A DNA stretch of 58,997 nt, from IMG/VR virus record IMGVR_UViG_3300018080_008436, positions 1-58,997 of that record; one strand, written 5' to 3'. Position numbers and translations under genes: made by a program. Shown here piece by piece: positions 1-58,997 of the stretch (position 1 is its first letter; the number at the start of each line of letters is the position of its first letter). A model generated the notes under the pieces. That model was not told the DNA's origin and made no database searches. It saw only the letters and a list, made by a program, of their open reading frames with translations. This DNA is from a virus.

Positions 1-720
1 TCATCTTAGGGAACCCCTATTTTTTGGTTTTCTAACTTCAACATCAGGAAGATACATACCACCATACCCATCATCTTTACCAATTGGTTTAGATACAGAC
101 ACTATGTTCTTTAAAGGTATCCTACCTGCCGCCCTTATATAATCATCAGGATCAATCATAAATAAATCTAAACCATCTACGTCAATCGCTAAAACAACAC
201 CAATATGACCACTAGGTATATACTCAGCCGCTGTTTCAGGATAAGGAGATAAATTGATCTGCTCATCCTCTGGAACAATCGCCCCCCTACCATCTGTATC
301 TAAATAACCCTGATCTAATATCCTATGCCAATCCTCTAAAGTAACACCACGATATAAAACCCCACCCGTAATATCAACCCTATACTTAGGACCCAATTCC
401 TTAGTGTAACCTATTATGTCCTTAGTCTTCCTATGACGACGACCCGTATCTTCCATCTCACCTATTATGTTTTCTCTATAATGAGTGGGAATATTGTCAT
501 TGAGAGAATGAAGATCCTTTAAAACTTCATCACGATCTTTAAGCGTTATAGGACTATAACCCTGATTCCGTTTCCGAAACTCTAATAATCGTAATTTGCG
601 CCTGAGAGAATCATACTTCTCATAATCACCCTCTTGATAATTCTTACGTAAATCATCAATCGCTGACTTGAGTCTCTCTATTTCAACATCTAATGAAGAA
701 GCTACACGTATAATTTTCAT
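1..720 (-). CDS. Unknown phage protein with a possible ADP-ribosyltransferase-like C-terminal domain
   Basis: 239 residues. The first ~80 residues are highly charged and probably helical. From about residue 115 a compact domain appears: a VLYRGVT strand, a segment NLSPYPETAAEYI, a VVLAIDVDGLDL strand, and IPLKNIVSVSKP near the end. This order (LYRG, then S-x-x-x-ETA helix, then hydrophobic strand and IPLxxI) resembles small ADP-ribosyltransferase/Tpt1-like folds; catalysis is inferred, not shown. The TGA stop is at the first bases of the window. The start has no good Shine-Dalgarno; the short repeat TAGGGAACCC lies both inside the 3' end of the gene and just upstream of the ATG. Confidence 0.6.
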   Translation of the reverse strand: MKIIRVASSLDVEIERLKSAIDDLRKNYQEGDYEKYDSLRRKLRLLEFRKRNQGYSPITLKDRDEVLKDLHSLNDNIPTHYRENIIGEMEDTGRRHRKTKDIIGYTKELGPKYRVDITGGVLYRGVTLEDWHRILDQGYLDTDGRGAIVPEDEQINLSPYPETAAEYIPSGHIGVVLAIDVDGLDLFMIDPDDYIRAAGRIPLKNIVSVSKPIGKDDGYGGMYLPDVEVRKPKNRGSLR

Positions 721-745
721 TTTTAGGGAACCCTTATTCGAGCAT

Positions 746-982
746 TTATCTATTATTTAAGGAATCCATTAAATTCTCAAAATTATCTTCTGAAAGAATA
801 GGATAATTACCATCAGGATTTTTGGATATAATACCATAAGGCTTTCTGTCACCAGACCAAACCAACTTTATTGTGTTGTCGAAGATCTTATCAAGAATAC
901 ATTGACTCATTATCTTGCCCTTGATATGAATAACTGTCTCACCCTCTTGAACATTCTGACCTAACATGTCTGTGGCTATCAT
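746..982 (-). CDS. Small hypothetical protein
   Basis: 78 residues, unrecognised. The central part (ETVIHIKGKIMSQCILDKIF then IKLVWSG) looks like a short beta-rich, SH3-like barrel; the C-terminus is acidic (SEDNFENLMDSL). The ribosome site is weak (ACATAGG about 10 bases upstream of ATG); a second ATG five codons in is an alternative. Lies between two other unknown genes and is read in the same direction. Confidence 0.6.
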   Translation of the reverse strand: MIATDMLGQNVQEGETVIHIKGKIMSQCILDKIFDNTIKLVWSGDRKPYGIISKNPDGNYPILSEDNFENLMDSLNNR

Positions 983-1024
983 AAAATAAACCTATGTAAA
1001 AAATAATAAATACATAGTTCTATC

Positions 1025-1381
1025 TTATCCCATCCCTTCCCTTTCTTCCTTCTGTCTATCTGTTTCACCATGGAAAGCTTTGGCCGCATTACTGATTTCT
1101 ATTAAACCCTCATAATGAAGATCTGTTAAAAACTCTGTTCCAATAATTACACCTGGAAAACTTCCATCATCAGCTATTGAAGGATCATTGGACATAATCT
1201 CTAAATACGTATGCCCATTAGAACCAACCTGAATTGTTATATCACAATTACCTAAATTAACCCCTCCATCACTACGACAATTCTCTAAAAAATCATACTT
1301 ATTATCTGAATAACAATACTTACCCTGAGAAAACTCCTTAGTTTCCCTGATAACAGACGTTACTATCCCTACATTAGACAT
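1025..1381 (-). CDS. Hypothetical protein
   Basis: 118 residues, not recognised. Contains two cysteines in an NCRSDGGVNLGNCD segment, a beta-rich middle (ITIQVGSNGHTYLEIM) and a charged C-terminus (DRQKEEREGMG). A good Shine-Dalgarno (CTGGAGATTTAGT before ATG) fixes the start. First gene downstream of the 560-base non-coding block, which probably carries its promoter. Confidence 0.7.
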   Translation of the reverse strand: MSNVGIVTSVIRETKEFSQGKYCYSDNKYDFLENCRSDGGVNLGNCDITIQVGSNGHTYLEIMSNDPSIADDGSFPGVIIGTEFLTDLHYEGLIEISNAAKAFHGETDRQKEEREGMG

Positions 1382-1868
1382 ACTAAATCTCCAGTTATAT
1401 AACCATAAGAATATTATACAAAAGCTCTAGGGAACCAATATTTTAGGGAACCCATATACACCTCTTTAGTAATTTTTACTAATTTAATATACTTTAGTAA
1501 TTTTTACTAATTTAACCCCTTACATGTATACTATTGAGCGTTGCGATTTCACAAGCGAAAATCTTGTGTGGTGTGAAAAAATTTAGGGAACCCTTATTTT
1601 CCTGTGTGAAAAAATTTAGGGAACCCTTATCACCCTGATAGGGTTCAAGGTGGAACCCTTATCGAAGACAAAGAGCTTCACTTTGCCTCAAGGACAAAGA
1701 GCTTCGCAATCTAGTTTTAGGGCACCCCCTACACCTGAAAAAGGTCAAATATTCGGAGGGGGGTGGGGGTACGTTTTCCCATATATAGAACATGCGTTTT
1801 TATATAAAAAATAAAAACAGTAGTACTCTTTTCATAATGCCTGCCGCTGTCCACCTGATTCTGGCAAA
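1382..1868. other. Non-coding, repeat-rich control region
   Basis: No supportable gene on either strand. It contains two 17-base palindromes 28 bases apart, two 27-base direct repeats (1571-1597 and 1604-1630) made of GTGTGAAAAAATT followed by TAGGGAACCCTTAT, a hairpin at 1637-1663 with arms GATAGGGTTC and GAACCCTTATC, and two copies of GACAAAGAGCTTC near 1667 and 1694. This is the density of sites expected of a regulatory or replication-control region; which one cannot be decided here. Confidence 0.6.
1466..1510. repeat. Paired 17-base palindromes (operator-like)
   Basis: Two copies of TTAGTAATTTTTACTAA at 1466-1482 and 1494-1510, start-to-start distance 28 bases. The same site in the other polarity occurs as pairs with the same 28-base spacing at 15474 and 31698. 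Probably binding sites for a dimeric regulator. Confidence 0.55.
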
Positions 1869-1899
1869 AGAAAAACCCCGCCTATCTCTAAGCGGGGTC
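1869..1899 (-). terminator. Intrinsic terminator
   Basis: Read on the minus strand: ACCCCGC, a 10-base loop, GCGGGGT and then TTTTTC. Sits about 45 bases after the stop of the gene at 1945-2499. Confidence 0.85.
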
Positions 1900-1944
1900 A
1901 AGTTATTATTAAGTTTGGGATATAGAATCAGGTTAGTTCATACT

Positions 1945-2499
1945 TCATCCTCGTTTGTACAGTCGATGAGCGTTGTATCCTGCTACTTCGTTGTCTTGAG
2001 CAAATTTCCAGTATTTGGTAATGACCTGAGCCGACATGTCCTCATCGTCGATATGCTGGCTCATAAGCGTTACAAACTCAAAGTTGGACTCATCTACGAC
2101 TCCTTGGTCTACTTTGCGCGAGAGGCCGCAATAACGCGCTTCTCCGACCTCTGAAATGAACATCCCAGAGTAGAACCCTGTCAACTCATGCTTGTTAACG
2201 AATTGATCGGCATTGCACCAGATATAGACCGAGTTCTTTTTGGTCTTCAGCAAGGGGACAAACTGTTTGTCAATGCAATACCCTTTCCATCCGTCTTGCC
2301 AATTGAACGCGCCGACGCTAAACAGCCCCTTAGGCGAACCATGACCCATCATCATAATACGATCATGAGAGGCGATAAGTTCTTTGAGTTCTTGAGGGGT
2401 AACGCCCCCTGTTACAACTGTCTTGTCTTGGATATCTTTGTAGATGATTTCCAAGAACTGTGTTGAGTTGTCTTTAGGATGGATGATTAGGGTTGTCAT
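1945..2499 (-). CDS. Putative caspase-fold (His/Cys dyad) protein
   Basis: 184 residues. Opens with a beta strand (MTTLIIHPKD), then an acidic helix, then RIMMMGHGSPKG with His53, a second hydrophobic strand NSVYIWCNAD with Cys95, and a conserved-looking SGMFISEVGEARY. A hydrophobic strand ending in HG followed about 40 residues later by a strand ending in C is the caspase/clostripain-like dyad layout, so a cysteine peptidase or a caspase-like pseudo-enzyme is the best guess. Strong Shine-Dalgarno (CAGGAGATAAGAA) and its own promoter and terminator make it a one-gene unit. Family membership is inference from motif layout only. Confidence 0.6.
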   Translation of the reverse strand: MTTLIIHPKDNSTQFLEIIYKDIQDKTVVTGGVTPQELKELIASHDRIMMMGHGSPKGLFSVGAFNWQDGWKGYCIDKQFVPLLKTKKNSVYIWCNADQFVNKHELTGFYSGMFISEVGEARYCGLSRKVDQGVVDESNFEFVTLMSQHIDDEDMSAQVITKYWKFAQDNEVAGYNAHRLYKRG

Positions 2500-2519
2500 T
2501 TCTTATCTCCTGTTACTAT

Positions 2520-2547
2520 AACATAGCATACCGAGAGAATAAGTCAA
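2520..2547 (-). promoter_or_regulatory. Sigma70-like promoter
   Basis: TTGACT, 16 bases, TATGTT preceded by TGC (extended -10). The ~40 bases around it are nearly identical to the promoter at 3141-3168. Drives the gene at 1945-2499. Confidence 0.8.
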
Positions 2548-2553
2548 ATCGAT

Positions 2554-2901
2554 TCAGAACTTAATGTTGTGTTTTTCCATCAATTCTTCCATAAACTTTA
2601 ATTCTTCAACATTCCGTTTCAATTTTTTATGTTTCCGCTTCAACTCTTTGAGATTCTTTACATCCCAATGTAAATCAAAAGCGTATGCAATAGGTCGCTC
2701 ATCCTCTGGGGTATTCGGAAAGAATTTCACATCTTCCCTTGGTTTCCAATCCTTCACTTCATCCCAAGGGACCGTCAGACAAGTTTTATCTTCAAAGACA
2801 CAATGAACGCCGTTATCCCTATGAAAGCCATAGGTCTTGACCAATTCTCCCTCTGGTGTCTCGTAGTAAATTCCCGCTACAAAGTTCTCTTTAGTATTCA
2901 T
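2554..2901 (-). CDS. Hypothetical protein, beta domain plus basic coiled coil
   Basis: 115 residues from the ATG at 2901, chosen because GCGGAGGATGCGTCTA precedes it and the ATG overlaps the TAA stop of the upstream gene. The N-terminal ~60 residues look beta-rich (FVAGIYYETPEGELVKTYGF, then HCVFEDKTCLTVPWDEV); the last ~45 residues are a heptad-like basic/acidic helix (LKELKRKHKKLKRNVEELKFMEELMEK). Unrecognised. Confidence 0.7.
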   Translation of the reverse strand: MNTKENFVAGIYYETPEGELVKTYGFHRDNGVHCVFEDKTCLTVPWDEVKDWKPREDVKFFPNTPEDERPIAYAFDLHWDVKNLKELKRKHKKLKRNVEELKFMEELMEKHNIKF

Positions 2902-3116
2902 TAGACGCATCCTCCGCAACATTGGTGACCGCAAGTCTGGCATTCGCCTGCTGTCCAGTTGTCAAGGTCAGCATTTCCGTTTTTAGTTGGTCCGTAATCC
3001 CCTCCGCATTTGGGACAGATACGATAGTTGAAACAGTTTGTATTTTCGCAGGAGACAGGACAATCATTATAATTGTTTTTGATCTCATAGTGAGGTTCGC
3101 ATAAATGGCATTTCAT
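2901..3116 (-). CDS. Cys-rich zinc-ribbon-like small protein
   Basis: 71 residues with 12 cysteines, including CxxC at residues 3-6, CPKCGG, and CQTCGHQCCGGC at the end. Several metal-binding knuckles are likely. Start supported by AAAGGAGATAACACT before ATG and a promoter 20 bases further up. Translationally coupled to the next gene (TAATG overlap). No function assigned. Confidence 0.75.
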   Translation of the reverse strand: MKCHLCEPHYEIKNNYNDCPVSCENTNCFNYRICPKCGGDYGPTKNGNADLDNWTAGECQTCGHQCCGGCV

Positions 3117-3140
3117 AGTGTTATCTCCTTTGTTTACTAT

Positions 3141-3168
3141 AACATAGCATACCGAGAGAATAAGTCAA
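3141..3168 (-). promoter_or_regulatory. Sigma70-like promoter
   Basis: TTGACT, 16 bases, TATGTT with upstream TGC. Near-duplicate of the promoter at 2520-2547. Drives the two-gene unit 3116 to 2554. Confidence 0.8.
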
Positions 3169-3194
3169 GCTGTCCAGGTGCTTTTCTTTCTTTC

Positions 3195-3268
3195 GAAAAG
3201 AGTACTACTAAAGTGGTTCAGATCAAGATCTTGATCGATGATCAAAATCAGCAGTATTCTTTTCGGAA
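3195..3268. repeat. Degenerate copy of the dispersed GAGTACT hairpin
   Basis: Left arm GAAAAGAGTACTACT and right arm AGCAGTATTCTTTTC are present but separated by about 45 bases that contain another palindrome, GATCAAGATCTTGATC. The insert could be an intruding sequence. Confidence 0.6.
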
Positions 3269-3281
3269 ATGACAGAAGCCA

Positions 3282-3312
3282 GAAAAAGGCCCTCAACCGA
3301 AGTCAAGGGCCA
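3282..3312 (-). terminator. Intrinsic terminator
   Basis: Minus strand: GGCCCTTGACTTCGGTTGAGGGCC then TTTTT. Follows the zinc-ribbon gene at 3350-3511. Confidence 0.85.
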
Positions 3313-3349
3313 TTGCGCAATCCCCTCTGGATTTGGGACCTAAATTGTC

Positions 3350-3511
3350 TTAGATTGGCTTATAATGAACCTCTCCGCATTTTGAACAGACAATCTCGTT
3401 TGTCTCGCATGGATGGACATAGCTTTCAAATTCCCGAAAGCAAGTCGAACATTTGAGAACCCAGAGATTCTTTTTGTCGTCATAGCTAATGACTTCAATC
3501 GTTCCGTACAT
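3350..3511 (-). CDS. 53-residue zinc-ribbon protein
   Basis: Short reading frame between a terminator and the gene at 3536. The protein starts MYGTIEVISYDDKKN and carries two CxxC pairs, CSTC and CSKC, about 22 residues apart, the pattern of a small zinc ribbon. GGAAGGAGATACCC precedes the ATG. The DNA between it and the upstream gene is one arm of the dispersed hairpin. Confidence 0.75.
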   Translation of the reverse strand: MYGTIEVISYDDKKNLWVLKCSTCFREFESYVHPCETNEIVCSKCGEVHYKPI

Positions 3512-3525
3512 GGGTATCTCCTTCC

Positions 3526-3541
3526 GAAAAGAGTACTACTG
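3526..3541. repeat. Half copy of the GAGTACT hairpin at a gene junction
   Basis: GAAAAGAGTACTACTG; on the minus strand CAGTAGTACTCTTTTC, where CAG TAG is the last codon and stop of the gene at 3536-3937 and the arm runs into the Shine-Dalgarno of the next gene. Confidence 0.75.
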
Positions 3542-3937
3542 TTGTGAGTCTTCCCATTCGCGCCATTTTTTGAGGTACTCGCCAGTTTCGGCTCGAATCT
3601 CTTCGACCGTAATGTCGTACCCTTGCAAGGCGTTTACGGTATCCGTAATGTCAAGGGTAATACAAAACTCATGATTCGCCAGTTCTCGATGAATGATAGC
3701 CTTCTTGCCGTTCTCTTCCATGTCCTGAGCGATACCCGCTTTGTGGATCTTTTCCAATCCTTCAAAGAGTTGATCGGCGTTTTCCTTGGGGCAGAAAAGG
3801 CCGTTAATCATCCGAACATAGGTAACGCCCTCTTTTTGTCCTTCGTTGAATTGCTTAATGTTAAAGGCAAAGAACGCACCCATTTCCTTAAGAAGCTTCG
3901 ACTGGGGTTCTTCGATGTACTGGCTAAGATACTTCAT
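3536..3937 (-). CDS. Conserved phage-type hypothetical protein
   Basis: 133 residues beginning MKYLSQYIEEPQSKLLKEMG. The stretch GAFFAFNIKQFNEGQKEG then YVRMINGLFCPKENADQL, followed by an acidic helix ending in KKWREWEDSQQ, reminds me of a small family seen in large phages, but I cannot name a function. Shine-Dalgarno AAAAGGAGAAAACG. Its stop codon is supplied by the half hairpin at 3526-3541. Probably co-transcribed with 3987-4148 from the promoter at 4174. Confidence 0.7.
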   Translation of the reverse strand: MKYLSQYIEEPQSKLLKEMGAFFAFNIKQFNEGQKEGVTYVRMINGLFCPKENADQLFEGLEKIHKAGIAQDMEENGKKAIIHRELANHEFCITLDITDTVNALQGYDITVEEIRAETGEYLKKWREWEDSQQ

Positions 3938-3949
3938 CGTTTTCTCCTT

Positions 3950-3967
3950 TTGAAAAGAGTACTACTG
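3950..3967. repeat. Half copy of the GAGTACT hairpin
   Basis: GAAAAGAGTACTACTGTTG between two genes. The flank ACTCACAACAG before the arm is shared with the half copy at 3526, so the two junctions are related over ~30 bases. Confidence 0.7.
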
Positions 3968-3986
3968 TTGTGAGTTTTTCCATGTT

Positions 3987-4148
3987 TTACCCCAAGTTAT
4001 AGTTATCGGGATTCGGCGGATTTTCAACGTCTCCGGTTGCATAGGCCAACAACTCGACAATGTATTCTTGATTGTCGTCGGCGGTTGTTATTCCGATCTC
4101 TCGGAACTGGAAAAGGACTTGAGCGACTTTTGCTAGGAATTGGTTCAT
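3987..4148 (-). CDS. Small hypothetical protein
   Basis: 53 residues from the ATG at 4148 (AAAGGAGATAAGACA upstream); starts MNQFLAKVAQVLFQFREIG, a probable amphipathic helix, and ends in a Pro/Asn-rich tail (NPPNPDNYNLG). Unrecognised. Confidence 0.65.
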   Translation of the reverse strand: MNQFLAKVAQVLFQFREIGITTADDNQEYIVELLAYATGDVENPPNPDNYNLG

Positions 4149-4173
4149 TGTCTTATCTCCTTTGTCTACTTCT

Positions 4174-4201
4174 AACATAGCTCAAGATAGTGAAAAGTCA
4201 A
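4174..4201 (-). promoter_or_regulatory. Sigma70-like promoter
   Basis: TTGACT, 16 bases, TATGTT (GCTATGTTAG). Drives 3987-4148 and probably 3536 and 3350. Confidence 0.75.
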
Positions 4202-4225
4202 ACCGGTCTCCCGAGTTTTTTCATC

Positions 4226-4270
4226 TTTCAAAAAGAGTACTACTGTTTCACTTCAGCAGTACTCTTTTCA
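4226..4270. repeat. Dispersed GAGTACT hairpin, full copy
   Basis: Arms AAAAAGAGTACTACTG and CAGCAGTACTCTTTT around a TTTCACTT loop. Lies between the promoter at 4174 and the terminator of the next unit. Confidence 0.85.
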
Positions 4271-4296
4271 GAAGGAGGAGAGGGGGAGGGGGGGCA

Positions 4297-4328
4297 ATAA
4301 AAAACCCCCTGCTCAGAAGAACAGGGGG
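4297..4328 (-). terminator. Intrinsic terminator
   Basis: Minus strand: CCCCCTGTTCTTCTGAGCAGGGGG followed by TTTTTTA. Ends the gene at 4360-4875. Confidence 0.85.
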
Positions 4329-4359
4329 CGGGCTTGGGGGACGCTTGGCGCGTCTTGGG

Positions 4360-4875
4360 TTAGGTAATGGGTTCGGGGGCCATTTCCTCTTCGACTTCGT
4401 CAGCCGTTACGGTATGGAGTTTGCGCAGGTATTCTACGCGAACATTGAAGGTCAAATGACCCTCTTTTGGGGGCCGTTTCTCAGAGGCGATCATTGTATG
4501 CTCGTAGTTCTCTTTGGGGACTTCTTGACCGTTGAGGAAGTATTGCGTTACGGTCTTGACGTTGTCGAAGGTTCCCGACTCCAAACGAACGGCGAGAGTA
4601 CCCGATTTGAGATGCCGTAAGGTCGTCGGATAGTTGACCCATTCATAACCTTTCAGACCTGCATTCTCGGCGGGGAGAGAGCCGTCAACGCGACCATGCT
4701 TGACTTCAAGAATGTTGTCGTACTTGACCGCGATCCGACAGAGCATGAGCGTCCGTTTCGTCAACGGCAGACCCGTATATGCTTTCTTGACCTTGACGGG
4801 GCGTTCCCATTCGACCATGATATTTGCGCCGTTGGGGATGACTTTCAAAGCTTCGTTGAACTGTTCGATTTTCAT
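4360..4875 (-). CDS. Hypothetical protein, single-gene unit
   Basis: 171 residues starting MKIEQFNEALKVIPNGANI. Largely beta-like with conserved-looking patches (VEWERPVKVKKAYTGLPLTK and GYEWVNYPTTLRHLKSG), ending in a Glu-rich tail. No motif for an enzyme. The ribosome site is modest (AAAGGGTAACAACA). It has its own promoter (4930) and terminator (4297). Confidence 0.7.
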   Translation of the reverse strand: MKIEQFNEALKVIPNGANIMVEWERPVKVKKAYTGLPLTKRTLMLCRIAVKYDNILEVKHGRVDGSLPAENAGLKGYEWVNYPTTLRHLKSGTLAVRLESGTFDNVKTVTQYFLNGQEVPKENYEHTMIASEKRPPKEGHLTFNVRVEYLRKLHTVTADEVEEEMAPEPIT

Positions 4876-4929
4876 TGTTGTTACCCTTTGTTTTGTTGTT
4901 CCCTTGGTAGCCCTTTTGCTGATACCCCT

Positions 4930-4957
4930 ACAGTAGCATCTCTAAAGAGGAAGTCAA
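4930..4957 (-). promoter_or_regulatory. Sigma70-like promoter
   Basis: TTGACT, 16 bases ending in TGC, TACTGT. Upstream of 4360-4875 with a ~50-base leader. Confidence 0.65.
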
Positions 4958-4980
4958 GCGCAGTTGTGCGATTTTTTTAT

Positions 4981-5029
4981 TTTCAAAAACAATACTCCTG
5001 TTTCTGTTCAGCAGTACTCTTTTTGAAAA
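4981..5029. repeat. Dispersed GAGTACT hairpin, diverged copy
   Basis: Left arm CAAAAACAATACTCCTG is decayed; right arm CAGCAGTACTCTTTTTG is intact. Confidence 0.75.
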
Positions 5030-5109
5030 CCAGGTGGTTTTCCGCCAGAAAAAAATCGAGAAAAAATTCGAAAAAAATCGGAAATTCTGTCACAGCCGTT
5101 CTGGAGTTA

Positions 5110-5157
5110 TTTCTAAAAAGAGTACTACTGTTTCACTTCAGCAGTAGTCTTTTTGGA
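5110..5157. repeat. Dispersed GAGTACT hairpin, full copy
   Basis: TAAAAAGAGTACTACTG and CAGCAGTAGTCTTTTTGG, loop TTTCACTT; second of two copies between neighbouring units. The 80 bases between the two copies are A-rich with no gene. Confidence 0.85.
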
Positions 5158-5174
5158 ATAGCCTCCAGATACCA

Positions 5175-5204
5175 CAAAAAAAGCCCCCGTCCGAAGACGA
5201 GGGC
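5175..5204 (-). terminator. Intrinsic terminator
   Basis: Minus strand: GCCCTCGTCTTCGGACGGGGGC then TTTTTTT. Ends the gene at 5224. Confidence 0.9.
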
Positions 5205-5223
5205 CAGGGCCAGGGGCCAGGGG

Positions 5224-5382
5224 TTAGTTGTTCTTCAAGGCGTTAAGCTTCTTCATTGCGTCAGCGCAGACCTGCTTGTCCTCTGCGGTTGGCTCTTCAA
5301 GACGACCTGCTTTCATGTCTTGCAAGACCTCTTCAGCAATCGCTTCGGGGTTGACGGCGTCGATGAATTCCTGTTCAGTCAT
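5224..5382 (-). CDS. Small acidic hypothetical protein
   Basis: 52 residues from the ATG at 5382 (CAAGGGAGCAGAAAC upstream), mostly helical and acidic: MTEQEFIDAVNPEAIAEEVL and a C-terminal ADAMKKLNALKNN. A longer frame exists upstream but runs into the promoter. Unrecognised. Confidence 0.65.
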   Translation of the reverse strand: MTEQEFIDAVNPEAIAEEVLQDMKAGRLEEPTAEDKQVCADAMKKLNALKNN

Positions 5383-5417
5383 GTTTCTGCTCCCTTGATT
5401 TGTTAGACTGTACTGAT

Positions 5418-5445
5418 AAGATAGCATCTCTGCCTGGGATGTCAA
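5418..5445 (-). promoter_or_regulatory. Sigma70-like promoter
   Basis: TTGACA, 16 bases ending TGC, TATCTT. Drives 5224-5382. Confidence 0.75.
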
Positions 5446-5516
5446 GTCAGATTTCCAAGTAAAATTTTTTGTACTAGCATAAGAAATCTTATGGCTTCGA
5501 GCTACCCCCGCATCCC

Positions 5517-5560
5517 TTTCAAAAACAGTACTCCTGATTTGATTGAGCAGTACTCTTTTT
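5517..5560. repeat. Dispersed GAGTACT hairpin, diverged copy
   Basis: CAAAAACAGTACTCCTG and GAGCAGTACTCTTTTTG with a loop ATTTGATT. Confidence 0.75.
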
Positions 5561-5646
5561 GTAAGCCAGGTTCAGGCGGAAGGCGATCTGCGGGACAGAA
5601 AAAAGCAAAAAAATCGGAAATCCCTGTCACAGCCGTTCTGGGGCTA

Positions 5647-5691
5647 TTTCTAAAAAGAGTACTACTGTTTCACTTCAGCAGTAGTCTTTTT
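5647..5691. repeat. Dispersed GAGTACT hairpin, full copy
   Basis: Same as the copy at 5110 over its whole length, and both are preceded by the same block AAAAAAATCGGAAAT...GTCACAGCCGTTCTGG, so the unit copied here is larger than the hairpin. Confidence 0.85.
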
Positions 5692-5741
5692 GTAATCCAG
5701 GTGCTGGAAGGCGAGGGCTTCGGTCAAAGTCATCTGGGAAC

Positions 5742-5775
5742 AAAAAAAGCCCTCGACCAAACGGGGCCGAGGGCT
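5742..5775 (-). terminator. Intrinsic terminator
   Basis: Minus strand: AAGCCCTCGGCCCCG, TTTGGTCGAGGGCTT then TTTTT. Two further small stem-loops (GACGAGG/CCTCGTC and ACGGAAGTAG/CTACTTCCGT) lie between it and the stop of 5839-6039. Confidence 0.85.
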
Positions 5776-5838
5776 TGACGACGAGGGGAGAATAACCTCG
5801 TCAGCAGAACGGAAGTAGAGAAGAAATGAACAAAGACC

Positions 5839-6039
5839 CTACTTCCGTTTGGAGTCAGCTTTAGGAGGCTTCTGGGGCAACGGAAGCCGAACGGAACATG
5901 CAAGAGCATTAAATGCTTCTCGCGCCGTAAGAGGCTTCATAGGGGTTACAGGAGCGTTGACATAATTTGTTGTTGCTCGTTGATAGAGATTAGTATGCAT
6001 GAGAAGGGGTTCGTTGACATGGTCTTGCCAGTTTGTCAT
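5839..6039 (-). CDS. Small hypothetical protein
   Basis: 66 residues from the ATG at 6039 (CAAGGAGATCCAAGAA upstream); MTNWQDHVNEPLLMHTNLYQ then a basic, Pro-rich end (LPQKPPKADSKRK). Possibly nucleic-acid binding through the tail; no family recognised. Confidence 0.65.
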   Translation of the reverse strand: MTNWQDHVNEPLLMHTNLYQRATTNYVNAPVTPMKPLTAREAFNALACSVRLPLPQKPPKADSKRK

Positions 6040-6067
6040 TTCTTGGATCTCCTTGGTTACTGGTCCT

Positions 6068-6095
6068 ACTATGACATAGGTTTGGAAGATGTCAA
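6068..6095 (-). promoter_or_regulatory. Sigma70-like promoter
   Basis: TTGACA, 16 bases, CATAGT. Drives 5839-6039. Confidence 0.7.
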
Positions 6096-6119
6096 ATCGA
6101 TCTGGGAGATTTTTCTTCA

Positions 6120-6165
6120 TTTAAAAAGAGTACTCCTAATTTTATTCAGCAGTACTCTTTTTGAA
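6120..6165. repeat. Dispersed GAGTACT hairpin, full copy
   Basis: AAAAAGAGTACTCCTAA and CAGCAGTACTCTTTTTG, loop TTTTATT. Confidence 0.8.
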
Positions 6166-6228
6166 AGCCAGATGCGGGGAAGCCAGATCCGCCAGATTCA
6201 GATGAGGCTGATCTTTCTGTCATGCGCA

Positions 6229-6246
6229 TACATCATTCAGTGGGTA
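6229..6246. repeat. ATTCAGTGGGTAG motif
   Basis: Copy of a second dispersed repeat (CATTCAGTGGGTAG) in the spacer between two GAGTACT hairpins. Confidence 0.6.
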
Positions 6247-6271
6247 GAGGCGATCCAGGATCGAGTAAGTG

Positions 6272-6317
6272 TTTTCAAAAAGAGTACTTCTGTTTTAATT
6301 GAGTAGTACTCTTATTG
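6272..6317. repeat. Dispersed GAGTACT hairpin, full copy
   Basis: CAAAAAGAGTACTTCTG and GAGTAGTACTCTTATTG, loop TTTTAATT. Confidence 0.8.
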
Positions 6318-6412
6318 TACGAACTCGCTATCCAGATAGGCTGACCTTCATAAGATTTCTTATATAAATACAAAAATATTTGTCTTTTGCTGTCACGCCT
6401 TCCAGCGGCTCA

Positions 6413-6460
6413 TTTCTAAAAAGAATACTACTGTTTTGATTCAGCAGTACTCTTTTTGGA
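6413..6460. repeat. Dispersed GAGTACT hairpin, full copy
   Basis: TAAAAAGAATACTACTG and CAGCAGTACTCTTTTTGG, loop TTTTGATT. Third copy within 350 bases; nothing between 6166 and 6494 is coding. Confidence 0.8.
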
Positions 6461-6485
6461 ATCCAGGTGGCACTCGAAGGCTTCG

Positions 6486-6658
6486 CGGGAACACTAAAAA
6501 ACCCCCGATGGGAGGTCGGGGGTTTGTGAGCGGGAGGGTGGACCGCTCTTAGGGCCGAGACGGGTGAGGGTAATCAAGGGGTGGGGAAGCCCGTCTCTAG
6601 GGTTGTCGCATTGCGCGACTGTTGAATTATGTTACCAGTTCATTGCTTGCTCCTTTGT
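6486..6658 (-). ncRNA. Candidate small RNA transcript (promoter and terminator, no real gene)
   Basis: A promoter (6666-6693) and an intrinsic terminator (6495-6524) enclose ~150 bases with no usable gene. A good ribosome site (AAAGGAGCAAGCA) leads into an ATG, but the frame reads only Met-Asn-Trp before TAA (6632-6643). Downstream an 8-base-pair stem GAGACGGG/CCCGTCTC encloses ~25 bases. Either a structured regulatory RNA, a mini-peptide leader, or a gene killed by an early stop (the frame after the TAA stays open to the terminator). Confidence 0.5.
6495..6524 (-). terminator. Intrinsic terminator
   Basis: Minus strand: AACCCCCGACC, TCCCATCGGGGGTT then TTTTAG. Ends the candidate RNA. Confidence 0.85.
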
Positions 6659-6665
6659 TACTATC

Positions 6666-6693
6666 AACATAGCATGTTTAGTTTGATTGTCAA
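6666..6693 (-). promoter_or_regulatory. Sigma70-like promoter
   Basis: TTGACA, 16 bases ending TGC, TATGTT. Full match to the common promoter of this region; drives the candidate RNA at 6486-6658. Confidence 0.8.
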
Positions 6694-6712
6694 ATCGTTC
6701 TAGGAAATTTTC

Positions 6713-7438
6713 TTATGCGCATGATAAGTCAAGCTGATATTCCTCGGGTACGTCATCATCACATTCAGTGGGTAGCTGATCCTCAAACCATTTACCAAAC
6801 TTATCAACATGACAGAGCTTGTTTTTGTTCTGGCTTTTGTAGCTCCAGTTACAACCGTTGATGATGTAACCATTACAGTTGAGGTACATTTCTCCTTCGC
6901 TAATACCCCAGTCGTCCAATTCGATTTCTGGGATACAAACCTTTCGGTCTCCCCCATAACCATGTTCTTCTGCAAGACCTTCAATAATGGGTTCGTAGTA
7001 ATATGATTCATGGCTATGCTTCCGACTAAAGAACGTCAAGCCGTCAAGGAGTTCTGTGTCATACATTCCCTCTCCTGCATGAAACTGATCGTTGGATACA
7101 TTGACAGAGCATGAGTCTTTTTCGATACAGTAGTTATACCATTGGAGGCAAGCCACTACGAATTCCTCTGTGATTTTCGCGCCGTTGGTTGCGATGTAGA
7201 AAGAGCCTACATCGACATTATTCTGCCGACAACGAATCAAGGTTTCTTTAATGGCCTTGACATTCAAAGAGGGTTCGCCCCCAGTAAATGTGATTGTACC
7301 GATTGAGGAAACTTGATCGATCAAACTATGGATGTGTTTGATATCGATGGTTTTGTTTTGGGCTTTACCCCGAAGACAGTGGGAACATTGGAACTGACAG
7401 CGTCGGGTAACTTCGATCATCAAATCTCTAACATACAT
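6713..7438 (-). CDS. Radical SAM protein
   Basis: 241 residues. The cluster-binding motif CxxxCxxC is at Cys14, Cys18 and Cys21 (RRCQFQCSHCLRG), preceded by the usual first strand (DLMIEVT), and the SAM-contacting GGEP motif is at 53-56 (ITFTGGEPSLN). A C-terminal YLNCNGYIINGCNWSY segment could bind a second cluster. The length is at the short end for the superfamily, so the barrel is probably minimal. No neighbouring precursor peptide or partner enzyme is obvious; substrate unknown. Start supported by AAAGGGAGATACTACA. The 3' end contains one copy of the ATTCAGTGGGTAG repeat, read in frame as LPTEC. Confidence 0.85.
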   Translation of the reverse strand: MYVRDLMIEVTRRCQFQCSHCLRGKAQNKTIDIKHIHSLIDQVSSIGTITFTGGEPSLNVKAIKETLIRCRQNNVDVGSFYIATNGAKITEEFVVACLQWYNYCIEKDSCSVNVSNDQFHAGEGMYDTELLDGLTFFSRKHSHESYYYEPIIEGLAEEHGYGGDRKVCIPEIELDDWGISEGEMYLNCNGYIINGCNWSYKSQNKNKLCHVDKFGKWFEDQLPTECDDDVPEEYQLDLSCA

Positions 7439-7465
7439 TGTAGTATCTCCCTTTTTGATTACTTC

Positions 7466-7493
7466 AACATAGCACAGGTTTTGATGTTGTCAA
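7466..7493 (-). promoter_or_regulatory. Sigma70-like promoter
   Basis: TTGACA, 16 bases ending TGC, TATGTT. Drives the radical SAM gene. Confidence 0.8.
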
Positions 7494-7527
7494 GTTGAGT
7501 TCTTAGATTTTCTTCACATATGCAGGC

Positions 7528-7564
7528 GCATTCAGTGGGTAGGTGATGTGCATTCAGTGGGTAG
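7528..7564. repeat. Two ATTCAGTGGGTAG motifs
   Basis: GCATTCAGTGGGTAG at 7528-7542 and 7550-7564; the second directly abuts the hairpin at 7565. The same composite (motif, 7-9 base gap, motif, hairpin) recurs at 10168 and 11747. Confidence 0.75.
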
Positions 7565-7611
7565 TTCTAGAAAGAGTACTACTAATTTGATTGAGTAGTA
7601 GTCTTTTTGGA
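7565..7611. repeat. Dispersed GAGTACT hairpin, full copy
   Basis: CTAGAAAGAGTACTACTAA and GAGTAGTAGTCTTTTTGG, loop TTTGATT. Confidence 0.8.
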
Positions 7612-7629
7612 AGAGCCTCCAGACACCAC

Positions 7630-7658
7630 AAAAAAAGCCCTCATCCGAAGACGAGGGC
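7630..7658 (-). terminator. Intrinsic terminator
   Basis: Minus strand: GCCCTCGTCTTCGGATGAGGGC then TTTTTTT; almost identical to the terminator at 5175. Confidence 0.9.
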
Positions 7659-7675
7659 GTTAGAGGATTGGTTGT

Positions 7676-7825
7676 TTATGAGAACATATGATACAGATCC
7701 ACGATTTGTTTACGTTTCTTTTGTGGCATGTTATCCCAACAAAGACCAGCATGTTCACGATTCTCTTTGATTCCACCTTTTGCTTGTAGGTAGATGATTG
7801 CTGTGATTCCTTCTTCTCTATCCAT
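7676..7825 (-). CDS. Small hypothetical protein
   Basis: 49 residues from the ATG at 7825 (GCAGGAGATCACA upstream). MDREEGITAIIYLQAKGGIK then LCWDNMPQKKRKQIVDLYH; the second half resembles a short helix that begins with a conserved-looking W-D-N/x-M-P. Last gene of the unit 8946-7676. Confidence 0.65.
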   Translation of the reverse strand: MDREEGITAIIYLQAKGGIKENREHAGLCWDNMPQKKRKQIVDLYHMFS

Positions 7826-7840
7826 TGTGATCTCCTGCGC

Positions 7841-7860
7841 TTTTAAAAAGACTACTCCTG
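7841..7860. repeat. Half copy of the GAGTACT hairpin at a gene junction
   Basis: TTAAAAAGACTACTCCTG; on the minus strand the arm gives CAG GAG TAG, the end of the gene at 7852-8277. Confidence 0.7.
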
Positions 7861-8277
7861 TTTTTGTTTTGGTTTCTTGGCCCACTCGCCAAACTTAGGG
7901 TAATTGATCTTTGGCACTTCTCCATGCCACTCGATTGTTTTGATTCCGTCTTTGAGTTTATAGAACTCTCCAACTATAAAAGGAAATTGAAAATGTTCTT
8001 CATCTCCTTTTTTGCAATATCCTTGATGATGAGGAAGCCACACTAAACGATCTTCCTCAACGGAGTTGAATGCCCATGGTCCAGTATCAGTGACATAGGA
8101 CAACAAGGCTTGTACTCCTTCACCGACAAAGCCCAACATCCCATCTTCATTCCGAACAAGATAATAGTCTTTGATTCGGAATTGATCGTGAGAACATTGC
8201 ACAGGACAAAGAAGTTTCTTTCCAAAGTATTTGTCTGGGAAAGTTTTCTTATAATAACAATGTTTTCGGACTATCAT
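7852..8277 (-). CDS. Hypothetical protein
   Basis: 141 residues. The ATG at 8277 overlaps the TGA of the upstream gene (ATGA) and is preceded by AAGGGGATGAA, so it is preferred to a longer start. MIVRKHCYYKKTFPDKYFGK at the N-terminus, several aromatic/acidic patches, and a basic KKPKQKQE tail. Stop codon provided by the half hairpin. Unrecognised. Confidence 0.7.
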   Translation of the reverse strand: MIVRKHCYYKKTFPDKYFGKKLLCPVQCSHDQFRIKDYYLVRNEDGMLGFVGEGVQALLSYVTDTGPWAFNSVEEDRLVWLPHHQGYCKKGDEEHFQFPFIVGEFYKLKDGIKTIEWHGEVPKINYPKFGEWAKKPKQKQE

Positions 8278-8687
8278 TTCATCCCCTTGAGCACACATTC
8301 TTCTTTGAGAACTTTGTATGTTACAAATTCGTCTTGTTTTGGTTCTGGGATGGGTTCGTTGAACTCTTCCAACTCATATTGAAATTGTTCTAACTCATCG
8401 TCAGTCCAAGGGATGGTTTTGATTTGGGCAGTCATTTCAATCGTGAAATCCCAAACCTCTCCTTCGTTTTTGCCTTCCGCTTGTTTCAAAACAAACGCAC
8501 AGAAAACTGGAAAGTCCCAGGGGTTGTGAACTTCTTCCAACGTATCTTGAGTTATGGTCTCGCCATCATCGCTAATGGCTACTCGTGCTTTCCCTTTGAA
8601 GGTTCCCAGCTTCCGAAGATGACCCCACGTATCTTCCATTATTTTTGTTTTCTTGCCCATTGCGAAGGCATCAGCAACTACACCCAT
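8274..8687 (-). CDS. Hypothetical protein
   Basis: 137 residues from the ATG at 8687 (AAAGGGAGAAGAAG upstream). Begins MGVVADAFAMGKKTKIMEDT, then a beta-rich middle (GKARVAISDDGETIT), and an acidic segment TDDELEQFQYELEEF. Unrecognised; translationally coupled to 7852-8277. Confidence 0.7.
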   Translation of the reverse strand: MGVVADAFAMGKKTKIMEDTWGHLRKLGTFKGKARVAISDDGETITQDTLEEVHNPWDFPVFCAFVLKQAEGKNEGEVWDFTIEMTAQIKTIPWTDDELEQFQYELEEFNEPIPEPKQDEFVTYKVLKEECVLKGMK

Positions 8688-8697
8688 CTTCTTCTCC

Positions 8698-8718
8698 CTT
8701 TCAAAAAGAGTACTACTG
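8698..8718. repeat. Half copy of the GAGTACT hairpin at a gene junction
   Basis: CAAAAAGAGTACTACTG; minus strand CAG TAG TACTC supplies the last codon and stop of the lipoprotein gene, and the arm runs into the next Shine-Dalgarno. Confidence 0.75.
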
Positions 8719-8946
8719 ATCTTTTGAGACTTTGACTGTTGTTGTAATTCCCGCCAACGCTCCACATGCTATGAGACCGAAGAGGATGTATTGAGAAAGT
8801 TGATCGGCAGAGATAAGAATTGCTTTAGCTATCTCGTCTTCATAGTTGACAGCTTGTTCAGTCAATGACGGATCAGAATCTCCACAGCCAGTCAAGATTC
8901 CCGCAAAGATAATTACAGCCAGGATGATAATCATATAGCGTTTCAT
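8713..8946 (-). CDS. Small lipoprotein with a second membrane segment
   Basis: 77 residues from the ATG at 8946 (AAGAGGAAGAAAGACA upstream). MKRYMIIILAVIIFAGILTGC is a textbook lipoprotein signal peptide ending in a lipobox LTGC (Cys21), so the mature protein should be lipid-anchored. A second hydrophobic stretch (YILFGLIACGALAGITTTV) near the C-terminus suggests a membrane-spanning hairpin. Could be a superinfection-exclusion or envelope-modifying factor; that is a guess. First gene of its unit. Confidence 0.75.
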   Translation of the reverse strand: MKRYMIIILAVIIFAGILTGCGDSDPSLTEQAVNYEDEIAKAILISADQLSQYILFGLIACGALAGITTTVKVSKDQ

Positions 8947-8971
8947 TGTCTTTCTTCCTCTTGTTACTATC

Positions 8972-8999
8972 AACATAGCATAGATATGGTTGATGTCAA
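8972..8999 (-). promoter_or_regulatory. Sigma70-like promoter
   Basis: TTGACA, 16 bases ending TGC... TATGTT. Drives 8946 to 7676. Confidence 0.8.
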
Positions 9000-9055
9000 T
9001 CCTATTTAGAAAAAATAAATGAGATCGAGGAGGGTCTCCAGGATCGAGGAGGTAT

Positions 9056-9103
9056 TTCTAAAAAGAGTACTACTGTTTTAATTCTGTAGTACTCTTTTTG
9101 AAA
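9056..9103. repeat. Dispersed GAGTACT hairpin, full copy
   Basis: TAAAAAGAGTACTACTG and CTGTAGTACTCTTTTTG, loop TTTTAATT. Confidence 0.85.
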
Positions 9104-9312
9104 ATCCTGGTGTGTATAATCACACTTCTTCACACCTCAAAATCAGGCTTATTATAATAGAATATAATATTATAATACAGAGAGATGAGCTTGATCTTAT
9201 ATAAAAAATAGAAAGAGAGTATATAGAAAGGTATCAAAACAATGGTATCAACACATTAGACACGTAAAGATACACGTGAAGATACACGTGGGCTATTATA
9301 CCAGCACGGGGT
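9104..9312. other. A+T-rich intergenic island
   Basis: About 200 bases with no gene, lying between two hairpin copies. Contains TATAATAGAATATAATATTA, and three copies of an ACACGTG/CACGTAAAG unit around 9258-9290, two with the palindrome CACGTG. Could hold a promoter or protein-binding sites; nothing more specific is visible. Confidence 0.45.
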
Positions 9313-9361
9313 TTTCTAAAAAGAGTACTTCTGTTTTGATTGAGTAGTACTCTTTTTGAAA
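9313..9361. repeat. Dispersed GAGTACT hairpin, full copy
   Basis: CTAAAAAGAGTACTTCTG and GAGTAGTACTCTTTTTG, loop TTTTGATT. Confidence 0.85.
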
Positions 9362-9401
9362 GGTCTGCTGGAACTCGAAGGCGCTTGGCGGGAATGAGAA
9401 A

Positions 9402-9433
9402 TAAAAAAGCCCTCTCGCAGATTGAGAGGGCTT
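9402..9433 (-). terminator. Intrinsic terminator
   Basis: Minus strand: AAAGCCCTCTCAATC, TGCGAGAGGGCTTT then TTTATT. Confidence 0.85.
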
Positions 9434-9599
9434 TGCGCAGAGGAGGGAGGGGCCTCTGCATTGTGGAAAATTGAGGGCCTAAGGTCGGGCCTCAGGAGGG
9501 AGAGCGACCTCCCTAACTTTTCTTGCTAGTCGCTATTGCAATTCAGTCACCTCATTGATTGTTAAATACCTGCGTCCAGCTTCCCTCGGATCAGGAATT
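9434..9599 (-). other. Structured 3' untranslated region
   Basis: Between the stop of 9600-9827 and its terminator lie stacked small hairpins (for example GCAGAGG/CCTCTGC and AGGGAG/CTCCCT). A second frame here reads ESDEIPDPREAGRRYLTINE and ends at a TAG; it would need a TTG start or a frameshift from the gene above and is left uncalled. Confidence 0.4.
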
Positions 9600-9827
9600 T
9601 CATCCGATTCGGTCAAGCTCCACCCTGTCTGGAGAAAGTCTTATTTTTCGAACGGCCAGCCGTCCTAGCTTGACATGATCTTCTTGATGCGATCCATATG
9701 TAATGGCAGTTACAGACTTCGCCATCTGCCAATGACCGGCCTTGGGAACCGACTTTGGGAACACCTTGGCCGTCGCATCTTCTTTCGGGGCCATATAGCA
9801 GTTTGAGCCGACTATGACCCCGAACAT
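9600..9827 (-). CDS. Small hypothetical protein
   Basis: 75 residues. MFGVIVGSNCYMAPKEDATA, then a segment ITYGSHQEDHVKLGRLAVRK that closely parallels IHYGTHKEDVVLEMGKLAVA in the gene at 51090-51401, so the two share a domain. GGAGGT within the end of the upstream gene provides the ribosome site, 13 bases from ATG. Function unknown. Confidence 0.7.
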   Translation of the reverse strand: MFGVIVGSNCYMAPKEDATAKVFPKSVPKAGHWQMAKSVTAITYGSHQEDHVKLGRLAVRKIRLSPDRVELDRIG

Positions 9828-9833
9828 CTTTAG

Positions 9834-10055
9834 TTAGTAACCTCCTACTCTTTTCTTGGCGATCATCTTGTCGCCGTTGAACAATTGAAACTCTACGAAA
9901 TCCGCGCCAGGATCATCGAAGCTTGAACCCCATACTTGCATGGAGTCTGCTTGTTCAACTGTCTCCTGGTCGAACCCAGGGCCGAAAGGGGCCGACTGAG
10001 TTGCAGTCTGCTTCATCTTCGGGTCATCGTTTTGGATTGTTTCCATCAAATACAT
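9834..10055 (-). CDS. Small hypothetical protein
   Basis: 73 residues, MYLMETIQNDDPKMKQTATQ; acidic middle and a short beta hairpin at the end (DFVEFQLFNGDKMIAKKRVG). Start supported by TGGGAGATCTTAA. First gene of a two-gene unit. Confidence 0.65.
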   Translation of the reverse strand: MYLMETIQNDDPKMKQTATQSAPFGPGFDQETVEQADSMQVWGSSFDDPGADFVEFQLFNGDKMIAKKRVGGY

Positions 10056-10084
10056 TTAAGATCTCCCATCTTGTTTATAGCATC

Positions 10085-10112
10085 AACATAGCATCTCTTG
10101 ATTCGATGTCAA
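10085..10112 (-). promoter_or_regulatory. Sigma70-like promoter
   Basis: TTGACA, 16 bases ending TGC, TATGTT. Drives 10055 and 9827. Confidence 0.8.
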
Positions 10113-10172
10113 ATCGTTTTGTATGGAAATCTTCTCTTTTCTTGAGAACTTATGCATATACATGCCTGGGGG

Positions 10173-10214
10173 TATAGGCATTCAGTGGGTAGCCTGGGTG
10201 TATTCAGTGGGTAG
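10173..10214. repeat. Two ATTCAGTGGGTAG motifs
   Basis: GCATTCAGTGGGTAG followed 13 bases later by GTATTCAGTGGGTAG, then directly the hairpin at 10215. Confidence 0.7.
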
Positions 10215-10262
10215 TTTCAAAAAGAGTACTACTAATTTGATTGAGCAGTGGTCTTTTTGGAA
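10215..10262. repeat. Dispersed GAGTACT hairpin, full copy
   Basis: CAAAAAGAGTACTACTAA and GAGCAGTGGTCTTTTTGG. It is the only terminator-like structure after the gene at 10283-10477, so here the hairpin may itself end transcription. Confidence 0.8.
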
Positions 10263-10282
10263 TGGGAGATCGAGACACTAGA

Positions 10283-10477
10283 TTAGGCTTCTTGGACTTT
10301 CTCTTTCTTCCCTCCAGTACAGAGGTTTCCTTGGATCAGAGCAATGGCAGTACGCCCATAACTACCTTGAAGCTCCCAAGCCATACCTGTGTCGATGAGT
10401 TCCTGAAAGAACTCGATTGCTTGTTCCTTACTCATCTCTCCAGATTCATAGGCGATAATTTTGTCCGAGAGTTCCAT
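10283..10477 (-). CDS. Conserved small phage protein
   Basis: 64 residues: MELSDKIIAYESGEMSKEQA then IEFFQELIDTGMAWELQGSY and GRTAIALIQ. This pattern (short acidic helix, FQELIDTG, LQGSYGR) is a small protein commonly found in unrelated phages; its role is not known to me. Ribosome site ACGGAGAAAGTATC. Single-gene unit with its own promoter at 10505. Confidence 0.75.
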   Translation of the reverse strand: MELSDKIIAYESGEMSKEQAIEFFQELIDTGMAWELQGSYGRTAIALIQGNLCTGGKKEKVQEA

Positions 10478-10504
10478 GATACTTTCTCCGTTTGTTCTAC
10501 TTCT

Positions 10505-10532
10505 ATCTTAACTCGTTACCAACTGTTGTCAA
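10505..10532 (-). promoter_or_regulatory. Sigma70-like promoter
   Basis: TTGACA, 16 bases, TAAGAT. Drives 10283-10477. Confidence 0.65.
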
Positions 10533-10606
10533 CCTTATTCGCAAAAATACTGAAGAAAAAATGATGAGTTCCATCGGAAATCCAGGAGTGTCTGGATCTG
10601 GTATTA

Positions 10607-10655
10607 TTTTCAAAAAGAGTACTACTGTTTTATTTCAGCAGTACTCTTTTCAGAA
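10607..10655. repeat. Dispersed GAGTACT hairpin, full copy
   Basis: CAAAAAGAGTACTACTG and CAGCAGTACTCTTTTCAG, loop TTTTATTT. Confidence 0.85.
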
Positions 10656-10677
10656 ATAGACCTGGTGGTCCGCCAGG

Positions 10678-10736
10678 CTGACCTTCTTCCGCCAGGAAGC
10701 TGACCTTCTTCCGCCAGGAAGCTGATCTTCCGCAGG
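10678..10736. repeat. 22-base tandem repeat
   Basis: CTGACCTTCTTCCGCCAGGA is repeated at 10678 and 10700 (22-base period) with a third, shortened copy; a related CCGCCAGGCTGACCTTC appears near other hairpins (for example 6190). Confidence 0.7.
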
Positions 10737-10741
10737 AATAG

Positions 10742-10777
10742 AAAAAGCCCCCATCGACATACGGATCGATGAGGGCT
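10742..10777 (-). terminator. Intrinsic terminator
   Basis: Minus strand: AGCCCTCATCGAT, CCGTATGTCGATGGGGGCT then TTTTC. Confidence 0.85.
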
Positions 10778-10848
10778 GAGCATTACATATATAAGTTCAT
10801 ATCTATGATCATTCTTCCATGGCGATCAAACCTCTAATAATGCATTGG

Positions 10849-11076
10849 TCAATCCTCCAATGATACAGTTTCTAACGTTTTGTCTAGGTCGATTTCGGAA
10901 CCGTCAAACCATCCAAACCATTTTCGATTTCCTGCTGACGTATCACCCAGGCTTCCAACGAAAATGGCATCCTTACCTCTGAAACGTGCCATGGTCATTA
11001 ACCTCATGGTTTCGCCATGTTGTCGAACTCGTTCTTTGGCTCGTTTGCTTGTTGGGATGATTTTAACAGTTCTCAT
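10849..11076 (-). CDS. Small phage protein, possibly from a leaderless mRNA
   Basis: 75 residues from the ATG at 11076. MRTVKIIPTSKRAKERVRQH followed by a beta-rich part (GKDAIFVGSLG, KWFGWFDGSEIDL). The N-terminal strand plus KRAKERVRQHG helix is a layout I associate with small phage proteins of unknown role. There is no Shine-Dalgarno: the promoter's TATAGT ends only 10 bases before the ATG, so the transcript would start almost at the start codon. An internal ATG (MTMARFRG) is an alternative start. Confidence 0.65.
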   Translation of the reverse strand: MRTVKIIPTSKRAKERVRQHGETMRLMTMARFRGKDAIFVGSLGDTSAGNRKWFGWFDGSEIDLDKTLETVSLED

Positions 11077-11086
11077 AACAGTTACT

Positions 11087-11114
11087 ACTATAGCATGCAT
11101 ACGTATGATGTCAA
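11087..11114 (-). promoter_or_regulatory. Sigma70-like promoter abutting a start codon
   Basis: TTGACA, 16 bases ending TGC, TATAGT; ten bases from -10 to ATG. Confidence 0.75.
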
Positions 11115-11123
11115 GCGCGTATA

Positions 11124-11158
11124 CAAAAAAAGTCCCCCAAGTTGTGAGTTGGGGGACT
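11124..11158 (-). terminator. Intrinsic terminator
   Basis: Minus strand: AGTCCCCCAACTCACAAC, TTGGGGGACT then TTTTTTTG. Ends the unit 11678-11256. Confidence 0.9.
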
Positions 11159-11255
11159 AAGCCAGAGTTTAGGGGGTACTCCGACAACCAGAGAGAAGCG
11201 TCAGTCTAGCATTATAGGAGGTGACCTTTTTGATTCATCTCTCCAGCCATCTTCA

Positions 11256-11333
11256 TTATACAGTAAGAGAACGAATCAATAACCACATCTTGACAAATAA
11301 CCATGTCGTTCCAAGAAGAATAATGATGAGCAA
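11256..11333 (-). CDS. Possible 25-residue membrane peptide
   Basis: With a TTG start, the frame reads LLIIILLGTTWLFVKMWLLI then RSLTV and stop, a single membrane helix with a basic end. It starts 10 bases after the stop of the zinc-finger gene upstream, so re-initiation is possible, but there is no Shine-Dalgarno and no ATG. The hydrophobic pattern is the only support. Confidence 0.35.
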   Translation of the reverse strand: MLIIILLGTTWLFVKMWLLIRSLTV

Positions 11334-11343
11334 CGCTTTGTCT

Positions 11344-11538
11344 TTAGAGATCGTTTGGCTTACCGATACCTGGGTATCCGAAGTTACCTTTCTTGACCTC
11401 TTCGTTTTCTCGGTCAATGGCTTTCTGGAAGTCTGGGTGAGCGCGTTCTTTGGCCTTACATTCCATACAGATGGTATCAGTGTTGAAATAGCTCATGCTA
11501 TGAACGGTTACATCTTTGAAGCATCTATCGCATTTCAT
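11344..11538 (-). CDS. Zinc-ribbon small protein
   Basis: 64 residues with MKCDRCFKDV at the start and CMECKAKER about 20 residues later: a two-CxxC zinc ribbon, followed by a charged helix and the conserved-looking end GNFGYPGIGKPNDL. This arrangement is common among small phage proteins. The ATG overlaps the stop of the upstream gene (ATGA). Confidence 0.75.
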   Translation of the reverse strand: MKCDRCFKDVTVHSMSYFNTDTICMECKAKERAHPDFQKAIDRENEEVKKGNFGYPGIGKPNDL

Positions 11539-11678
11539 TGATCATTCTTCCATGATTTGTCTTTGCGGTTGTAGCCTCGTTTCCCTCGCTTGGTTCCTTT
11601 GACCTGGGTTTTGATAGGACCATTGGCTAAGGCCATGATTCGGAAGTTGGCTAATAGTTTTTTCTTTTTCTTCTTCAT
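11535..11678 (-). CDS. Small basic protein, possibly ArfA-like ribosome rescue factor
   Basis: 47 residues, very basic: MKKKKKKLLANFRIMALANG then KTQVKGTKRGKRGYNRKDKS. The run x-x-V-x-x-x-KxGKxxYxRK resembles the C-terminal half of alternative ribosome-rescue factor ArfA and its short phage-type relatives; this is a resemblance by eye. The promoter TATAGT ends 6 bases before the ATG and there is no Shine-Dalgarno, so translation is probably leaderless. First gene of its unit. Confidence 0.55.
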   Translation of the reverse strand: MKKKKKKLLANFRIMALANGPIKTQVKGTKRGKRGYNRKDKSWKNDQ

Positions 11679-11684
11679 GCTACC

Positions 11685-11712
11685 ACTATAACTTATCTAA
11701 ATAAGATGTCAA
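11685..11712 (-). promoter_or_regulatory. Sigma70-like promoter abutting a start codon
   Basis: TTGACA, 16 bases, TATAGT, then 6 bases (GGTAGC) to ATG. Confidence 0.75.
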
Positions 11713-11748
11713 GTCGATTTACAAAAAATAAATGCGCATACTATGCGC

Positions 11749-11788
11749 AGGCATTCAGTGCGTAGCCTGGGTGCATTCAGTGGGTAGT
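11749..11788. repeat. Two ATTCAGTG motifs
   Basis: GCATTCAGTGCGTAG then GCATTCAGTGGGTAG, the second abutting the hairpin. Confidence 0.7.
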
Positions 11789-11836
11789 TCTAGAAAGAGT
11801 ACTTCTGTTTTGATTGAGTAGTACTCTTATTGAAAG
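11789..11836. repeat. Dispersed GAGTACT hairpin, full copy
   Basis: CTAGAAAGAGTACTTCTG and GAGTAGTACTCTTATTG, loop TTTTGATT. Confidence 0.8.
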
Positions 11837-11848
11837 GAGAGAAGGCAC

Positions 11849-11879
11849 TAAAAAACCCCAGCCATCTCTGACTGGGGTT
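11849..11879 (-). terminator. Intrinsic terminator
   Basis: Minus strand: AACCCCAGTCAGAGA, TGGCTGGGGTT then TTTTAG. Confidence 0.85.
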
Positions 11880-11901
11880 GATCCTCACACGGTAGAGTGG
11901 T

Positions 11902-12150
11902 TTAGAGGGAGGTTCTGTCTCCTATTAAGGTATCACATTCATCGCCTTCATATACGACTTCGACAACATCGATCTCTGTTCTGTCATAGATCATCTCATC
12001 CCCACAGACAGGACAAATAGGTATGCCAGAGTCTTGAATAGAATCAAGGTTCGCCTCGACCTCAGTTTCTGTTCCAAAGGAGGCACAGGACTTTAGGCAT
12101 TTGTCATCTACCCTCCAGAACATGTGAATCTTGTCATCAGGAATTATCAT
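11902..12150 (-). CDS. Zinc-finger-like small protein
   Basis: 82 residues from the ATG at 12150, which overlaps the TGA of the gene above. Contains CLKSCASF, a CPVCGDEM knuckle near residue 48 and an acidic C-terminal half (VVEVVYEGDECDTL). Metal binding is likely; role unknown. Last gene of a five-gene unit. Confidence 0.7.
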   Translation of the reverse strand: MIIPDDKIHMFWRVDDKCLKSCASFGTETEVEANLDSIQDSGIPICPVCGDEMIYDRTEIDVVEVVYEGDECDTLIGDRTSL

Positions 12151-12533
12151 TGCCAATCAACGCTCCTCTCTAAATTATGTGGTTTGAAGAACAATTCCTC
12201 TCCACTTTTGACTTTGACTTTGGCCATATTTGAATTAAGACCTTCGCCAAACCCAATGAATCTTCCCTGCCATTCATCAGGGTGCTTGTAGTGTTTGACG
12301 TATTGACCTTCCTCCAAAGGGGTCATGTTCAACAAATGGTTTTCCCATTTTTTCTGAATGCGATCCATCAACTCGTTCAATTCATCCATGGAAAGATCCA
12401 TGGACTCGCATAAGGCTTCCATGTCGAGATTGTCTTGGGTTGCAATGATCTCGGAAACCAACCGAAGGGCTTGGAGTCTTGTGTCTTTCCATAACAAGAC
12501 AGTTGTAACAGGGGGCGTGTCTTGGTTATTCAT
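12147..12533 (-). CDS. Hypothetical protein
   Basis: 128 residues from the ATG at 12533 (GGAGGAAACCA upstream; overlaps the end of 12526-12738). MNNQDTPPVTTVLLWKDTRL then an acidic helical part (MDLSMDELNELMDRIQKKWE) and a C-terminal beta part with GRFIGFGEG and KVKVKSGEELFF. Unrecognised. Confidence 0.7.
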   Translation of the reverse strand: MNNQDTPPVTTVLLWKDTRLQALRLVSEIIATQDNLDMEALCESMDLSMDELNELMDRIQKKWENHLLNMTPLEEGQYVKHYKHPDEWQGRFIGFGEGLNSNMAKVKVKSGEELFFKPHNLERSVDWQ

Positions 12534-12738
12534 TGGTTTCCTCCGCAGGTCTGTCTGGGCCTTCCCAGACTTCCTCAAGAACCTTCTTGGCCCCAACCTC
12601 GTTGACCTCTTGGGCTTTCTTGTATGCCCCGCAACCAACGAAGATGAGGGCAATGATAACGAACAACATGATGATGCCAATGACGATAATGACAATGGCA
12701 ACGATCAGTTCAATCAATGTGAAAAATTTGGCTTTCAT
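12526..12738 (-). CDS. Small membrane protein with a prepilin-like N-terminus
   Basis: 70 residues. MKAKFFTLIELIVAIVIIVI then GIIMLFVIIALIFVGCGAY gives two hydrophobic stretches, and FTLIELIVAI matches the conserved start of type IV prepilins, although the Gly before the Phe is missing (Lys-Phe instead). The soluble tail is acidic (EVWEGPDRPAEETNE). Ribosome site TGGAGGAATAAC. Whether it is processed by a host prepilin peptidase cannot be told. Confidence 0.7.
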   Translation of the reverse strand: MKAKFFTLIELIVAIVIIVIGIIMLFVIIALIFVGCGAYKKAQEVNEVGAKKVLEEVWEGPDRPAEETNE

Positions 12739-12739
12739 G

Positions 12740-13009
12740 TTATTCCTCCATCATGCTGTCATGGCATCCATCGCAAAGCCATTCATTAGGATCATACTTG
12801 TTTGGACGACCTTCGTTTTCCTCAAAGGTTTCTCCACAGTCTTCGCAGATCATCTTGCCGATCTTATCCCGTTTACCGTTCCGCATGTCTTTAACCATGT
12901 TCGCCAGACCTGCGTAGGTCTTCATGCCTCTAGACGTTCGTACTTTCCCATCCACCATTGGCAGGTCCAGGGTATGAACTAACAACTTGCCATATTCTTC
13001 GTCAGTCAT
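12740..13009 (-). CDS. Zinc-finger small protein
   Basis: 89 residues from the ATG at 13009 (TTGGAGGTCGTTGAAA upstream). N-terminal half helical (MTDEEYGKLLVHTLDLPMVD); C-terminal CEDCGETFEENEGRPNKYDP ... CDGCHD is a two-CxxC ribbon with ~20 residues between pairs. Overlaps 13002-13202. Confidence 0.75.
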   Translation of the reverse strand: MTDEEYGKLLVHTLDLPMVDGKVRTSRGMKTYAGLANMVKDMRNGKRDKIGKMICEDCGETFEENEGRPNKYDPNEWLCDGCHDSMMEE

Positions 13010-13202
13010 TTTCAACGACCTCCAACCCATGCTTTCCCCGACAGGTGGAACAGACGGGGGCTTTCTTGTTTGTGTCAATCTGAACCATGTTCTTCTTGAC
13101 TTTGCGCGACTGGATATGATTGGCGCAAATGAAGCAGTTGCAGTTTTCGTTCTTGACTGCATGAACGTGGGCCTGGATGCGCTTTCTACGATGTCGTGAC
13201 AT
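13002..13202 (-). CDS. Zinc-finger small basic protein
   Basis: 66 residues from the ATG at 13202 (AGGAGATTGGCA upstream). Very basic start (MSRHRRKRIQAHVHAVKNEN), then CNCFICANH and CSTCRGKHG, a treble-clef or HNH-like pair of CxxC motifs. The N-terminal NH...CNCFICANH could be a degenerate HNH fold. Function unknown. First gene of the unit. Confidence 0.7.
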   Translation of the reverse strand: MSRHRRKRIQAHVHAVKNENCNCFICANHIQSRKVKKNMVQIDTNKKAPVCSTCRGKHGLEVVEND

Positions 13203-13204
13203 TG

Positions 13205-13250
13205 CCAATCTCCTTTTTGTCGAAAACGAAGTTTGAAGGCCAAACTTCTT
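13205..13250 (-). promoter_or_regulatory. Hairpin in the 5' leader
   Basis: Between the promoter at 13266 and the start at 13202 the leader holds GAAGTTTG-GCCTT-CAAACTTC, an 8-base-pair stem close to the ribosome site. Possible translational control; no known riboswitch class recognised. Confidence 0.4.
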
Positions 13251-13265
13251 TTTGTTTATATCATC

Positions 13266-13293
13266 AACATAGCACAGGTTGTGATGATGTCAA
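13266..13293 (-). promoter_or_regulatory. Sigma70-like promoter
   Basis: TTGACA, 16 bases ending TGC, TATGTT. Drives 13202 to 11902. Confidence 0.8.
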
Positions 13294-13299
13294 GTCGTT

Positions 13300-13662
13300 C
13301 TACAAAATAATTCCTTCTCCTTGACAGTTCTTGCATTTGGGATTGATTGCTCCATCCAGGTTACATTCCTCGCAACCATGAGTATCATGCCAAATATCCT
13401 CTGCATCGTACTCAACCTGGTTTAATGCGTCCCAGAATGCTTTCTCTGGGAAAGGGTAGGTCAAGGTCTGGATCGGGGTTGTTGCGTCTGTACCTTCAAC
13501 GATAGACCCCATCGATACTCCGTCCTCATTGAACTTGATCCATGCTCCGCAGGACGTACTTCTAAAGATGGATTTGCTGACCAGGGCTTCGATGTCTTCT
13601 CCCTTGATTGGACCTCTTCCCCTTACGAGACTGAATACATTGTTCTTGTTTCTGACATTCAT
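13300..13662 (-). CDS. Hypothetical protein with a DnaJ-type CxxC tail
   Basis: 120 residues. Mostly mixed alpha/beta; the C-terminal CEECNLDGAINPKCKNCQGE has two CxxC pairs and a GxG as in DnaJ zinc-centre repeats. Ribosome site AAAAGGGAGAAACAAA. Transcribed together with the interrupted tRNA just upstream (13684-13831) from the promoter at 13871. Confidence 0.7.
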   Translation of the reverse strand: MNVRNKNNVFSLVRGRGPIKGEDIEALVSKSIFRSTSCGAWIKFNEDGVSMGSIVEGTDATTPIQTLTYPFPEKAFWDALNQVEYDAEDIWHDTHGCEECNLDGAINPKCKNCQGEGIIL

Positions 13663-13683
13663 TTTGTTTCTCCCTTTTTAAGA

Positions 13684-13831
13684 TGGAGGCCCCTTCAGGA
13701 GTTCAACCTGAATCTTCTCATCTGGATCGCAATGCATGCCCTTTACGACGAGCCATTTGCAACTAACTACTTACCCTGCTGTGTCCAACAACGTAACCGT
13801 CCGAGATGCTTTATCATTAAGCTAAGGGGCT
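13684..13831 (-). tRNA. tRNA gene interrupted in the anticodon loop (intron-like insert)
   Basis: Minus strand: 5' half AGCCCCT-TA-GCTT-loop-AAGC-A-TCTCG and 3' half TGAGA-AGAT-TCAGG-TTGAACT-CCTGA-AGGGGCC-T-CCA. The acceptor arm pairs except A1:C72, the D, anticodon (TCTCG/TGAGA) and T arms pair, and CCA is encoded. Between the two anticodon-stem strands are 81 bases, so ~74 must be removed for a 7-base loop. If the whole loop came from the 3' side it would be ATCCAGA (anticodon CCA, Trp), but splice sites are unknown. Shares a block like GACA..AG.AGGRTAA.GTAGT with the insert at 23700-23896. Confidence 0.5.
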
Positions 13832-13870
13832 ATCAAATCTCCTGTTTGTTCCTGTTTCAGTTTATAAGTC

Positions 13871-13898
13871 ACAATAGCATCTCTATTGGGGATGTCAA
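13871..13898 (-). promoter_or_regulatory. Sigma70-like promoter
   Basis: TTGACA, 16 bases ending TGC, TATTGT; ~40 bases upstream of the interrupted tRNA. Confidence 0.7.
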
Positions 13899-13959
13899 GC
13901 GCATTTAGAAAAAATAAATCCAGCTTGATGAACCTGGCTTCCCTGGGCCTGAACTAGTG

Positions 13960-14007
13960 TTTCAAAAAGAGTACTCCTGTTTTTATTCAGGAGTACTCTT
14001 TTTAGAA
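13960..14007. repeat. Dispersed GAGTACT hairpin, full copy
   Basis: CAAAAAGAGTACTCCTG and CAGGAGTACTCTTTTTAG, loop TTTTTATT; the two arms are perfectly complementary, including the compensated A to C change (TACTCC/GGAGTA). Confidence 0.85.
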
Positions 14008-14045
14008 GATGGTCCAGAGGTCCCAGGTCCTGGCTTTCTGGGCAC

Positions 14046-14078
14046 TAAAAAACCCCCCGCCTCGAAAGGCAGGGGGCT
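14046..14078 (-). terminator. Intrinsic terminator
   Basis: Minus strand: AGCCCCCTGCCTTTC, GAGGCGGGGGGTT then TTTTAG. Confidence 0.85.
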
Positions 14079-14101
14079 TGACTGGGATCTCCTATCGGAG
14101 A

Positions 14102-15025
14102 CTAGTTGGTCTCGGTTTCAGCCTCGACCTGGGTCTGGGGTTCGGGAGTCGCAGGTTCGGTCTCAGGGGCAACAGTCTTGGCGATCTGCGCCTGAGCCTT
14201 GGCCTGAGCCTTGGACTTGGCAGTCTTCTTGGCAGGAGCCTTCTTCTTGGCAGGAGCCTTCTTCTTGGCAGGCGCTTTCTTCTTGGCAGGCGCTTTCTTA
14301 GCCGTTGTCTCGGCCTTGGGCTTCGACTCGGACTTGGACTTGGCTTCCTGCGCCTTCAAGCGTTCCTGGCGCTTCTCTTCGCGTTCCTTGGCCTTCTGAG
14401 CCTTTTCCGCTTCCTTCTTGGCCTTCGCCTCTTCTCGCGCTTTCTTGCGCTCGGCAACGCCCTTCTGGCGTTCGGCTTCTGCCTCGGCGCGTTCCTTCTT
14501 CTTGGCTTCGCGTTCCTCGGCGCGTTTCTGCTTGTCGGCTTCAGCCTTCGCCTTGGCCTCTTCCTTGGCTTTCGCCTCCTGGGCCTTCTTGGCTTCCATC
14601 TTCTTGATCTGGGCAGGCGTTTTGCCGATATGGTCGCGATTCAGCTTGGGCAACGGTTCCTTGCGGAAGCGCAGGCGATAATGCTGTTCCTCCTTGACCT
14701 TTTCGCCATCGGCGTTCTTGACCATTTTGCGAGTACAACGTTCCATGTAGTACAGATGACCCTTTGCGGAGTAGTTACCCCGATTGGTCTCGGTCGGCCC
14801 CATGAGAACGTTGACGGTTGCCAGAGTCGCTTTGTCCTCGGTCCCCTCCTTGATGACATCCGCTTTGAAGGTCATGTTCTTACGAGCGAAGTCGATGACC
14901 TGTTGCTTGGTAAAGCGTTTGGCATTGGAGTTGTACCCGAAGGTCTCCATGATATGGGCCATGATCAGGTTGTAGTTTGAACCTTGGCGCGGATAGGGAT
15001 TCTGGATTTTCTGGAACTTGGGCAT
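14102..15025 (-). CDS. Lys/Ala-rich, histone H1-like tailed protein
   Basis: 307 residues. The first ~115 residues are a folded domain (MPKFQKIQNPYPRQGSNYNL, then a helix KRFTKQQVIDFARKNM and a small GNYSAKGHLYYM strand pair) of unknown type. Residues ~135-250 are a long charged helix of Lys/Glu/Ala (EAKAKEEAKAKAEAD). Then comes a repeat of APAKKK four to five times, as in histone H1-like and Hc1 proteins, and an acidic Thr/Glu/Pro end. Likely DNA- or RNA-binding and possibly involved in condensing phage or host DNA; inference from composition. GGAGCATTTCAAA precedes the ATG. Codon use is more GC-rich than its neighbours. Confidence 0.7.
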   Translation of the reverse strand: MPKFQKIQNPYPRQGSNYNLIMAHIMETFGYNSNAKRFTKQQVIDFARKNMTFKADVIKEGTEDKATLATVNVLMGPTETNRGNYSAKGHLYYMERCTRKMVKNADGEKVKEEQHYRLRFRKEPLPKLNRDHIGKTPAQIKKMEAKKAQEAKAKEEAKAKAEADKQKRAEEREAKKKERAEAEAERQKGVAERKKAREEAKAKKEAEKAQKAKEREEKRQERLKAQEAKSKSESKPKAETTAKKAPAKKKAPAKKKAPAKKKAPAKKTAKSKAQAKAQAQIAKTVAPETEPATPEPQTQVEAETETN

Positions 15026-15079
15026 TTTGAAATGCTCCTTTGTTTGAGTTGGCTTTGAGGATTGTCCTCGATCTACCAG

Positions 15080-15184
15080 TTACGTTAGCATGTCTTTCGA
15101 TGTTGTCAAGTGCAATTTCGAGATTTTGTCAGCTTTTTTCGATCCTCCATTTTGTTCTCGGTTGTGCAGGTTCTTTGTTATCAT
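15080..15184 (-). CDS. Possible 34-residue leaderless peptide
   Basis: MITKNLHNREQNGGSKKADK then ISKLHLTTSKDMLT and stop. The ATG lies 6 bases after a promoter -10 (CATAGT), exactly as for the gene at 11535-11678, and there is no Shine-Dalgarno. Its last codons overlap the promoter of 14102-15025. Supported only by promoter position. Confidence 0.35.
   Translation of the reverse strand: MITKNLHNREQNGGSKKADKISKLHLTTSKDMLT
15082..15109 (-). promoter_or_regulatory. Sigma70-like promoter
   Basis: TTGACA, 16 bases ending TGC, TAACGT. Drives 14102-15025. Confidence 0.7.
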
Positions 15185-15190
15185 GCGACT

Positions 15191-15219
15191 ACTATGGCAC
15201 TCGAAACGGTACTTGTCAA
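15191..15219 (-). promoter_or_regulatory. Sigma70-like promoter
   Basis: TTGACA, 17 bases ending TGC, CATAGT; second promoter ahead of 14102-15025 or promoter of the short frame at 15080. Confidence 0.65.
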
Positions 15220-15362
15220 GTGCGGTTCTCAAAAAAAGTTGAACTTTCTCATTTCAGGCACCCATTTCCCTATATACCTTATAATATACTGGCGATATGT
15301 GAGTCGAATTCGAAGACCTGGAAGACCTGGGACGGTGGCTTCTGGAGACCCTGAAAACCACT
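15220..15362. other. Intergenic, no gene
   Basis: A+T-rich, with TATATACCTTATAATATACT; I see no reading frame worth calling. Confidence 0.5.
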
Positions 15363-15410
15363 TTTCAAAAAGAGTACTACTGTTCTGATTCAGTAGTATT
15401 GTTTTTAGAA
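15363..15410. repeat. Dispersed GAGTACT hairpin, full copy
   Basis: CAAAAAGAGTACTACTG and CAGTAGTATTGTTTTTAG, loop TTCTGATT. Confidence 0.8.
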
Positions 15411-15473
15411 GGGGAAAAGGCACCAGGATACTTTGCGATACAAAGTACTTGGGATCTAAAACAGGTGGGGACT

Positions 15474-15516
15474 TTAGTAAAAATTACTAAAATTACACTA
15501 ATTAGTAAAAATTACC
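15474..15516. repeat. Paired 17-base palindromes (operator-like)
   Basis: TTAGTAAAAATTACTAA at 15474-15490 and TTAGTAAAAATTACC from 15502; 28 bases start to start. The second overlaps the stop codon of 15512-15880. Confidence 0.55.
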
Positions 15517-15880
15517 AGTGGTTTCCGATCTGATACAGATAATTGTGAGAAGTACCAAGATAATCAGAAAATTCTTTGGCCTCTTTCAATCCGATACGAA
15601 ATCGATTACGAAGTTCTTTGATGAAGGCGATCTTACCTGCGTACTGTTTGTTCCCACGCGCCTCATCATAACACTGCTCGACTGCGTCCCATGCGTATGT
15701 GTTACCATCATACTCTACGGTATGCGCAATGTCAAAGTCAACGACAGTGACATTCTTTTGTTTCTTGACCAGTTCATCGAGAGTATCTCGAAGCTGTAAC
15801 GCTTCTGATCTAATCTCTTGAGTGAGATTAGAGGCCGTTAGAATTTTGGTGAGGAAATCTCTGAGAGTATTCTTTTTCAT
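15512..15880 (-). CDS. Hypothetical protein with a ribosomal L7/L12-like C-terminal motif
   Basis: 122 residues. N-terminal helical part (MKKNTLRDFLTKILTASNLT), a middle beta part, and a C-terminal GKIAFIKELRNRFRIGLKEA followed by KEFSDYL. The pattern K-I-x-x-I-K-x-x-R-x-x-x-x-x-G-L-K-E-A-K is that of the L7/L12 C-terminal domain, the part that contacts translation factors. It may mimic that surface; this is inference. The ATG overlaps the stop of the upstream gene. Confidence 0.65.
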   Translation of the reverse strand: MKKNTLRDFLTKILTASNLTQEIRSEALQLRDTLDELVKKQKNVTVVDFDIAHTVEYDGNTYAWDAVEQCYDEARGNKQYAGKIAFIKELRNRFRIGLKEAKEFSDYLGTSHNYLYQIGNHW

Positions 15881-16191
15881 AATTTCTTCTCTAATACCTG
15901 ATTATTTGGATCGAACTCATTCCAACCAACAAACTCACAGCGATAGTGTTTACCATCTTCATCAACAACAACATCTCCAACTGATGTCGAACGATGATCA
16001 ACTCCCATGAGAACTGTGACTTCTGGATTCTTTGTCCAAGAGTCTTCAATATGATTGGTAACTCGAAAGACTTCTTCAAATGCTTTGACTTCGACTTCAG
16101 CAACTTGACAGAAATTCAAATCGTTGAAATAGATATGAGGAGCATTGACATTGAAGTTCGGTTGAACTGCATGATAGACTTTGAGTTTCAT
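15877..16191 (-). CDS. Conserved hypothetical protein
   Basis: 104 residues from the ATG at 16191 (AAAGGAGAGGATC upstream). MKLKVYHAVQPNFNVNAPHI, then EVEVKAFEEVFRVTNHIEDS, and DHRSTSVGDVVVDEDGKHYR with a C-terminal CEFVGW. A YHxxQPNF start followed by RSTSVGDVV and FVGW is a pattern I have seen in small phage and plasmid proteins of unknown role. Confidence 0.75.
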   Translation of the reverse strand: MKLKVYHAVQPNFNVNAPHIYFNDLNFCQVAEVEVKAFEEVFRVTNHIEDSWTKNPEVTVLMGVDHRSTSVGDVVVDEDGKHYRCEFVGWNEFDPNNQVLEKKL

Positions 16192-16216
16192 GATCCTCTC
16201 CTTTTGTTCTTTATAT

Positions 16217-16244
16217 ACCATAACATCATATGTATGTATTTCAA
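16217..16244 (-). promoter_or_regulatory. Sigma70-like promoter
   Basis: TTGAAA, 16 bases, TATGGT. Drives 16191 and 15880. Confidence 0.6.
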
Positions 16245-16291
16245 GTTGACTTAGTAAAATAACTTCCCAGGTGTCTGCCTTCCTGGAAGCA

Positions 16292-16340
16292 TTTCTGAAA
16301 AGAGTACTTCTGTTTTTATTCAGTAGTACTCTTTTTAGAA
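16292..16340. repeat. Dispersed GAGTACT hairpin, full copy
   Basis: TGAAAAGAGTACTTCTG and CAGTAGTACTCTTTTTAG, loop TTTTTATT. The flank AGTAGCTGGCACCSGGCGGC after it recurs after the copy at 19211. Confidence 0.85.
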
Positions 16341-16388
16341 GTAGCTGGCACCGGCGGCTGGTCCGCCAGGGCTATGAACTCATTGGGG

Positions 16389-16428
16389 AAAAAAGGAAAG
16401 CCCCTACCCAATTAAGGATAGAGGCTTT
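16389..16428 (-). terminator. Intrinsic terminator
   Basis: Minus strand: AAAGCCTCTATCCTTAA, TTGGGTAGGGGCTTT then CCTTTTTTCC. Confidence 0.8.
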
Positions 16429-16467
16429 AACGACCCTGCCAAGGTTGAGATCGCAGGGGCCTGCGTA

Positions 16468-16536
16468 GGCAGGCATTCAAGGACGCGCATTCAGTGGATG
16501 CGCTCAGGCATTCAGTGCATGCATTCCGTGGATGGT
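16468..16536. repeat. Cluster of ATTCAGTG motifs
   Basis: GCATTCAAGG, GCATTCAGTGGATGC, GCATTCAGTGCATGC and ATTCCGTGGATGG in 70 bases. The last copies form the 3' end of the gene at 16512, read in frame as PSTECMH and stop. Confidence 0.7.
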
Positions 16537-16745
16537 TCTACCCATCTTGCAACTGAATCGCAATGACAACAACTATGATACTTGCCAGCGATGTTCTTGG
16601 AGCTATCAATAGCATCTCCATGTTCATCAACTGTCAACTCGACTGTAAACATTGGGTTGGACCCATTGTTGGAATCGCATTCGTCATTGGTACATTGCAG
16701 TTGCAATTCTGGTTTGAATTTCTCAGCCATGAGTTTCTCAGCCAT
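16512..16745 (-). CDS. Zinc-ribbon small protein
   Basis: 77 residues, MAEKLMAEKFKPELQLQCTN; four or more cysteines in CTNDEC and CCHCDSVARW with a beta-rich stretch between (MFTVELTVDEHGD), the look of a zinc ribbon. The start overlaps the end of 16738-16860; a second ATG six codons in is possible. The stop codon lies inside the ATTCAGTG repeat cluster. Confidence 0.65.
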   Translation of the reverse strand: MAEKLMAEKFKPELQLQCTNDECDSNNGSNPMFTVELTVDEHGDAIDSSKNIAGKYHSCCHCDSVARWVEPSTECMH

Positions 16746-16860
16746 CGGAATTCTTTTCCAGTTCTTTGATCCTTTTATGGAGGCGTACTACATGAAGTAC
16801 AGCCCCCAGGATGATTGCGCAAAGCGCGATGATGAGTGGAATGGCGAATAGTTGATACAT
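16738..16860 (-). CDS. 40-residue single-span membrane protein
   Basis: MYQLFAIPLIIALCAIILGA then VLHVVRLHKRIKELEKNSDG: one N-terminal membrane helix and a short basic/acidic cytoplasmic tail. Strong Shine-Dalgarno (GGGAGGTTGATT) 11 bases before the ATG. Sits between the ParB-like gene and a zinc-ribbon gene. A short membrane peptide of this kind could be a regulator of a host envelope protein. Confidence 0.7.
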   Translation of the reverse strand: MYQLFAIPLIIALCAIILGAVLHVVRLHKRIKELEKNSDG

Positions 16861-16871
16861 AATCAACCTCC

Positions 16872-17756
16872 CTACTTCATGATCTTGGGCAAGAGACGTT
16901 TCGGAACCTGCCAGATCATGTTGCTAGTTTTGGTATACGCCTTCTGGTTGTTTTCGATGTAGTTCTTGAGAGCTTTCTGAGTCCGCAAGAAATACTCGAT
17001 ACGAGAAACCCCTCCGACAGATACCTTGCGATTTGCCAGGATTTGATCGCGGAACTTGACAACGATGATGTCCTTCTGGGACCGAGAGATTCCCGAAACA
17101 AGAACCTTGATGAAACCCAGGAGGTCATTGTCAGAGACTGCCCCTGAGCAACGAGCCGCATACAGAGCCGCTTGGACATAGGAAACAGCGATACCCGAAG
17201 GAATCTTGCGTCCTCCTGCGGACTCCGTATATGCTTCCAAAATGAAGGCGACATGTTCCTGAGTTGCCTCAAGAAGGTCGAGCTTCTGATACGCCGAGGT
17301 CTTACCCCGAATGTTGTGCATCTGAAGGTAGAAACCGACAACCTGCATGGCGTTCTTGGGAACATCATCTCCGCAGGCCATCTTCGCCAACTGATTGGCA
17401 TTACGAGTCTGACCAACGTCGATGGATGCAACGGCATCCTCGTCAATGTTCCAGACAACGACAGCAGTGACAGGAATACCCGTCTCTTTGATTGCAGTCA
17501 AACGAGTCTGACCATCAGCCAGATCTCCGCTAGAATAAAAACCAATTCCATTGGAGTTGGTCTTCCAACGGCCCATCTTGATGTCGTTCTTCAACTTCGT
17601 CAAGGAGTTCCGATTGAGTCGGCGGTTCCGATTGTTCTTGGAGAGGAATTCCTCTGCCATTTCGGGGGTAATTCGAGTCAGAACAGGAACGATCATCTGT
17701 TCTTTCTTCTTCTCAACCCAAAACCCATTCTCGTAGACTGTCATTGTTTCGTTCAT
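16872..17756 (-). CDS. ParB/sulfiredoxin-like protein
   Basis: 294 residues. After a short lead, residues ~22-115 fit the ParB N-terminal/sulfiredoxin fold: VPVLTRITPEMAEEFLSKN, a basic helix RNRRLNRNSLTKLKNDIKMG, and the signature box LADGQTRLTAIKETGIPVTA (DGQTRL at 81-86, equivalent to GxHR of ParB). The rest is helical (ASIDVGQTRNANQLAKM, AVSYVQAALYAA) with no obvious HTH. Such proteins in phages are often annotated as ParB-like nucleases; nuclease or CTP-switch activity cannot be judged here. GGAGCAAGAAT precedes the ATG. Confidence 0.8.
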   Translation of the reverse strand: MNETMTVYENGFWVEKKKEQMIVPVLTRITPEMAEEFLSKNNRNRRLNRNSLTKLKNDIKMGRWKTNSNGIGFYSSGDLADGQTRLTAIKETGIPVTAVVVWNIDEDAVASIDVGQTRNANQLAKMACGDDVPKNAMQVVGFYLQMHNIRGKTSAYQKLDLLEATQEHVAFILEAYTESAGGRKIPSGIAVSYVQAALYAARCSGAVSDNDLLGFIKVLVSGISRSQKDIIVVKFRDQILANRKVSVGGVSRIEYFLRTQKALKNYIENNQKAYTKTSNMIWQVPKRLLPKIMK

Positions 17757-17774
17757 ATTCTTGCTCCTATGTAT

Positions 17775-18029
17775 TTAGTTTTGTTTGACTTCAGTCTTTC
17801 TTTTGGACTGTTGCTTTGCTTCTTCCCGCGCTCGACGCTTCTCCTCTTTCCCTTTAGACTTGTACATCTTTAACTGCTTACGAGCCGTAGTGCAGGCATC
17901 ATTCGCCTGCGATTTGGACAACCCAGGATACTTTGACATCAAGTCTTCCCGAACTTCCTTGGTCCGAAGACCTTTGTTGAAATTGTCTTTTGCGAAGGCA
18001 TGATGATCAGAAGTAACTACGTTGGCCAT
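17775..18029 (-). CDS. Small basic protein
   Basis: 84 residues. An N-terminal helical domain (MANVVTSDHHAFAKDNFNKG, LRTKEVREDLMSKYPGLSKS) and a very basic Lys/Arg/Glu tail (GKEEKRRAREEAKQQSKRKT). Nucleic-acid binding is likely from composition. Ribosome site CAAAGGGAATCAAGATT. Directly ahead of the ParB-like gene in the same unit. Confidence 0.7.
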   Translation of the reverse strand: MANVVTSDHHAFAKDNFNKGLRTKEVREDLMSKYPGLSKSQANDACTTARKQLKMYKSKGKEEKRRAREEAKQQSKRKTEVKQN

Positions 18030-18061
18030 AATCTTGATTCCCTTTGATTTGTTATGAGGCT

Positions 18062-18089
18062 AAAATAACCTCTTCTAGGACGTTGTCAA
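18062..18089 (-). promoter_or_regulatory. Sigma70-like promoter
   Basis: TTGACA, 16 bases, TATTTT; the -35 falls inside the last codons of 18075-18380. Drives 18029 to 16512. Confidence 0.7.
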
Positions 18090-18380
18090 GTCCTTTGGTT
18101 GACTTTTGATCAACTTTTTCAATTCTGGCATTGAAAACTTCTCAACCTGAACCAAATGAGGAACGACCAGAATAAGAACATCGGGAATACCCTCAAACAA
18201 ATAGTTCACTGTTTCAGCAACCTTTTGCATATCATTCTTTGTTGCTGGCTCCTCTTTGTTACCAACAGTGAGAACAAGAAGAGATGGATTAAGATTTACT
18301 TCTTCCCCTTTGACAGGGATAGGCATGGATGCAATGACTGGCAATCCAAGCAGTGATTTGACGAATGAACCTCGTTTCAT
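18075..18380 (-). CDS. Hypothetical protein, possibly exported
   Basis: 101 residues from the ATG at 18380, preceded by TGGAGGTCCGTAAA. MKRGSFVKSLLGLPVIASMP looks like a short, weakly Tat-like leader (KRGSFVKSLL plus a hydrophobic stretch), followed by a small alpha/beta domain (PSLLVLTVGNKEEPAT, IPDVLILVVPHLVQVEKFS). Unrecognised. Confidence 0.65.
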   Translation of the reverse strand: MKRGSFVKSLLGLPVIASMPIPVKGEEVNLNPSLLVLTVGNKEEPATKNDMQKVAETVNYLFEGIPDVLILVVPHLVQVEKFSMPELKKLIKSQPKDLTTS

Positions 18381-18381
18381 T

Positions 18382-18780
18382 TTACGGACCTCCATATGGA
18401 TCATAGTTGTTGGGGACATAGTAGTCATCATAATCATCATAATCGTCATAATCGTCATAATCGTCTGGGGGAGAGAAATCGTATTCCTCCTGGGCCTCTT
18501 CCCCATTCTCTTCGATCCAACAATTGATTTCATTCATCATCTTTTCTTTGACCTCTCCCAACAAGTCTTCGAATTTGACAATGGTATCACCATTCTCCAG
18601 AATTTCAATGATAGAGAAATCCGAGTCGAAATCGGCAGGAGTCCAATTATCAGGATTCCCTGAAAGACGAGCAGGAGTGTAATGCGCATAGAAGTCAAAA
18701 GTAACTTCATACGTATCGCAAGCCGATTCGTCGTTGATCAGATCCATTTCATGTTCGATGGTGATTGTTGCTTCAGGCAT
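18382..18780 (-). CDS. Hypothetical protein with a (DDY)n tail
   Basis: 132 residues. N-terminal beta-rich domain (MPEATITIEHEMDL, YEVTFDFYAHYTPARLSG) followed by an acidic helix (EVKEKMMNEINCWIEENGEE) and a low-complexity tail of Asp-Asp-Tyr repeats encoded by a nine-base tandem repeat. Repeat number is likely to vary between isolates. TAATG overlap with the upstream gene and GGGAGGACGGGACTA as ribosome site. Confidence 0.75.
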   Translation of the reverse strand: MPEATITIEHEMDLINDESACDTYEVTFDFYAHYTPARLSGNPDNWTPADFDSDFSIIEILENGDTIVKFEDLLGEVKEKMMNEINCWIEENGEEAQEEYDFSPPDDYDDYDDYDDYDDYYVPNNYDPYGGP

Positions 18781-19088
18781 TAGTCCCGTCCTCCCAACAA
18801 GTCTTGAAAGATTGAAATGTGTTTTTCCAGGTCATCCCGATTGTAGTCAGTTTGATATTCATGTTGATGAATGTAGATCCGATGACGATAAGCTGTTTGA
18901 CAGATCGTCTTGATCTTATGTTTCCGAGCAGGAATGGTGGTATATGCCTCATCCCCTGATTCCTTCTGATAGGAAAGGTAAAGGTCTGTTCCCAGTTCCC
19001 GTTCAATGACCTCCCAAAGACGAGTAACGTTCGTCTTATTAGTAAGGTAAGTTCCATTCAATGCGACGATGTAGACTGTTCGAACCAT
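18780..19088 (-). CDS. Hypothetical protein
   Basis: 102 residues: MVRTVYIVALNGTYLTNKTN then WEVIERELGTDLYLSYQKES and a His-rich middle (RHRIYIHQHEYQTDYNRDDL). Probably alpha/beta; unrecognised. First gene of a three-gene unit; ribosome site AAGGGAGCAGTACC. Confidence 0.7.
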   Translation of the reverse strand: MVRTVYIVALNGTYLTNKTNVTRLWEVIERELGTDLYLSYQKESGDEAYTTIPARKHKIKTICQTAYRHRIYIHQHEYQTDYNRDDLEKHISIFQDLLGGRD

Positions 19089-19114
19089 GGTACTGCTCCC
19101 TTGTTTATATAGTC

Positions 19115-19142
19115 ACCTTAGCATATGTTAAATATATGTCAA
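19115..19142 (-). promoter_or_regulatory. Sigma70-like promoter
   Basis: TTGACA, 16 bases ending TGC, TAAGGT. Drives 19088 to 18075. Confidence 0.7.
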
Positions 19143-19210
19143 GCCCATTTACAAAAAATAATTCAGACATCGATCAAAATCTCCTGAACAGCTCCTGGAC
19201 AGCGGCTCAT

Positions 19211-19259
19211 CTTTCAAAAAGAGTACTACTGTTTTTATTCAGTAGTACTCTTTTTAGAA
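19211..19259. repeat. Dispersed GAGTACT hairpin, full copy
   Basis: CAAAAAGAGTACTACTG and CAGTAGTACTCTTTTTAG, loop TTTTTATT. Confidence 0.85.
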
Positions 19260-19297
19260 GTAGCTGGCACCCGGCGGCAGGCGGCGGGGCCTGAAAA

Positions 19298-19328
19298 CAA
19301 AAAACCCCTGGCATTTCTACCAGGGGTT
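19298..19328 (-). terminator. Intrinsic terminator
   Basis: Minus strand: AACCCCTGGTAGAAAT, GCCAGGGGTT then TTTTG. Confidence 0.85.
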
Positions 19329-19356
19329 CTTCGGTATGGCTCGTTGCTTCGTTCGG

Positions 19357-19935
19357 TTATTGTTCTATTGTCACATACTTCTTCCAGTCATCATCGATGT
19401 TGAATCTGAATGCAACCAAATCAGTTGGATCAATTCCAAGGTTCCTGCATCTCTCAGCATAAAGAAACATTTTGATCTGACAGATAGCAACCCTTCTGTC
19501 TTTCCCATACTTGTAATATGGCAAACCTCTTTTGGTCCATCCATAGATACAAGTTCCAGTTCTCTCAAATTGTTTCCCTGCTTCAGTAGTTGTAACTGTA
19601 TTATGATTGATCCACACAATCCTATCGAAGTCTTCTTGTTTCAGATAGTGATTCCGACCAATCTTAATGACAATATCTGTCATCAAATGTTTGTTGCGAG
19701 AGGGAAGAAAGTTGCAACGATCTTTTCCACATTCTTCTGCCAACTCAGCAATCGTTCTCAGTTTGAGTTTGTCATATGCAATAGTGATATACTTCTTCGC
19801 CCATTCCTCAGGAATATAAACTCTTCCATTCTTTCGTTTGGAAGGACAATGTCCTGTTCGAACATGCATACGAACAGTATTCATTTTGACTTTGGTAAGT
19901 CTTCCGATATCAGCTATTGGTATCCACTTGCTCAT
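19357..19935 (-). CDS. MerR/excisionase-type helix-turn-helix DNA-binding protein, two modules
   Basis: 192 residues with two similar DNA-binding segments: WIPIADIGRLTKVKMNTVRM ... KRKNGRVYIPEEWAKKYI near the N-terminus, and TVTTTEAGKQFERTGTCIYG ... KYGKDRRVAICQIKMFL near the middle/C-terminus. Each has the helix-turn-helix then beta-wing (x-G-x-x-Y-K-x-G-R-x-x-x) layout of MerR-like/excisionase proteins. Probably a transcription regulator or recombination accessory factor. Its ATG overlaps the stop of the upstream 41-residue gene. Confidence 0.7.
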   Translation of the reverse strand: MSKWIPIADIGRLTKVKMNTVRMHVRTGHCPSKRKNGRVYIPEEWAKKYITIAYDKLKLRTIAELAEECGKDRCNFLPSRNKHLMTDIVIKIGRNHYLKQEDFDRIVWINHNTVTTTEAGKQFERTGTCIYGWTKRGLPYYKYGKDRRVAICQIKMFLYAERCRNLGIDPTDLVAFRFNIDDDWKKYVTIEQ

Positions 19936-20057
19936 TTTTCATTCAACACTTTTTTGAGCCAGACGCAGAGCCAATGAGTGAAGGTATTAGGAGACAGTTT
20001 GCCTTCCTTGTAATCCTTTACCAATTTCTTGATCTCGTCTACTGATTCATCTGTCAT
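19932..20057 (-). CDS. 41-residue small protein
   Basis: MTDESVDEIKKLVKDYKEGK then LSPNTFTHWLCVWLKKVLNE K: two short helices. Good ribosome site (ATGGAGGAAAACA) and ATGA overlap with the regulator gene downstream. Unrecognised. Confidence 0.65.
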   Translation of the reverse strand: MTDESVDEIKKLVKDYKEGKLSPNTFTHWLCVWLKKVLNEK

Positions 20058-20075
20058 TGTTTTCCTCCATAATAT

Positions 20076-20152
20076 TGGTACGCCCGACAGGATTCGAACC
20101 TGTGACCTACGGATTAGAAGTCCGTTGCTCCATCCAACTGAGCTACGAGCGC
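20076..20152 (-). tRNA. tRNA-Arg (anticodon TCT)
   Basis: Complete cloverleaf: acceptor GCGCTCG/CGGGCGT, D arm AGCTCAGTTGGATGGAGC, anticodon arm CGGACTTCTAATCCG, T arm ACAGGTTCGAATCCTGT, and encoded CCA. Reads AGA codons. Confidence 0.95.
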
Positions 20153-20158
20153 ATTACC

Positions 20159-20470
20159 TCAATACCGTCCTCGTTTTCCACCCAGGATTATGCCAATGAA
20201 TTTGAAGACATGAACAAGGGCAAAGAAAAACCAAAAAGCCGAATAGCCCAACTGTTCTCCAATACCATTGTTCTTGACATAAGTCAAGTCATTCTCAGCA
20301 ATTGTTTTGAGCATCATGACAATGAAACAGATTGATGCAACGACAATGTAGACGACAACAATCGTCTGCCAATGCACCATAATGGGGGTCAGAATCATTT
20401 CTCCAATGTATCCCAACCCTTCCCAGGCTTCGCGTTCTCCAGGTCGATAAACTGTGATTTTGTCTTGCAT
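20159..20470 (-). CDS. Membrane protein
   Basis: 103 residues with two hydrophobic spans (MVHWQTIVVVYIVVASICFI and SAFWFFFALVHVFKFIGIIL) separated by a polar loop; short cytoplasmic basic end (GGKRGRY). Ribosome site TTAGGAGTTGACCA. Unrecognised. Confidence 0.75.
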   Translation of the reverse strand: MQDKITVYRPGEREAWEGLGYIGEMILTPIMVHWQTIVVVYIVVASICFIVMMLKTIAENDLTYVKNNGIGEQLGYSAFWFFFALVHVFKFIGIILGGKRGRY

Positions 20471-20480
20471 TGGTCAACTC

Positions 20481-20864
20481 CTAACCGCAATAAACGATTT
20501 CTCCGAAACAACCCGCTTGGACAATGACATCTGCCAAGCCTGCATCAATATACCCTGCATTCCCTTCATGCACTGCTTTCAGAATATCCTTCTGGTAATC
20601 AGGGTGTACAATCTCATCAGATTCCAGGATTGCTTTGAGGCCCTTGCCGATCAGTTCGAGGGTCAACTCATGAGTGTCTTCATCGGGATCAATCTCTCCC
20701 CAGTCGGTAAGGATGTGTAACGTCCCAAACTTTTTCCCTTCCCATTTGAGTCCTTCGATCTGAGACCAGTAACCAATTCCACCTTCCAAGGCGATGCATC
20801 CAATGTCATGCAGGAACTGATCTTCGACTTTCTTCTTGGTTGTAATTTCCAATTCCAAGGCCAT
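20481..20864 (-). CDS. Conserved phage-type hypothetical protein
   Basis: 127 residues. Contains CIALEGGIGYWSQIEGLKWE, a motif (x-x-ALEGGxxYW) that recurs in small phage proteins of unknown role, and an acidic middle (WGEIDPDEDTHELTLELIGK). Ribosome site TAGGAGATAGAACA. Confidence 0.75.
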   Translation of the reverse strand: MALELEITTKKKVEDQFLHDIGCIALEGGIGYWSQIEGLKWEGKKFGTLHILTDWGEIDPDEDTHELTLELIGKGLKAILESDEIVHPDYQKDILKAVHEGNAGYIDAGLADVIVQAGCFGEIVYCG

Positions 20865-20875
20865 TGTTCTATCTC

Positions 20876-21205
20876 CTATCGTTCGATCTCGATGTCGCCG
20901 TTCCCCATGAGAACAGCATTCTTATTCACAATTTGCTTGAAGATTTCAAAACGCGCATTGTCGCTAAGCCAATGAACCGCATCCGTAATCTCATCAATGA
21001 CATCCTCTTTGGACAAGTAGATCTTCTCCCCATGAACAGGAATGACATCGGCGGTATTGATCTTCTTCTGGCAACCTGCGCAAACAAAAACAACTGGACC
21101 TTTATTCAACAAATGGCCTGCATTGATACCTGTCTGGAAACCACAATCGCATTCGATGACTTCCATCTCCGTATGCTTACCCTGAATGTTCTCAACCCTT
21201 TTCAT
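20876..21205 (-). CDS. Zinc-finger hypothetical protein
   Basis: 109 residues from the ATG at 21205 (TGAGGACAAAA upstream, overlapping the end of 21192-21434). CDCGFQTG and CAGCQKK are ~30 residues apart, consistent with a zinc ribbon; the rest is helical (EDVIDEITDAVHWLSDNARF). Confidence 0.7.
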   Translation of the reverse strand: MKRVENIQGKHTEMEVIECDCGFQTGINAGHLLNKGPVVFVCAGCQKKINTADVIPVHGEKIYLSKEDVIDEITDAVHWLSDNARFEIFKQIVNKNAVLMGNGDIEIER

Positions 21206-21434
21206 TTTTGTCCTCAATTGATTTAAGAAATGATGCGTTGCAAGCATGACAAAATAAACCCAGATGAACCCCATGATCGCAACAGTCCGTCAGATCTTTC
21301 TCAGCGATCTCATTGCAGGCAGACTCAACAATGTCAAGGATTCGTTCAACGCATTGAGGGCTTACATTCTCAGCCAGTTCTACTCGGATAGCGTCTCTAG
21401 CTTCATCCTTGATTGTATCCAAATCTCGTTTCAT
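21192..21434 (-). CDS. Small Cys-rich helical protein
   Basis: 80 residues, MKRDLDTIKDEARDAIRVEL; helical with CCDHGVHLGLFCHACNASFL near the end (C-x-x-H ... CxxC). Ribosome site AGCGGAGACAGAGA. First gene after the promoter at 21464. Confidence 0.7.
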   Translation of the reverse strand: MKRDLDTIKDEARDAIRVELAENVSPQCVERILDIVESACNEIAEKDLTDCCDHGVHLGLFCHACNASFLKSIEDKNEKG

Positions 21435-21463
21435 TCTCTGTCTCCGCTTTTTGTTTATACCTC

Positions 21464-21491
21464 AACATAGCATACCAATACATGATGTCAA
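21464..21491 (-). promoter_or_regulatory. Sigma70-like promoter
   Basis: TTGACA, 16 bases ending TGC, TATGTT. Drives 21434 to 19357 including tRNA-Arg. Confidence 0.8.
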
Positions 21492-21521
21492 ATGCATTTA
21501 GAAAAAATAATTCAAAAGGAC

Positions 21522-21549
21522 TTGCAATGCTGTGAAGACATGCCATAGT
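21522..21549 (+). promoter_or_regulatory. Plus-strand sigma70-like promoter
   Basis: TTGCAA, 16 bases ending TGC, CATAGT; the only convincing plus-strand promoter, divergent from the one at 21464. Confidence 0.7.
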
Positions 21550-21573
21550 ATACCTAAACCAAAGGAGCATCTC

Positions 21574-21993
21574 ATGGTTAACAAAACATTCATCCTGGCA
21601 GGGAAAGCAATCTTTACCATCAACAATAATAAAGGAGAGCATTTGACTTTTCGAATCGATGGTAAGCCAGACCGCAACAACCCTAATGCTAAGGTCTACT
21701 TCGCTAAGGTTCTGACTGGACCTGATAATCTCTCCAACTATACGTATATGGGTCTCCTTCGTCAAAAGGATCTGCGGCTCATCCTTACTAAGAACTCTCG
21801 ATTTACGAAAGAATGTCGTAGCATTCGCGTCTTCTGTTGGGCCATGCAAATCATCAATGGAACCACCAAACTTCCTGAAGGGTATGCGATCAAACATGCT
21901 GGTCGCTGTTGTCGATGCGCCAAACTGTTGACAGATCCTGAATCCATTGAAGTCGGTATCGGTCCTGAATGTCGGAAACGCATGGGTCTTTAA
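21574..21993 (+). CDS. DUF6011-like zinc-finger protein; the only plus-strand gene
   Basis: 139 residues from the ATG at 21574 (AAAGGAGCATCTC upstream). N-terminal domain MVNKTFILAGKAIFTINNNK then HLTFRIDGKPDRNNPNAKVY; C-terminal HAGRCCRCAKLLTDPESIEV followed by GIGPECRKRMGL. The CxxC...GxGPxCxxR pattern is the small zinc finger of phage proteins that describe percent-type labels of substrates; function unknown. It has its own promoter (21522) and terminator (22014), facing against the rest of the window. Confidence 0.85.
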   Translation: MVNKTFILAGKAIFTINNNKGEHLTFRIDGKPDRNNPNAKVYFAKVLTGPDNLSNYTYMGLLRQKDLRLILTKNSRFTKECRSIRVFCWAMQIINGTTKLPEGYAIKHAGRCCRCAKLLTDPESIEVGIGPECRKRMGL

Positions 21994-22013
21994 TCTCTCT
22001 CCTCCTTAGTCGC

Positions 22014-22045
22014 CCCCTACTGAGCAATCGGTAGGGGGTTTTCTT
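22014..22045 (+). terminator. Intrinsic terminator (plus strand)
   Basis: CCCCCTACTGAGCAATC, GGTAGGGGG then TTTTCTTTT. Ends 21574-21993. Confidence 0.85.
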
Positions 22046-22077
22046 TTGCCTGGACCTTTCCTGGACAGCGGCTCGCC

Positions 22078-22125
22078 TTTCAAAAAGAGTACTACTGTTT
22101 TAATTCTGTAGTACTCTTTTTAGAA
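22078..22125. repeat. Dispersed GAGTACT hairpin, full copy
   Basis: CAAAAAGAGTACTACTG and CTGTAGTACTCTTTTTAG, loop TTTTAATT. Lies between two terminators that point toward each other. Confidence 0.85.
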
Positions 22126-22159
22126 GAGATAGGGCACACCAGGCTACCCATCAGGGCAC

Positions 22160-22187
22160 AAAAAAAGCCCCTACCGAAGTAGGGGCC
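22160..22187 (-). terminator. Intrinsic terminator
   Basis: Minus strand: GCCCCTACTTCGGTAGGGGC then TTTTTTTG. Ends the long unit that starts near 25590. Confidence 0.9.
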
Positions 22188-22211
22188 AGGGAATAAACAC
22201 GAGGAGATGGT

Positions 22212-22400
22212 TTATTTCCCTAACATATCTGCAACTGGGGCCTTAGTATTGCGAGTTTCGATCTCCTTTTCCTCATCGGTTCCGACTCGAACCTTGAGAA
22301 CCTTGAACCATTTGTCGCTTGGGATGTCTTCAGGAGTTTTGATCAACAGAGTTCGAGTGCTATTCTCGAATTGAATGAAGATTGGGAAGTACGATTTCAT
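22212..22400 (-). CDS. Small hypothetical protein
   Basis: 62 residues from the ATG at 22400, which overlaps the TGA of the gene above. MKSYFPIFIQFENSTRTLLI then KTPEDIPSDKWFKVLKVRVG: a small beta-rich domain with an acidic, charged end. Unrecognised. Confidence 0.65.
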   Translation of the reverse strand: MKSYFPIFIQFENSTRTLLIKTPEDIPSDKWFKVLKVRVGTDEEKEIETRNTKAPVADMLGK

Positions 22401-22579
22401 GGTAAAAATCTTCCTGTTACAATTTCTTTTAAGAATATAAAACACCAACTCATCATTCCAAAAATGAAGATAAGACCTGTAGCATCTTCATTACCTCCCC
22501 AGATCCACAAAAGGAATAAACCCCAGAAGAGTGCAATTAGTACTCGTTGGTTTAATGAAAATTCCTTCCAGAAAATCAT
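22397..22579 (-). CDS. Small membrane protein
   Basis: 60 residues, two hydrophobic spans (VLIALFWGLFLLWIWGG and GLIFIFGMMSWCFIFLKEIV). The start follows the TGA of 22583-22903 by four bases; ribosome site is weak (AAAGAGAT). Unrecognised. Confidence 0.65.
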   Translation of the reverse strand: MIFWKEFSLNQRVLIALFWGLFLLWIWGGNEDATGLIFIFGMMSWCFIFLKEIVTGRFLP

Positions 22580-22582
22580 TTG

Positions 22583-22903
22583 TCAAATCTCTTTGTATGT
22601 TCCTTTAAATGTCTCTGGATCAAATATAGTCGCTAAACCCTCTTTGTCAATCAGAACTACAGAATTTATTTCAGTTCTTGCGGTTCCCAGATCTACCACA
22701 GGATCATCGACAGTAAATTGTCTTGCTTCAACAATATACTCTTCTTGAGTCAATGCTGTGCATTTATACTTCTTCCAACCAGAAAGTTTCTTGGCTTCTT
22801 CGAGATTGATAACCTTGGGTTTCTCTATCTTGAATTCTTCGCCTTCATCTTGCTGTGGTACTTCAACTGGTTTTCTTTTGAATAATCGTTTAAAAAATCC
22901 CAT
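22583..22903 (-). CDS. Hypothetical protein
   Basis: 106 residues from the ATG at 22903; a second ATG directly before it is possible (AAAGGAGATAATGATG). MGFFKRLFKRKPVEVPQQDE is a basic amphipathic start typical of peripheral membrane proteins, followed by an acidic linker and a beta-rich domain (CTALTQEEYIVEARQFTVDD, INSVVLIDKEGLATIFD). Unrecognised. Confidence 0.7.
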   Translation of the reverse strand: MGFFKRLFKRKPVEVPQQDEGEEFKIEKPKVINLEEAKKLSGWKKYKCTALTQEEYIVEARQFTVDDPVVDLGTARTEINSVVLIDKEGLATIFDPETFKGTYKEI

Positions 22904-22919
22904 CATTATCTCCTTTAAT

Positions 22920-22996
22920 TGGTGGGCCATGTAGGACTTGAACCTACGACCTGTCGATTATGAGTCGAATGCTCTGACCAACTGAGCTAATGGCCC
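22920..22996 (-). tRNA. tRNA with anticodon CAT (Met, or Ile after modification)
   Basis: Acceptor GGGCCAT/ATGGCCC (perfect), D arm AGCTCAGTTGGTCAGAGC, anticodon arm TTCGACTCATAATCGAC (position 27:43 mispaired), T arm GTAGGTTCAAGTCCTAC, discriminator A and encoded CCA. No C1:A72 mismatch, so not an initiator. Confidence 0.93.
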
Positions 22997-23007
22997 TTTG
23001 CAATTTC

Positions 23008-23253
23008 TTAAGATGGAGAGTAAGATCCAAGGGGTCTTCTCACCTTGTTCCTTTCAATTCTCCACTTCTCTTGTTTCTCGAAATCTTCTTCAAAAGTGAA
23101 GCTAACAAAAGTAGCTGTGACATTCCCCCCACTTGCAATACGATAGATCAAACCATTGGGAACTCGCATAACGCTTGTTCTATCAGAGACTGTTCGAACT
23201 TCATGAAGTTCCATTGATCGAAGATCTTCATAGTTGTTAGCTTCATCATTCAT
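23008..23253 (-). CDS. Small hypothetical protein
   Basis: 81 residues: MNDEANNYEDLRSMELHEVR, a central RTSVMRVPNGLIYRIASGGN and TATFVSFTFEEDFEKQEKWR. The phrase VPNGLIYRI in the middle looks like a beta hairpin. The start overlaps the end of 23246-23476. Confidence 0.7.
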   Translation of the reverse strand: MNDEANNYEDLRSMELHEVRTVSDRTSVMRVPNGLIYRIASGGNVTATFVSFTFEEDFEKQEKWRIERNKVRRPLGSYSPS

Positions 23254-23476
23254 TTTTCTTTCTTCCTTTTAGCATTACTTCACAATCTTCTCGATCTGGA
23301 CAACCGTAACGACAGTACATATCTCTTAAGATTGGTCCGAACTCTTCATTGAAACTCATCAAGGCTTCTTCATCATTTTGAATGCCTCGATACCACTTAT
23401 GTTTTTCGAGATGACTTTTAATAACATCGATCTCTGCTTTTGTTAAATCGCCTACTCGCGTACAATGCTTGTGCAT
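23246..23476 (-). CDS. Cys-containing helical small protein
   Basis: 76 residues. Helical, with SFNEEFGPILRDMYCRYGCP then DREDCEVMLKGRKKN: a Cys-x3-Cys-x5-Cys arrangement after an FxxxFGPxLRxMYC helix, a layout found in small phage and bacterial proteins of unknown role. Ribosome site AGGGGGTACAGTA. Confidence 0.7.
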   Translation of the reverse strand: MHKHCTRVGDLTKAEIDVIKSHLEKHKWYRGIQNDEEALMSFNEEFGPILRDMYCRYGCPDREDCEVMLKGRKKNE

Positions 23477-23521
23477 TACTGTACCCCCTAAATGACATAC
23501 TCATTATACATTCCGTGCATG

Positions 23522-23680
23522 TCATTCGGTTTCCTCCCTTGAAACATTTTTCCTTTTACGAACCCATGACAAGAACATATAAATGATAATCATTGTCATG
23601 GTTGAGAAAATATAGCCCCAGACCAATCCCCTCAAATAGAAGTACATCGGATCTGGATTATTCCAATCAGTTAATAACAT
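23522..23680 (-). CDS. 52-residue membrane protein
   Basis: MLLTDWNNPDPMYFYLRGLV then WGYIFSTMTMIIIYMFLSWV and RKRKNVSREETE: one membrane span with a basic inner end. Ribosome site ACAGGAGAAAGAAA fixes the start. Its stop is followed by a copy of the ATTCCGTGCATG repeat. Confidence 0.75.
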   Translation of the reverse strand: MLLTDWNNPDPMYFYLRGLVWGYIFSTMTMIIIYMFLSWVRKRKNVSREETE

Positions 23681-23699
23681 TTTCTTTCTCCTGTTAAAT

Positions 23700-23896
23700 T
23701 GGCAGGCTGGGTTGGATTCGAACCAACGTCCCTTCGTATACTACTCTCCGCTTTCCTGTCTAGCCTCAACAGTACATATCACTTTGAGTGACTCCAGATG
23801 TTTCATTTGACTTTTGGAACTAACCGCGTATCAGTTCCTACTAACAGACTACTTTATCCTTCTGTCTAACGATGCTCTCCTATGAGCTACCAGCCC
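23700..23896 (-). tRNA. tRNA gene interrupted in the anticodon loop (intron-like insert)
   Basis: Minus strand: 5' half GGGCTGG-TA-GCTC-ATAGGA-GAGC-A-TCGTT and 3' half TACGA-AGGGAC-GTTGG-TTCGAAT-CCAAC-CCAGCCT-G-CCA. Acceptor, D, anticodon (4 pairs plus U:U) and T arms all form, and CCA is encoded. About 120 bases separate the two anticodon-stem strands. The insert has hairpins (GGAACT/AGTTCC; TCACT/AGTGA) and GAGGCTAGACAGG, which resembles part of a group I core, but it is shorter than usual group I introns. The anticodon cannot be assigned without splice sites. Confidence 0.5.
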
Positions 23897-23904
23897 GTTA
23901 AATT

Positions 23905-24108
23905 TTACTCGACCTCTTCGATTGTGATCTTAAATTTCTTTCCGACAGGTTGTTTCGCCAACCACTCATCAAATTTGTCAAGCTCCACGTGAGCCTCTTC
24001 AGTTATCGAAGGAGAACAAAGCAACAGAAGGGTTGCGTTATATCTTTCAAGAACGTCAGGACACTCCTCTTGATTGTACTCGACATGTGCTTCGGTTTCA
24101 AATTTCAT
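23905..24108 (-). CDS. Small acidic hypothetical protein
   Basis: 67 residues: MKFETEAHVEYNQEECPDVL, an apolar middle (YNATLLLLCSPSITEEAHVE) and KKFKITIEEVE. Ribosome site TAGGAGAAAGGCG. Lies between two tRNA genes. Unrecognised. Confidence 0.7.
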   Translation of the reverse strand: MKFETEAHVEYNQEECPDVLERYNATLLLLCSPSITEEAHVELDKFDEWLAKQPVGKKFKITIEEVE

Positions 24109-24123
24109 CGCCTTTCTCCTATT

Positions 24124-24209
24124 TGGTAGCTAGGGGGGGACTCGAACCCCCAATCCCAAAGGGCGGTTGATTTTAAGTCAACTGCGTATACCAATTCCGC
24201 CACCTAGCC
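24124..24209 (-). tRNA. tRNA-Leu (anticodon TAA)
   Basis: Class II tRNA with a long variable arm: acceptor GGCTAGG/CCTAGCT, D arm with GGCGGAATTGGTATACGC, anticodon arm GTTGACTTAAAATCAAC, variable arm CGCCCTTTGGGATTG, T arm GGGGGTTCGAGTCCCCC, A, encoded CCA. Confidence 0.95.
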
Positions 24210-24215
24210 ATAAAA

Positions 24216-24575
24216 TTATTCCTCATACTCCGCAATGAACTTCAATGCTTCTGCAAGTGCATCAGCAATCTGTTTGTTCGTTGGATTCTCAGGAAGAGCA
24301 TCAAATGTTGACTCCATCAAACGTTCCCGATATCTACGACGACAAAGGATGATCAACTCTTTGTCAAATGCCTTGCGCCTATCATCTGACAAATGTGAAA
24401 TTGTTTTGGGCGACGGAAGCAAAGGAATGTACACCGCTCTAGGTTGATGATACTGAGGCTTCGATTGTGGAATATAAGCCGAGATCAACATCCCAATCGC
24501 AATTCCAAGAAGTGCGCATAAAGGATATACAGTCGGAAGAAACCATTTTGGAAATGTTTTCTTTTCTTCAGACAT
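24216..24575 (-). CDS. Membrane-anchored hypothetical protein
   Basis: 119 residues from the ATG at 24575 (AAAGGTGAACCGA upstream, inside the end of the next gene). One N-terminal membrane span (FLPTVYPLCALLGIAIGMLI) then a proline-containing linker and a charged helical domain (DDRRKAFDKELIILCRRRYR; DALAEALKFIAEYEE). Unrecognised. Confidence 0.7.
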   Translation of the reverse strand: MSEEKKTFPKWFLPTVYPLCALLGIAIGMLISAYIPQSKPQYHQPRAVYIPLLPSPKTISHLSDDRRKAFDKELIILCRRRYRERLMESTFDALPENPTNKQIADALAEALKFIAEYEE

Positions 24576-24774
24576 TCGGTTCACCTTTGAGTGACATTAC
24601 ATAGGCTTCCATGCAATCATATTCTGATTGATTCGGATTGTCATACTCTGACTCTCGAAACCAAACGTAGTGTTTCTGAACCAAATCCCATAACAGATCT
24701 GTTTCCAAATCAGGATATTTGATTCGAAGGAGTTCTGCTAAACAGAACATTGAATAGTTCATTGAGCCTTTCAT
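24568..24774 (-). CDS. Small hypothetical protein
   Basis: 68 residues: MKGSMNYSMFCLAELLRIKY, DLLWDLVQKHYVWFRESEYD and DCMEAYVMSLKGEPN. Helical with aromatic residues. The ATG overlaps the TGA of the upstream 52-residue gene. Unrecognised. Confidence 0.7.
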   Translation of the reverse strand: MKGSMNYSMFCLAELLRIKYPDLETDLLWDLVQKHYVWFRESEYDNPNQSEYDCMEAYVMSLKGEPNV

Positions 24775-24929
24775 TTCCTTTCTCCGTTAGAAATGGGAGC
24801 CAGCCAAAGTTCCTGAACTTCGTTCAAGAGGCGGATAACCAAGTAACCCGTAAGCTTGCCATCAAACGAATTAAAAGCTTGTCCGAAGGACATCTCCTTG
24901 GCTGACTCCCAAAAAGATGGGATTGACAT
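24771..24929 (-). CDS. 52-residue small protein
   Basis: MSIPSFWESAKEMSFGQAFN then SFDGKLTGYLVIRLLNEVQE and LWLAPISNGERK. The TGA overlaps the next ATG (ATGA), supporting translation. An in-frame GTG six codons upstream (VCICQK...) is an alternative start. The two ends of the gene are inverted copies of each other (GGGAGTCAGCCAAGG and CTTTGGCTGGCTCCC, 13 of 15 bases), so the mRNA could fold back. Confidence 0.55.
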   Translation of the reverse strand: MSIPSFWESAKEMSFGQAFNSFDGKLTGYLVIRLLNEVQELWLAPISNGERK

Positions 24930-24947
24930 CTTTTGGCAAATGCACAC

Positions 24948-25022
24948 CTTGAATCCACTTTCAAGTTCCAGTTATCCCGCTTACCTTTTACGTGGACTTT
25001 CAGCAGGACCAATCCCAAAAAT
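24948..25022 (-). other. Structured spacer
   Basis: 75 bases between genes with the hairpin CTTGAA-AGTGGA-TTCAAG just before the next ribosome site. No gene seen. Confidence 0.35.
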
Positions 25023-25262
25023 TTACGCTTCCTCGGTCTCAGCCTGGATCTGTTTGACATCCGAGAACAGAGTCAGAGTGACTTCCTGGGGAACCTCATA
25101 GATGGTTGAAGGTTTCCCCTTACCATCTGCTCGACGCTTCTGACCAACTTCTTTGACCATTCCTTTGTCCTGAAGAACATTCAGAAGGTTGCTGGCCTCG
25201 GCATAGTTGTTGAAGCCTCCCATTTCCTGGAATTCTTTTTTCGTGACTTCGACTGTTTTCAT
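25023..25262 (-). CDS. Winged-helix-like small protein
   Basis: 79 residues. MKTVEVTKKEFQEMGGFNNY, a helix ASNLLNVLQDKGMVKEVGQK, a basic wing-like turn KRRADGKGKPSTIYEVPQE and an acidic end. This matches the recognition helix plus wing of small winged-helix proteins, so DNA binding is plausible. Ribosome site AAGGAGATAGAC. Confidence 0.65.
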   Translation of the reverse strand: MKTVEVTKKEFQEMGGFNNYAEASNLLNVLQDKGMVKEVGQKRRADGKGKPSTIYEVPQEVTLTLFSDVKQIQAETEEA

Positions 25263-25272
25263 GTCTATCTCC

Positions 25273-25590
25273 TTATGTTTTCGGATCGAATGCTACTTCT
25301 CCACACATCTTAATGAAAGCCCTAGCCATAATCATAATGAAAGAGACCTGGACTATCTCAATAAAAAACAAAACAAAAAACGCATCAATGATACCCAAAT
25401 GAGTGTACCAAAGATATCCAACAGCAATCAGGTTCCCTGGAATCCAACCAAAGAAGAAAGAAACAGATCGACGGTATTCCATCATAGGATGAGCCGCCTT
25501 AAGTATCAACATCACTATCAACGGTGGTATGAAAAGAAGGCAAACTGCTGTCGCCCAGGCCATCGTTCCTATGAATGTCGGTTCTTCCAT
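25273..25590 (-). CDS. Integral membrane protein
   Basis: 105 residues with three hydrophobic spans (AWATAVCLLFIPPLIVMLIL; FFFGWIPGNLIAVGYLWYTH; IIDAFFVLFFIEIVQVSFIM) and short loops. Unrecognised. Ribosome site TGGAGCATAACA. First gene of the unit that runs to the terminator at 22160. Confidence 0.75.
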   Translation of the reverse strand: MEEPTFIGTMAWATAVCLLFIPPLIVMLILKAAHPMMEYRRSVSFFFGWIPGNLIAVGYLWYTHLGIIDAFFVLFFIEIVQVSFIMIMARAFIKMCGEVAFDPKT

Positions 25591-25617
25591 TGTTATGCTC
25601 CAGTATCTTTACTAATC

Positions 25618-25645
25618 AACATAACCCCCATTAACATTAAGTCAA
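25618..25645 (-). promoter_or_regulatory. Sigma70-like promoter
   Basis: TTGACT, 16 bases, TATGTT. Drives 25590 through the tRNA cluster. Confidence 0.75.
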
Positions 25646-25697
25646 GGCCATTTACAAAAAATAATAACCCGCTGTCGATCCAGGAGCCGCCGCCATC

Positions 25698-25745
25698 TTC
25701 TAAAAAGAGTACTACTGTTTTTATTCTGTAGTACTCTTTTTGAAA
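25698..25745. repeat. Dispersed GAGTACT hairpin, full copy
   Basis: TAAAAAGAGTACTACTG and CTGTAGTACTCTTTTTG, loop TTTTTATT. Confidence 0.85.
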
Positions 25746-25795
25746 ATCAGGACCCCAGCCGCCACACCAGCAGACCCTGATCGGACCTGAACAAC

Positions 25796-25829
25796 AAAAA
25801 AGACCCCTACCAATTAAGGTAGAGGCCCA
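25796..25829 (-). terminator. Intrinsic terminator
   Basis: Minus strand: GGGCCTCTACCTTAATT, GGTAGGGGTC then TTTTTTG. Ends the metallophosphoesterase unit. Confidence 0.85.
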
Positions 25830-25868
25830 TATGCCTATATGTACGAGATAAGCAACTATATTATACAA

Positions 25869-26621
25869 CTAAATCCCAATAACGAAATCCATATCCCCCA
25901 TTCTTTCGCTTGGATAACCCATCGGATTACGTACAAAACGTATATCGCCTAAATATCTATCTACGAAATCATGACTGTGTCCATGTATCCATAACGACAC
26001 ATCATCACCATGCATCATGATGAACGTATCCATGTCAGCCGCGAACGCCTCATTTAACGTATGATTACGCCAATTGGAAGAAATCAAATTGAATGATGGA
26101 AGATGATGAGTTACAATTATCCTCTTGGTCTTAACATTGACCAACTTGTACATCGACTCATTCAAAAAACCACGATTCAACAAATGATACTCATTAATCT
26201 TATCAACAGTCAAACCATCGATCATATGATAATCCCCCATCGAGTTCTTAATCGAAAAGGAATTGACTGCCCCTATATGTGTCCATAATGTTGAACATAT
26301 GAAAGAAACATCTTCGATCTCAACAATTTGGTTGTTGACATAATAACATTTGTTCCCATTCTTCTCAAACACTTGACGATGAGAACCAAAACTCGGATGA
26401 TCCCATGAGTCTTCCCAAAGATCATGATTACCAGGAATCATTACAATATGTTTCCACTTCGGCAATAAATGTTCTTGAATGAACTTCTCCCTCATCGGAG
26501 TATGATTACAGAAGTCTCCTGCAATTACCAGAACATCAGCCCTTGGAATCATTCGGTTAATAACATAACCGTAGTTCTTCTTAAACTCAATATGTTGATC
26601 AGAAAGGATCTGGATTTTCAT
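25869..26621 (-). CDS. Calcineurin-type metallophosphoesterase
   Basis: 250 residues with the complete motif set in order: LSDQH (Asp8, His10), AGDF (35-36), GNHD (64-67), THH (171-173) and GHSH (214-217), which bind two metal ions and the phosphate. Full length for the family. Such enzymes hydrolyse phosphomonoesters, phosphodiesters or nucleotides; the substrate is unknown. It overlaps 26599-26838 by 23 bases. Ribosome site is modest (AAAGAGAAATACTTAG). Confidence 0.9.
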   Translation of the reverse strand: MKIQILSDQHIEFKKNYGYVINRMIPRADVLVIAGDFCNHTPMREKFIQEHLLPKWKHIVMIPGNHDLWEDSWDHPSFGSHRQVFEKNGNKCYYVNNQIVEIEDVSFICSTLWTHIGAVNSFSIKNSMGDYHMIDGLTVDKINEYHLLNRGFLNESMYKLVNVKTKRIIVTHHLPSFNLISSNWRNHTLNEAFAADMDTFIMMHGDDVSLWIHGHSHDFVDRYLGDIRFVRNPMGYPSERMGDMDFVIGI

Positions 26622-26838
26622 CTAAGTATTTCTCTTTTTGTTCCTGAAACCAAGGACCATATAAATCCCCAAGAGCATGCCACTCTTCAAGATTCAATTC
26701 TTTAATCCTGTCTCTAACATCCGAAGACTTCTTGAACCATTTATTCAGAAACTCCTGGTTTGTTTTCATCTCAGGTTGTTTCAAAGCTAAAATGACATCT
26801 TTCATGTCCTCAAATAATTGTTTTACTTTCTCATTCAC
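26599..26838 (-). CDS. Small helical protein
   Basis: 79 residues: MNEKVKQLFEDMKDVILALK, KWFKKSSDVRDRIKELNLEE and WHALGDLYGPWFQEQKEKYL. Amphipathic, acidic. Start supported by GGGGGCATATGTGA; a copy of the ATTCAGTGCATAG repeat lies just upstream. Confidence 0.7.
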   Translation of the reverse strand: MNEKVKQLFEDMKDVILALKQPEMKTNQEFLNKWFKKSSDVRDRIKELNLEEWHALGDLYGPWFQEQKEKYLDENPDPF

Positions 26839-26848
26839 ATATGCCCCC

Positions 26849-26934
26849 AGGCATTCAGTGCATAGTTTGCATAGCCTGCACCAATTCAGGTTAAGAATGT
26901 GCTTGCATTCGCAGACCCATTCAGTGGATGGTTA
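26849..26934. repeat. ATTCAGTG motifs
   Basis: GCATTCAGTGCATAG near 26851 and CCATTCAGTGGATGG near 26917; the second directly follows the stop codon of 26932-27081. Confidence 0.6.
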
Positions 26935-27081
26935 CATCGTAGCTACTCTCTTATGACAATGTGGACATTTGACAATTCGAGTCTTTCGATGGTAGGCTTC
27001 CTCTGCCGCTCGTTTCAGGTTATAACGTTTCCGACAATGACGACACGTAAAATATGTGTTAAGGTCAATTGGTCTTGGCAT
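26932..27081 (-). CDS. 49-residue zinc-ribbon protein
   Basis: MPRPIDLNTYFTCRHCRKRY then NLKRAAEEAYHRKTRIVKCP and HCHKRVATM. CRHC and CPHC pairs 27 residues apart, very basic between: a small zinc ribbon that could bind nucleic acid. Weak ribosome site (AAAGAACAAAA). Confidence 0.7.
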   Translation of the reverse strand: MPRPIDLNTYFTCRHCRKRYNLKRAAEEAYHRKTRIVKCPHCHKRVATM

Positions 27082-27118
27082 TTTTGTTCTTTCATTGAAT
27101 GTTCCTGTCTCTCCCTTT

Positions 27119-27146
27119 ATTATATCGCATAATTGAAGGATGTCAA
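27119..27146 (-). promoter_or_regulatory. Sigma70-like promoter
   Basis: TTGACA, 16 bases, TATAAT: the closest match to consensus in the window. Drives 27081 to 25869. Confidence 0.85.
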
Positions 27147-27160
27147 TCCCCTAAGGAATC

Positions 27161-27277
27161 TCAATCCTCCTGGAGTATGTCGCGATTATTATACTTCTTG
27201 CGGCCTGCCTTCTGAGCCTTGAACTTCCGACGCTTGTCACGAGTGTAAGGGTCCTGCTTCTTGCGATGTCTTTTCAT
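27161..27277 (-). CDS. 38-residue basic peptide
   Basis: MKRHRKKQDPYTRDKRRKFK then AQKAGRKKYNNRDILQED. Nearly half Lys/Arg; likely binds RNA or DNA. Strong coupling: the ATG overlaps the TGA of the upstream gene and GCAGGAGGTATCAT precedes it. Confidence 0.65.
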   Translation of the reverse strand: MKRHRKKQDPYTRDKRRKFKAQKAGRKKYNNRDILQED

Positions 27278-27609
27278 ATGATACCTCCTGCATCTTGTTG
27301 TAGTTTGTTCAACAGATATTCTTCACCACCCTGGTCCTTGAACATTTGATCATGCAACTTATAACGAAGACCACGAGTCTCAGTCTCTAACCGCTTGGTC
27401 AAACCTTCCCAGGACTTCATCGCCAAATCCAAACACTCTGAAGGAACATGAAAACCTTCTTGCTCCTGTGCAATGGTCTCAGATTCAACTGACATATAGA
27501 AGCTGGCCAAAGCTTCTGCAACATCATAAGCAGTTGTCTGCATATAAATATCACCATCAGCCTCTTCCAACATCTTGTCCAACTGATCATTAATTTGTTG
27601 TGGAGTCAT
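27274..27609 (-). CDS. Hypothetical helical protein
   Basis: 111 residues: MTPQQINDQLDKMLEEADGD, then YDVAEALASFYMSVESETIA and WEGLTKRLETETRGLRYKLH. All-alpha with acidic bias. Starts inside the 3' end of the membrane protein gene. Unrecognised. Confidence 0.7.
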   Translation of the reverse strand: MTPQQINDQLDKMLEEADGDIYMQTTAYDVAEALASFYMSVESETIAQEQEGFHVPSECLDLAMKSWEGLTKRLETETRGLRYKLHDQMFKDQGGEEYLLNKLQQDAGGII

Positions 27610-27778
27610 CTTTCTTTCCTTCTCTCAGTTCTTTCCAGAATTTCCGCAAATCACTCAGGCTACCAATCTCAAGTATCGAGAGTGTTAAAGCAAAAAAGGA
27701 TATGAAGAGCATCACGATGATGAAAGTAATCAATATCATGATAACTACAGGAAAGAAAATGTTAAGCATGAAATTCAT
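27590..27778 (-). CDS. Small membrane protein
   Basis: 62 residues. A long hydrophobic N-terminal half (MLNIFFPVVIMILITFIIVM, LFISFFALTLSIL) and a basic cytoplasmic tail (RKFWKELREGKKDDS). Ribosome site GAGGAGAGATCGG; ATGA overlap with the gene above. Confidence 0.7.
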   Translation of the reverse strand: MNFMLNIFFPVVIMILITFIIVMLFISFFALTLSILEIGSLSDLRKFWKELREGKKDDSTTN

Positions 27779-27879
27779 CCGATCTCTCCTCGTTCTCTTT
27801 TGTCCTCATACTCAGCTTGCTTAGCAAGTCCAGGCAAAGCTGGTATCAGGTAGATTAACATAATGATGAATCTGATCAT
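27775..27879 (-). CDS. 34-residue membrane peptide
   Basis: MIRFIIMLIYLIPALPGLAK then QAEYEDKRERGEIG. One short hydrophobic segment. Both ends overlap neighbours by four bases (ATGA), which supports translation despite the size. Confidence 0.65.
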   Translation of the reverse strand: MIRFIIMLIYLIPALPGLAKQAEYEDKRERGEIG

Positions 27880-28082
27880 TCCCACTCCTTATGATCGCCA
27901 AATTCCATCGCATCTTCATAGCCTTGACGGTACTCAGCAATTTCTTCTTCTGTCATTTCTTCTTCACCAATCCGCAGACCATGATAGGTGCCTTCTGGAT
28001 ACCAATGAGGTTTCTGGCCCCTTCTATAATAAGCGTCTGCTCTTCCTCTATCATAAGGGCTACCATGTTTTACCTGATTCAT
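27876..28082 (-). CDS. Conserved small phage protein
   Basis: 68 residues: MNQVKHGSPYDRGRADAYYR then RGQKPHWYPEGTYHGLRIGE and an acidic EEIAEYRQGYEDAMEFGDHK. The HGSPYDRGxADxYY...PHWYPxGT pattern is a small protein I recognise from many unrelated phages; no function is known to me. Ribosome site TAGGAGGCGGCG. Confidence 0.8.
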   Translation of the reverse strand: MNQVKHGSPYDRGRADAYYRRGQKPHWYPEGTYHGLRIGEEEMTEEEIAEYRQGYEDAMEFGDHKEWE

Positions 28083-28098
28083 CGCCGCCTCCTAGTCC

Positions 28099-28120
28099 TT
28101 TCAAAAAGAGTACTACTGAT
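28099..28120. repeat. Half copy of the GAGTACT hairpin at a gene junction
   Basis: CAAAAAGAGTACTACTG; CAG TAG on the minus strand ends the gene at 28113-28589. Confidence 0.75.
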
Positions 28121-28589
28121 CCTCTTCAGGATCTTCGGGATTCAAATGCTTGAACTCCTCAACCATATCCCGTTTCCAGAGCAATTCAACATCATGAACC
28201 TTACCATCATTCATGTTAATCTGAATATAGTTGGGAAAGATCTTGAGATCCTGAATATCAAACTTGCAGATCTCAAACTCTTCGTCACAAGAGGAAATGA
28301 CCAAATCATCTCGAATGATCTCCCCCTCAGTAACATCAACAAACAAAGACATACCATCGGCAATGATAGCTTCACAATCCCGAACCATATCAAAGAACAA
28401 ATCGATATGTTTATTATATCGATGCTCGATCTCAGTGGTATACTGGACATCATCAGCCTTTACGTCTGAGAAATTTGTATTGGCCGCTTTGAACTCTGCC
28501 TTTGATCGAGCATCCTCATCACTATCAGCTTCAACATCGACAATGATGGTCTTGGCTTCGATTCGACTAACTCTAACTCGGAAATTCAT
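28113..28589 (-). CDS. Hypothetical protein with a DpnD/PcfM-like start
   Basis: 158 residues. MNFRVRVSRIEAKTIIVDVE then ADSDEDARSKAEFKAANTNF is a short beta-strand/alpha-helix unit (x-K-x-V-x-V-E-A-x-S-x-E-E-A) known from DpnD/PcfM-like proteins. The middle is acidic; the tail is beta-rich (YIQINMNDGKVHDVELLW). Stop codon provided by the half hairpin. Ribosome site AAAGGTGAAGTAA. Confidence 0.7.
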   Translation of the reverse strand: MNFRVRVSRIEAKTIIVDVEADSDEDARSKAEFKAANTNFSDVKADDVQYTTEIEHRYNKHIDLFFDMVRDCEAIIADGMSLFVDVTEGEIIRDDLVISSCDEEFEICKFDIQDLKIFPNYIQINMNDGKVHDVELLWKRDMVEEFKHLNPEDPEEDQ

Positions 28590-28802
28590 TTACTTCACCT
28601 TTACAACTGTTACTTGGGTTAACTTTTTGTAACGAATCTGAACGCTAGTCACTCCAGCATTCTTCAGGTCCGACTTGTTGCAAGGCTTCCCATCCCATTT
28701 GGAAAAGAAATCCGCAACAATGAAATCCTTGTCGGCCTCAAAGTCTTCCTTGACTTTCTTGGCAGAAGTGTAATCTCGGTTATAGGCTGGGGTCAATGTC
28801 AT
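28590..28802 (-). CDS. Conserved small phage protein
   Basis: 70 residues: MTLTPAYNRDYTSAKKVKED, FEADKDFIVADFFSKWDGKP, CNKSDLKNAGVTSVQIRYKK and LTQVTVVKV. I know this pattern (TPAYxRDY, DKDFxxAD, WDGKPxNKxD, VxIRYKxLT) as a recurring small phage protein without an assigned function. TAA directly precedes the next ATG. Confidence 0.8.
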   Translation of the reverse strand: MTLTPAYNRDYTSAKKVKEDFEADKDFIVADFFSKWDGKPCNKSDLKNAGVTSVQIRYKKLTQVTVVKVK

Positions 28803-29179
28803 TTTTCAATCTCCTTTACTTCAATGATCTTGGTTTCTTTGTTCGTCAGAATCTTTAATGCACAAGTCAAACAGTAACGATCTGATTCATCATCCTGAGA
28901 AATGATTGTGACTGAATCATCCCCAATGTTACAAATCTTGTCGCAACCAGCACATTCAAATTCATCTTCCTGAATTGCTTTCATATCTTCATAAAGACAA
29001 CAGGTCGTTGCAACAACTTCATTCCGTCGTTCATCAAGAATGTCAACGACTACGCCTTCATCGTCTAACTTAATCTGTACTTGACCAGACGCAAGGTCCA
29101 GATAAAAATAATCATGAGGTCCAATTTTCTGGTGAGAAATTGGACGACCTCCAAGATCCGTAATTGTCATCTGAGACAT
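28799..29179 (-). CDS. Zinc-binding hypothetical protein
   Basis: 126 residues. N-terminal beta domain (GPHDYFYLDLASGQVQIKLD), a central CAGCDKICNIGD and CLTCALK, about 28 residues apart: a zinc ribbon. Ribosome site AAAGGGGAGTTGTT. Confidence 0.7.
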   Translation of the reverse strand: MSQMTITDLGGRPISHQKIGPHDYFYLDLASGQVQIKLDDEGVVVDILDERRNEVVATTCCLYEDMKAIQEDEFECAGCDKICNIGDDSVTIISQDDESDRYCLTCALKILTNKETKIIEVKEIEK

Positions 29180-29191
29180 AACAACTCCCCT

Positions 29192-29395
29192 TTATTCTAC
29201 CGTTCCGTTCAGTTTGTCAATCCAACCATCATCATCCGAAAAGTAAACAGCTACCTCTCCGTTGTCCCAAATATCAATCTCGACCTTGTAGCCTTTATCA
29301 AGCTCAATGGTCAACTCTTCCTTGGGAGAGCTATCAGGTCTTTCATGAGTGATCTTGTAACCATTGAAAACAACTTCCTTGGAATTATCAGACAT
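29192..29395 (-). CDS. Small beta-rich hypothetical protein
   Basis: 67 residues: MSDNSKEVVFNGYKITHERP, EELTIELDKGYKVEIDIWDN and GEVAVYFSDDDGWIDKLNG. A run of short strands; unrecognised. Ribosome site AAGGAGAGTTATT. Confidence 0.7.
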   Translation of the reverse strand: MSDNSKEVVFNGYKITHERPDSSPKEELTIELDKGYKVEIDIWDNGEVAVYFSDDDGWIDKLNGTVE

Positions 29396-29406
29396 AATAA
29401 CTCTCC

Positions 29407-30117
29407 TTAATGTTGGGGAACCCAGGTCTTGCTTCCCCGCTTGGAACAGCGGTCACATTTTTTGCAATTCATAGGACATTCTTTGTAACCCTTGGGGGGC
29501 TTCTCACCTTTGGGAACCATTTTGAATTCATTGATAACCCCAGCCTTTTGGAAATTTGAACCATTGACAACCAGGGTCCGAACATTCTTGAATTCCAGAT
29601 CATGACGAGAAGTGTAACAGTATACCGTAATGTCAAACTTCTTTAACAGCCGAGCAATTTTCTCAGCTTTGTCAACACATGCCTGGGAATGAAAATCCCC
29701 AGCTTCATTCAAACGAATTTTGTCAAACTTATCCCGTTTGGTTGCATTAATGATCAGGAAATGAGAAACGAATTTCTCTGGGGTGATTGTCAGCCAGTAG
29801 CCAGTTTGGCGGCGGCGGAAAGGAAGAACATTGGGCCGATACTCCCGTTCGGACTTCTTGGCATAACAAATGTTCTTGCCATCGATAACAGCCTTACAAA
29901 TGCCTCGAAGCCGAGAAGGACAGTCAGTAGCGCTAGACATATTAAATATAGCTGTGGTATTAGGGATTTTGGTATTGCCTGCGCGAAGCAATCCGTCAAG
30001 AACGGAAATGTCTTGATCCAGGAGTTTGGCGAAGCTATAAAGCAAAGACATCCCCTGAGTCTTGCCATAGGCTTCAATTGAGGTTAAAACGTTTGTGGGT
30101 ACTGATCCGGTCGCCAT
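29407..30117 (-). CDS. GP88-like phage protein
   Basis: 236 residues from the ATG at 30117 (CAGAGGATTTAGT upstream). Cys66, Cys74 and Cys84 lie in FNMSSATDCPSRLRGIC... NICYAKKSE, followed by RRQTGYWLTITPEKFVSHFL, RLNEAGDFHSQACVDKAEKI and a C-terminal CPMNCKKCDRC cluster. CPxxxxxxC...CYA followed by FRxxxxGD and a Cys-rich end is the layout of the phage gene product 88 family; the three central cysteines suggest an iron-sulfur or zinc site. Role unknown. First gene of the long unit 30117-27161. Confidence 0.75.
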   Translation of the reverse strand: MATGSVPTNVLTSIEAYGKTQGMSLLYSFAKLLDQDISVLDGLLRAGNTKIPNTTAIFNMSSATDCPSRLRGICKAVIDGKNICYAKKSEREYRPNVLPFRRRQTGYWLTITPEKFVSHFLIINATKRDKFDKIRLNEAGDFHSQACVDKAEKIARLLKKFDITVYCYTSRHDLEFKNVRTLVVNGSNFQKAGVINEFKMVPKGEKPPKGYKECPMNCKKCDRCSKRGSKTWVPQH

Positions 30118-30157
30118 ACTAAATCCTCTGTTTAGGGTTTGCGATCTCAACAGCAAC

Positions 30158-30186
30158 AACATAGCATCCCAATACCAGGCTGTCAA
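30158..30186 (-). promoter_or_regulatory. Sigma70-like promoter
   Basis: TTGACA, 17 bases ending TGC, TATGTT. Drives 30117 to about 27161. Confidence 0.8.
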
Positions 30187-30246
30187 ACCCATTTAGCAAA
30201 AATAATTCGAGTTTCTATTTTTACGGTCTCAAATTATTATAAGCGG

Positions 30247-30287
30247 TTAAACTATTAAAAGACCCCTTCGGGGCTTTTTATAGTTTA
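30247..30287. terminator. Bidirectional intrinsic terminator
   Basis: TAAACTAT..AAAAG-CCCC-TTCG-GGGG-CTTTTTATAGTTTA, flanked by A and T runs, so it could stop transcription from either side. Confidence 0.75.
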
Positions 30288-30297
30288 CTTTTTTACT

Positions 30298-30346
30298 TTT
30301 TAAAAAGAGTACTACAGAATAGAAACAGGAGTACTCTTTTTGAAAA
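30298..30346. repeat. Dispersed GAGTACT hairpin, inverted loop
   Basis: TAAAAAGAGTACTACAG and CAGGAGTACTCTTTTTG around AATAGAAA; the loop is the reverse complement of the loop in other copies, so this copy is flipped. Confidence 0.8.
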
Positions 30347-30425
30347 TAGGAGTATCAGCCGCCAGGTCCTGGATCGAGTTCATTGCCTGAATCGCCTGGT
30401 TCGACAGCCGCCCACACCAGGCTTC

Positions 30426-30475
30426 TTTCAAAAAGAGTACTACAGAATTAAAACAGAAGTACTCTTTTTAAAAGG
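30426..30475. repeat. Dispersed GAGTACT hairpin, inverted loop
   Basis: CAAAAAGAGTACTACAG and CAGAAGTACTCTTTTTA around AATTAAAA; also flipped. Last copy in the window. Confidence 0.8.
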
Positions 30476-30540
30476 TCTGCTGGAGACCAGGCTAAAAGGT
30501 TTGCTGAAGACCATGATGGGCTGTTTATATACTACGTATA

Positions 30541-30580
30541 TAAAAAAAATGGCTCAGGAACAAAATCCCAAGCCATTTGA
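30541..30580 (-). terminator. Intrinsic terminator
   Basis: Minus strand: AAATGGCTTGGGAT, TTTGTTCCTGAGCCATTT then TTTTT. Ends the unit 31496-30603. Confidence 0.8.
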
Positions 30581-30602
30581 ATTGTTTAGAATGTATGTGA
30601 AA

Positions 30603-31037
30603 TTACTTAATTTCGTAAGTAACTCCATCAACGCATACCCTGGTGACATTCTCAAGAGGAACTGTTCTCCAGGCTCCTCTCATCCTGTTACCATTTTCGT
30701 CCAATTTATACTCACCACTGCGATCTTTGCAAACTTTGTTAACATCAAACACAGTCATTTGATTGTTCTTCTTGTTGATGGCCTTTCTGGATTGACTCGA
30801 TCCCTTAGGACGGCTGGCAGAAGAAGGATTGGTTACATGTAAGCGATAACACATCTTTCTCAGACTCTTATCACTACGCTTTGTGAAATGAACTGAGGCG
30901 ATTTTGTTACCTGCTTTCTTCATCAATGTTTCCACGTCTGAGGGGTGGACATCTTCAAGAACGACGGTTTGGCCCATTTGTTTGGCGACAGTGTGGACCT
31001 GCTCTACTGTCTGGTTTCCTACGATTGTTGCTTTCAT
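30603..31037 (-). CDS. WYL_2/DUF2693-like small beta-barrel protein
   Basis: 144 residues from the ATG at 31037 (AAAGGAGAAAAACC upstream). N-terminal alpha/beta part (MKATIVGNQTVEQVHTVAKQ; TVVLEDVHPSDVETLMKKAG), then VHFTKRSDKSLRKMCYRLHV, a basic linker, and NNQMTVFDVNKV...GAWRTVPLENVTRVCVDG. A KKDGSxRxM strand, then x-x-TVFDxxKxAWRxxxxENV, is the pattern of the WYL_2/DUF2693 Sm-like barrel proteins; recognised by eye only. Confidence 0.65.
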   Translation of the reverse strand: MKATIVGNQTVEQVHTVAKQMGQTVVLEDVHPSDVETLMKKAGNKIASVHFTKRSDKSLRKMCYRLHVTNPSSASRPKGSSQSRKAINKKNNQMTVFDVNKVCKDRSGEYKLDENGNRMRGAWRTVPLENVTRVCVDGVTYEIK

Positions 31038-31079
31038 GGTTTTTCTCCTTTGTTGCAACGGTTTTTAGTTATTTAGTCT

Positions 31080-31496
31080 TTATCGATCATCTTCACTCGA
31101 AGTTGACTCGATCTCATATTTGAGGATCTCTTTCAATAAGTCCTGACTTTCCCTGTCTTCTTCAATATCCTGAAGCTCTTCCATCAAAGACTCAATTGTG
31201 CGATTTTCCTCATTCTCAAGGCCCTTTGAGACCTCTATTCTATTATACCTTAAAGAAGTAATTTCCCACAGAAAATGACAGATTATTTCGGCATTAGAAT
31301 AACGTACAAACATAGATGGATTGATAGCAGAATTTAACCATTCTTTTACCTCTTCATCTTCATCCTTTAAAGCTTCAAATACACTCTCAAGCTTTACGGA
31401 ATTCTTCGTGTAATCGTTACCATACAATTTCGTAAAGGGAGCCTCTAAATCCCCATACTCGAAATTGCCCATCAAATCATAAAATGTCACGTTCAT
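31080..31496 (-). CDS. Acidic hypothetical protein
   Basis: 138 residues from the ATG at 31496 (AGAGGAGAATAGACCA upstream). MNVTFYDLMGNFEYGDLEAP, a helical middle (EVKEWLNSAINPSMFVRYSN) and a strongly acidic C-terminus (ESLMEELQDIEEDRESQDLL). Unrecognised. A 100-base leader with a palindrome and a hairpin precedes it. Confidence 0.7.
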   Translation of the reverse strand: MNVTFYDLMGNFEYGDLEAPFTKLYGNDYTKNSVKLESVFEALKDEDEEVKEWLNSAINPSMFVRYSNAEIICHFLWEITSLRYNRIEVSKGLENEENRTIESLMEELQDIEEDRESQDLLKEILKYEIESTSSEDDR

Positions 31497-31516
31497 TGGT
31501 CTATTCTCCTCTGTAA

Positions 31517-31572
31517 GCTTTACGCTAAAGCACAACAGCTTCTTTACAAGCATTTCGAACAATATATTGTTC
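31517..31572 (-). promoter_or_regulatory. Leader with a 16-base palindrome and a hairpin
   Basis: GAACAATATATTGTTC (31557-31572) is a perfect palindrome about 40 bases downstream of the promoter, and GCTTTA-CGC-TAAAGC (31518-31532) forms a hairpin just before the ribosome site. Likely operator plus translational control element. Confidence 0.55.
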
Positions 31573-31609
31573 AAAAGACACAATGAAGATACCTGCTTGT
31601 TACTCTATT

Positions 31610-31637
31610 ATTTTACCCCATAAATACCATATGTCAA
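31610..31637 (-). promoter_or_regulatory. Sigma70-like promoter
   Basis: TTGACA, 16 bases, TAAAAT. Drives 31496 and 31037. Confidence 0.75.
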
Positions 31638-31697
31638 CATTCAAATCAAGAATTATTCTACATTCGTAGATCCATTCAGTGCATAGTATTTATCAAA

Positions 31698-31742
31698 TTA
31701 GTAAAAATTACTAAATTATCACAAATTAGTAAAAATTACTAA
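31698..31742. repeat. Paired 17-base palindromes (operator-like)
   Basis: TTAGTAAAAATTACTAA at 31698-31714 and 31726-31742, 28 bases apart; a third single copy is at 31973-31989. Confidence 0.6.
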
Positions 31743-32236
31743 TGTCTACATAGATGATTCCGTGGATGGATTTGGGGGCTATTTTAAGGTATTTTGAAAA
31801 AATCTTCAAAAATTAGTGCAAAAAACTAGATAGGCAGTTTATTGCCTGGAACTCGATTCAGTGCATAATTCTAGGCAAGAAATTCACCCCGAGATATTGC
31901 CTTAACATCCCCGAATATGGTTCGCGTCATCACATTTAAATTTCATGAATTGGTGAAAAATACGGTTTAAGATTAGTAAAAATTACTAAAGTGTCAGACA
32001 TTCCGTGCGTGTTAAAAAGAACGTTTTATTGCCTGTGATGTTATTTTTCCCTATAGAGAAAAGTTACGAATCCACATTCCGTGCATATGTATCTTTTAGG
32101 GTATGTGAGAAATTTTGAAGGAAAAACTCACATACAAGAGGATCGATACCAAAGGGGGGTTTTAGTGCAAAAACTGGTCTAAAATGGTCTGAACTGGCTG
32201 ATTTTGGTCAATCTTGGTAGGACTGAGTTCAGTCCA

Positions 32237-32284
32237 GGTCTCCCCCAAGATAGGTCAATCTTGGTCTCCCCCCAAGATAGGTCA
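32237..32284. repeat. Direct repeat
   Basis: GGTCTCCCCCAAGATAGGTCA and GGTCTCCCCCCAAGATAGGT, 26 bases apart, just downstream of the last gene of the array. Confidence 0.65.
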
Positions 32285-32295
32285 GCTTATGGAAA

Positions 32296-33147
32296 TCAGT
32301 TAGAAATCTCATTGTACTGACATTCAGTGCATGATATCTCATTCCCATGTGGGCAGGGTCCTCCCCAAGTACATCGATATTGAGGTGGTCCTACCCAAGT
32401 ACATCGATATTGAGGCTGACTAACGTTCGCAGTACTGGCATTAGTATTCGATTCATCTGAATGATCTGAATGATCTGAATGATCTGAATGTGAACGATTC
32501 AGTTCTTCTGAATGTGAACGATTCAGTGGATGATATACTCTTAGGTTATCTCCCCAATCATCTCCAGGTCTTATTGGTCTTATTCCTTCTTCATTTATAA
32601 CGTATACACCATTAGGATTATCTCCACTTCTTATTCTTCCTTCAATAATATTTTCCAACTGAGAGATAGAATTCTGAACATCAATTTGAAGATTATTTTC
32701 TTGTATCAGATCTCCATTTCTATTTGGATAAATATCGTTTGGTACTTCCTCTTGTGTTTCGGGGACATCATCTGAGAAAACTTCATTGTAATAATCGCAT
32801 GTATCGCAATCTAATTGCATGCAGTCTGAACATGGGTCACAATCATTATTGATTGTTGGGTCATAATCGGTATCTATAGTGTCGATATCTTGTCTATAGG
32901 ATCTACTGACTTGTGGATTATAGTTTGTTCCTCCCCCATTCAGACTCAATGAATACATACCAACGTTTAGTTCTATGTCTTCATGAAGCTTAGGAAGCGT
33001 TTTAATGGCCTTTACAGCCCTCAAAGCCTCATCATGGGTATCCCAGACCGAATCGGGCTTATTATTGATTGTGACAATGTATACGGCTTTATATTGCCCC
33101 ATAGGTTGACAATCTAATGTAAGTGTTCTTGTTCTTGTTTTCTTCAT
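32296..33147 (-). CDS. KPIILD-family paralogue with long Cys-rich tail
   Basis: 283 residues; the most downstream member of the array. Module: RTLTLDCQPMGQYKAVYIVT then DSVWDTHDEALRAVKAIKTL. The long tail has a Cys cluster (CDPCSDCMQLDCDTCDYY), an acidic region, a (HSD)n repeat encoded by a nine-base tandem repeat, two near-identical QYRCTWVGP/QYRCTWGGP units and a final CPHGNEISCTECQ. One ATTCAGTG repeat lies inside the coding sequence. Overlaps the upstream gene by four bases. Confidence 0.75.
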   Translation of the reverse strand: MKKTRTRTLTLDCQPMGQYKAVYIVTINNKPDSVWDTHDEALRAVKAIKTLPKLHEDIELNVGMYSLSLNGGGTNYNPQVSRSYRQDIDTIDTDYDPTINNDCDPCSDCMQLDCDTCDYYNEVFSDDVPETQEEVPNDIYPNRNGDLIQENNLQIDVQNSISQLENIIEGRIRSGDNPNGVYVINEEGIRPIRPGDDWGDNLRVYHPLNRSHSEELNRSHSDHSDHSDHSDESNTNASTANVSQPQYRCTWVGPPQYRCTWGGPCPHGNEISCTECQYNEISN

Positions 33148-33377
33148 AAGTTTTTTTGATGCTCAAATTGTGAGTACAATCTTCTTTGAATAATTTTGTA
33201 TGTGTATCCTTGAGGTTTCTTTTTAGCGTTTTCTATATATTCCTCTGCTTGTTCTTTTGTGGACCATATACATGCTATGACAGTTTCTGTTGTCAACATA
33301 TTACGAGTTCTAACCAGATATACGTATGGAGTGTCTTCTTCATATTGACAATCTAGTTTAATTGGTTTTATGCTCAT
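33144..33377 (-). CDS. KPIILD-family paralogue, module only
   Basis: 77 residues, almost nothing but the module: MSIKPIKLDCQYEEDTPYVY, then VIACIWSTKEQAEEYIENAK and a basic end. A repeat leader (TTAACCCTACGGGTTAA then AATAAATTAGGTTAAT units) precedes it, the same as before the gene at 34716-35366. Confidence 0.75.
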   Translation of the reverse strand: MSIKPIKLDCQYEEDTPYVYLVRTRNMLTTETVIACIWSTKEQAEEYIENAKKKPQGYTYKIIQRRLYSQFEHQKNL

Positions 33378-33388
33378 TGGTTTTTATT

Positions 33389-33430
33389 AACCTAATTTAT
33401 TAACCTAATTTATTAACCCGTAGGGTTAAT
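33389..33430 (-). repeat. TTAACCC hairpin and TTATTAACCTAA repeats in a leader
   Basis: Plus strand: TTATTAACCTAATT repeated, then TTAACCCGTAGGGTTAA. A second copy is at 35383-35412, upstream of another gene start. Shared regulatory leader or insertion scar. Confidence 0.6.
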
Positions 33431-33442
33431 CCTCACTATTAT

Positions 33443-33655
33443 TTACCAATCGTCTTGCCAATTATCTTGCCAGTCTTTTTCTATCCATTGTGAGCATGCT
33501 CGACAATATTCTCCGTTATTTAATTGAACTCCTGGCCATACAGCGCCTTCAGATTCTGAATGTACTGTTGGAGTTTCTTTCTTACATTGTTCATCGACGC
33601 AGTAGACACATGTATTGCATCTTTTCTTACGCCATATGTGTTGATTTTTACCCAA
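33443..33655 (-). CDS. Cys-rich small protein
   Basis: 70 residues: MGKNQHIWRKKRCNTCVYCV, a central EQCKKETPTVHSESEGAVWP and EYCRACSQWIEKD. Four to six cysteines in CNTCVYC and CRAC pairs suggest a metal knuckle. No KPIILD module, but read in the same chain; overlaps the next gene by eight bases. Confidence 0.7.
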   Translation of the reverse strand: MGKNQHIWRKKRCNTCVYCVDEQCKKETPTVHSESEGAVWPGVQLNNGEYCRACSQWIEKDWQDNWQDDW

Positions 33656-33941
33656 TTATATATCCATCCTTATTTAGGTATTCTTTGATAGTGTGTGGGT
33701 CCATGCCCATATTTCTCATTTCTATGGCGGCTCTTAGTGCTTTTCTTTTTATTTCTATCAATGCCTCTGAGTATGTGACGATATAGTATCCTCTATGTGG
33801 GTATAGGAATCTACACATTTCTACGTAGTCTTTAGCTTCTTGTTCATTTGTCCAGACGCTTGATATAGCATCTTGTCCTGCTCCTTCGTGGCATTTGACG
33901 ATATATGTTTTTTGGCATTCTAGTGTAATAGTTTTAATCAT
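33648..33941 (-). CDS. KPIILD-family paralogue
   Basis: 97 residues: MIKTITLECQKTYIVKCHEG, ISSVWTNEQEAKDYVEMCRF then a helical tail (EIKRKALRAAIEMRNMGMDP). Minimal module plus one basic helix. Confidence 0.75.
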   Translation of the reverse strand: MIKTITLECQKTYIVKCHEGAGQDAISSVWTNEQEAKDYVEMCRFLYPHRGYYIVTYSEALIEIKRKALRAAIEMRNMGMDPHTIKEYLNKDGYIIG

Positions 33942-33964
33942 TGATTATCTCATTCTTCGAATGG

Positions 33965-34435
33965 TTATCTCATTCTTCTATATACAACGCCTTCGTAAGT
34001 TATACAGTCGTCAGTTGGTCCTGTTGGTGTTGAACCAACTGGTTCAGTTGGTGTTGAACCAACAGGACTAGTTGGATCTGAAGAATATGGATGGTCTGCT
34101 GGAAGCACTAGGATATCATCTCTTGGTACAACTGTTTGTTCAGCCATATCTCTTTCATTAACTCTAATGAGTTCTTCTACAGCTTCAGCCACTCTTTGAC
34201 TATCCAATGGTACTTGTGTAACATAGTATCGTTCTGAATTATTGTATCGTTCTGAATTATTACGAGGGCTAAGTTGTTCTCTGATGTTGAGTGTCATAGC
34301 TTGTTTTGTTGCCATATGTCTTTCTGACCATACGCTTATAACTCTTACTCTTCCATCGCTTGTTTCTGCGAGGACGCTATAGGCGACTTCGTCTCTTTCA
34401 TTTGGCATTGTATCTAATATGATTGGTTTAATCAT
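33965..34435 (-). CDS. KPIILD-family paralogue with Pro/Thr repeat tail
   Basis: 156 residues: MIKPIILDTMPNERDEVAYS, then VRVISVWSERHMATKQAM. Tail has NNSERYNNSERY (a short in-frame duplication) and a PVGSTPTEPVGSTPTGP repeat, both from DNA repeats. Four-base overlap with 34432-34668. Confidence 0.75.
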   Translation of the reverse strand: MIKPIILDTMPNERDEVAYSVLAETSDGRVRVISVWSERHMATKQAMTLNIREQLSPRNNSERYNNSERYYVTQVPLDSQRVAEAVEELIRVNERDMAEQTVVPRDDILVLPADHPYSSDPTSPVGSTPTEPVGSTPTGPTDDCITYEGVVYRRMR

Positions 34436-34668
34436 GACCTTTCTGGAGTTGGGCTATATGATTGTAATAATGAGATTCTTCTTTCTCGAATGTTCAATGT
34501 GTATCCACTAACCTGATGGAGAGTGTATAGGCTTTTAATTCTTTCGTATTCTCTGGAGGCTTCTTTTCGGTCATTATACACAGCATATGGACTTTCATTT
34601 ACCATAATGAGGTATACTTTTTGTGAGCTTCCTTTTTCTTGACAGTCTAGTGTTAAGGGTTTAATCAT
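34432..34668 (-). CDS. KPIILD-family paralogue, short
   Basis: 78 residues: MIKPLTLDCQEKGSSQKVYL then SPYAVYNDRKEASREYERIK. Here the usual W of the module is Y (AVYN). A 36-base stretch coding VYLIMVNESPY is duplicated just upstream as the remnant at 34665-34715. Confidence 0.75.
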   Translation of the reverse strand: MIKPLTLDCQEKGSSQKVYLIMVNESPYAVYNDRKEASREYERIKSLYTLHQVSGYTLNIRERRISLLQSYSPTPERS

Positions 34669-34715
34669 ATGCCTGTTGCGTTATATGGACTTTCATTTAT
34701 TATAATGAGGTATAC
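34665..34715 (-). pseudogene. Remnant of a KPIILD-family gene
   Basis: Frame reads VYLIIINESPYNATGI and stop, beginning directly after the stop codon of 34716-35366 and ending in the ATGA of 34432-34668. It matches residues 18-28 of the 34432 protein (VYLIMVNESPY) at protein and DNA level but has no start. Best read as the tail of a paralogue whose front was replaced by the 34716-35366 insert. Confidence 0.65.
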
Positions 34716-35366
34716 TTAGTACATCTTGATTTGGCCGTTGTCTGCAAACTTACGAACCTCGCAAAGTTTGACATCGCGCACAAAAACCTCTAGCCAGCAG
34801 TCGCCTGTTTCGTCGTAAGCACACTCGACGCGCAATCCGAACACCTCATGTGCTAGTTTGGTCTCACTAACCAATCGGTCCACGCTGACTTCATTTGCTT
34901 CGTTTGCTTCGCTCATTTGCGGGTTACCTCCTTGTTTAGCTATGTGGTCTGTCCACCGCTTTGCCATCCTCCACGCCAGCGCGACTTGCCAGCACTGGGG
35001 AAACTCGATGTTGTCGGGGACAAAACCCTCTGGCCAAAATCCATACTTTTCCAGGTTCGCCCATGCTTGGATGTGCTCAACGTCTGTCTCGTCAAACCAA
35101 TCCAAGATGCTAACCACTAGTTTCTGCTGATTCGCTTCGCTCATTTGCAGGTTACCTCCTTGTTTATCTTTGATGGTATTGTATTTTTCTTTAAGCTCTT
35201 TGTATTCTTTTTTGAGCTTATTGAGTTCTTCTTGTTGTTCGATGAGTTTCTTTTTCATCTCTCTAGGAGTGCCATAGAGTTTACATGTACTGCACATTCC
35301 TGAGACATCTCCCCATGATGCTCCATACATTTGTCCGCAGTAATCGCATTTAGTAGGTGTAGACAT
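34716..35366 (-). CDS. Fused protein with two internal ribosome sites
   Basis: 216 residues, no KPIILD module. Part 1 (1-74): CDYCGQMYGASWGDVSGMCS zinc knuckle and a Lys/Glu coiled coil. Part 2 (75-150) starts MSEANQQKLVVSILDWFDET. Part 3 (151-216) starts MSEANEANEVSVDRLVSETK. Each join carries a perfect Shine-Dalgarno in frame (35154-35161 and 34926-34933) nine bases before an ATG, so shorter products of 142 and 66 residues are expected. The ~35 bases at the two joins are near-identical. The last two parts are more GC-rich than their surroundings, suggesting an insertion. Confidence 0.7.
   Translation of the reverse strand: MSTPTKCDYCGQMYGASWGDVSGMCSTCKLYGTPREMKKKLIEQQEELNKLKKEYKELKEKYNTIKDKQGGNLQMSEANQQKLVVSILDWFDETDVEHIQAWANLEKYGFWPEGFVPDNIEFPQCWQVALAWRMAKRWTDHIAKQGGNPQMSEANEANEVSVDRLVSETKLAHEVFGLRVECAYDETGDCWLEVFVRDVKLCEVRKFADNGQIKMY
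34926..34933 (-). promoter_or_regulatory. Internal ribosome binding site
   Basis: AAGGAGGT nine bases before the ATG at 34916, in frame inside 34716-35366; would give a 66-residue product. Confidence 0.7.
35154..35161 (-). promoter_or_regulatory. Internal ribosome binding site
   Basis: AAGGAGGT nine bases before the ATG at 35144, in frame inside 34716-35366; would give a 142-residue product. Confidence 0.7.
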
Positions 35367-35382
35367 AATTTTCCTCTTATTA

Positions 35383-35412
35383 ACCTAATTTATTAACCCT
35401 ACGGGTTAATAT
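35383..35412 (-). repeat. TTAACCC hairpin leader, second copy
   Basis: TTATTAACCTAATT then TTAACCCTACGGGTTAA; same unit as at 33389-33430, here just before the ribosome site (AAGAGGAAAATT) of 34716-35366. Confidence 0.6.
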
Positions 35413-35900
35413 TATTCTCTTGAGCAATTAAAGCATGGACTTGGTGTTCCTTCATGGTCGAATGTAAGGTTTTTATATATGTTGGCATCTCCAGGAATAC
35501 CTGAGACTATTCCTTCTTGATGTGGGCATTCATTTTCTGTAGCGTATCTACATACAGTTAGTGAGTCGAAGCTTTGTATGTTTAACAGTCTTGATGCTTG
35601 TTTTCTTTCTTGTGCATCTACTTTTGCTTCTTCTGGCGACATTGTTCTTAGTTCTAATACCCTCATCCCTTGTGCTGTCATATTTTGTTCAGCGAGTTCT
35701 ATACCTTTGAGTATTAATTGTGGGTTAATAACTCTTTTTGTGTAATTTGGTCTGAAGTTTTCTGAGACATGGTTGATAGCTCTGATATGTCTTTGGGCAT
35801 CTTCTTCAGTATTCCAGACGACTTCGATACCGTTTCGATCTTTAACGATATAGACGTAGTTGCCATCTTCCTGGTTATCTAATGTGATATGTTTAATCAT
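35412..35900 (-). CDS. KPIILD-family paralogue with Cys tail
   Basis: 162 residues from the ATG at 35900 (a longer frame exists but runs through the upstream paralogue). MIKHITLDNQEDGNYVYIVK, IEVVWNTEEDAQRHIRAINH, a helical middle, and a tail with CRYATENECPHQEG and CFNCSRE. The tail resembles that of 37631-38038. Confidence 0.75.
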   Translation of the reverse strand: MIKHITLDNQEDGNYVYIVKDRNGIEVVWNTEEDAQRHIRAINHVSENFRPNYTKRVINPQLILKGIELAEQNMTAQGMRVLELRTMSPEEAKVDAQERKQASRLLNIQSFDSLTVCRYATENECPHQEGIVSGIPGDANIYKNLTFDHEGTPSPCFNCSRE

Positions 35901-36121
35901 AGTTCTTCTGGGGTTACTCCCCCATATATAGGTTCGTTTGTTTTTAGTTTCATGTAGAAGCACTTTCCTGCTTGATCTTGTGTGAGTGTTGATCGTTCTT
36001 TTCGAACTTGAAGTATGGCATCTTCTCTTTCGCCCCATATTCCTAATATGATATCTTGATATTTGACAACATAAACAACTTTCTTATCTTCCTGACCATC
36101 TAATGTGATAGGTTTAATCAT
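35897..36121 (-). CDS. KPIILD-family paralogue, short
   Basis: 74 residues: MIKPITLDGQEDKKVVYVVK then ILGIWGEREDAILQVRKERS and a beta-like end (CFYMKLKTNEPIYGG). Four-base overlap downstream; shares its first ATG base with the stop of the gene above. Confidence 0.75.
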   Translation of the reverse strand: MIKPITLDGQEDKKVVYVVKYQDIILGIWGEREDAILQVRKERSTLTQDQAGKCFYMKLKTNEPIYGGVTPEEL

Positions 36122-36420
36122 TATTGTGTCTCTTCTGAGGCTTCGTTCAGTCTTTGTATTCGTTCAATTCTTTCTCTTTTTTCTTGACTATTGATAGGTG
36201 TTGCTTTAACATGGTAGTATCTTTTTAGCATAGGGAATCTATACATAAGATATTCCAGGTGTTCTTCTGCGAGTTCTTCAGTATCCCATATTCCAATGAC
36301 CACATCGACCACATCATAAATGATTTCATCTTCTATTACATCCACTGTTACGACTCTATGCTGATATACTATGTATACCATTCTTTCTTCATGTTGCTGT
36401 AGGACGACAGGTTTAATCAT
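36121..36420 (-). CDS. KPIILD-family paralogue
   Basis: 99 residues from the ATG at 36420. MIKPVVLQQHEERMVYIVYQ, an inserted acidic loop (VDVIEDEIIYDVVDVVIGIW) that separates the two halves of the module, then DTEELAEEHLEYLMYRFPML and a charged helix. Confidence 0.75.
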   Translation of the reverse strand: MIKPVVLQQHEERMVYIVYQHRVVTVDVIEDEIIYDVVDVVIGIWDTEELAEEHLEYLMYRFPMLKRYYHVKATPINSQEKRERIERIQRLNEASEETQ

Positions 36421-36637
36421 TGTTTTCCCATTCATGGATTTCTTTGATCCATGCTTCGTCATTGACCATCCTTTTGGAATACCAGTAATCGTCTGGTGGA
36501 TTTGAGTTAGTTTTTCTCAAATACTCTACGTGTTTTTTGGCTTTTTCTTCTTTATCCCATGCGCCGAGTATGAATGACCTTCTATGTACGATGAAGATAT
36601 TTCCTTCTTGGTGATCTAATAAGATTGTTTTAATCAT
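36413..36637 (-). CDS. KPIILD-family paralogue, short
   Basis: 74 residues: MIKTILLDHQEGNIFIVHRR then ILGAWDKEEKAKKHVEYLRK and an acidic tail (IKEIHEWENND). Overlaps the next paralogue by eight bases. Confidence 0.75.
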   Translation of the reverse strand: MIKTILLDHQEGNIFIVHRRSFILGAWDKEEKAKKHVEYLRKTNSNPPDDYWYSKRMVNDEAWIKEIHEWENND

Positions 36638-36873
36638 TGGGTCTGTTTCAATGTGTTTTTAATCAATTTAGATATGAGTGTATTATCTAATGTTCTTCTT
36701 ACCACTTCCATTGGTATTTTTGATCCTGCGAGACTGCATGCTTTTACATAATCTTTTGCCTGTTCTTCATTAGACCACACTGTATCAATTTTCATTGTAT
36801 CCATATTCTGTACGAGATATATGTCTGAATCTCTTGTATTCAGTTGGTGATCAAATATGATTTTTCTAATCAT
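36634..36873 (-). CDS. KPIILD-family paralogue, short
   Basis: 79 residues: MIRKIIFDHQLNTRDSDIYL then IDTVWSNEEQAKDYVKACSL and LISKLIKNTLKQTQ. Module plus one basic helix. Confidence 0.75.
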   Translation of the reverse strand: MIRKIIFDHQLNTRDSDIYLVQNMDTMKIDTVWSNEEQAKDYVKACSLAGSKIPMEVVRRTLDNTLISKLIKNTLKQTQ

Positions 36874-36880
36874 TGGATTC

Positions 36881-37294
36881 TTATACTTCTTCCATTATTC
36901 CGACAAATTCTTGTCGAATTTCTTCTTCAACTCTGATTCTTTCTCTAAGATGTCTATGTAGTGATCTTGATCTATCGTCCCTCTGTATCGCTGTAATAAT
37001 AGGTCTATCTATGCCGTATGCATCAGAGTTTGGATCTTGATGTTGCAATAATCTAATTGATCCATCGCTTCTTCTTTCGAGTGTTCCATTCTCGAATCTT
37101 TCTTGTATAACCCAATTACCATCTGAATGTCTTACAGAGATTTGGCGTCCTTCTTCATTGAAATCGAACAATGAATCACCAAGTTTTTCAGTATAATGGG
37201 TTGTTTCTTTGATAAACTTGAAACCCTTCCATTTTGAAAGGTCATCTGTTTCAGGTGCTTCAGGTGTTGTATCTAATATGATAGGTTTAATCAT
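36881..37294 (-). CDS. KPIILD-family paralogue, degenerate module
   Basis: 137 residues. Keeps only the first strand (MIKPIILDTTPEAPET); the VYIV/IW half is lost and replaced by a different domain (WKGFKFIKETTHYTEKLGDS; ISVRHSDGNWVIQERFENGT) and a basic/acidic helical end. Shows that the first ~10 codons can be joined to unrelated sequence. Confidence 0.7.
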   Translation of the reverse strand: MIKPIILDTTPEAPETDDLSKWKGFKFIKETTHYTEKLGDSLFDFNEEGRQISVRHSDGNWVIQERFENGTLERRSDGSIRLLQHQDPNSDAYGIDRPIITAIQRDDRSRSLHRHLRERIRVEEEIRQEFVGIMEEV

Positions 37295-37634
37295 TTTGGT
37301 AAACCCTTATATTTTCTCGATATTGTTCGCAATTAATATGGCAGTATCTTGAGCCTGTTCTTTCGCAGTTGACACATGGTAGTTGTGATATATTATCTTC
37401 AGCTTGCAAACTTTCTTGAGCTTTTATTGCTATCAGCAACAAATTAGAATCAAGGGTAGTTCGAGTATACATTGCCTGTCTCTGGGGATTGAGTTTATTT
37501 ATTGCCGCAACATGTCTATCAGCATCTTCTCGTCTCATCCATACGCCATCTATGACTCTATGTTTTGTATGAACGACGTATACGCTGACATTCTTGCCTT
37601 CTGGCTGGTTATTTAATATGATTGTTTTAATCAT
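37287..37634 (-). CDS. KPIILD-family paralogue with Cys tail
   Basis: 115 residues from the ATG at 37634. MIKTIILNNQPEGKNVSVYV, VIDGVWMRREDADRHVAAIN, a helical middle close to that of 35412-35900 (TTLDSNLLLIAIKAQESLQA), and CVNCERTGSRYCHINCEQYR. Confidence 0.75.
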   Translation of the reverse strand: MIKTIILNNQPEGKNVSVYVVHTKHRVIDGVWMRREDADRHVAAINKLNPQRQAMYTRTTLDSNLLLIAIKAQESLQAEDNISQLPCVNCERTGSRYCHINCEQYRENIRVYQND

Positions 37635-38038
37635 CTTTCTTGACACCTTTCGCATTGGCAATCAGTATTCAGTTCTGGTGCTACTTTTTGGTCATTGTAT
37701 TGACATCTATAGCAATCAGTTGCTTCGAAGCAATCTTGAGGGTATTGACAACCATGTTTCTTTGAGTATTCGCAGATACCTCTAAGGTCTTTTTGATTGA
37801 GGATTTCTTGTGATTGATTTTTCAATGCCTGTTCATCGATTGATCTCATAACAGTATATAGTGTTATTCCTGGGACATCTATTTGGGATGATTTTACATA
37901 GAGTTCCGCATCTTCTTTTCTTGTCCAGACGGATAACATCTCATCAACTCTTTGACCGTTGTATCTTTGTGTTACTTTCATAACAATATAGATACATTCC
38001 AACCTTTCTTGTTGGTTGAGTATGAGTGTTTTAATCAT
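37631..38038 (-). CDS. KPIILD-family paralogue with Cys-rich tail
   Basis: 135 residues: MIKTLILNQQERLECIYIVM, MLSVWTRKEDAELYVKSSQI, then ten cysteines in CEYSKKHGCQYPQDCFEATD, CYRCQYND and CQCERCQER. Likely binds metal through the tail. Four-base overlaps on both sides. Confidence 0.75.
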   Translation of the reverse strand: MIKTLILNQQERLECIYIVMKVTQRYNGQRVDEMLSVWTRKEDAELYVKSSQIDVPGITLYTVMRSIDEQALKNQSQEILNQKDLRGICEYSKKHGCQYPQDCFEATDCYRCQYNDQKVAPELNTDCQCERCQER

Positions 38039-38214
38039 TGCTCACCATTTCTATCTGTATAGATTGGTCCGCATGGTCCTCCGAAGTCTGTTTCAGAGCT
38101 ACCGTCTTCATATTCGGTTTGTTCATATGGGGCATCTTGCCAAGTGCCTTTAGTCTTTTTGACCTTGACCCTTTTGCCATCTTTCCATTCGTATGTCCAT
38201 TCTTCTTCTTTCAT
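38035..38214 (-). CDS. 59-residue charged small protein
   Basis: MKEEEWTYEWKDGKRVKVKK then TKGTWQDAPYEQTEYEDGSS and ETDFGGPCGPIYTDRNGEQ. No module and unrecognised; it sits between paralogues with ATGA overlaps at both ends, which supports translation. Confidence 0.7.
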   Translation of the reverse strand: MKEEEWTYEWKDGKRVKVKKTKGTWQDAPYEQTEYEDGSSETDFGGPCGPIYTDRNGEQ

Positions 38215-38306
38215 CTGTTACCTGGAATTAGTTTTCCGCATTTTGGACATATAAGTGACCAAGCTGGAATTTTCTTCTTACAATGTGGACATCTTTCTTT
38301 TTTCAT
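38211..38306 (-). CDS. 31-residue zinc ribbon
   Basis: MKKERCPHCKKKIPAWSLIC then PKCGKLIPGNR: a complete minimal zinc ribbon (CxxC, 11 residues, CxxC). ATGA overlaps with both neighbours. Possibly a partner for the adjacent paralogues. Confidence 0.7.
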   Translation of the reverse strand: MKKERCPHCKKKIPAWSLICPKCGKLIPGNR

Positions 38307-38602
38307 TTATCCCATCCCATTAAGTATCTTGCTACTTTGTGTTCTACCTTTCTTTGTTCTTTCTCTGCGAGTTGTTGTGTTATGAGACCGTTGACATGTT
38401 CCCTCATATGTGGAGGATTCATAACTCTTTCGCAGTAATATACCTCTCGTCTTCCCTGCCATGTATATGCCTCTACTTGTTGTTTAGCATCATGTTTATT
38501 ATCCCATACCGAGATGATTTCATCACCTTGAAAGACGATGTAGACCATAACTCCATCACTTGACTGTCCATCTAAAGTAATTTGTTTGACATCTGTTTTC
38601 AC
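38303..38602 (-). CDS. KPIILD-family paralogue
   Basis: 99 residues: MKTDVKQITLDGQSSDGVMV, IISVWDNKHDAKQQVEAYTW and a helical tail (LITQQLAEKEQRKVEHKVAR). Confidence 0.75.
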   Translation of the reverse strand: MKTDVKQITLDGQSSDGVMVYIVFQGDEIISVWDNKHDAKQQVEAYTWQGRREVYYCERVMNPPHMREHVNGLITQQLAEKEQRKVEHKVARYLMGWDK

Positions 38603-39282
38603 ATGATACCTTCGTTGACAAACGGTTTAATGATATCTGCTTTTTTCAGTTCTTCCTCATGCTCATCGTGGCATTTATCTGAGCAGAACCAGAGCCAAAT
38701 TCTTTCTCTTGGACTTTCTTTTATATGTGTAAATGTACTAGCAGTCTTTCTGGAGTTTACATCTTTCATTTCTTTGCATTGGCATCGGTAGCATACAAGT
38801 TCGGGCAATTTGTCGAGTGTATCAAGTGTTTCTTGTCTATAGATCTCAGATATCCTTATCGCTTCATCGTATTCTTTTGCAACAGCTAGAATCTCATAGG
38901 GAACCCACTTTATATCTGGATCATGTCTTCCTCTAAACATCCATATTCCATCAATTATCCTTAAAATTGCTCTTGCGTATATATGATTAAACCATCCAGT
39001 ATGATTGTCATAAACATGGTCTTCTTCATCAATAACAGATCTTTCGACTTCGACTACATCACCAGTAGTTAAGTTCATCATCACTTCATATCCGACAATA
39101 ACTGGTCTGTTGTTGATTTTTTTCTTTACAATAACTGCATTTGGATATGAAATTTTTAATTTCTCCAACATTTCTTCAGCCACATGTATTTGAGACCATA
39201 CCGAATGTGGACATGTATATTCGGGGCCTTCCCATAGTTCGTAAACAACATTTTGGTTTTCTAATATAATTGGCTTAACCAT
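38599..39282 (-). CDS. KPIILD-family paralogue with FCSxxC zinc module
   Basis: 227 residues from the ATG at 39282. MVKPIILENQNVVYELWEGP, CPHSVWSQIHVAEEMLEKLK, a long middle domain with a beta strand pair (IVGYEVMMNLTTGDVVEVER) and MFRGRHDPDIKWV, then LPELVCYRCQCKEMKD and WLWFCSDKCHDEHEEEL. This two-domain form (module, middle, CxxC ... FCSxxC) is shared with 40634, 41547, 42350 and 54393. Confidence 0.8.
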   Translation of the reverse strand: MVKPIILENQNVVYELWEGPEYTCPHSVWSQIHVAEEMLEKLKISYPNAVIVKKKINNRPVIVGYEVMMNLTTGDVVEVERSVIDEEDHVYDNHTGWFNHIYARAILRIIDGIWMFRGRHDPDIKWVPYEILAVAKEYDEAIRISEIYRQETLDTLDKLPELVCYRCQCKEMKDVNSRKTASTFTHIKESPRERIWLWFCSDKCHDEHEEELKKADIIKPFVNEGIM

Positions 39283-39824
39283 CAGAATGGAATCTCTATG
39301 TTTATCCAATCATTATTGGACTCAGTTACTGTTTCATTAGTGTCTACGTAAGGTTCTTCCTCTTTCGATTCTTGAAACTCTTCAGGGTGAGTATATTTTC
39401 TTACCATATTTTTTCTTGCCATCAGATGACCATATTTGTAGCAGAACTCCGTCATTGAGATTTCCAAATCAACTGACAGGATGAGGTGACATCTTACATG
39501 ACTTCCGTTAGATAGTTTGTAATCAACATCTATCATAACATATTGATTGTCATCTGGGAACCTATTTGACACAGCTAAGTGTCTACAGGATTGAGGGATG
39601 ATCATGTATTCTACAGGGAACGATCCCTCTTGTAGATCTTGTTTTGTATAGAGGAATGACTCATTCATACACCATGGTCTTCCTATTTTTGGAAGGATGT
39701 AGTGTCTGAGTTGTTTGTCAAAACATCTGACAATCAGATCCAGGGAATCTTCATGAAACCCTAAGACCTTTTCCAAAGTATCAAAGTGTTTATCTTGAAA
39801 TGGTAATGTAACAGTGTTTTTCAT
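39282..39824 (-). CDS. Hypothetical protein, distant relative of the array
   Basis: 180 residues: MKNTVTLPFQDKHFDTLEKV, CMNESFLYTKQDLQEGSFPV, YVMIDVDYKLSNGSHVRCHL and an acidic tail. The first strand recalls the family but VYIV/IW are absent. Together with 39824 and 40246 it forms a trio with a different, larger domain (each includes a W/C patch and a beta sheet with MIDVDY, FEVNY or ICDMSF). Confidence 0.65.
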   Translation of the reverse strand: MKNTVTLPFQDKHFDTLEKVLGFHEDSLDLIVRCFDKQLRHYILPKIGRPWCMNESFLYTKQDLQEGSFPVEYMIIPQSCRHLAVSNRFPDDNQYVMIDVDYKLSNGSHVRCHLILSVDLEISMTEFCYKYGHLMARKNMVRKYTHPEEFQESKEEEPYVDTNETVTESNNDWINIEIPF

Positions 39825-40249
39825 TATCTTAGGTTCACATCGCAGGGGACGTATCTATCTTTAAAAACTCTCAATGTTAATCGGTTTTCTACTTTGAAGA
39901 TGAATGAAGTTGTTAGTCCCTGGTAATTTACTTCAAACAGGGAGTATCCTTCGACAGTCATCCCATTCTCTCTTCTTGCTCCAGTAGGCGTTTGGGTCAT
40001 TTCTTCCCTGATTTTATATTTTTGGGTTGAGACATATAAATAGTTAGAATCTACATATGCCACATATTCTCTTCCATGACACCAGATTTCATCTTCAAAA
40101 ATCTTTATTCTTGGCAATCCTGAACTTGGGATTCTGAACTTTGATATCACCAATTGTTGAAAGAACAAATAGTTTTCCAAGGCATCACCCAATTCGATTT
40201 GAGTTGGCCTTCTTTTTGGTGTACTGCTCAATATAATTGGCTTAATCAT
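39824..40249 (-). CDS. KPIILD start joined to a different domain
   Basis: 141 residues: MIKPIILSSTPKRRPTQIEL, then IKIFEDEIWCHGREYVAYVD, YSLFEVNYQGLTTSFIFKVE. Only the first strand of the module is kept. Second of the trio 39282-40641. Confidence 0.65.
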   Translation of the reverse strand: MIKPIILSSTPKRRPTQIELGDALENYLFFQQLVISKFRIPSSGLPRIKIFEDEIWCHGREYVAYVDSNYLYVSTQKYKIREEMTQTPTGARRENGMTVEGYSLFEVNYQGLTTSFIFKVENRLTLRVFKDRYVPCDVNLR

Positions 40250-40641
40250 CCTTGAAGATTTACCAAGTTATATTTATCTTTATATTCTTCTGGATTCATC
40301 CGCTTGTTGATTGGACCAACAAAAGTTCTCAATGCTTGTTGATAATTAACTGATCCAAAAGACATGTCGCAGATGAAGTACCCATGTCTTTGCATCCTGT
40401 TTCTTTGATCTCTGATCCTGCCATAATACGATCCTGTTCTTGATCTTGCATCAGCCCAGTGAATTCCACTCCCATATATTGTCCAATCAGAAACAGGCAT
40501 CAACATACAATATTTGAATCTTCTTCCGAAGCATTCTTCTAATGCCATTGATGTTCTGTTGTGAACTTTCAGAGTTTTTTCAATCTGAGTGAAATCTGGT
40601 ATAAACTCATTCATACTTTCTAATGTGATTATTTTAATCAT
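40246..40641 (-). CDS. KPIILD start joined to a different domain
   Basis: 131 residues: MIKIITLESMNEFIPDFTQI, RRFKYCMLMPVSDWTIYGSG, HGYFICDMSFGSVNYQQALR, and RMNPEEYKDKYNL. Third of the trio. Confidence 0.65.
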   Translation of the reverse strand: MIKIITLESMNEFIPDFTQIEKTLKVHNRTSMALEECFGRRFKYCMLMPVSDWTIYGSGIHWADARSRTGSYYGRIRDQRNRMQRHGYFICDMSFGSVNYQQALRTFVGPINKRMNPEEYKDKYNLVNLQG

Positions 40642-41533
40642 CGGATTCTTCTCTTTGGATTTCTTGCCATGTGAGATCTTCCATGACTGTTCTGAATGTT
40701 TCCATCATCTCCCTGTCCAATTCATATTTGATTTGATCAGAGCTAGACTGTTGATCGAAATTCATCAGATATGGGGAATAATCTACGTGGTTAATATTGA
40801 TATTCATTTTGCTAAATCTTTTAATGTCATTGTAGATCTTATCATATCTTGACTGATATTCTTGATCTTTTTTCTTTGATTTAGCTCGTCTCACTTTCTC
40901 TTGATATCGTCTAAAGCATTCATCAGAGCAGAACCAGACATATTGTTCTTTGTCGGGTGATTCAAGAGTATAAATATATGCCTCTGGTCTCTCATATTTC
41001 TTTATGTCTTTGTACTCATTGGCCTTACAGTTTTTACACTCAAGTTCTGGAAGGTTTTCCAGTTCTTCGATCTGAGCAGGGATTAAAGCTCTAGCTTCTT
41101 CTATAGCTCTGTCAGCATCGACATGGATGTAGGATATCATACAATCAATCCATCCTTTTGAAAAAGCACTGGCATTAGCTCTACATTTCCAATCTCCATC
41201 TTTTTTATAGTAATTGGCTTTGGGGAAGTTTGAAGGGATGTTTAAAGCCGCTCTGTATGACATCTCCACTGTTTCCAGTTCTGGATCATAAACAATTGCT
41301 CTGGTTTCCTCAACTTCTCCAGAAAGTTTCACCCAAACTTTGTAGGCAATAACAACAGGATTGTTATTCGCTTCTTCTTCGAGGATATAAGCATCTGGTT
41401 TAGCTATAAGAAGTCTTTCCAGGTTCTCTTCTGCCAAATTTTTACTTGTCCAGATTGAGTGAATTACTCTTCCTCCTGATGAAAGAAGCTTATAGATTTT
41501 ATTATGTTCATCAAGTGTGATTGTTTTGATCAT
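40634..41533 (-). CDS. KPIILD-family paralogue with FCSxxC zinc module
   Basis: 299 residues from the ATG at 41533. MIKTITLDEHNKIYKLLSSG, VIHSIWTSKNLAEENLERLL, a middle domain (VVIAYKVWVKLSGEVEETRA; NYYKKDGDWKCRANASAFSK), LPELECKNCKANEYKDIKKY, YVWFCSDECFRRYQEKVRRA, and a ~70-residue helical extension. Best-preserved member of the long subclass. Confidence 0.8.
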   Translation of the reverse strand: MIKTITLDEHNKIYKLLSSGGRVIHSIWTSKNLAEENLERLLIAKPDAYILEEEANNNPVVIAYKVWVKLSGEVEETRAIVYDPELETVEMSYRAALNIPSNFPKANYYKKDGDWKCRANASAFSKGWIDCMISYIHVDADRAIEEARALIPAQIEELENLPELECKNCKANEYKDIKKYERPEAYIYTLESPDKEQYVWFCSDECFRRYQEKVRRAKSKKKDQEYQSRYDKIYNDIKRFSKMNININHVDYSPYLMNFDQQSSSDQIKYELDREMMETFRTVMEDLTWQEIQREESDD

Positions 41534-41546
41534 TTTTAAAATTCCT

Positions 41547-42353
41547 TTAGTAATCGTCTGAGTCATCCCATCTCAATGATTCTGGGAGGTCTTCATATTC
41601 TTCATCTGAGGTTGATGCTGATTCTTCTGATGAGGACTCTTCTTCTGATTCTTCTGAAGATGATGAGGTGCCATATTCATAATTTCCTGAAGAGGTCATA
41701 TTACGGAAAGTTTGATTATTTTCCGCAAATTCAGCATGACATTCGTCTGAACAGAACCAAATGAATCTACCTCCGACAAAATTCCCCATAGTGTTTTGGC
41801 TATCCCAGTCCTTAACTTCTTTTGATCCACAGTTTCTACATGGGATATCATTAACAATTGATGGCAATACTTCTAACAGTTCTTGCCTAAAGCTCTCTAA
41901 TTTTGCAAGAGTGATTTCTCTATCCAGGTCAATTGCTTGCATGACTATTGGTCTTATGAACAACGATCCTGCGTAGATGTATCTAAACATCCACTCTTCA
42001 TTCATATATCTAACTCTTACTGGAGAGAACGTGTCATCAATATGGATTTCTTCTGTTTCAATCTTTGGTGTATTGACCCTATCTTCTCCCATTACAGTCA
42101 TCCAAACACGTTCGTCATTAAGAATATTCCCTTTAAGGTCCATTCTGATTTTACTAACCAATTTTGTATCGAAGTCTGGATTAATCTTAATTTCTTCAAT
42201 ATATGTCTCACCATACTTAGGAGTAATCAATTCAACAACTTTCTGCGCTCTTTCTTTTGAGGTCCATCTTGAGTGGATTGCTCCACCTCTTTGATGAGTC
42301 CAAACATTGTACAGTGTGTTTTGCTGTTCTAAAATGATTGGTTTAATAGTCAT
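41547..42353 (-). CDS. KPIILD-family paralogue with FCSxxC zinc module
   Basis: 268 residues: MTIKPIILEQQNTLYNVWTH, AIHSRWTSKERAQKVVELIT, a middle domain (VSKIRMDLKGNILNDERVWM; RYMNEEWMFRYIYAGSLF), CRNCGSKEVKDWD, FIWFCSDECHAEFAENNQTF, and a Ser/Glu low-complexity tail. Confidence 0.8.
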   Translation of the reverse strand: MTIKPIILEQQNTLYNVWTHQRGGAIHSRWTSKERAQKVVELITPKYGETYIEEIKINPDFDTKLVSKIRMDLKGNILNDERVWMTVMGEDRVNTPKIETEEIHIDDTFSPVRVRYMNEEWMFRYIYAGSLFIRPIVMQAIDLDREITLAKLESFRQELLEVLPSIVNDIPCRNCGSKEVKDWDSQNTMGNFVGGRFIWFCSDECHAEFAENNQTFRNMTSSGNYEYGTSSSSEESEEESSSEESASTSDEEYEDLPESLRWDDSDDY

Positions 42354-43042
42354 CGCCCGAGTGATTCTCTATATTGCTTGTCATATGTCCTTTGGCAGTT
42401 AAGACTACAAAAGAACATGTTTTCTACTCCATTGCCACCGAAGACTCTGAATTCTCGTCCCATCGTCATTCCACAATCCAGATCTTTAATATAATCTGCC
42501 TTACATATACGACATTCGAGTGGCGGCATGGCTTCAAGTCTTTGTATTTCACGTACCCTTTCTTTCATCGCCTCTTCCAGAGCGAGTTCTCTTGTTTCAT
42601 GGATAGAAGTGAGAACCAACTTAAAGAATCTCATCATACCTGAGCCATCATTGTATTCTCTTTTTCTCCATTCTCCGTTCTCATTTTGAACGAAGACTGC
42701 TCTGGGGATGGGATAGATATAGGTGTCAATATTATAATGTGAGAAAACTTCTGTACGATTTTTCCATTCTCCATTTGGCCATTCGATTTGAGCACATCTT
42801 CTATCAGAGACCATTTCACATGTTGAAATATCCATTTCAAGTAGATGCCCCTCTTTCACAGAGGCTTCGTCTGCATGTATTCTAAAGCTATAGATAGAGT
42901 TATTTAAGTCTCTCTCCAAATTAAGAACGTTACAGATTCTTTCTGCTTCTTCACGAGTTGCGACTCTTATGGTCCTATCAGCTCCACTTCTCACTTCATA
43001 GATATGATCTATGCATCCCACCATAATTGATTTGACATTCAT
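42350..43042 (-). CDS. KPIILD-family paralogue with FCSxxC zinc module
   Basis: 230 residues: MNVKSIMVGCIDHIYEVRSG, RTIRVATREEAERICNVLNL (the W is replaced), a middle domain with two sentence-like repeats (WPNGEWKNRTEVFSHYNIDT; VQNENGEWRKREYNDGSG), LECRICKADYIKDLD and MFFCSLNCQRTYDKQ. Confidence 0.8.
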   Translation of the reverse strand: MNVKSIMVGCIDHIYEVRSGADRTIRVATREEAERICNVLNLERDLNNSIYSFRIHADEASVKEGHLLEMDISTCEMVSDRRCAQIEWPNGEWKNRTEVFSHYNIDTYIYPIPRAVFVQNENGEWRKREYNDGSGMMRFFKLVLTSIHETRELALEEAMKERVREIQRLEAMPPLECRICKADYIKDLDCGMTMGREFRVFGGNGVENMFFCSLNCQRTYDKQYRESLGR

Positions 43043-43044
43043 TG

Positions 43045-43353
43045 TTATTCTCTATAATCGTCATAAATTTCTAATGTGGGGAATCCACCTACTGTTTGTG
43101 GAGGGGAGATAACAATGTTCCCCCATTCATCGATAAAATCCATTAGTTCTTTCAAAGAACCGAACTCTTTAATATCACCTTCGCAAAGTTTATGAAAATT
43201 ATCTTGGGAACCAACACTCCCTAATTTAGTTTCCTCAAAATTGAATCCAAGCTTTTCCATTTCTTTGGCTTCATCTTCAGTATAGTATGAACCCGCAGAG
43301 TTTATATGGAAGGTGTAAGAGGACTCTTCTAAAATGAGATTTACTACTTGCAT
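43045..43353 (-). CDS. KPIILD-family paralogue, diverged
   Basis: 102 residues: MQVVNLILEESSYTFHINSA then SYYTEDEAKEMEKLGFNFEE; the module is recognisable as LILEE...YTFHI...YYTEDEAKEM. Tail alpha/beta (KEFGSLKELMDFIDEWGNIV). Confidence 0.7.
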   Translation of the reverse strand: MQVVNLILEESSYTFHINSAGSYYTEDEAKEMEKLGFNFEETKLGSVGSQDNFHKLCEGDIKEFGSLKELMDFIDEWGNIVISPPQTVGGFPTLEIYDDYRE

Positions 43354-43598
43354 CTGATATCGATAACTTTTACATTGGGTGTTCTTTTGGTTATACTTTC
43401 TTTGCCAGCGAGTATTTTCATTGATTCCATAAAGTGAGCTTGTTCTTTATGTTTATAGAAGACTTGAATATATTCGCCTCTATTCTCCAATTCCCACTTA
43501 AGTACTTTAATGAGCTTAATAGCTTCTTCGCGTTTCATCCTCATGCCGATAGGATCTTTTCTTGCATCAAAGACTTTACTTCCAGCCAGGATTTTCAT
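43344..43598 (-). CDS. Small protein, possible remote module relative
   Basis: 84 residues: MKILAGSKVFDARKDPIGMR then MKREEAIKLIKVLKWELENR and a repeated MKILAG near residue 60. Ends NVKVIDI, which is shared with the C-terminus of the upstream gene (NVKVIDL). The KREEA..LIKVLK part resembles the module's EEA helix. Confidence 0.65.
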   Translation of the reverse strand: MKILAGSKVFDARKDPIGMRMKREEAIKLIKVLKWELENRGEYIQVFYKHKEQAHFMESMKILAGKESITKRTPNVKVIDIRCK

Positions 43599-43975
43599 AG
43601 ATCAATTACCTTAACGTTTTTAGAGCGTTTAACAACTTTTGCCTCTGACGTAGGTCTGGGTCTAGGTTTGGGAATTGGTCGCGGTTCTACGTTCTCTGAC
43701 GCTCTTATATCGGACTTCTCTTGCGATTCGTTGTTTGGCAATTCCCAATATGCCATAAACAGTTCTTTCAGAATCAAAAGTGGCCAGATAAGACATTTTA
43801 GGAACCACATGTTCATGGCTTTCTTATTTCTGAAAAACGGGTCTTTGTCTTCTCCTAGAGATCCAATAACAAATGCCATGAATCCTAATACACATCCTAT
43901 ACCAGAGATGATTCCCCAAAACATGAGAATCATCTTTCCAAGTTGTTTAAGCACAATAATGTGTTCTGGATTCAT
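43595..43975 (-). CDS. Membrane protein with Pro/Arg tail
   Basis: 126 residues with two hydrophobic spans (MILMFWGIISGIGCVLGFMA; WFLKCLIWPLLILKELFMAY) then a polar tail with PIPKPRPRPTS and NVKVIDL. Unrecognised; ATGA overlap on both sides. Confidence 0.7.
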   Translation of the reverse strand: MNPEHIIVLKQLGKMILMFWGIISGIGCVLGFMAFVIGSLGEDKDPFFRNKKAMNMWFLKCLIWPLLILKELFMAYWELPNNESQEKSDIRASENVEPRPIPKPRPRPTSEAKVVKRSKNVKVIDL

Positions 43976-44295
43976 TTTTCTTCTCCGAGTATTTCATCTA
44001 ACATTCCTGGGACAGCAACTTTAATCGCTTCCTTGATATCTTCTTTTAGCCTTCCTTGGGATGCATTAAGACCTTCTCGCAAAGCTTTGATGTAACCTTT
44101 TTTAAGCTGTGTAGGATTCAAGACACATGGTTTTACAACAATCTCTGTATTTGGAGCGCATATCTTCATGGTAACGAAAATAAGATTAGCGTCCTCCATA
44201 TGTTCCCATGATGAGTGTATTTCTCCATCCATCATAATTACCCATATGTGTTCGCATTCAGGGATTTTATCTAGAATGATTGATTTTGTTGTCAT
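43972..44295 (-). CDS. KPIILD-family paralogue
   Basis: 107 residues: MTTKSIILDKIPECEHIWVI then EIHSSWEHMEDANLIFVTMK and an amphipathic helical tail (REGLNASQGRLKEDIKEAIK). No clear Shine-Dalgarno before the ATG. Confidence 0.75.
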   Translation of the reverse strand: MTTKSIILDKIPECEHIWVIMMDGEIHSSWEHMEDANLIFVTMKICAPNTEIVVKPCVLNPTQLKKGYIKALREGLNASQGRLKEDIKEAIKVAVPGMLDEILGEEK

Positions 44296-44310
44296 TAGGA
44301 GCTAAAAGTA

Positions 44311-44565
44311 TTAGAAACTGAAAGTTGGCTCACCAGTCATCGTATCGATTCCTGGAATCAGTTCAATTTTCGGTCCAGTGGGAGTGATTTTGATGATTTC
44401 ATGGTTGCTATCATCTTTAATCATCCTTTCTTCTGGATGGGGTTTAAAATCCAGTGGTTTTGTTCTTGGGTCTGGCGGATTAGACAGAATGTAGGCAAGA
44501 AATCCGCAAAAGACCAAGATGATTAACAAAAACATGTGTTCAATTCTGAATTCAAAATTGTGCAT
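44311..44565 (-). CDS. Single-span membrane protein
   Basis: 84 residues from the ATG at 44565 (TTAGGAGAAAATCA, which contains the stop of the gene above). HMFLLIILVFCGFLAYILSN is a membrane helix; the rest is a Pro-rich soluble part (ITPTGPKIELIPGIDTMTGE). Confidence 0.7.
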   Translation of the reverse strand: MHNFEFRIEHMFLLIILVFCGFLAYILSNPPDPRTKPLDFKPHPEERMIKDDSNHEIIKITPTGPKIELIPGIDTMTGEPTFSF

Positions 44566-44575
44566 TGATTTTCTC

Positions 44576-45031
44576 CTAACTAATGATTTTCTCACATATT
44601 ATTAAAACGATGATCATAGAGACCCAGGCCATCAGGATTGTTGTGGCAACTTTTTCTGAGTGATTGTGGAGGAATTCTTTTATCCACTTCTTAATTTTAT
44701 AAGACCTTTTTACTTTTTCCGTTCTATCAAATTGACAATAGATGTTCATGTCCCTTTCATCAGGGAAAGTTCTTTTAAGGTTATTTTTGAAGTAATGGGC
44801 ATCCCAGTTATGAGGATTCAAATCGTTGATCCTTATCCTCTCAACATATCCTCTATCTTCACATTCATCGATATTGCGACACATATCATTGAATAACATT
44901 TCTGCATCCCACGCCGTATCCCTGATTCCAACGATTCTATCATTAAAGACGATGACATAGACAGATGCTCCACCATAACTTCTTCTGGGGGTACTGGCCA
45001 GTATGATTGGTTTGATTGTTTGGTCTTTCAT
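44576..45031 (-). CDS. KPIILD-family paralogue with C-terminal membrane anchor
   Basis: 151 residues: MKDQTIKPIILASTPRRSYG, SVYVIVFNDRIVGIRDTAWD (W displaced), a basic middle, and a C-terminal membrane span VATTILMAWVSMIIVLIICE. The module would face the cytoplasm. Confidence 0.75.
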   Translation of the reverse strand: MKDQTIKPIILASTPRRSYGGASVYVIVFNDRIVGIRDTAWDAEMLFNDMCRNIDECEDRGYVERIRINDLNPHNWDAHYFKNNLKRTFPDERDMNIYCQFDRTEKVKRSYKIKKWIKEFLHNHSEKVATTILMAWVSMIIVLIICEKIIS

Positions 45032-45330
45032 GATATCATCTCTCTTGCCAGTGTTTCTCCTTCTTCATCAGGGATGAATCTGGCGACAATATCTCCATCT
45101 TCAAAGAAGTGAGGATCAAGTTCCTTACTACTTGGAAGTATGGCGAACTTTCTGGTTACAAGTATTTTGACCCCATCGAATGTTGTACAATGAGGATACT
45201 TGACTTTTAACATATCATACCGCTTCCCCCTAATAATTTCAAGTATCTCGAAGACAAATTTATTAGGGTTTGGCGTAGTATTCGTTTCAACTACGTAGGT
45301 AGTGTCTTTTGAGAATAATGAAAGCCCCAT
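45028..45330 (-). CDS. Small hypothetical protein
   Basis: 100 residues: MGLSLFSKDTTYVVETNTTP, KFVFEILEIIRGKRYDMLKV and AILPSSKELDPHFFEDGDIV. Beta-rich; unrecognised. Directly downstream of the AAA+/M41 gene. Confidence 0.65.
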   Translation of the reverse strand: MGLSLFSKDTTYVVETNTTPNPNKFVFEILEIIRGKRYDMLKVKYPHCTTFDGVKILVTRKFAILPSSKELDPHFFEDGDIVARFIPDEEGETLAREMIS

Positions 45331-45333
45331 AAA

Positions 45334-47364
45334 TCATACCCGAAATGCATTTGCAAGTTCTTGTTCCTCAAGCCATTCATTGAACTTGTGTTCATAACCT
45401 TCAATAATGCTTGACCCCATGCTCTTTTTTGTGATTTGGTATCCACATTCTCTAAAGATTTCAACCATTCTGTCTTGACTGATCTCTTTGGTTTCATTCA
45501 ACTCTTTGGCAACGACTTTGTAGAGATCGGTGTTTTCCTTAAGAAGTCTCATCGCAGTCTTCTTAGACTCTTCGATCAGACTCTCCAACTCTTCATTGGT
45601 CTCTCCTAGAGCCGTATTGTAAGAGCATGAACCGTTGGTTGTCTCTGAGACTACTTTTGATAATGTAGACCCCATAGCGTTCCTCCTAATATATCTAGCG
45701 AGGGCTACGGTTGCATTATCAACATCCAGATAACAACCTGAGGATCTTGACGACTTTCCAAAGACCATTTCTTCTGCACAAAGTCCAGCAAGCCAAACAG
45801 CGCACTGTTTCTTTATATTGTCTTCTGAGTCGATAATTTGATGAGGCATAACATATCCACCCATTTTACCAGAAAGAAGTGAGACAGTATACAATGGAGC
45901 ATGTCCAAAGAGTAATCCATAGACAACTGCATGCCCTGCTTCATGAACTGAAACATGAGTGATGAAATCATACTTTTGGAGCTTTTCCCATTTGATGAAG
46001 TCAATTTCTCCAACATGATTTTTCTCATATGAGAATTTACGACCAGTCAGAACAATCTGCTTATCTTCATAAGAGACCTTAGCCTTTCTGAATTTTTCAC
46101 CAGCGATAAGTGCTTTCAGGATGAGTTCTGTTACACCTGATTCCAGAATGGATTTGATCTCTGAGAAGACTGGTCTTGTCCCTTGAGTTGGATAAACACC
46201 ATTTCTATAGATCAAATCATAGATGGAGTCCTCAATAGTCAGAGTAATTTTAAAATCTTTTTTGATATTCTGTACATACTCATCACATTTCATCTTGATG
46301 ATTGTTCTAAAGTTAGCTTCAGACAATGCAGGATAAATCACATGATTGTTCCCAAGACGAGCAATCTGTTCTGGTAAGAAGACATCCCCCAATGATCTTT
46401 TGATCGTATGGATATTGATGTGTTTGCAAAGTTCATGGTAGTAATCAGCAGGGATGTCATTTCCGAACTGAGTTGAAACATTATAAGCGTTGTCCAAATT
46501 TCCACTTACGAAAACCAACAGCTTACTGTAGTCATGTTCGGTATGAGTGAATTTCTCTTTGTCGTCTTTGAATTCTTTGACCAGATCGATCAGTTTCTCT
46601 TTGGGCCAGTTGGCGATCTCGTAAGCTGACTCAGTCAGTTTGAGTACTCTTTTGATTCTTCTGGCATTGTAAAGACATCCACTTCTGAAGGCATATGAAC
46701 TAAGAGTAGGGGGTTTTGATTCTTCTTCTTCATCATCATCATCTTCATCATCTGTGAGAGGGACCTCACGCTTGTCAAGAATTGTATCAACAAATTTTTT
46801 ACTTGAGCTTTTCTTTGGAATCTTCCCTTCTTTCTGTCTTTCGTTATACTCTTTGAGACGTTTGAGATAGTCCTCATAATCAAGTGTCATCTCATAGAGC
46901 ATGTCGATTGAGACGGTAGATCTGATCTTTCCATCTGAGAGCAGTTCCCAAGTGTCCATATAAGGAAGGTTACGCATCTTGCGTCCAGATTCATCCTTAC
47001 ATCTAAACCGTTGCATTTCGTCAAGCAGAAGGATTCCAGGTTTACCCTCATCGATAACGCCTTCCAGTTTGTCGATGAGCATTTTGGATGCAAGTGAGGA
47101 CTCATCGAATGTAACTTCGCAATAGTCCTCTTTCATATGAAGAAGGTCTCTGAGTGTTCTGACCAGATCTGTTTTACCAACCCCAGTCATACCCCAGAGA
47201 CAAATGATAGTAGGATGGTTGACGATCTCAGGTACGCAGTACCATGCCTCCATCTCACTAATGATTCTATCTATAACCTCGTCTAACCCAACAAACTTTT
47301 TCTTGAGTTCTTCGCCTGCGTTAGCGAGTTCGTTTTTTCTTTTCTCAATAACTTTGAGGTCCAT
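45334..47364 (-). CDS. Clp-type AAA+ ATPase fused to an FtsH-type M41 zinc metallopeptidase
   Basis: 676 residues. N-terminal AAA+ domain: Walker A GMTGVGKT (58-65), Walker B ILLLDEM (111-117), an acidic low-complexity insert (~200-220), sensor-like LLVFVSGNLDNAY (~282-293), and a Clp/Hsp100-style small domain (PEQIARLGNNHVIYPALSEA; GVYPTQGTRPVFSEIK, cf. YGARPL). C-terminal M41-like peptidase: HEAGH at 474-478 and a third ligand candidate Asp547 in GCYLDVDNATVALARYI. No membrane span, unlike FtsH. Expected: an ATP-driven soluble protease that unfolds and degrades host or phage proteins. The pairing of a Clp-like motor with an M41 peptidase is unusual. Ribosome site AAGGAATTATATAC. Confidence 0.85.
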   Translation of the reverse strand: MDLKVIEKRKNELANAGEELKKKFVGLDEVIDRIISEMEAWYCVPEIVNHPTIICLWGMTGVGKTDLVRTLRDLLHMKEDYCEVTFDESSLASKMLIDKLEGVIDEGKPGILLLDEMQRFRCKDESGRKMRNLPYMDTWELLSDGKIRSTVSIDMLYEMTLDYEDYLKRLKEYNERQKEGKIPKKSSSKKFVDTILDKREVPLTDDEDDDDEEEESKPPTLSSYAFRSGCLYNARRIKRVLKLTESAYEIANWPKEKLIDLVKEFKDDKEKFTHTEHDYSKLLVFVSGNLDNAYNVSTQFGNDIPADYYHELCKHINIHTIKRSLGDVFLPEQIARLGNNHVIYPALSEANFRTIIKMKCDEYVQNIKKDFKITLTIEDSIYDLIYRNGVYPTQGTRPVFSEIKSILESGVTELILKALIAGEKFRKAKVSYEDKQIVLTGRKFSYEKNHVGEIDFIKWEKLQKYDFITHVSVHEAGHAVVYGLLFGHAPLYTVSLLSGKMGGYVMPHQIIDSEDNIKKQCAVWLAGLCAEEMVFGKSSRSSGCYLDVDNATVALARYIRRNAMGSTLSKVVSETTNGSCSYNTALGETNEELESLIEESKKTAMRLLKENTDLYKVVAKELNETKEISQDRMVEIFRECGYQITKKSMGSSIIEGYEHKFNEWLEEQELANAFRV

Positions 47365-47376
47365 GTATATAATTCC

Positions 47377-47613
47377 TTATTCGAAGCGGATTTTACTTTT
47401 CTTTCTAGTATGGCCACAAGCAGGACAAGTTTCTTCGTCGTTTAGCTCCTTTAGTTCACTTAGGTCTGGTTGATTAACAACTCTTTTCGGGAGGTCACTT
47501 GATGGGACATCATTACAGATGGCAACTTTGTCGCAAATTTCGCATTTTCCTTTACTGGTCATGAATGATGCAGGCCAGTCTTTTTCTCTTCGACAATCCT
47601 CGCAGTAAAACAT
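47377..47613 (-). CDS. Double zinc-ribbon small protein
   Basis: 78 residues: MFYCEDCRREKDWPASFMTS then KGKCEICDKVAICND and, near the end, CPACGHTRKKSKIRFE. Three CxxC pairs, so one complete ribbon plus a third knuckle. Immediately upstream of the protease gene; could be an adaptor, but nothing shows this. Ribosome site AAGGAGGGAAC. Confidence 0.7.
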   Translation of the reverse strand: MFYCEDCRREKDWPASFMTSKGKCEICDKVAICNDVPSSDLPKRVVNQPDLSELKELNDEETCPACGHTRKKSKIRFE

Positions 47614-47622
47614 GTTCCCTCC

Positions 47623-47880
47623 TTATTTCAACACTCTTTTCAGAACCTTGTCGATATCCTCGCTCTTCACTCTTTCCCAAATAATTTCTCTATCCAGATG
47701 TTTCTCATCTTCAACGACAGGGGAGTATGCTGTTGGCCCCCATTTCTTCATAAGAAACTTCACTTTATTTCCATTTCTTTCAAGAATGGCTCCCCCATTA
47801 ATAAACTCCATGGAAGTTCCAGGTAGTGACTTGTTGATCAAGTTCCTGATCATTGTATTGATCATTGTTTTGTCATTCAT
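47623..47880 (-). CDS. Small hypothetical protein
   Basis: 85 residues: MNDKTMINTMIRNLINKSLP, a beta part (SMEFINGGAILERNGNKVKF) and a charged end (EDIDKVLKRVLK). Starts inside the end of the gene above (ATGA). Unrecognised. Confidence 0.65.
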   Translation of the reverse strand: MNDKTMINTMIRNLINKSLPGTSMEFINGGAILERNGNKVKFLMKKWGPTAYSPVVEDEKHLDREIIWERVKSEDIDKVLKRVLK

Positions 47881-48254
47881 TTTATGACCTTAAAAAATGG
47901 GGTTACTTTGACAAAGACTTCCTCATCATCTGCTGGCAAACTCAGCCATCCAGCACATAATGAATCTGAGTACAGTTCCCAGAGTCTTTGGGCTTGTGAT
48001 TCTGTAATCGTAATTCCTTTTTCATCAAAGATACTCATGATGCGAGAGATATCTTTGTCATCAGTGTAGAACCTCTGTCTTTTGCTCTTGTTTATTTCAA
48101 TCTTTACAAGAGGTTGACTGTTGGTCAAAATATCAATCTCGCTATCTCCGCACTTACAATCTGGCAATTCATCGTATGGAATGCATGGAGATGAGAAATC
48201 CCCTGCCAGGGACAACCTAATATCTTCGTATTGCCGTCTTGTTATTTTCTTCAT
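47877..48254 (-). CDS. Hypothetical protein
   Basis: 125 residues: MKKITRRQYEDIRLSLAGDF, CKCGDSEIDILTNSQ, KSKRQRFYTDDKDISRIMSI and a C-terminal helix ITESQAQRLWELYSDSLCAG. Unrecognised; ATGA overlaps at both ends. Confidence 0.7.
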   Translation of the reverse strand: MKKITRRQYEDIRLSLAGDFSSPCIPYDELPDCKCGDSEIDILTNSQPLVKIEINKSKRQRFYTDDKDISRIMSIFDEKGITITESQAQRLWELYSDSLCAGWLSLPADDEEVFVKVTPFFKVIK

Positions 48255-49000
48255 CGTTCTTCTTTGTTTGTAATGATTGAGATTGGTGTTTCTTCATCCT
48301 CATCTTCTAGGGGTATAAGCTTCAACCTTCTTCTAATCTCATCAGTGTTTAATAGCTGGGCCTTGTTGCCTTGAGTCACAAGGAAATCAAACCAAGATAT
48401 TTTATCATAGAACTCATCTACTACATCAGCACCAATATTTTTATTATTAGAAAGACGAAGCCAATTAATCTTGTCCTGAAATTCTCTAATGAACTCAACG
48501 CTGAGTGTCTGACTAGATGAGATCATCCCCCAGTCCAGTTTTTCATGGTATTTGCGCATTAAGTCTTCGCCCATTTTTTGATATCGACTTGCACACTTCC
48601 AATCAATTCTTTTACTGAATTTGTCCATGAACTCATCACTAAGCTCTTGGTAATTTACAATACTGTACCAAGCCATTTTTTCTTTGTTCTCTTCGATGAA
48701 CCTCTCGCTCAAAATCTGATAACGACATATGATCCAAAATTCATCGTCCCCCAAAGAATCTTTAACTTTATCGAGTAATTCCTCTGAGACTTTATTATTC
48801 TTAAGAACAGTAGGAAGATTAAGGTGATCCAGGAACTCAATGATAAATTCCTCACTCAGCTTAAGCAGACTGATATGCTTCCAATGAACTTTTTCAATGA
48901 ACTTCTTAATGTCCTTTTTGCGGAGCTTTGTTTTCCTGTAACTCCACAGTCCCTTTTGGTTACCAAGTTCAAGTATTTCATTTTTGAGTTTTCTTTTCAT
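48251..49000 (-). CDS. Helical repeat protein (LSEEFI...W repeats)
   Basis: 249 residues made of five or six repeats of about 33 residues: LLKLSEEFIIEFLDHLNLPT, YQILSERFIEENKEKMAWYS, YQELSDEFMDKFSKRIDWKC, YQKMGEDLMRKYHEKLDWGM, SQTLSVEFIREFQDKINWLR. The pattern x-Q-x-LSxEFIxExxxKxxW should form a two-helix solenoid that binds partners. Such repeats occur in large phages and giant viruses; no enzyme domain. A good scaffold or inhibitor candidate. Confidence 0.75.
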   Translation of the reverse strand: MKRKLKNEILELGNQKGLWSYRKTKLRKKDIKKFIEKVHWKHISLLKLSEEFIIEFLDHLNLPTVLKNNKVSEELLDKVKDSLGDDEFWIICRYQILSERFIEENKEKMAWYSIVNYQELSDEFMDKFSKRIDWKCASRYQKMGEDLMRKYHEKLDWGMISSSQTLSVEFIREFQDKINWLRLSNNKNIGADVVDEFYDKISWFDFLVTQGNKAQLLNTDEIRRRLKLIPLEDEDEETPISIITNKEER

Positions 49001-49248
49001 ATCTCATCCAAACATTCGCCGTCGAGGTTAAAATCATCCCAGGCCCATCGGCATGTATCTTTCTTATCGCATTTGTAACAAGTAAATTTCTTTCGAGATG
49101 GTTCACTGTCTTCACCAAGAAACAGTTCCTGTATACGTTCCTGGCAGAAGTTACACCCTTCTACAAACGCTTTAACCCAAAGATCCTTTTGTTCTTTGGT
49201 TAGATCTTTGGGGGCGGTTTCTTGTGCTATCTTTTTGATATTTTTCAT
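48997..49248 (-). CDS. Zinc-knuckle small protein
   Basis: 83 residues: MKNIKKIAQETAPKDLTKEQ, a helical start, CNFCQERIQELF, and CYKCDKKDTCRWAWDDFNLD followed by a last Cys. Two CxxC pairs plus CxxxxxC; metal binding likely. The WAWDDFNLDGEC motif looks conserved but I do not know it. Confidence 0.7.
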   Translation of the reverse strand: MKNIKKIAQETAPKDLTKEQKDLWVKAFVEGCNFCQERIQELFLGEDSEPSRKKFTCYKCDKKDTCRWAWDDFNLDGECLDEI

Positions 49249-49751
49249 GGGTTTGGAGTAAACTTCATTCCATCATCAATTGGGTTTCTGGTTTTGACTT
49301 CTGCTGATCTGAGCGTGTCGAAATATCCGCGCCAGAACGCATTAACCCTAACGAGTTCTCCTTCATCGTTAGGTACAAAGAGATAGGATTCAGGCATCCC
49401 TTCAGTGTCGTCGTACCAAGGTTCCTTCTTGGCTTCTTCTTTCATATTCTCGATTTCTTCATCGTCAAACTCGAATCTACCATACCCTTTGATATTCTCA
49501 AAGAAAGTGTGATGAGCTTCAATACACTTTATGGCTTCTTTTGCTTTCTCAACATAATCCCAATAAATCTCTTCAACCATCTCAACCTGATCAGTTTCTC
49601 GGTGGAATGAGTCACCAGTATCATAGATGATTTCGATGTAGTATCTCTTACTGTTTTGGGACTCACGCCATTTCTTCCAACAGGCTTCGCAACCACAGAC
49701 TGGCTTTCTGGTTGCCTTATATTTACTGGCATATGAACATTTCTTTTTCAT
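49245..49751 (-). CDS. Hypothetical protein with N-terminal Cys knuckle
   Basis: 168 residues from the ATG at 49751. MKKKCSYASKYKATRKPVCG, CEACWKKWRESQNSKRYY, an acidic helical middle and a beta-like end (ESYLFVPNDEGELVRVNAFW, RGYFDTLRSAEV). Unrecognised. Confidence 0.7.
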   Translation of the reverse strand: MKKKCSYASKYKATRKPVCGCEACWKKWRESQNSKRYYIEIIYDTGDSFHRETDQVEMVEEIYWDYVEKAKEAIKCIEAHHTFFENIKGYGRFEFDDEEIENMKEEAKKEPWYDDTEGMPESYLFVPNDEGELVRVNAFWRGYFDTLRSAEVKTRNPIDDGMKFTPNP

Positions 49752-49972
49752 TTGCAATGTCTCTCGAATAGTTCTCGTTCTTCATCTGTCAGAAGACTCT
49801 TGAAAACAAGGATTGATCCGTTGCCAGGATTACCTTCAGCACCATATCCATAACCAGTTAGTTCATACATATCGCCTCTAACTGATTCCACTTTGAAGTC
49901 AATCCCAGGAGGTATTCCCATCCAGACAGAATGCTCCATGCCGAACTTGATTTTATTAGGTTCCAATCTCAT
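49748..49972 (-). CDS. Small beta-rich protein
   Basis: 74 residues: MRLEPNKIKFGMEHSVWMGI, DFKVESVRGDMYELTGYGYG and ILVFKSLLTDEERELFERHC. Probably a small barrel with one C-terminal helix. Unrecognised. Confidence 0.65.
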   Translation of the reverse strand: MRLEPNKIKFGMEHSVWMGIPPGIDFKVESVRGDMYELTGYGYGAEGNPGNGSILVFKSLLTDEERELFERHCK

Positions 49973-49975
49973 TGG

Positions 49976-50257
49976 TTACTCCCATGGGTCAAAATCACCA
50001 ACTGATTCAAGAATCTCTTTGGCTTCTTCGATTAATTCTTCTGTGACGAATGCTCCATCTGTTGCAATATGGTCAATAATTCTGAGCATACGCTCTGCAT
50101 TGACAAACAGTTTAGCATCTCTCTCCCATTGTTCATCAGAAACAAATTTTGGAGCTTTAGCTACACAATATGCGTGACCAGGGAATTTTTCAAAGAAGAT
50201 TGATCCATTGTTTGTCCCGTCATCATTGCGACTTTTGTGATATTGAAGCTTTCTCAC
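49976..50257 (-). CDS. Hypothetical protein, GTG start
   Basis: 93 residues beginning at a GTG (MRKLQYHKSRNDDGTNNGSI). A helical C-terminal half (NAERMLRIIDHIATDGAFVT; EELIEEAKEILESVGDFDPW). Overlaps the 3' end of 50223-50594 by 35 bases, so the start may be further in. Confidence 0.6.
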   Translation of the reverse strand: MRKLQYHKSRNDDGTNNGSIFFEKFPGHAYCVAKAPKFVSDEQWERDAKLFVNAERMLRIIDHIATDGAFVTEELIEEAKEILESVGDFDPWE

Positions 50258-50594
50258 TTTCTTCGATCCTTTCTTTGCATCTTGGGCATCGTTCGCAGAG
50301 ATCTTTTAATGAGATATTGATATCAACTCTTGCGTTGATTACCTCATTGCCATAATGATCGATTCTAGGCTGTTCGTAAGGACTTTTATGGTTCATCCCT
50401 CTACGCAACATCTCTTCTGCCAATTCGTCATGTCTTTGTCCCATTTTAGAGGGTTCTATTTGAACAACAGGATTCAACCTGCCATGCATACGATGTCCTT
50501 TGACGAAGTTATGTTTATGTTTATGGATCTCTCCGTGCTCACCACATAAGTGTTGATTGCATAGCAACTTAGGATTTACCATCCACATTCTCAT
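50223..50594 (-). CDS. Pyrimidine-dimer glycosylase (Pyr_excise) family-like protein
   Basis: 123 residues: MRMWMVNPKLLCNQHLCGEH then GEIHKHKHNFVKGHRMHGRL and RHDELAEEMLRRGMNHKSPY followed by EQPRIDH. The start MRxWxxxPxxLCxxHLLGEHxExH and RHDxLxxEMxxRGxxHxSP is the pattern of the phage/bacterial family assigned to pyrimidine-dimer DNA glycosylase (T4 DenV fold), although this subclass may be a catalytically different relative. Tail carries CERCPRCKER. Confidence 0.65.
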   Translation of the reverse strand: MRMWMVNPKLLCNQHLCGEHGEIHKHKHNFVKGHRMHGRLNPVVQIEPSKMGQRHDELAEEMLRRGMNHKSPYEQPRIDHYGNEVINARVDINISLKDLCERCPRCKERIEESEKASISQKSQ

Positions 50595-51097
50595 TGAGAA
50601 TCTCCCAATCCAAAAAGTCCGCCGATTGCTTCCACGTCTTGATCTGATGGCCTGAAAATCCCCTCACTATCAAGATTGTTTATTGTACGAGACAAAACGG
50701 CTTGGGCTATCTCTAAAGATCCAATATAATCCTGATCATCATCCAATAAAAAACTAGCCATAACTCTGGTGTCTTCTTGACACTTTATAAACATGTCAAC
50801 AGCGTCCTTATGTCCTGCCAGAATGTAACCAGTAGAAAGAGCCTGTGACTGTTGTGAAGCTTGAACCCACTCTATCAAAGCAGGTTTATTATTCTCTCTG
50901 AACTCCTGGAAAAGTTCTCTGATTCTTCGTACAGCAATTGTCGCGACAGCTTTGATTTGCGCATCATCTTCGGCCTCTTGCCTTTCCTTCTCATATTCTA
51001 TGATGATAGCACTATGCTCCAAAGCAACTTTCGACATAGCCTGCATACGACTTTGTCTAGTTCCAATCTCATTTGCCATTTTTTCCAAGCTACTCAC
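50591..51097 (-). CDS. Helical hypothetical protein
   Basis: 168 residues, nearly all alpha: MSSLEKMANEIGTRQSRMQA, IIIEYEKERQEAEDDAQIKA, RELFQEFRENNKPALIEWVQ, YIGSLEIAQAVLSRTINNLD. Ala/Glu-rich coiled coil without motif; unrecognised. Overlaps its upstream neighbour by eight bases. Confidence 0.7.
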   Translation of the reverse strand: MSSLEKMANEIGTRQSRMQAMSKVALEHSAIIIEYEKERQEAEDDAQIKAVATIAVRRIRELFQEFRENNKPALIEWVQASQQSQALSTGYILAGHKDAVDMFIKCQEDTRVMASFLLDDDQDYIGSLEIAQAVLSRTINNLDSEGIFRPSDQDVEAIGGLFGLGDSQ

Positions 51098-51401
51098 TCT
51101 TTTTCTCCTCGATAGGTTTGATCAGTTCATACAGTTCCTCGACATCTTTCTGAGTAACAGTCATGGTCTTGAGTGTTTCAAGCATGTCTTCAGAGATATC
51201 CTTTCTACGACGATGCTTGTCTTTGTATGGATCAAGTAGGCCATTGCCGATCCACATCTCATGAGTGAGATACATCTTGCCCTTCTGGTCTTTGGCGACT
51301 GCCAGTTTCCCCATCTCCAGAACTACATCTTCTTTATGAGTCCCATAATGAATGAACTCATCTACTCTTTCAGCTTTTGTCTTTTGTGATTTTCTGCCCA
51401 T
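51090..51401 (-). CDS. Hypothetical protein sharing a segment with 9600-9827
   Basis: 103 residues: MGRKSQKTKAERVDEFIHYG, THKEDVVLEMGKLAVAKDQK, YLTHEMWIGNGLLDPYKDKH and a helical, acidic end. YGTHKEDVVLEMGKLAVAK aligns with YGSHQEDHVKLGRLAVRK in 9600-9827. Ribosome site AAAGGGGCACAAA. Confidence 0.7.
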   Translation of the reverse strand: MGRKSQKTKAERVDEFIHYGTHKEDVVLEMGKLAVAKDQKGKMYLTHEMWIGNGLLDPYKDKHRRRKDISEDMLETLKTMTVTQKDVEELYELIKPIEEKKSE

Positions 51402-51423
51402 TTTGTGCCCCTTTGATACTCTG

Positions 51424-51504
51424 CTAGTATCCTTCTGTAAGTGCTTTGTAAACTACATAGATTAAAACGACAGCAACGACTCCGACGATAACAATAGTAT
51501 TCAT
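51424..51504 (-). CDS. 26-residue membrane peptide
   Basis: MNTIVIVGVVAVVLIYVVYK then ALTEGY: one membrane helix. Excellent ribosome site (CAGGAGGCTACC) directly before the ATG and a promoter 30 bases upstream (51526), so this is more than a chance frame. First translated frame after that promoter. Confidence 0.65.
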   Translation of the reverse strand: MNTIVIVGVVAVVLIYVVYKALTEGY

Positions 51505-51525
51505 GGTAGCCTCCTGCTTTTACTA

Positions 51526-51553
51526 AATATAGCTTGGTTCTTGGGCTTATCAA
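51526..51553 (-). promoter_or_regulatory. Sigma70-like promoter
   Basis: TTGATA, 16 bases ending AGC, TATATT. The only clear promoter inside the 32-55 kb array; drives 51504 and onward. Confidence 0.7.
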
Positions 51554-51573
51554 GCCGTAATAAGAAAATATTT

Positions 51574-51915
51574 TCAGAAAGGGATCTCGTCATAAATTTG
51601 GATTGTCATACGACTTTCCATGACCAATCCATCTGGCAAGATGATCTCTCTATGATTATAGGAATTTCGATATCCCAACACTGCTTCTGTATCATCAGTA
51701 CCCATGCCCTGAGTGATATCCTGGTTGATATAAATTTTATCGATTCTCAACTCATCTTTGAGATCTGGCATTCGCTCTTCCAACTCTTTGAGCATCTTGT
51801 TTGCATCATCTAATGATGTCCAGAGAGAATGGACAGCGGCTCCTGACATAAGGAAATAAATATGTTTTTCCAGAAGTCCACTCAAAGTAATTGTTTTTGT
51901 ATTAGTCGAAGTCAA
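51574..51915 (-). CDS. KPIILD-family paralogue
   Basis: 113 residues: MTSTNTKTITLSGLLEKHIY, AVHSLWTSLDDANKMLKELE, then a beta-rich tail (LRIDKIYINQDITQGMGTDD; MESRMTIQIYDEIPF). Last gene before the promoter at 51526. Confidence 0.75.
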   Translation of the reverse strand: MTSTNTKTITLSGLLEKHIYFLMSGAAVHSLWTSLDDANKMLKELEERMPDLKDELRIDKIYINQDITQGMGTDDTEAVLGYRNSYNHREIILPDGLVMESRMTIQIYDEIPF

Positions 51916-52123
51916 GGTATGTCACCATTTTTCCTACTGGTATTGAATAAAGTTTGGCATCTTTATGATACTTTTCAACATGGCCCAACATTAATAAAGC
52001 TTCTTCTTTGTCAAACCATATAGAGTGAATTTCGACTGACGATTTCCCCCATCTTACTCCATTAAATGTCACAACATAAACTCGTTGGTTTTGTCGATCT
52101 AATATTATTGGTTTTACTTCCAT
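51902..52123 (-). CDS. KPIILD-family paralogue, short
   Basis: 73 residues from the ATG at 52123, which shares a base with the stop of the upstream gene. MEVKPIILDRQNQRVYVVTF, IHSIWFDKEEALLMLGHVEK, AKLYSIPVGKMVTYLDFD. The tail (x-IPVGKMVTYLDF) resembles that of 52949 (APIGSLIPFIDF). Confidence 0.75.
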   Translation of the reverse strand: MEVKPIILDRQNQRVYVVTFNGVRWGKSSVEIHSIWFDKEEALLMLGHVEKYHKDAKLYSIPVGKMVTYLDFD

Positions 52124-52578
52124 CAAGTCACCATAAATAAAAACATCATCAAAACAATAACAATCACTGCAATTGGGATGAACGCAAATATACCGAAAAG
52201 TTCCAAACAAATACTAGTAGCGATTGCCAATGCTGTTGAAAAAGTGATTACAACAGTTAACATAAATGAGAGTACTGAATTGGGGTATTTTCTTGCCAAC
52301 TCTCTGGCTTTCATTTTAGTGACTCTACAGATGTATTTCCATCTACTCTCTCGTCTCTCATCCTGTATGTAGGTCTGAGAAAATCCACGCTCTATGATCT
52401 CGTCCAGCGCAATTATTTTTACATAAGAGTCGTGACGGGAGCAGTCCGTATATTCATCCAAAGCGGCTCTTGCTCTATCCATTGTACTCCAGATAGAATG
52501 CATACAATTATGTCGGATCACTGCATATACTTGCTGAACCTCTTGATCATCCATACAAATTGTTTTGACATTACTCAT
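52123..52578 (-). CDS. KPIILD-family paralogue with C-terminal membrane anchor
   Basis: 151 residues: MSNVKTICMDDQEVQQVYAV, MHSIWSTMDRARAALDEYTD, a basic linker, and two hydrophobic spans (SVLSFMLTVVITFSTALAIA; FGIFAFIPIAVIVIVLMMFL). Confidence 0.75.
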   Translation of the reverse strand: MSNVKTICMDDQEVQQVYAVIRHNCMHSIWSTMDRARAALDEYTDCSRHDSYVKIIALDEIIERGFSQTYIQDERRESRWKYICRVTKMKARELARKYPNSVLSFMLTVVITFSTALAIATSICLELFGIFAFIPIAVIVIVLMMFLFMVT

Positions 52579-52745
52579 GATACAATGATTATTCTCTTTG
52601 CTTTCTTGCAGATCTTACACTCTTGATCTTCGGTAAACACCTGGATGTCTCCAGTATCAGTGTCAATAGTAGCTACAGATCTCTCCTTGGCTGTCCAAGT
52701 ATGCCAGCCCAAAGAACATAAGATCTCTTGTAGCCTTCTGATCAT
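52575..52745 (-). CDS. 56-residue small protein with a CxxC
   Basis: MIRRLQEILCSLGWHTWTAK then ERSVATIDTDTGDIQVFTED and QECKICKKAKRIIIVS. No module. ATGA overlap with the next paralogue and a four-base overlap with the gene above, so it belongs to the chain. Confidence 0.7.
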   Translation of the reverse strand: MIRRLQEILCSLGWHTWTAKERSVATIDTDTGDIQVFTEDQECKICKKAKRIIIVS

Positions 52746-52936
52746 TTCAGATCTTTTTCACTTACCCAGGTTGTCATGTAAATTTCCAGATGTTTAATCT
52801 GAAATCTTACTTTGCGCATTTGTTCATTCGTCTCAAGAACCTTGCCAACTGATCCTCTCATAACAGTGAATTCAGTTCCGCCACCAACATGAATGATGAT
52901 GTTGTTCTTCAATGTGACTTGATCTTCTGCTTTCAT
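52742..52936 (-). CDS. Small beta-rich protein
   Basis: 64 residues: MKAEDQVTLKNNIIIHVGGG, TEFTVMRGSVGKVLETNEQM and KVRFQIKHLEIYMTTWVSEK. Looks like a KOW/SH3-type barrel (VxVxxGxxGKVxE). Not a KPIILD member. Confidence 0.7.
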   Translation of the reverse strand: MKAEDQVTLKNNIIIHVGGGTEFTVMRGSVGKVLETNEQMRKVRFQIKHLEIYMTTWVSEKDLK

Positions 52937-52948
52937 TTTCTTATCTCC

Positions 52949-53407
52949 CTAGATAATTTGTAGTGCATGTAAAACCCAATACAATGTTGCCCCTATAATA
53001 GTGATATCTAATATTAACGCTACAGGCAACCATTTTTGTATCTTTCTCATCCTTTCAAGTCGAAAAGCTTCCTCATGCTTTTCCGCAAACTGACATTCTC
53101 TTATCGACTCTTCTCCTTCAGTCAACTCAAAATCTATAAAAGGAATTAGAGATCCAATAGGTGCTTCATGTATCCTAGCCTTCGGATATGTAGAAATGAT
53201 GTTATCCAAAATATATTCAGCCTCTTCTCTCGTCTTCCAAATGGAATGGATCTCTAAATGAGGTGGATAATCCGTACATGATGTTCTATCAAATGGATAG
53301 CTCTTATGGACTCTGAATTCTGGGGGAGGAAGATATACACTCCTGACAATAACATAAACATTGGGGGTGACTATCTGATCTTCTAATACAATTTGTTTAA
53401 CGTTCAT
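52949..53407 (-). CDS. KPIILD-family paralogue with C-terminal membrane anchor
   Basis: 152 residues: MNVKQIVLEDQIVTPNVYVI, a long inserted loop, LEIHSIWKTREEAEYILDNI, APIGSLIPFIDFELTEGEES and a final span WLPVALILDITIIGATLYWV. Confidence 0.75.
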   Translation of the reverse strand: MNVKQIVLEDQIVTPNVYVIVRSVYLPPPEFRVHKSYPFDRTSCTDYPPHLEIHSIWKTREEAEYILDNIISTYPKARIHEAPIGSLIPFIDFELTEGEESIRECQFAEKHEEAFRLERMRKIQKWLPVALILDITIIGATLYWVLHALQII

Positions 53408-53691
53408 GACCTTGTCGCTCTAGTAGTTATTTCAGCCATAACTTCTTGGATCTGATCCCTGACGCTCAAATGGGTACATAAATGGGGAGTCGGATTTACA
53501 TCTAACTCAACGGTAACGACACTACCTTCTGTCAGTTCTGAACCACTAGTAAGTTGGTTGACTATTCTTGAGGCATGCTCTCTTCTTGTCCATATAGAAT
53601 GAACAGCGCCCTCCCAAATAACAACACAAACTTGCAACGGGACTTTTACTTTATCAGGTGTACTATCAAGAATTATCTTCTTCGTTGACAT
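53404..53691 (-). CDS. KPIILD-family paralogue
   Basis: 95 residues from the ATG at 53691, inside the end of the gene above. MSTKKIILDSTPDKVKVPLQ, AVHSIWTRREHASRIVNQLT, then a beta-like stretch and a helical end (VRDQIQEVMAEITTRATRS). Confidence 0.75.
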   Translation of the reverse strand: MSTKKIILDSTPDKVKVPLQVCVVIWEGAVHSIWTRREHASRIVNQLTSGSELTEGSVVTVELDVNPTPHLCTHLSVRDQIQEVMAEITTRATRS

Positions 53692-54031
53692 CGTTTCTCT
53701 CATGTTGATAATGATTTGGCATGTCATAATCCCATACAGAAGAATCAAAGTTATCTTCAGGGATTGTCCTGGCAGAGTTTAAAGCAACACCGTTATGGAC
53801 TACAACAGATCTTCTTTCATTTTCTCGAATATTGATTGCAATCTTTTTTATAAACACTAAGTTGAATTGATGCCCATGCCTTGTCTCATGATCAATTAGT
53901 GCTTTGACTTCGCAGGCAGTGTCTTCACTTGTCCAGATAGAATCAACAACATTGTTGTGTATAACAACATAAACATATTCTCGCTCTTCTATCGGAGTTC
54001 TATCCAGTACAATTGTTGCTGATTCCGACAT
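53666..54031 (-). CDS. KPIILD-family paralogue
   Basis: 121 residues: MSESATIVLDRTPIEEREYV, VVDSIWTSEDTACEVKALID, a basic beta-rich middle (KKIAINIRENERRSVVVHNG) and an acidic tail (HYQHERNDVNEEDNS). Confidence 0.75.
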   Translation of the reverse strand: MSESATIVLDRTPIEEREYVYVVIHNNVVDSIWTSEDTACEVKALIDHETRHGHQFNLVFIKKIAINIRENERRSVVVHNGVALNSARTIPEDNFDSSVWDYDMPNHYQHERNDVNEEDNS

Positions 54032-54345
54032 TAAAAACCCTCATTGAAACCACTATCTGAAAACACATCCATCAAAGTTCTTCCCCTTCCTCTGCCATAC
54101 CGTCTTTCATCTTGTTCTCTTGCTCTTCTAACAACATGATCAGTTCCAGGGCAATTTGTGTTTTCATTAAGGTATACTCTTTGGAGTATCCCACTCCCGT
54201 TTTCTTCAACAATCTGACCAAAGACTTCCTGAGCCTCAAATGGGTCTGTCCAGGCAGAATGCACCACATTACCGACTACGATAAGGTGAAGTAAGATCCC
54301 GCTTTCTACAGTATCTTCCAGATTAAATATGCGAACTTTAGCCAT
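54031..54345 (-). CDS. KPIILD-family paralogue
   Basis: 104 residues from the ATG at 54345. MAKVRIFNLEDTVESGILLH, VVHSAWTDPFEAQEVFGQIV, then a basic tail (VRRAREQDERRYGRGRGRTL). Shares one base with the next ATG. Confidence 0.75.
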   Translation of the reverse strand: MAKVRIFNLEDTVESGILLHLIVVGNVVHSAWTDPFEAQEVFGQIVEENGSGILQRVYLNENTNCPGTDHVVRRAREQDERRYGRGRGRTLMDVFSDSGFNEGF

Positions 54346-54392
54346 AGCCTTACTCTTATACAAAGGTTACTTGAATTAATATAGACGCAAGA

Positions 54393-55202
54393 TCAGTCTA
54401 ATCCAAGAATTATCCTCTGTTTTTTGCAACAATTCTCAGAGCAGGCCCAAAGATGGTCATGTTCGAATATGTTGGTAAATTGATGAAGAACTCTGACTTC
54501 GCTGATATCTGCCCCCGCTGGCTTAAAACCTATGATCCATACGTCCTTAGAGTTTCTTGCAATGCTTTTGCCACAATTCTGACAATATCTTGGTGGAAGT
54601 GATCTAAATAATTGACAGATTTCATTTTTGTATGCCAATGCTCTTTCATATGCCAATACAGCAGTGACATCACTGGCCATGACTTCAGGTTCTACTTCAT
54701 AGCGGCTCTCTTTCCACATCCAAATTCTTCTATCAAAAAATGTCTTCCTTTTCAAGCGACGATACATTTCATGATTCATTTTGAAATTAGCGGGAGAGGC
54801 AGAGGCGGGAAAGTCATTTTCGATAATCACTTTATTAACCAGGTCTGGTCTCTGTTCCAAGACCTTTTTCACCTTTTCGGGATCATTTAAGTCTTCAGCA
54901 GTATAGAGTGATTTGAGAGTTTCATTACGAGATGGGTCAATGATCGCTGAAAAAAGTTCAACGGGAAGGCCGTTATTGACGTTAATGCTAATCTCATAGC
55001 CTCTCTGATCGCTTACAACGGGGTTTGTAGGCATTTCGATGATATGAGCGTCATTGTATGCATGTCGAAGTAATTCGAGCGTTTCCTGGGCTTTCTGAGG
55101 GTCCGTCCAAAAAGAGTGTATATCATCGACATAGTCCCCCATAGAGGCCATGACAATATAGATGGTCTCTTGTGGTTTTAGGATAATAGGTTTGGTCTTC
55201 AT
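54393..55202 (-). CDS. KPIILD-family paralogue with FCSxxC-like zinc module; first of the array
   Basis: 269 residues: MKTKPIILKPQETIYIVMAS, IHSFWTDPQKAQETLELLRH, a long middle (YEISINVNNGLPVELFSAII; RIWMWKESRYEVEPEVMASD), CQNCGKSIARN and LWACSENCCKKQ. Upstream-most member of the array. Ribosome site AAAGAGACAAACC. Confidence 0.8.
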   Translation of the reverse strand: MKTKPIILKPQETIYIVMASMGDYVDDIHSFWTDPQKAQETLELLRHAYNDAHIIEMPTNPVVSDQRGYEISINVNNGLPVELFSAIIDPSRNETLKSLYTAEDLNDPEKVKKVLEQRPDLVNKVIIENDFPASASPANFKMNHEMYRRLKRKTFFDRRIWMWKESRYEVEPEVMASDVTAVLAYERALAYKNEICQLFRSLPPRYCQNCGKSIARNSKDVWIIGFKPAGADISEVRVLHQFTNIFEHDHLWACSENCCKKQRIILGLD

Positions 55203-55232
55203 GGTTTGTCTCTTTACGAACCTCGGACCTAT

Positions 55233-55568
55233 TTACCAATACTTCTTGGCTTTTTCCTGCTTACTTTCAAGTTTGTAAATCTCTTCACCCAATTTCTTAA
55301 AGACTTCAGCATAATGTGTTTCAAAAGCTTTATAATTATTCTTGATGAAAACCATCAGAACAATGTTAATACCACCAAACATCCAAGATACACCAATTGC
55401 CATCCATTCAATAGTTTCTCCACTTAAAAACTTCCCCCATGCATCATAGGCACTAAAAGAATGCACTGTAGTCAGGAAAACTATCATAAAGAAGTTCAAG
55501 TAGTAGCCGAACAAATAAGTTCTAGAGAGAATTTTGTGAATTTCCTTACAGGACTCAAGTTCACTCAT
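55233..55568 (-). CDS. Membrane protein
   Basis: 111 residues from the ATG at 55568 (AAGGAGGAAG upstream, overlapping the end of 55561-55866). Two spans (YLFGYYLNFFMIVFLTTVHS; EWMAIGVSWMFGGINIVLMV) and a basic coiled-coil end (KKLGEEIYKLESKQEKAKKY). Unrecognised. Confidence 0.7.
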   Translation of the reverse strand: MSELESCKEIHKILSRTYLFGYYLNFFMIVFLTTVHSFSAYDAWGKFLSGETIEWMAIGVSWMFGGINIVLMVFIKNNYKAFETHYAEVFKKLGEEIYKLESKQEKAKKYW

Positions 55569-55866
55569 CTTCTTCCTCCTTGGGATACGTCTTGTACTTG
55601 ACACCATATTTCTCAGAGATTTGACATCGGTTTGGTGCCAAGTAGTTCCATTGTTCAATAGTTGGCATCCCATCCAGTTCTTGAAAAAGTTCTTCACTGT
55701 ATTGTCGGGTAATTCCACAACAGAGAAATTGCTCTCCTGTTTCCTCGTCCTCAACCACAGGAATTCTCTCTTGGAAAAGTTTGGCCACTTTCCCAACGAG
55801 TAATTCGTCATCGGGTTCATTCGAGACTGTAATGACTCTATCGCCAACTTTGATATCTTCTTTCAA
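55561..55866 (-). CDS. Small beta-rich protein, TTG start
   Basis: 101 residues. The frame opens at a TTG eight bases after AAGGAG, with no ATG nearby: MKEDIKVGDRVITVSNEPDD, VGKVAKLFQERIPVVEDEET and CCGITRQYSEELFQELDGMP. VGDRV...VGKVA is a KOW/SH3-like start. Unrecognised. Confidence 0.65.
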   Translation of the reverse strand: MKEDIKVGDRVITVSNEPDDELLVGKVAKLFQERIPVVEDEETGEQFLCCGITRQYSEELFQELDGMPTIEQWNYLAPNRCQISEKYGVKYKTYPKEEEDE

Positions 55867-55867
55867 T

Positions 55868-56203
55868 TTACCACTCCTTGTTTTCGACTGGTGTAACAGA
55901 TTCTGTTTCTGTAGAAGTCTTCAGAGTGTTGATCGCCCTAGTCTTAACTGCCTGCTCTTTTTCTCTGTTAATTTCGTGATATTCGCTTAAGATGATTTTA
56001 TCATCCTCCAAAGCTTTCTGGACAACAGGGAGGATCTCAGGATACTCTTCAGCGAGACGATGAACCTTACCATATTCCTGGGTAGTGATCTCTTTCTTAC
56101 CAACTGATTTGATTGCCATGACAAAAAAGAAAATAGTAAGTCCGACGACAAAAGCTATTGCTGTATGACAAGCAGTTCTTGATTCACAATTTGAACAACC
56201 CAT
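55868..56203 (-). CDS. Single-span membrane protein
   Basis: 111 residues: MGCSNCESRTACHTAIAFVV then GLTIFFFVMAIKSVGKKEIT, a helical soluble part (RLAEEYPEILPVVQKALEDD). N-terminal CSNC could be lipid- or metal-linked. Ribosome site AAGGAGGCTTACC. Confidence 0.7.
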   Translation of the reverse strand: MGCSNCESRTACHTAIAFVVGLTIFFFVMAIKSVGKKEITTQEYGKVHRLAEEYPEILPVVQKALEDDKIILSEYHEINREKEQAVKTRAINTLKTSTETESVTPVENKEW

Positions 56204-56214
56204 GGTAAGCCTCC

Positions 56215-56952
56215 TTAACCAATACAGAAACGTTGCCGATTCAATGCCTTGCCATCCTCAAGCCCTTCAAGAACGACTTCGGCAATTCGAGGGTCAACAT
56301 CGTTATCAGGATGTTCGGGATCTTGAAGAATCTCCTTGAGGCGTTTTACGCGCCCTTGACGAATTTGCTCATCCAACTGGGACCGTTTCTCCTTCAGAGC
56401 CTGGATCTGCTTTTCAACCTCATCCAACTCTTTTGTTACTCCTGGGGCATCCAATCCATCAATCCATTCTTTTTGATATGAATTGACATTGCAATAGAAT
56501 TGTTTCCCCTCTCTACACACTTTGTCATTCTGGGTCATAATGAAAGTGTCAATCCGATAGTTAAGTGCTTCCAGGCCGTCATCAATGAACTGCTCAAGAT
56601 TGTCAGCAATCTTTTCAGTGACCTCTCCGACTACTCTATTAAACTTTTTGACTCGTCCTTCCCACCCTCTACAACCGTTGAATTTGAGATATTCGAGGAT
56701 CTGTTTAAGAGTACCTTCGATTTTTACTTCCCCACTCCAACCAATGATGAATTTGCTTTTCTCAAAGAACTCTCGAAGAGATGGATGCAGAGCCTTGTAG
56801 TCAACTGTCCCGATAACACAATGGGGCAAAAGAGTTTCAACCCCTTCTGAAACTTTTTCAGTTACGTTGGTTGTGAATTCCAGGTCATCGCGAGTAATGT
56901 CTCTAGTCTTCTTGTAGAGATTGCCAAAGCGGGTTTCTGTAATTTCGATCAT
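56215..56952 (-). CDS. Coiled-coil hypothetical protein
   Basis: 245 residues. N-terminal mixed domain (MIEITETRFGNLYKKTRDIT; VIGTVDYKALHPSLREFFEK), a basic middle (RGWEGRVKKFNRVVGEVTEK), and a long coiled coil (KELDEVEKQIQALKEKRSQL, DEQIRQGRVKRLKEIL) before a short acidic end. Unrecognised. First gene after the promoter at 56994. Confidence 0.7.
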   Translation of the reverse strand: MIEITETRFGNLYKKTRDITRDDLEFTTNVTEKVSEGVETLLPHCVIGTVDYKALHPSLREFFEKSKFIIGWSGEVKIEGTLKQILEYLKFNGCRGWEGRVKKFNRVVGEVTEKIADNLEQFIDDGLEALNYRIDTFIMTQNDKVCREGKQFYCNVNSYQKEWIDGLDAPGVTKELDEVEKQIQALKEKRSQLDEQIRQGRVKRLKEILQDPEHPDNDVDPRIAEVVLEGLEDGKALNRQRFCIG

Positions 56953-56993
56953 TGTTGCCTCTCCTTAGTTGGTTTTATTTAGATTATAGAACC

Positions 56994-57021
56994 AACATAG
57001 CCTGTAATTTCAAAATGTCAA
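56994..57021 (-). promoter_or_regulatory. Sigma70-like promoter
   Basis: TTGACA, 16 bases ending GGC, TATGTT. Same type as in the cassette region; probably starts the long transcript into the array. Confidence 0.8.
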
Positions 57022-57036
57022 GCTATAAAAGAAAAT

Positions 57037-57687
57037 TTATTCTTCGACAACGTCAATATGATCGCCTTTGGCTGAATTACAATGCTGACACATAGTTTGC
57101 ATGTTACTAAGACAGTCCTTACCGCCCTTTGATCTTGGCATGATATGATCTTTTGTAATCAAAACCTTTTCACCATCCTTCATGCCATAAAGATTGAAAT
57201 GCCATCTATTGTCGCCTGGGTTTTTAACCTTCAAGAAGAACGTTCCTTCCAGACCGCAGATGGTACAGACACAACCTTTCTCTTTGAACGTCCTGAGTCT
57301 CAAGGAATTCATTTTGATGTCATCACCATCAAACTCTTTGAGTTGTGGTTTCATGCCATATCGTTTCTTGACATGTTGAAGAACCTCATCAACTGAGTAC
57401 TTCTTTTCACCATACAAAATTCTTGAAGGTTTCTTCTTATTCTGTCTCTTTCTTCTTTGGGTCTTCGAAGGGGTGCTGAATCCTTTTGACGAAACCGTAA
57501 AAAGATATGTGCCTCGGTTGTCGATGATTTTGATATTGAAACCTTGCTCCAAAACAAATGCACCAACAGCATTCAGCATGATCTCATTAGTCCAATTGTC
57601 GAAAAACATCCCACTTTTCCAACCGAAGTCATCGAAAGCTTCTTGAACCTTTTTATCCCCCTGTTTACAAATTACTCTAACTCTCAT
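57037..57687 (-). CDS. HNH endonuclease
   Basis: 216 residues from the ATG at 57687. C-terminal HNH domain: KDHIMPRSKGGKDCLSNMQT (Asp180, His181, Asn195) and CQHCNSAKGDH, with two structural CxxC pairs (CTIC at 141-144, CQHC at 200-203). The N-terminal ~100 residues are a basic DNA-binding-like part (PSKTQRRKRQNKKKPSRI). Probably a homing-type or site-specific nuclease. Ribosome site is weak because the gene follows the Nudix stop closely. Confidence 0.85.
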   Translation of the reverse strand: MRVRVICKQGDKKVQEAFDDFGWKSGMFFDNWTNEIMLNAVGAFVLEQGFNIKIIDNRGTYLFTVSSKGFSTPSKTQRRKRQNKKKPSRILYGEKKYSVDEVLQHVKKRYGMKPQLKEFDGDDIKMNSLRLRTFKEKGCVCTICGLEGTFFLKVKNPGDNRWHFNLYGMKDGEKVLITKDHIMPRSKGGKDCLSNMQTMCQHCNSAKGDHIDVVEE

Positions 57688-57688
57688 A

Positions 57689-58153
57689 TCAGGCATAAGT
57701 CTCCATCTTAAGCACTTCCAATGCTTTTCTGAGTGCTCCCATAACAGGAACATCAATGTTGTCAATATCGAACCATTTCAGTTCTGAGCACTTATCGTGC
57801 TCCATGATATTCGGAACTCCCCGCCAATCTGTTGCTTTGAAGAAGAGAGTGATGTAATGAAGACCTTCTTTTTCGAAGATGACATTCTCGAAGCAAACCT
57901 TCTTTATGTTGATCAGATCGACTCCGATCTCTTCTTTGACTTCTCTCTGGCAACAGGTCAGGAAGTCTTCTCCAATGTCCATATGTCCACCAGGGCAGGC
58001 CCATTTCTCTGACTGGTGAGATCCTTTCCTCTTCATTAGAAGGATCTTTCTGACATGATAGGGGTCATGTTGGACATGGTGTATGAACATGATACCAACT
58101 CCAACCTTGGGGGTATCCTGTTTCTTCTTCATCGGACTGAAATCAACGCTCAT
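57689..58153 (-). CDS. Nudix hydrolase
   Basis: 154 residues from the ATG at 58153. The Nudix box is exact: Gly56-x5-Glu62-x7-Arg70-Glu71-x2-Glu74-Glu75-x-Gly77 (GGHMDIGEDFLTCCQREVKE). Flanking KWACPGG and WRGVPNIMEHDKCSELKWF fit nucleoside-diphosphate-type hydrolases (nucleotide sugars, NADH, (d)NTPs). Substrate unknown. The stop is followed directly by the HNH gene. Confidence 0.85.
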   Translation of the reverse strand: MSVDFSPMKKKQDTPKVGVGIMFIHHVQHDPYHVRKILLMKRKGSHQSEKWACPGGHMDIGEDFLTCCQREVKEEIGVDLINIKKVCFENVIFEKEGLHYITLFFKATDWRGVPNIMEHDKCSELKWFDIDNIDVPVMGALRKALEVLKMETYA

Positions 58154-58175
58154 TGTTCTAACCCATCGATAAATT

Positions 58176-58694
58176 TTAGCGGTTAATGTAAGAGATTCTT
58201 GTGTCATCACTTATTGTTTTTGGGGAAAGCCAGATCAGTTTGGCACATTCTTCATTGGCCACCTTCACAGCAAGATCAACTACCTCGTCATGGTCGAATG
58301 CCATGTCGTCTGGGTGCAGGTCATCTATTTTGACCCATTCCGCTTTTTGAACCTCTTCTGGATTTACATTTAATTCTGGCTTCTCACTTAAGAGGAAATA
58401 GTACACAACAGTGACATATCTACCTCTTGGGTCTCTCCCCTTAGTGCTGATTGCCCCAGCTTGACCGAACATGACAATCCTTTCGTCATGAGGATGAATA
58501 CCCGTTTCTTCCTGAAGCTCCCTCAATGCAGTATCATCTGTATTGAGATCGGTCTCGTCCAAATGTCCACCAGGAACAGCGTATTTGCCCCTGAAAGGTT
58601 CGTTATTCCGTTTGATCAAAAGAATCTCATCTCCGCAGATTACAACTGCATCTGCTGTGACCGATTGCATCGGCCAATCATAAGTATAGGACAT
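58176..58694 (-). CDS. Nudix hydrolase
   Basis: 172 residues. Box GGHLDETDLNTDDTALRELQ then EETGI (Gly43 to Gly65) with one extra residue in the loop, and Arg58, Glu59, Glu62, Glu63 in place. MQSVTADAVVICGDEILLIK is the standard strand before it. Ribosome site GAAGGAACTATAAC. Second Nudix in tandem; the two differ, so they probably act on different substrates. Confidence 0.85.
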   Translation of the reverse strand: MSYTYDWPMQSVTADAVVICGDEILLIKRNNEPFRGKYAVPGGHLDETDLNTDDTALRELQEETGIHPHDERIVMFGQAGAISTKGRDPRGRYVTVVYYFLLSEKPELNVNPEEVQKAEWVKIDDLHPDDMAFDHDEVVDLAVKVANEECAKLIWLSPKTISDDTRISYINR

Positions 58695-58695
58695 G

Positions 58696-58920
58696 TTATA
58701 GTTCCTTCCATTTTTGGATTGCGTGAGGAATTAAGAGTATGGGCCATAGAAATACCCAAATGATAAATATTTTAGCCTCATCTCTCGATGAGAAAAAGGC
58801 TGAGCTTCCTTTTTTGGATAGTGCAAGAAATACTAAAAAGGTGGGAATGCCAAATGTAATCCCAGATACATATGACATGAACAAAATGAAGACAATTATT
58901 CTCAAAGTCATCTCAAGCAT
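58696..58920 (-). CDS. Membrane protein
   Basis: 74 residues with two spans (MTLRIIVFILFMSYVSGITF; FIIWVFLWPILLIPHAIQKW). Ribosome site GTAGGAA close to the ATG. Unrecognised. Confidence 0.7.
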   Translation of the reverse strand: MLEMTLRIIVFILFMSYVSGITFGIPTFLVFLALSKKGSSAFFSSRDEAKIFIIWVFLWPILLIPHAIQKWKEL

Positions 58921-58963
58921 TTCCTACATTCCTTATTGGCCAAATTCAAACTCTTCATCATCT

Positions 58964-58997
58964 TCAACACTCTTCTTCTAGATCTTCATGTTCATAC
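58964..58997 (-). CDS. C-terminal end of a gene entering from the right
   Basis: Frame reads YEHEDLEEEC and a TGA at 58964-58966; the rest lies beyond the window. An acidic C-terminus only. Confidence 0.4.
   Translation of the reverse strand, partial: YEHEDLEEEC

Follow-up and report, generated by a model that had tools for sequence, protein, structure and literature searches.

A single minus-strand gene in a huge phage genome encodes what is, judged by the descent of its two halves in sequence, a true chimera: a Clp/Hsp100 D2-type AAA+ module joined to a complete M41 peptidase. The gene lies in the window, the 58,997-nucleotide stretch of DNA analysed here, which belongs to an IMG/VR virus record of 476,248 bp. 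Because the same hybrid recurs in dozens of huge viral contigs and in several bacterial groups, the Clp-M41 protein (as it is called here) is not a phage oddity, and represents a real, widespread, and apparently undescribed enzyme family. It is likely, with a probability of about two in three, that this family consists of soluble, self-contained, hexameric, ATP-dependent zinc proteases; here, we infer the hexamer, the dependence on ATP, the threading, and the substrates.

The open reading frame, supported by the ORF list, Pfam, and full-length homologues, runs from its ATG at 47364 to 45334 and specifies 676 amino acids; AAGGA, a possible ribosome binding site, stands 9 nucleotides before the ATG (47374-47378). 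All features given here are on the minus strand. The reading frame begins at the AAA+ module itself, and an N-terminal membrane anchor is absent. Residues 1-339 (46348-47364) form the AAA+ large domain, insert included, as delimited by profile scores, a structure model, and Foldseek. The family alignment places within it Walker A (GMTGVGKT, residues 58-65, 47170-47193), Walker B (ILLLDE, residues 111-116, 47017-47034), the sensor 1 residue N289 (46498-46500), and a candidate arginine finger, R336 in FLPEQIAR (46357-46359). A small domain of the ClpB D2 type follows (residues 340-426, 46087-46347; Pfam, alignment, and profile scores), with the sensor 2 arginine R397 falling within GVYPTQGTRPVF. 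A linker modelled as a beta-hairpin and helix (residues 427-464, 45973-46086) then leads to the M41 domain (residues 465-640, 45445-45972), which is also supported by Pfam, alignment, and profile scores. This holds the zinc motif HEAGH (residues 474-478, 45931-45945) and D547 (45724-45726), which in the alignment of GCYLDVDNAT is the counterpart of the third zinc ligand of FtsH. Thus, the hallmarks of an AAA+ protease (Walker A and B, sensors, arginine finger, and protease site) are all intact.

Pfam recognizes the two ends of this arrangement above its cut-offs, with Peptidase_M41 on residues 470-636 (E 1e-14) and ClpB_D2-small (PF10431) on residues 347-421 (E 3e-7); between them lie only weak, generic AAA matches. 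The preliminary description, made from the window alone, had seen no membrane helix, and none is found: the highest hydropathy over 19 residues is 1.49, within a helix of the M41 domain. No other M41 protein is encoded in the 476,248-bp record. The gene sits in a run of ORFs on the same strand, and none of the ten neighbours tested has a Pfam match above cut-off. Elsewhere in the window, also on the minus strand, are genes for a 249-residue repeat-like protein of unknown function (48251-49000; phrog_3532, E 4e-41), an HNH endonuclease (57037-57765), and a MutT/NUDIX hydrolase (58176-58694).

The ancestry of the two halves was examined with separate profiles for the AAA part (residues 1-426) and the M41 part (residues 455-645), scored against ClpB, ClpA, ClpX, Lon, HslU, and FtsH from E. 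coli and against the phage's ClpA-like protein. The AAA profile gave 61.6 bits with ClpB, 47.1 with ClpA, 36.8 with the phage ClpA-like protein, 25.1 with Lon, 21.8 with ClpX, 18.3 with HslU, and only 7.0 with FtsH. The M41 profile, conversely, gave 99.9 bits with FtsH and less than 1 with every other protein. This agrees with the earlier proposal that a motor of the Clp type, not the FtsH type, carries an FtsH-like peptidase. A profile search of the PDB divides in the same way. Its M41 columns match FtsH, Yme1, and AFG3L2, its AAA columns match ClpC, ClpE, ClpB, and Hsp104, and among the solved chains listed, none matched across both parts. An AlphaFold model (pLDDT 79) used as a Foldseek query finds both FtsH and the second nucleotide-binding domain of ClpB, at E values of about 1e-9 to 1e-10. 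No single family model spanning the whole protein was found, and the NCBIfam model for FtsH scores it at 53.9 bits against a cut-off of 600.

Relatives were not found with the single sequence, whose scan of IMG/VR came back empty. This reflects divergence (identity is at most about 38%) rather than absence, since an alignment anchored on the M41 domain then delivered 22 full-length relatives from the same database; a wider M41 alignment offered no usable conserved stretch. A 19-sequence family alignment built from those relatives served as the query for wider searches. In IMG/VR it identified 77 viral loci, often on contigs 150-550 kb long, and in GTDB genomes it identified 384 loci, of which the best 80 were retained. 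The distinct full-length viral relatives number 64, mostly on large contigs, so that conservation could be assessed over 144 unique members (64 viral, and 80 bacterial from the best 80 of 384 loci). Members score at least 344 bits with the family model and ordinary FtsH at most 107, which leaves a clean gap. Three family queries, run at the sensitivity chosen here, yielded no full-length member from either 50,697 named phage records or 72,556 plasmids. One plasmid match (H2), from Ensifer adhaerens, resembled a Clp-M41 protein at first but was rejected as a member; it is a classical AAA plus M41 protein of 619 residues with no obvious membrane anchor by eye (L002, 3894-5753, plus strand), and so is itself an uncommon M41 protein.

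The residues H474, E475, H478, D547, N289, R336, and R397 are invariant in all 144 members, Walker A and B are nearly so, and Pfam detects M41 in 19 of 19 family members. That 144 distinct relatives retain these residues means that the fusion is not a product of chance. Each relative carries both halves in a single ORF, which rules out a frameshift fusion or an accidental juxtaposition, and the invariance of every zinc residue rules out a pseudo-protease. It also settles the matter of a proper third metal ligand after HEAGH, which the preliminary description had expected; D547 occupies that place throughout.

That description had, however, suggested that the protein is specific to phages, and this was wrong. 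The full-length protein is chromosomal in Burkholderiales, in Bacteroidota, and in some Cyanobacteria. In Burkholderiales, its gene occupies a fixed locus between hrpA and argA. In Flectobacillaceae, it precedes a gene that, read by eye, we take to be hflX; the genes that flank it in Chamaesiphon are presumed, likewise by eye, to be fabH and fabD. These bacterial genomes also encode an ordinary FtsH. The gene was found in 19 of 201 genomes of the Acidovorax family, 5 of 297 from Bacteroidota, 1 of 244 from Cyanobacteriota, and 1 of 349 from Pseudomonadota, the single match in each of the last two samples being the seed genome itself. Two Bacteroidota orders, searched with a closer alignment, gave 19 of 322 and 10 of 328 genomes. 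All these counts are lower bounds, because only a small number of candidates in each genome was scored in the initial look. A few contigs may carry the wrong label. One listed as bacterial (L161, JAKPTO010000038.1), whose Clp-M41 protein is 72% identical to viral members, is probably a phage contig binned into a metagenome-assembled genome of about 1 Mb. Conversely, two short IMG/VR contigs, L102, which falls within the Burkholderiales clade, and its near copy L103, are possibly bacterial fragments misclassified as viral.

In a tree of M41 domains, the family stands apart from FtsH with 100% SH-aLRT support; the exception is a classical AAA-M41 protein on a long branch. Viral and bacterial branches are intermixed, with a minimum of 6-7 changes from one kind to the other, and the window protein joins three more viral members, with weak support only, close to the Bacteroidota and Cyanobacteria lineage. 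The deep forks are weak, so the tree gives no direction of transfer. An earlier impression, that the viral tree encloses the bacterial copies in just two clades, was rejected as an effect of sampling from the best-80 list, since at least one additional lineage appears when more Bacteroidota members are included. Across the 77 viral loci, no conserved neighbour of the gene was found. An obligate partner operon in phages was therefore rejected, and the protein can be taken to act without an obligate genetic partner.

The motor departs from its relatives at the pore. The pore-loop-1 motif [FY][VIL]G, as in GYVG or FVG, is absent from 143 of 143 members, in which the region from strand 2 to Walker B is short. 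A looser scan for an aromatic-x-G is positive in only 8 of 139 members, yet it picks up ClpA, ClpB, ClpX, Lon, HslU, E. coli FtsH, and 46 of 46 viral FtsH proteins. In 127 of 143 members (80/80 bacterial, 47/63 viral), the loop does contain an aromatic residue at some position; the window protein's own loop, after the strand in VTFDESSLASKM, has none.

A second departure lies further along the same domain. From the LLSDG segment to sensor 1 there are 91-192 residues in every member (143 in the window protein), compared with about 20 in ClpA and ClpB, so that some 75-170 residues are extra across members. In the window protein the insert comprises residues 148-271 (46552-46923, minus strand; model and alignment) and is flanked in the AlphaFold model by strands 146-152 and 272-278. 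In our own reading of that model, it would sit at the tip of the pre-sensor-1 hairpin, which is the pore-loop-2 position. It contains an acidic low-complexity stretch and is predicted to be partly disordered, with residues 183-222 below a pLDDT of 50. A ClpP-type IGF/L loop appears in the expected region in only 2 of 144 members, a chance-like frequency, and not in the window protein. Thus, a separate peptidase is not expected, and a ClpP-dependent unfoldase was rejected for want of a docking loop.

How might such a protein work? In the reading we prefer, the D2-type AAA+ modules would assemble into a homohexameric ring stacked directly on a ring of M41 peptidases, so that one cytosolic polypeptide would do the work of ClpA or ClpC with ClpP, or of membrane-anchored FtsH. 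Movement of the AAA+ ring, driven by ATP, would deliver chosen polypeptides into the M41 chamber, where H474, H478, and D547 would hold zinc and E475 would activate water. We suppose, on the model of FtsH and Clp, that the substrate chain is threaded. The missing GYVG/FVG motif speaks most strongly against this; together with the large insert at the pore-loop-2 position, that absence suggests that gripping and selection probably fall to the insert or the shortened loop 1, and that the substrates are probably narrow. In the phage, the protein would most likely remove particular host or phage proteins during infection. Without threading, it might instead be an ATP-gated, site-specific protease resembling Torsins, in which the binding of ATP positions or remodels a folded partner that the M41 domain then cuts once or a few times. 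Aromatic pore loops are missing from Torsins too, and these proteins are not regarded as processive unfoldases (PMC5425593). Three family members match the Pfam Torsin model (best E 1.5e-6), and the canonical motif missing throughout the family, in a scan that finds it in Clp, HslU, Lon, and FtsH, and the large insert in all members point the same way. Slow, cofactor-dependent ATPases, however, would not be expected to hold the arginine finger and both sensors invariant and Walker B nearly so, most members do keep an aromatic residue somewhere in the loop, and the M41 domain of FtsH is fed by threading. We rate clipping of this kind as a serious rival, but an unlikely one.

That alternative concerns mechanism. 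Two others concern biological role, and so the rivals are not all exclusive. One of these begins with three distant Bacteroidota members, in each of which a WYL+WCX regulator adjoins the Clp-M41 gene. In one (L261), a GmrSD restriction gene lies 4 bp downstream (PADLOC HEC-06, E 2e-45); in another (L263), a PDC-S26 nuclease gene adjoins it. After 20 further regions were added, a WYL homologue was seen in 11 of 23 new Bacteroidota loci, 10 of them within 3 kb. The 67 bacterial loci gathered earlier and the 75 viral loci had none. The counting model had been trained on the three initial loci, and some of the loci are not independent of one another. In the tree, one clade of 12 rows has WYL in 10 of them. 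These WYL-near genes (L261, L262, L263, L295, L299, L301, L303, and L306-L309) form a candidate defence-island module. Paralogues of 447-450 residues with the AAA part alone, lacking M41 and HExxH, accompany this lineage in L302 (7492-8835, minus) and L303 (8979-10331, minus), the latter about 600 bp from the Clp-M41 gene that adjoins the WYL regulator.

The protein might then be an enzyme of conflict, that is, a WYL-regulated defence-island protease in Bacteroidota or a controller of nearby restriction enzymes, with phage copies captured for removing host defences or for competition between phages. The WYL counts, the two adjoining nuclease genes, and the interleaving of viral and bacterial members all favour this, and there is a precedent in the degradation of restriction complexes by ClpXP in E. 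coli, as given in the accessible part of PMC11109961. The association with defence genes recurs, however, in one Bacteroidota lineage, whereas neither the viruses nor two further bacterial lineages show it. The hrpA-argA and presumed fabH-fabD lineages live in fixed housekeeping neighbourhoods without defence genes, the viral copies have no defence-like partner, and the whole protein has no PADLOC entry, its AAA part matching DolB and PDC-M37B only weakly. We regard a role in conflict as unlikely. The other alternative, which we rate as somewhat unlikely, is an accessory to proteostasis, serving protein quality or the maturation of virion proteins during a long infection. The same 476-kb genome has, outside the window, two ClpP genes (188671-189207, minus, and 466633-467154, plus; 269 and 178 bits) and, at about 320.5-323.9 kb, two overlapping genes, one for a 770-residue ClpA-like ATPase whose D2 domain carries an MGF loop and one for a DnaJ (L005, 1171-3483 and 116-1174 respectively, both minus). 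With that pair, the phage may have a ClpAP-type system of its own. So heavy an investment in quality control makes proteostasis a serious alternative to the attack on host proteins that the preliminary description had put forward as possible; jumbo phages are recorded to carry ClpP, ClpA, and ClpX (PMC7824862, in its accessible part), and the bacterial loci are core chromosomal ones. General housekeeping is not, however, expected to be distributed as patchily as the bacterial genome counts are, and the hosts already have FtsH. The broadest view would join several of these elements into an unrecognised class of soluble AAA+ proteases with a motor-peptidase pairing of its own and a non-canonical pore, which huge phages and bacteria would have exchanged many times over and would use in conflict, under WYL control in Bacteroidota defence islands and as weapon or counter-weapon in huge phages. 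This, too, we hold to be improbable.

The self-contained protease that we prefer resembles several known systems in part. Like FtsH, Yme1, and AFG3L2, it has M41, with HExxH and a third aspartate ligand, C-terminal to AAA+ on one chain; unlike FtsH, its AAA+ module is of the Clp D2 type, and it has neither membrane anchor nor FVG motif. With the second ATPase domain of ClpB, ClpA, and ClpC it shares a large domain and a D2-small domain with the sensor 2 GxRP. Unlike Hsp100 proteins, it would have a single AAA+ ring, and it has no N domain, no GYVG, and no ClpP loop, but a large pre-sensor-1 hairpin insert and a protease on the same chain. Lon likewise places motor and protease on one soluble chain; its protease is a Ser-Lys peptidase, not M41, and its AAA similarity is weaker, at 25 bits. 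Torsins share a Clp/Hsp100-derived AAA+ domain without the canonical pore loop, as the weak Pfam matches also suggest, but are ER proteins that require cofactors and have no protease (PMC5425593).

Jumbo phages also encode AAA+ proteolysis parts, ClpP, ClpA, ClpX, and ClpS, according to the accessible part of the survey by Iyer et al. (PMC7824862); these, however, are two-protein systems. That survey lists ClpP, ClpS, ClpA, ClpX, and MoxR, the word FtsH does not occur in it, and its accessible part describes no M41 fusion; the accessible part of a review of FtsH evolution treats only membrane-anchored FtsH (PMC9020784). No description of the fusion was found in the open-access literature. The earlier suspicion that this is no standard pairing for a protease is thus consistent with the accessible parts of both reviews and with the lack of a whole-protein family model. 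What is new, within the known AAA+ proteases, is a domain pairing and a distribution that are apparently undescribed, together with a possible role in phage-host conflict.

The Clp-M41 protein would add a further arrangement to the AAA+ proteases, one that is widespread although no family model is dedicated to it. Since cultivable Acidovorax, Variovorax, and Flectobacillus carry it as a single gene, its function can be studied without the phage. Further, the absence of the standard gripping motif from its motor offers a direct way to test the rule that ATP-driven proteolysis requires aromatic pore loops.
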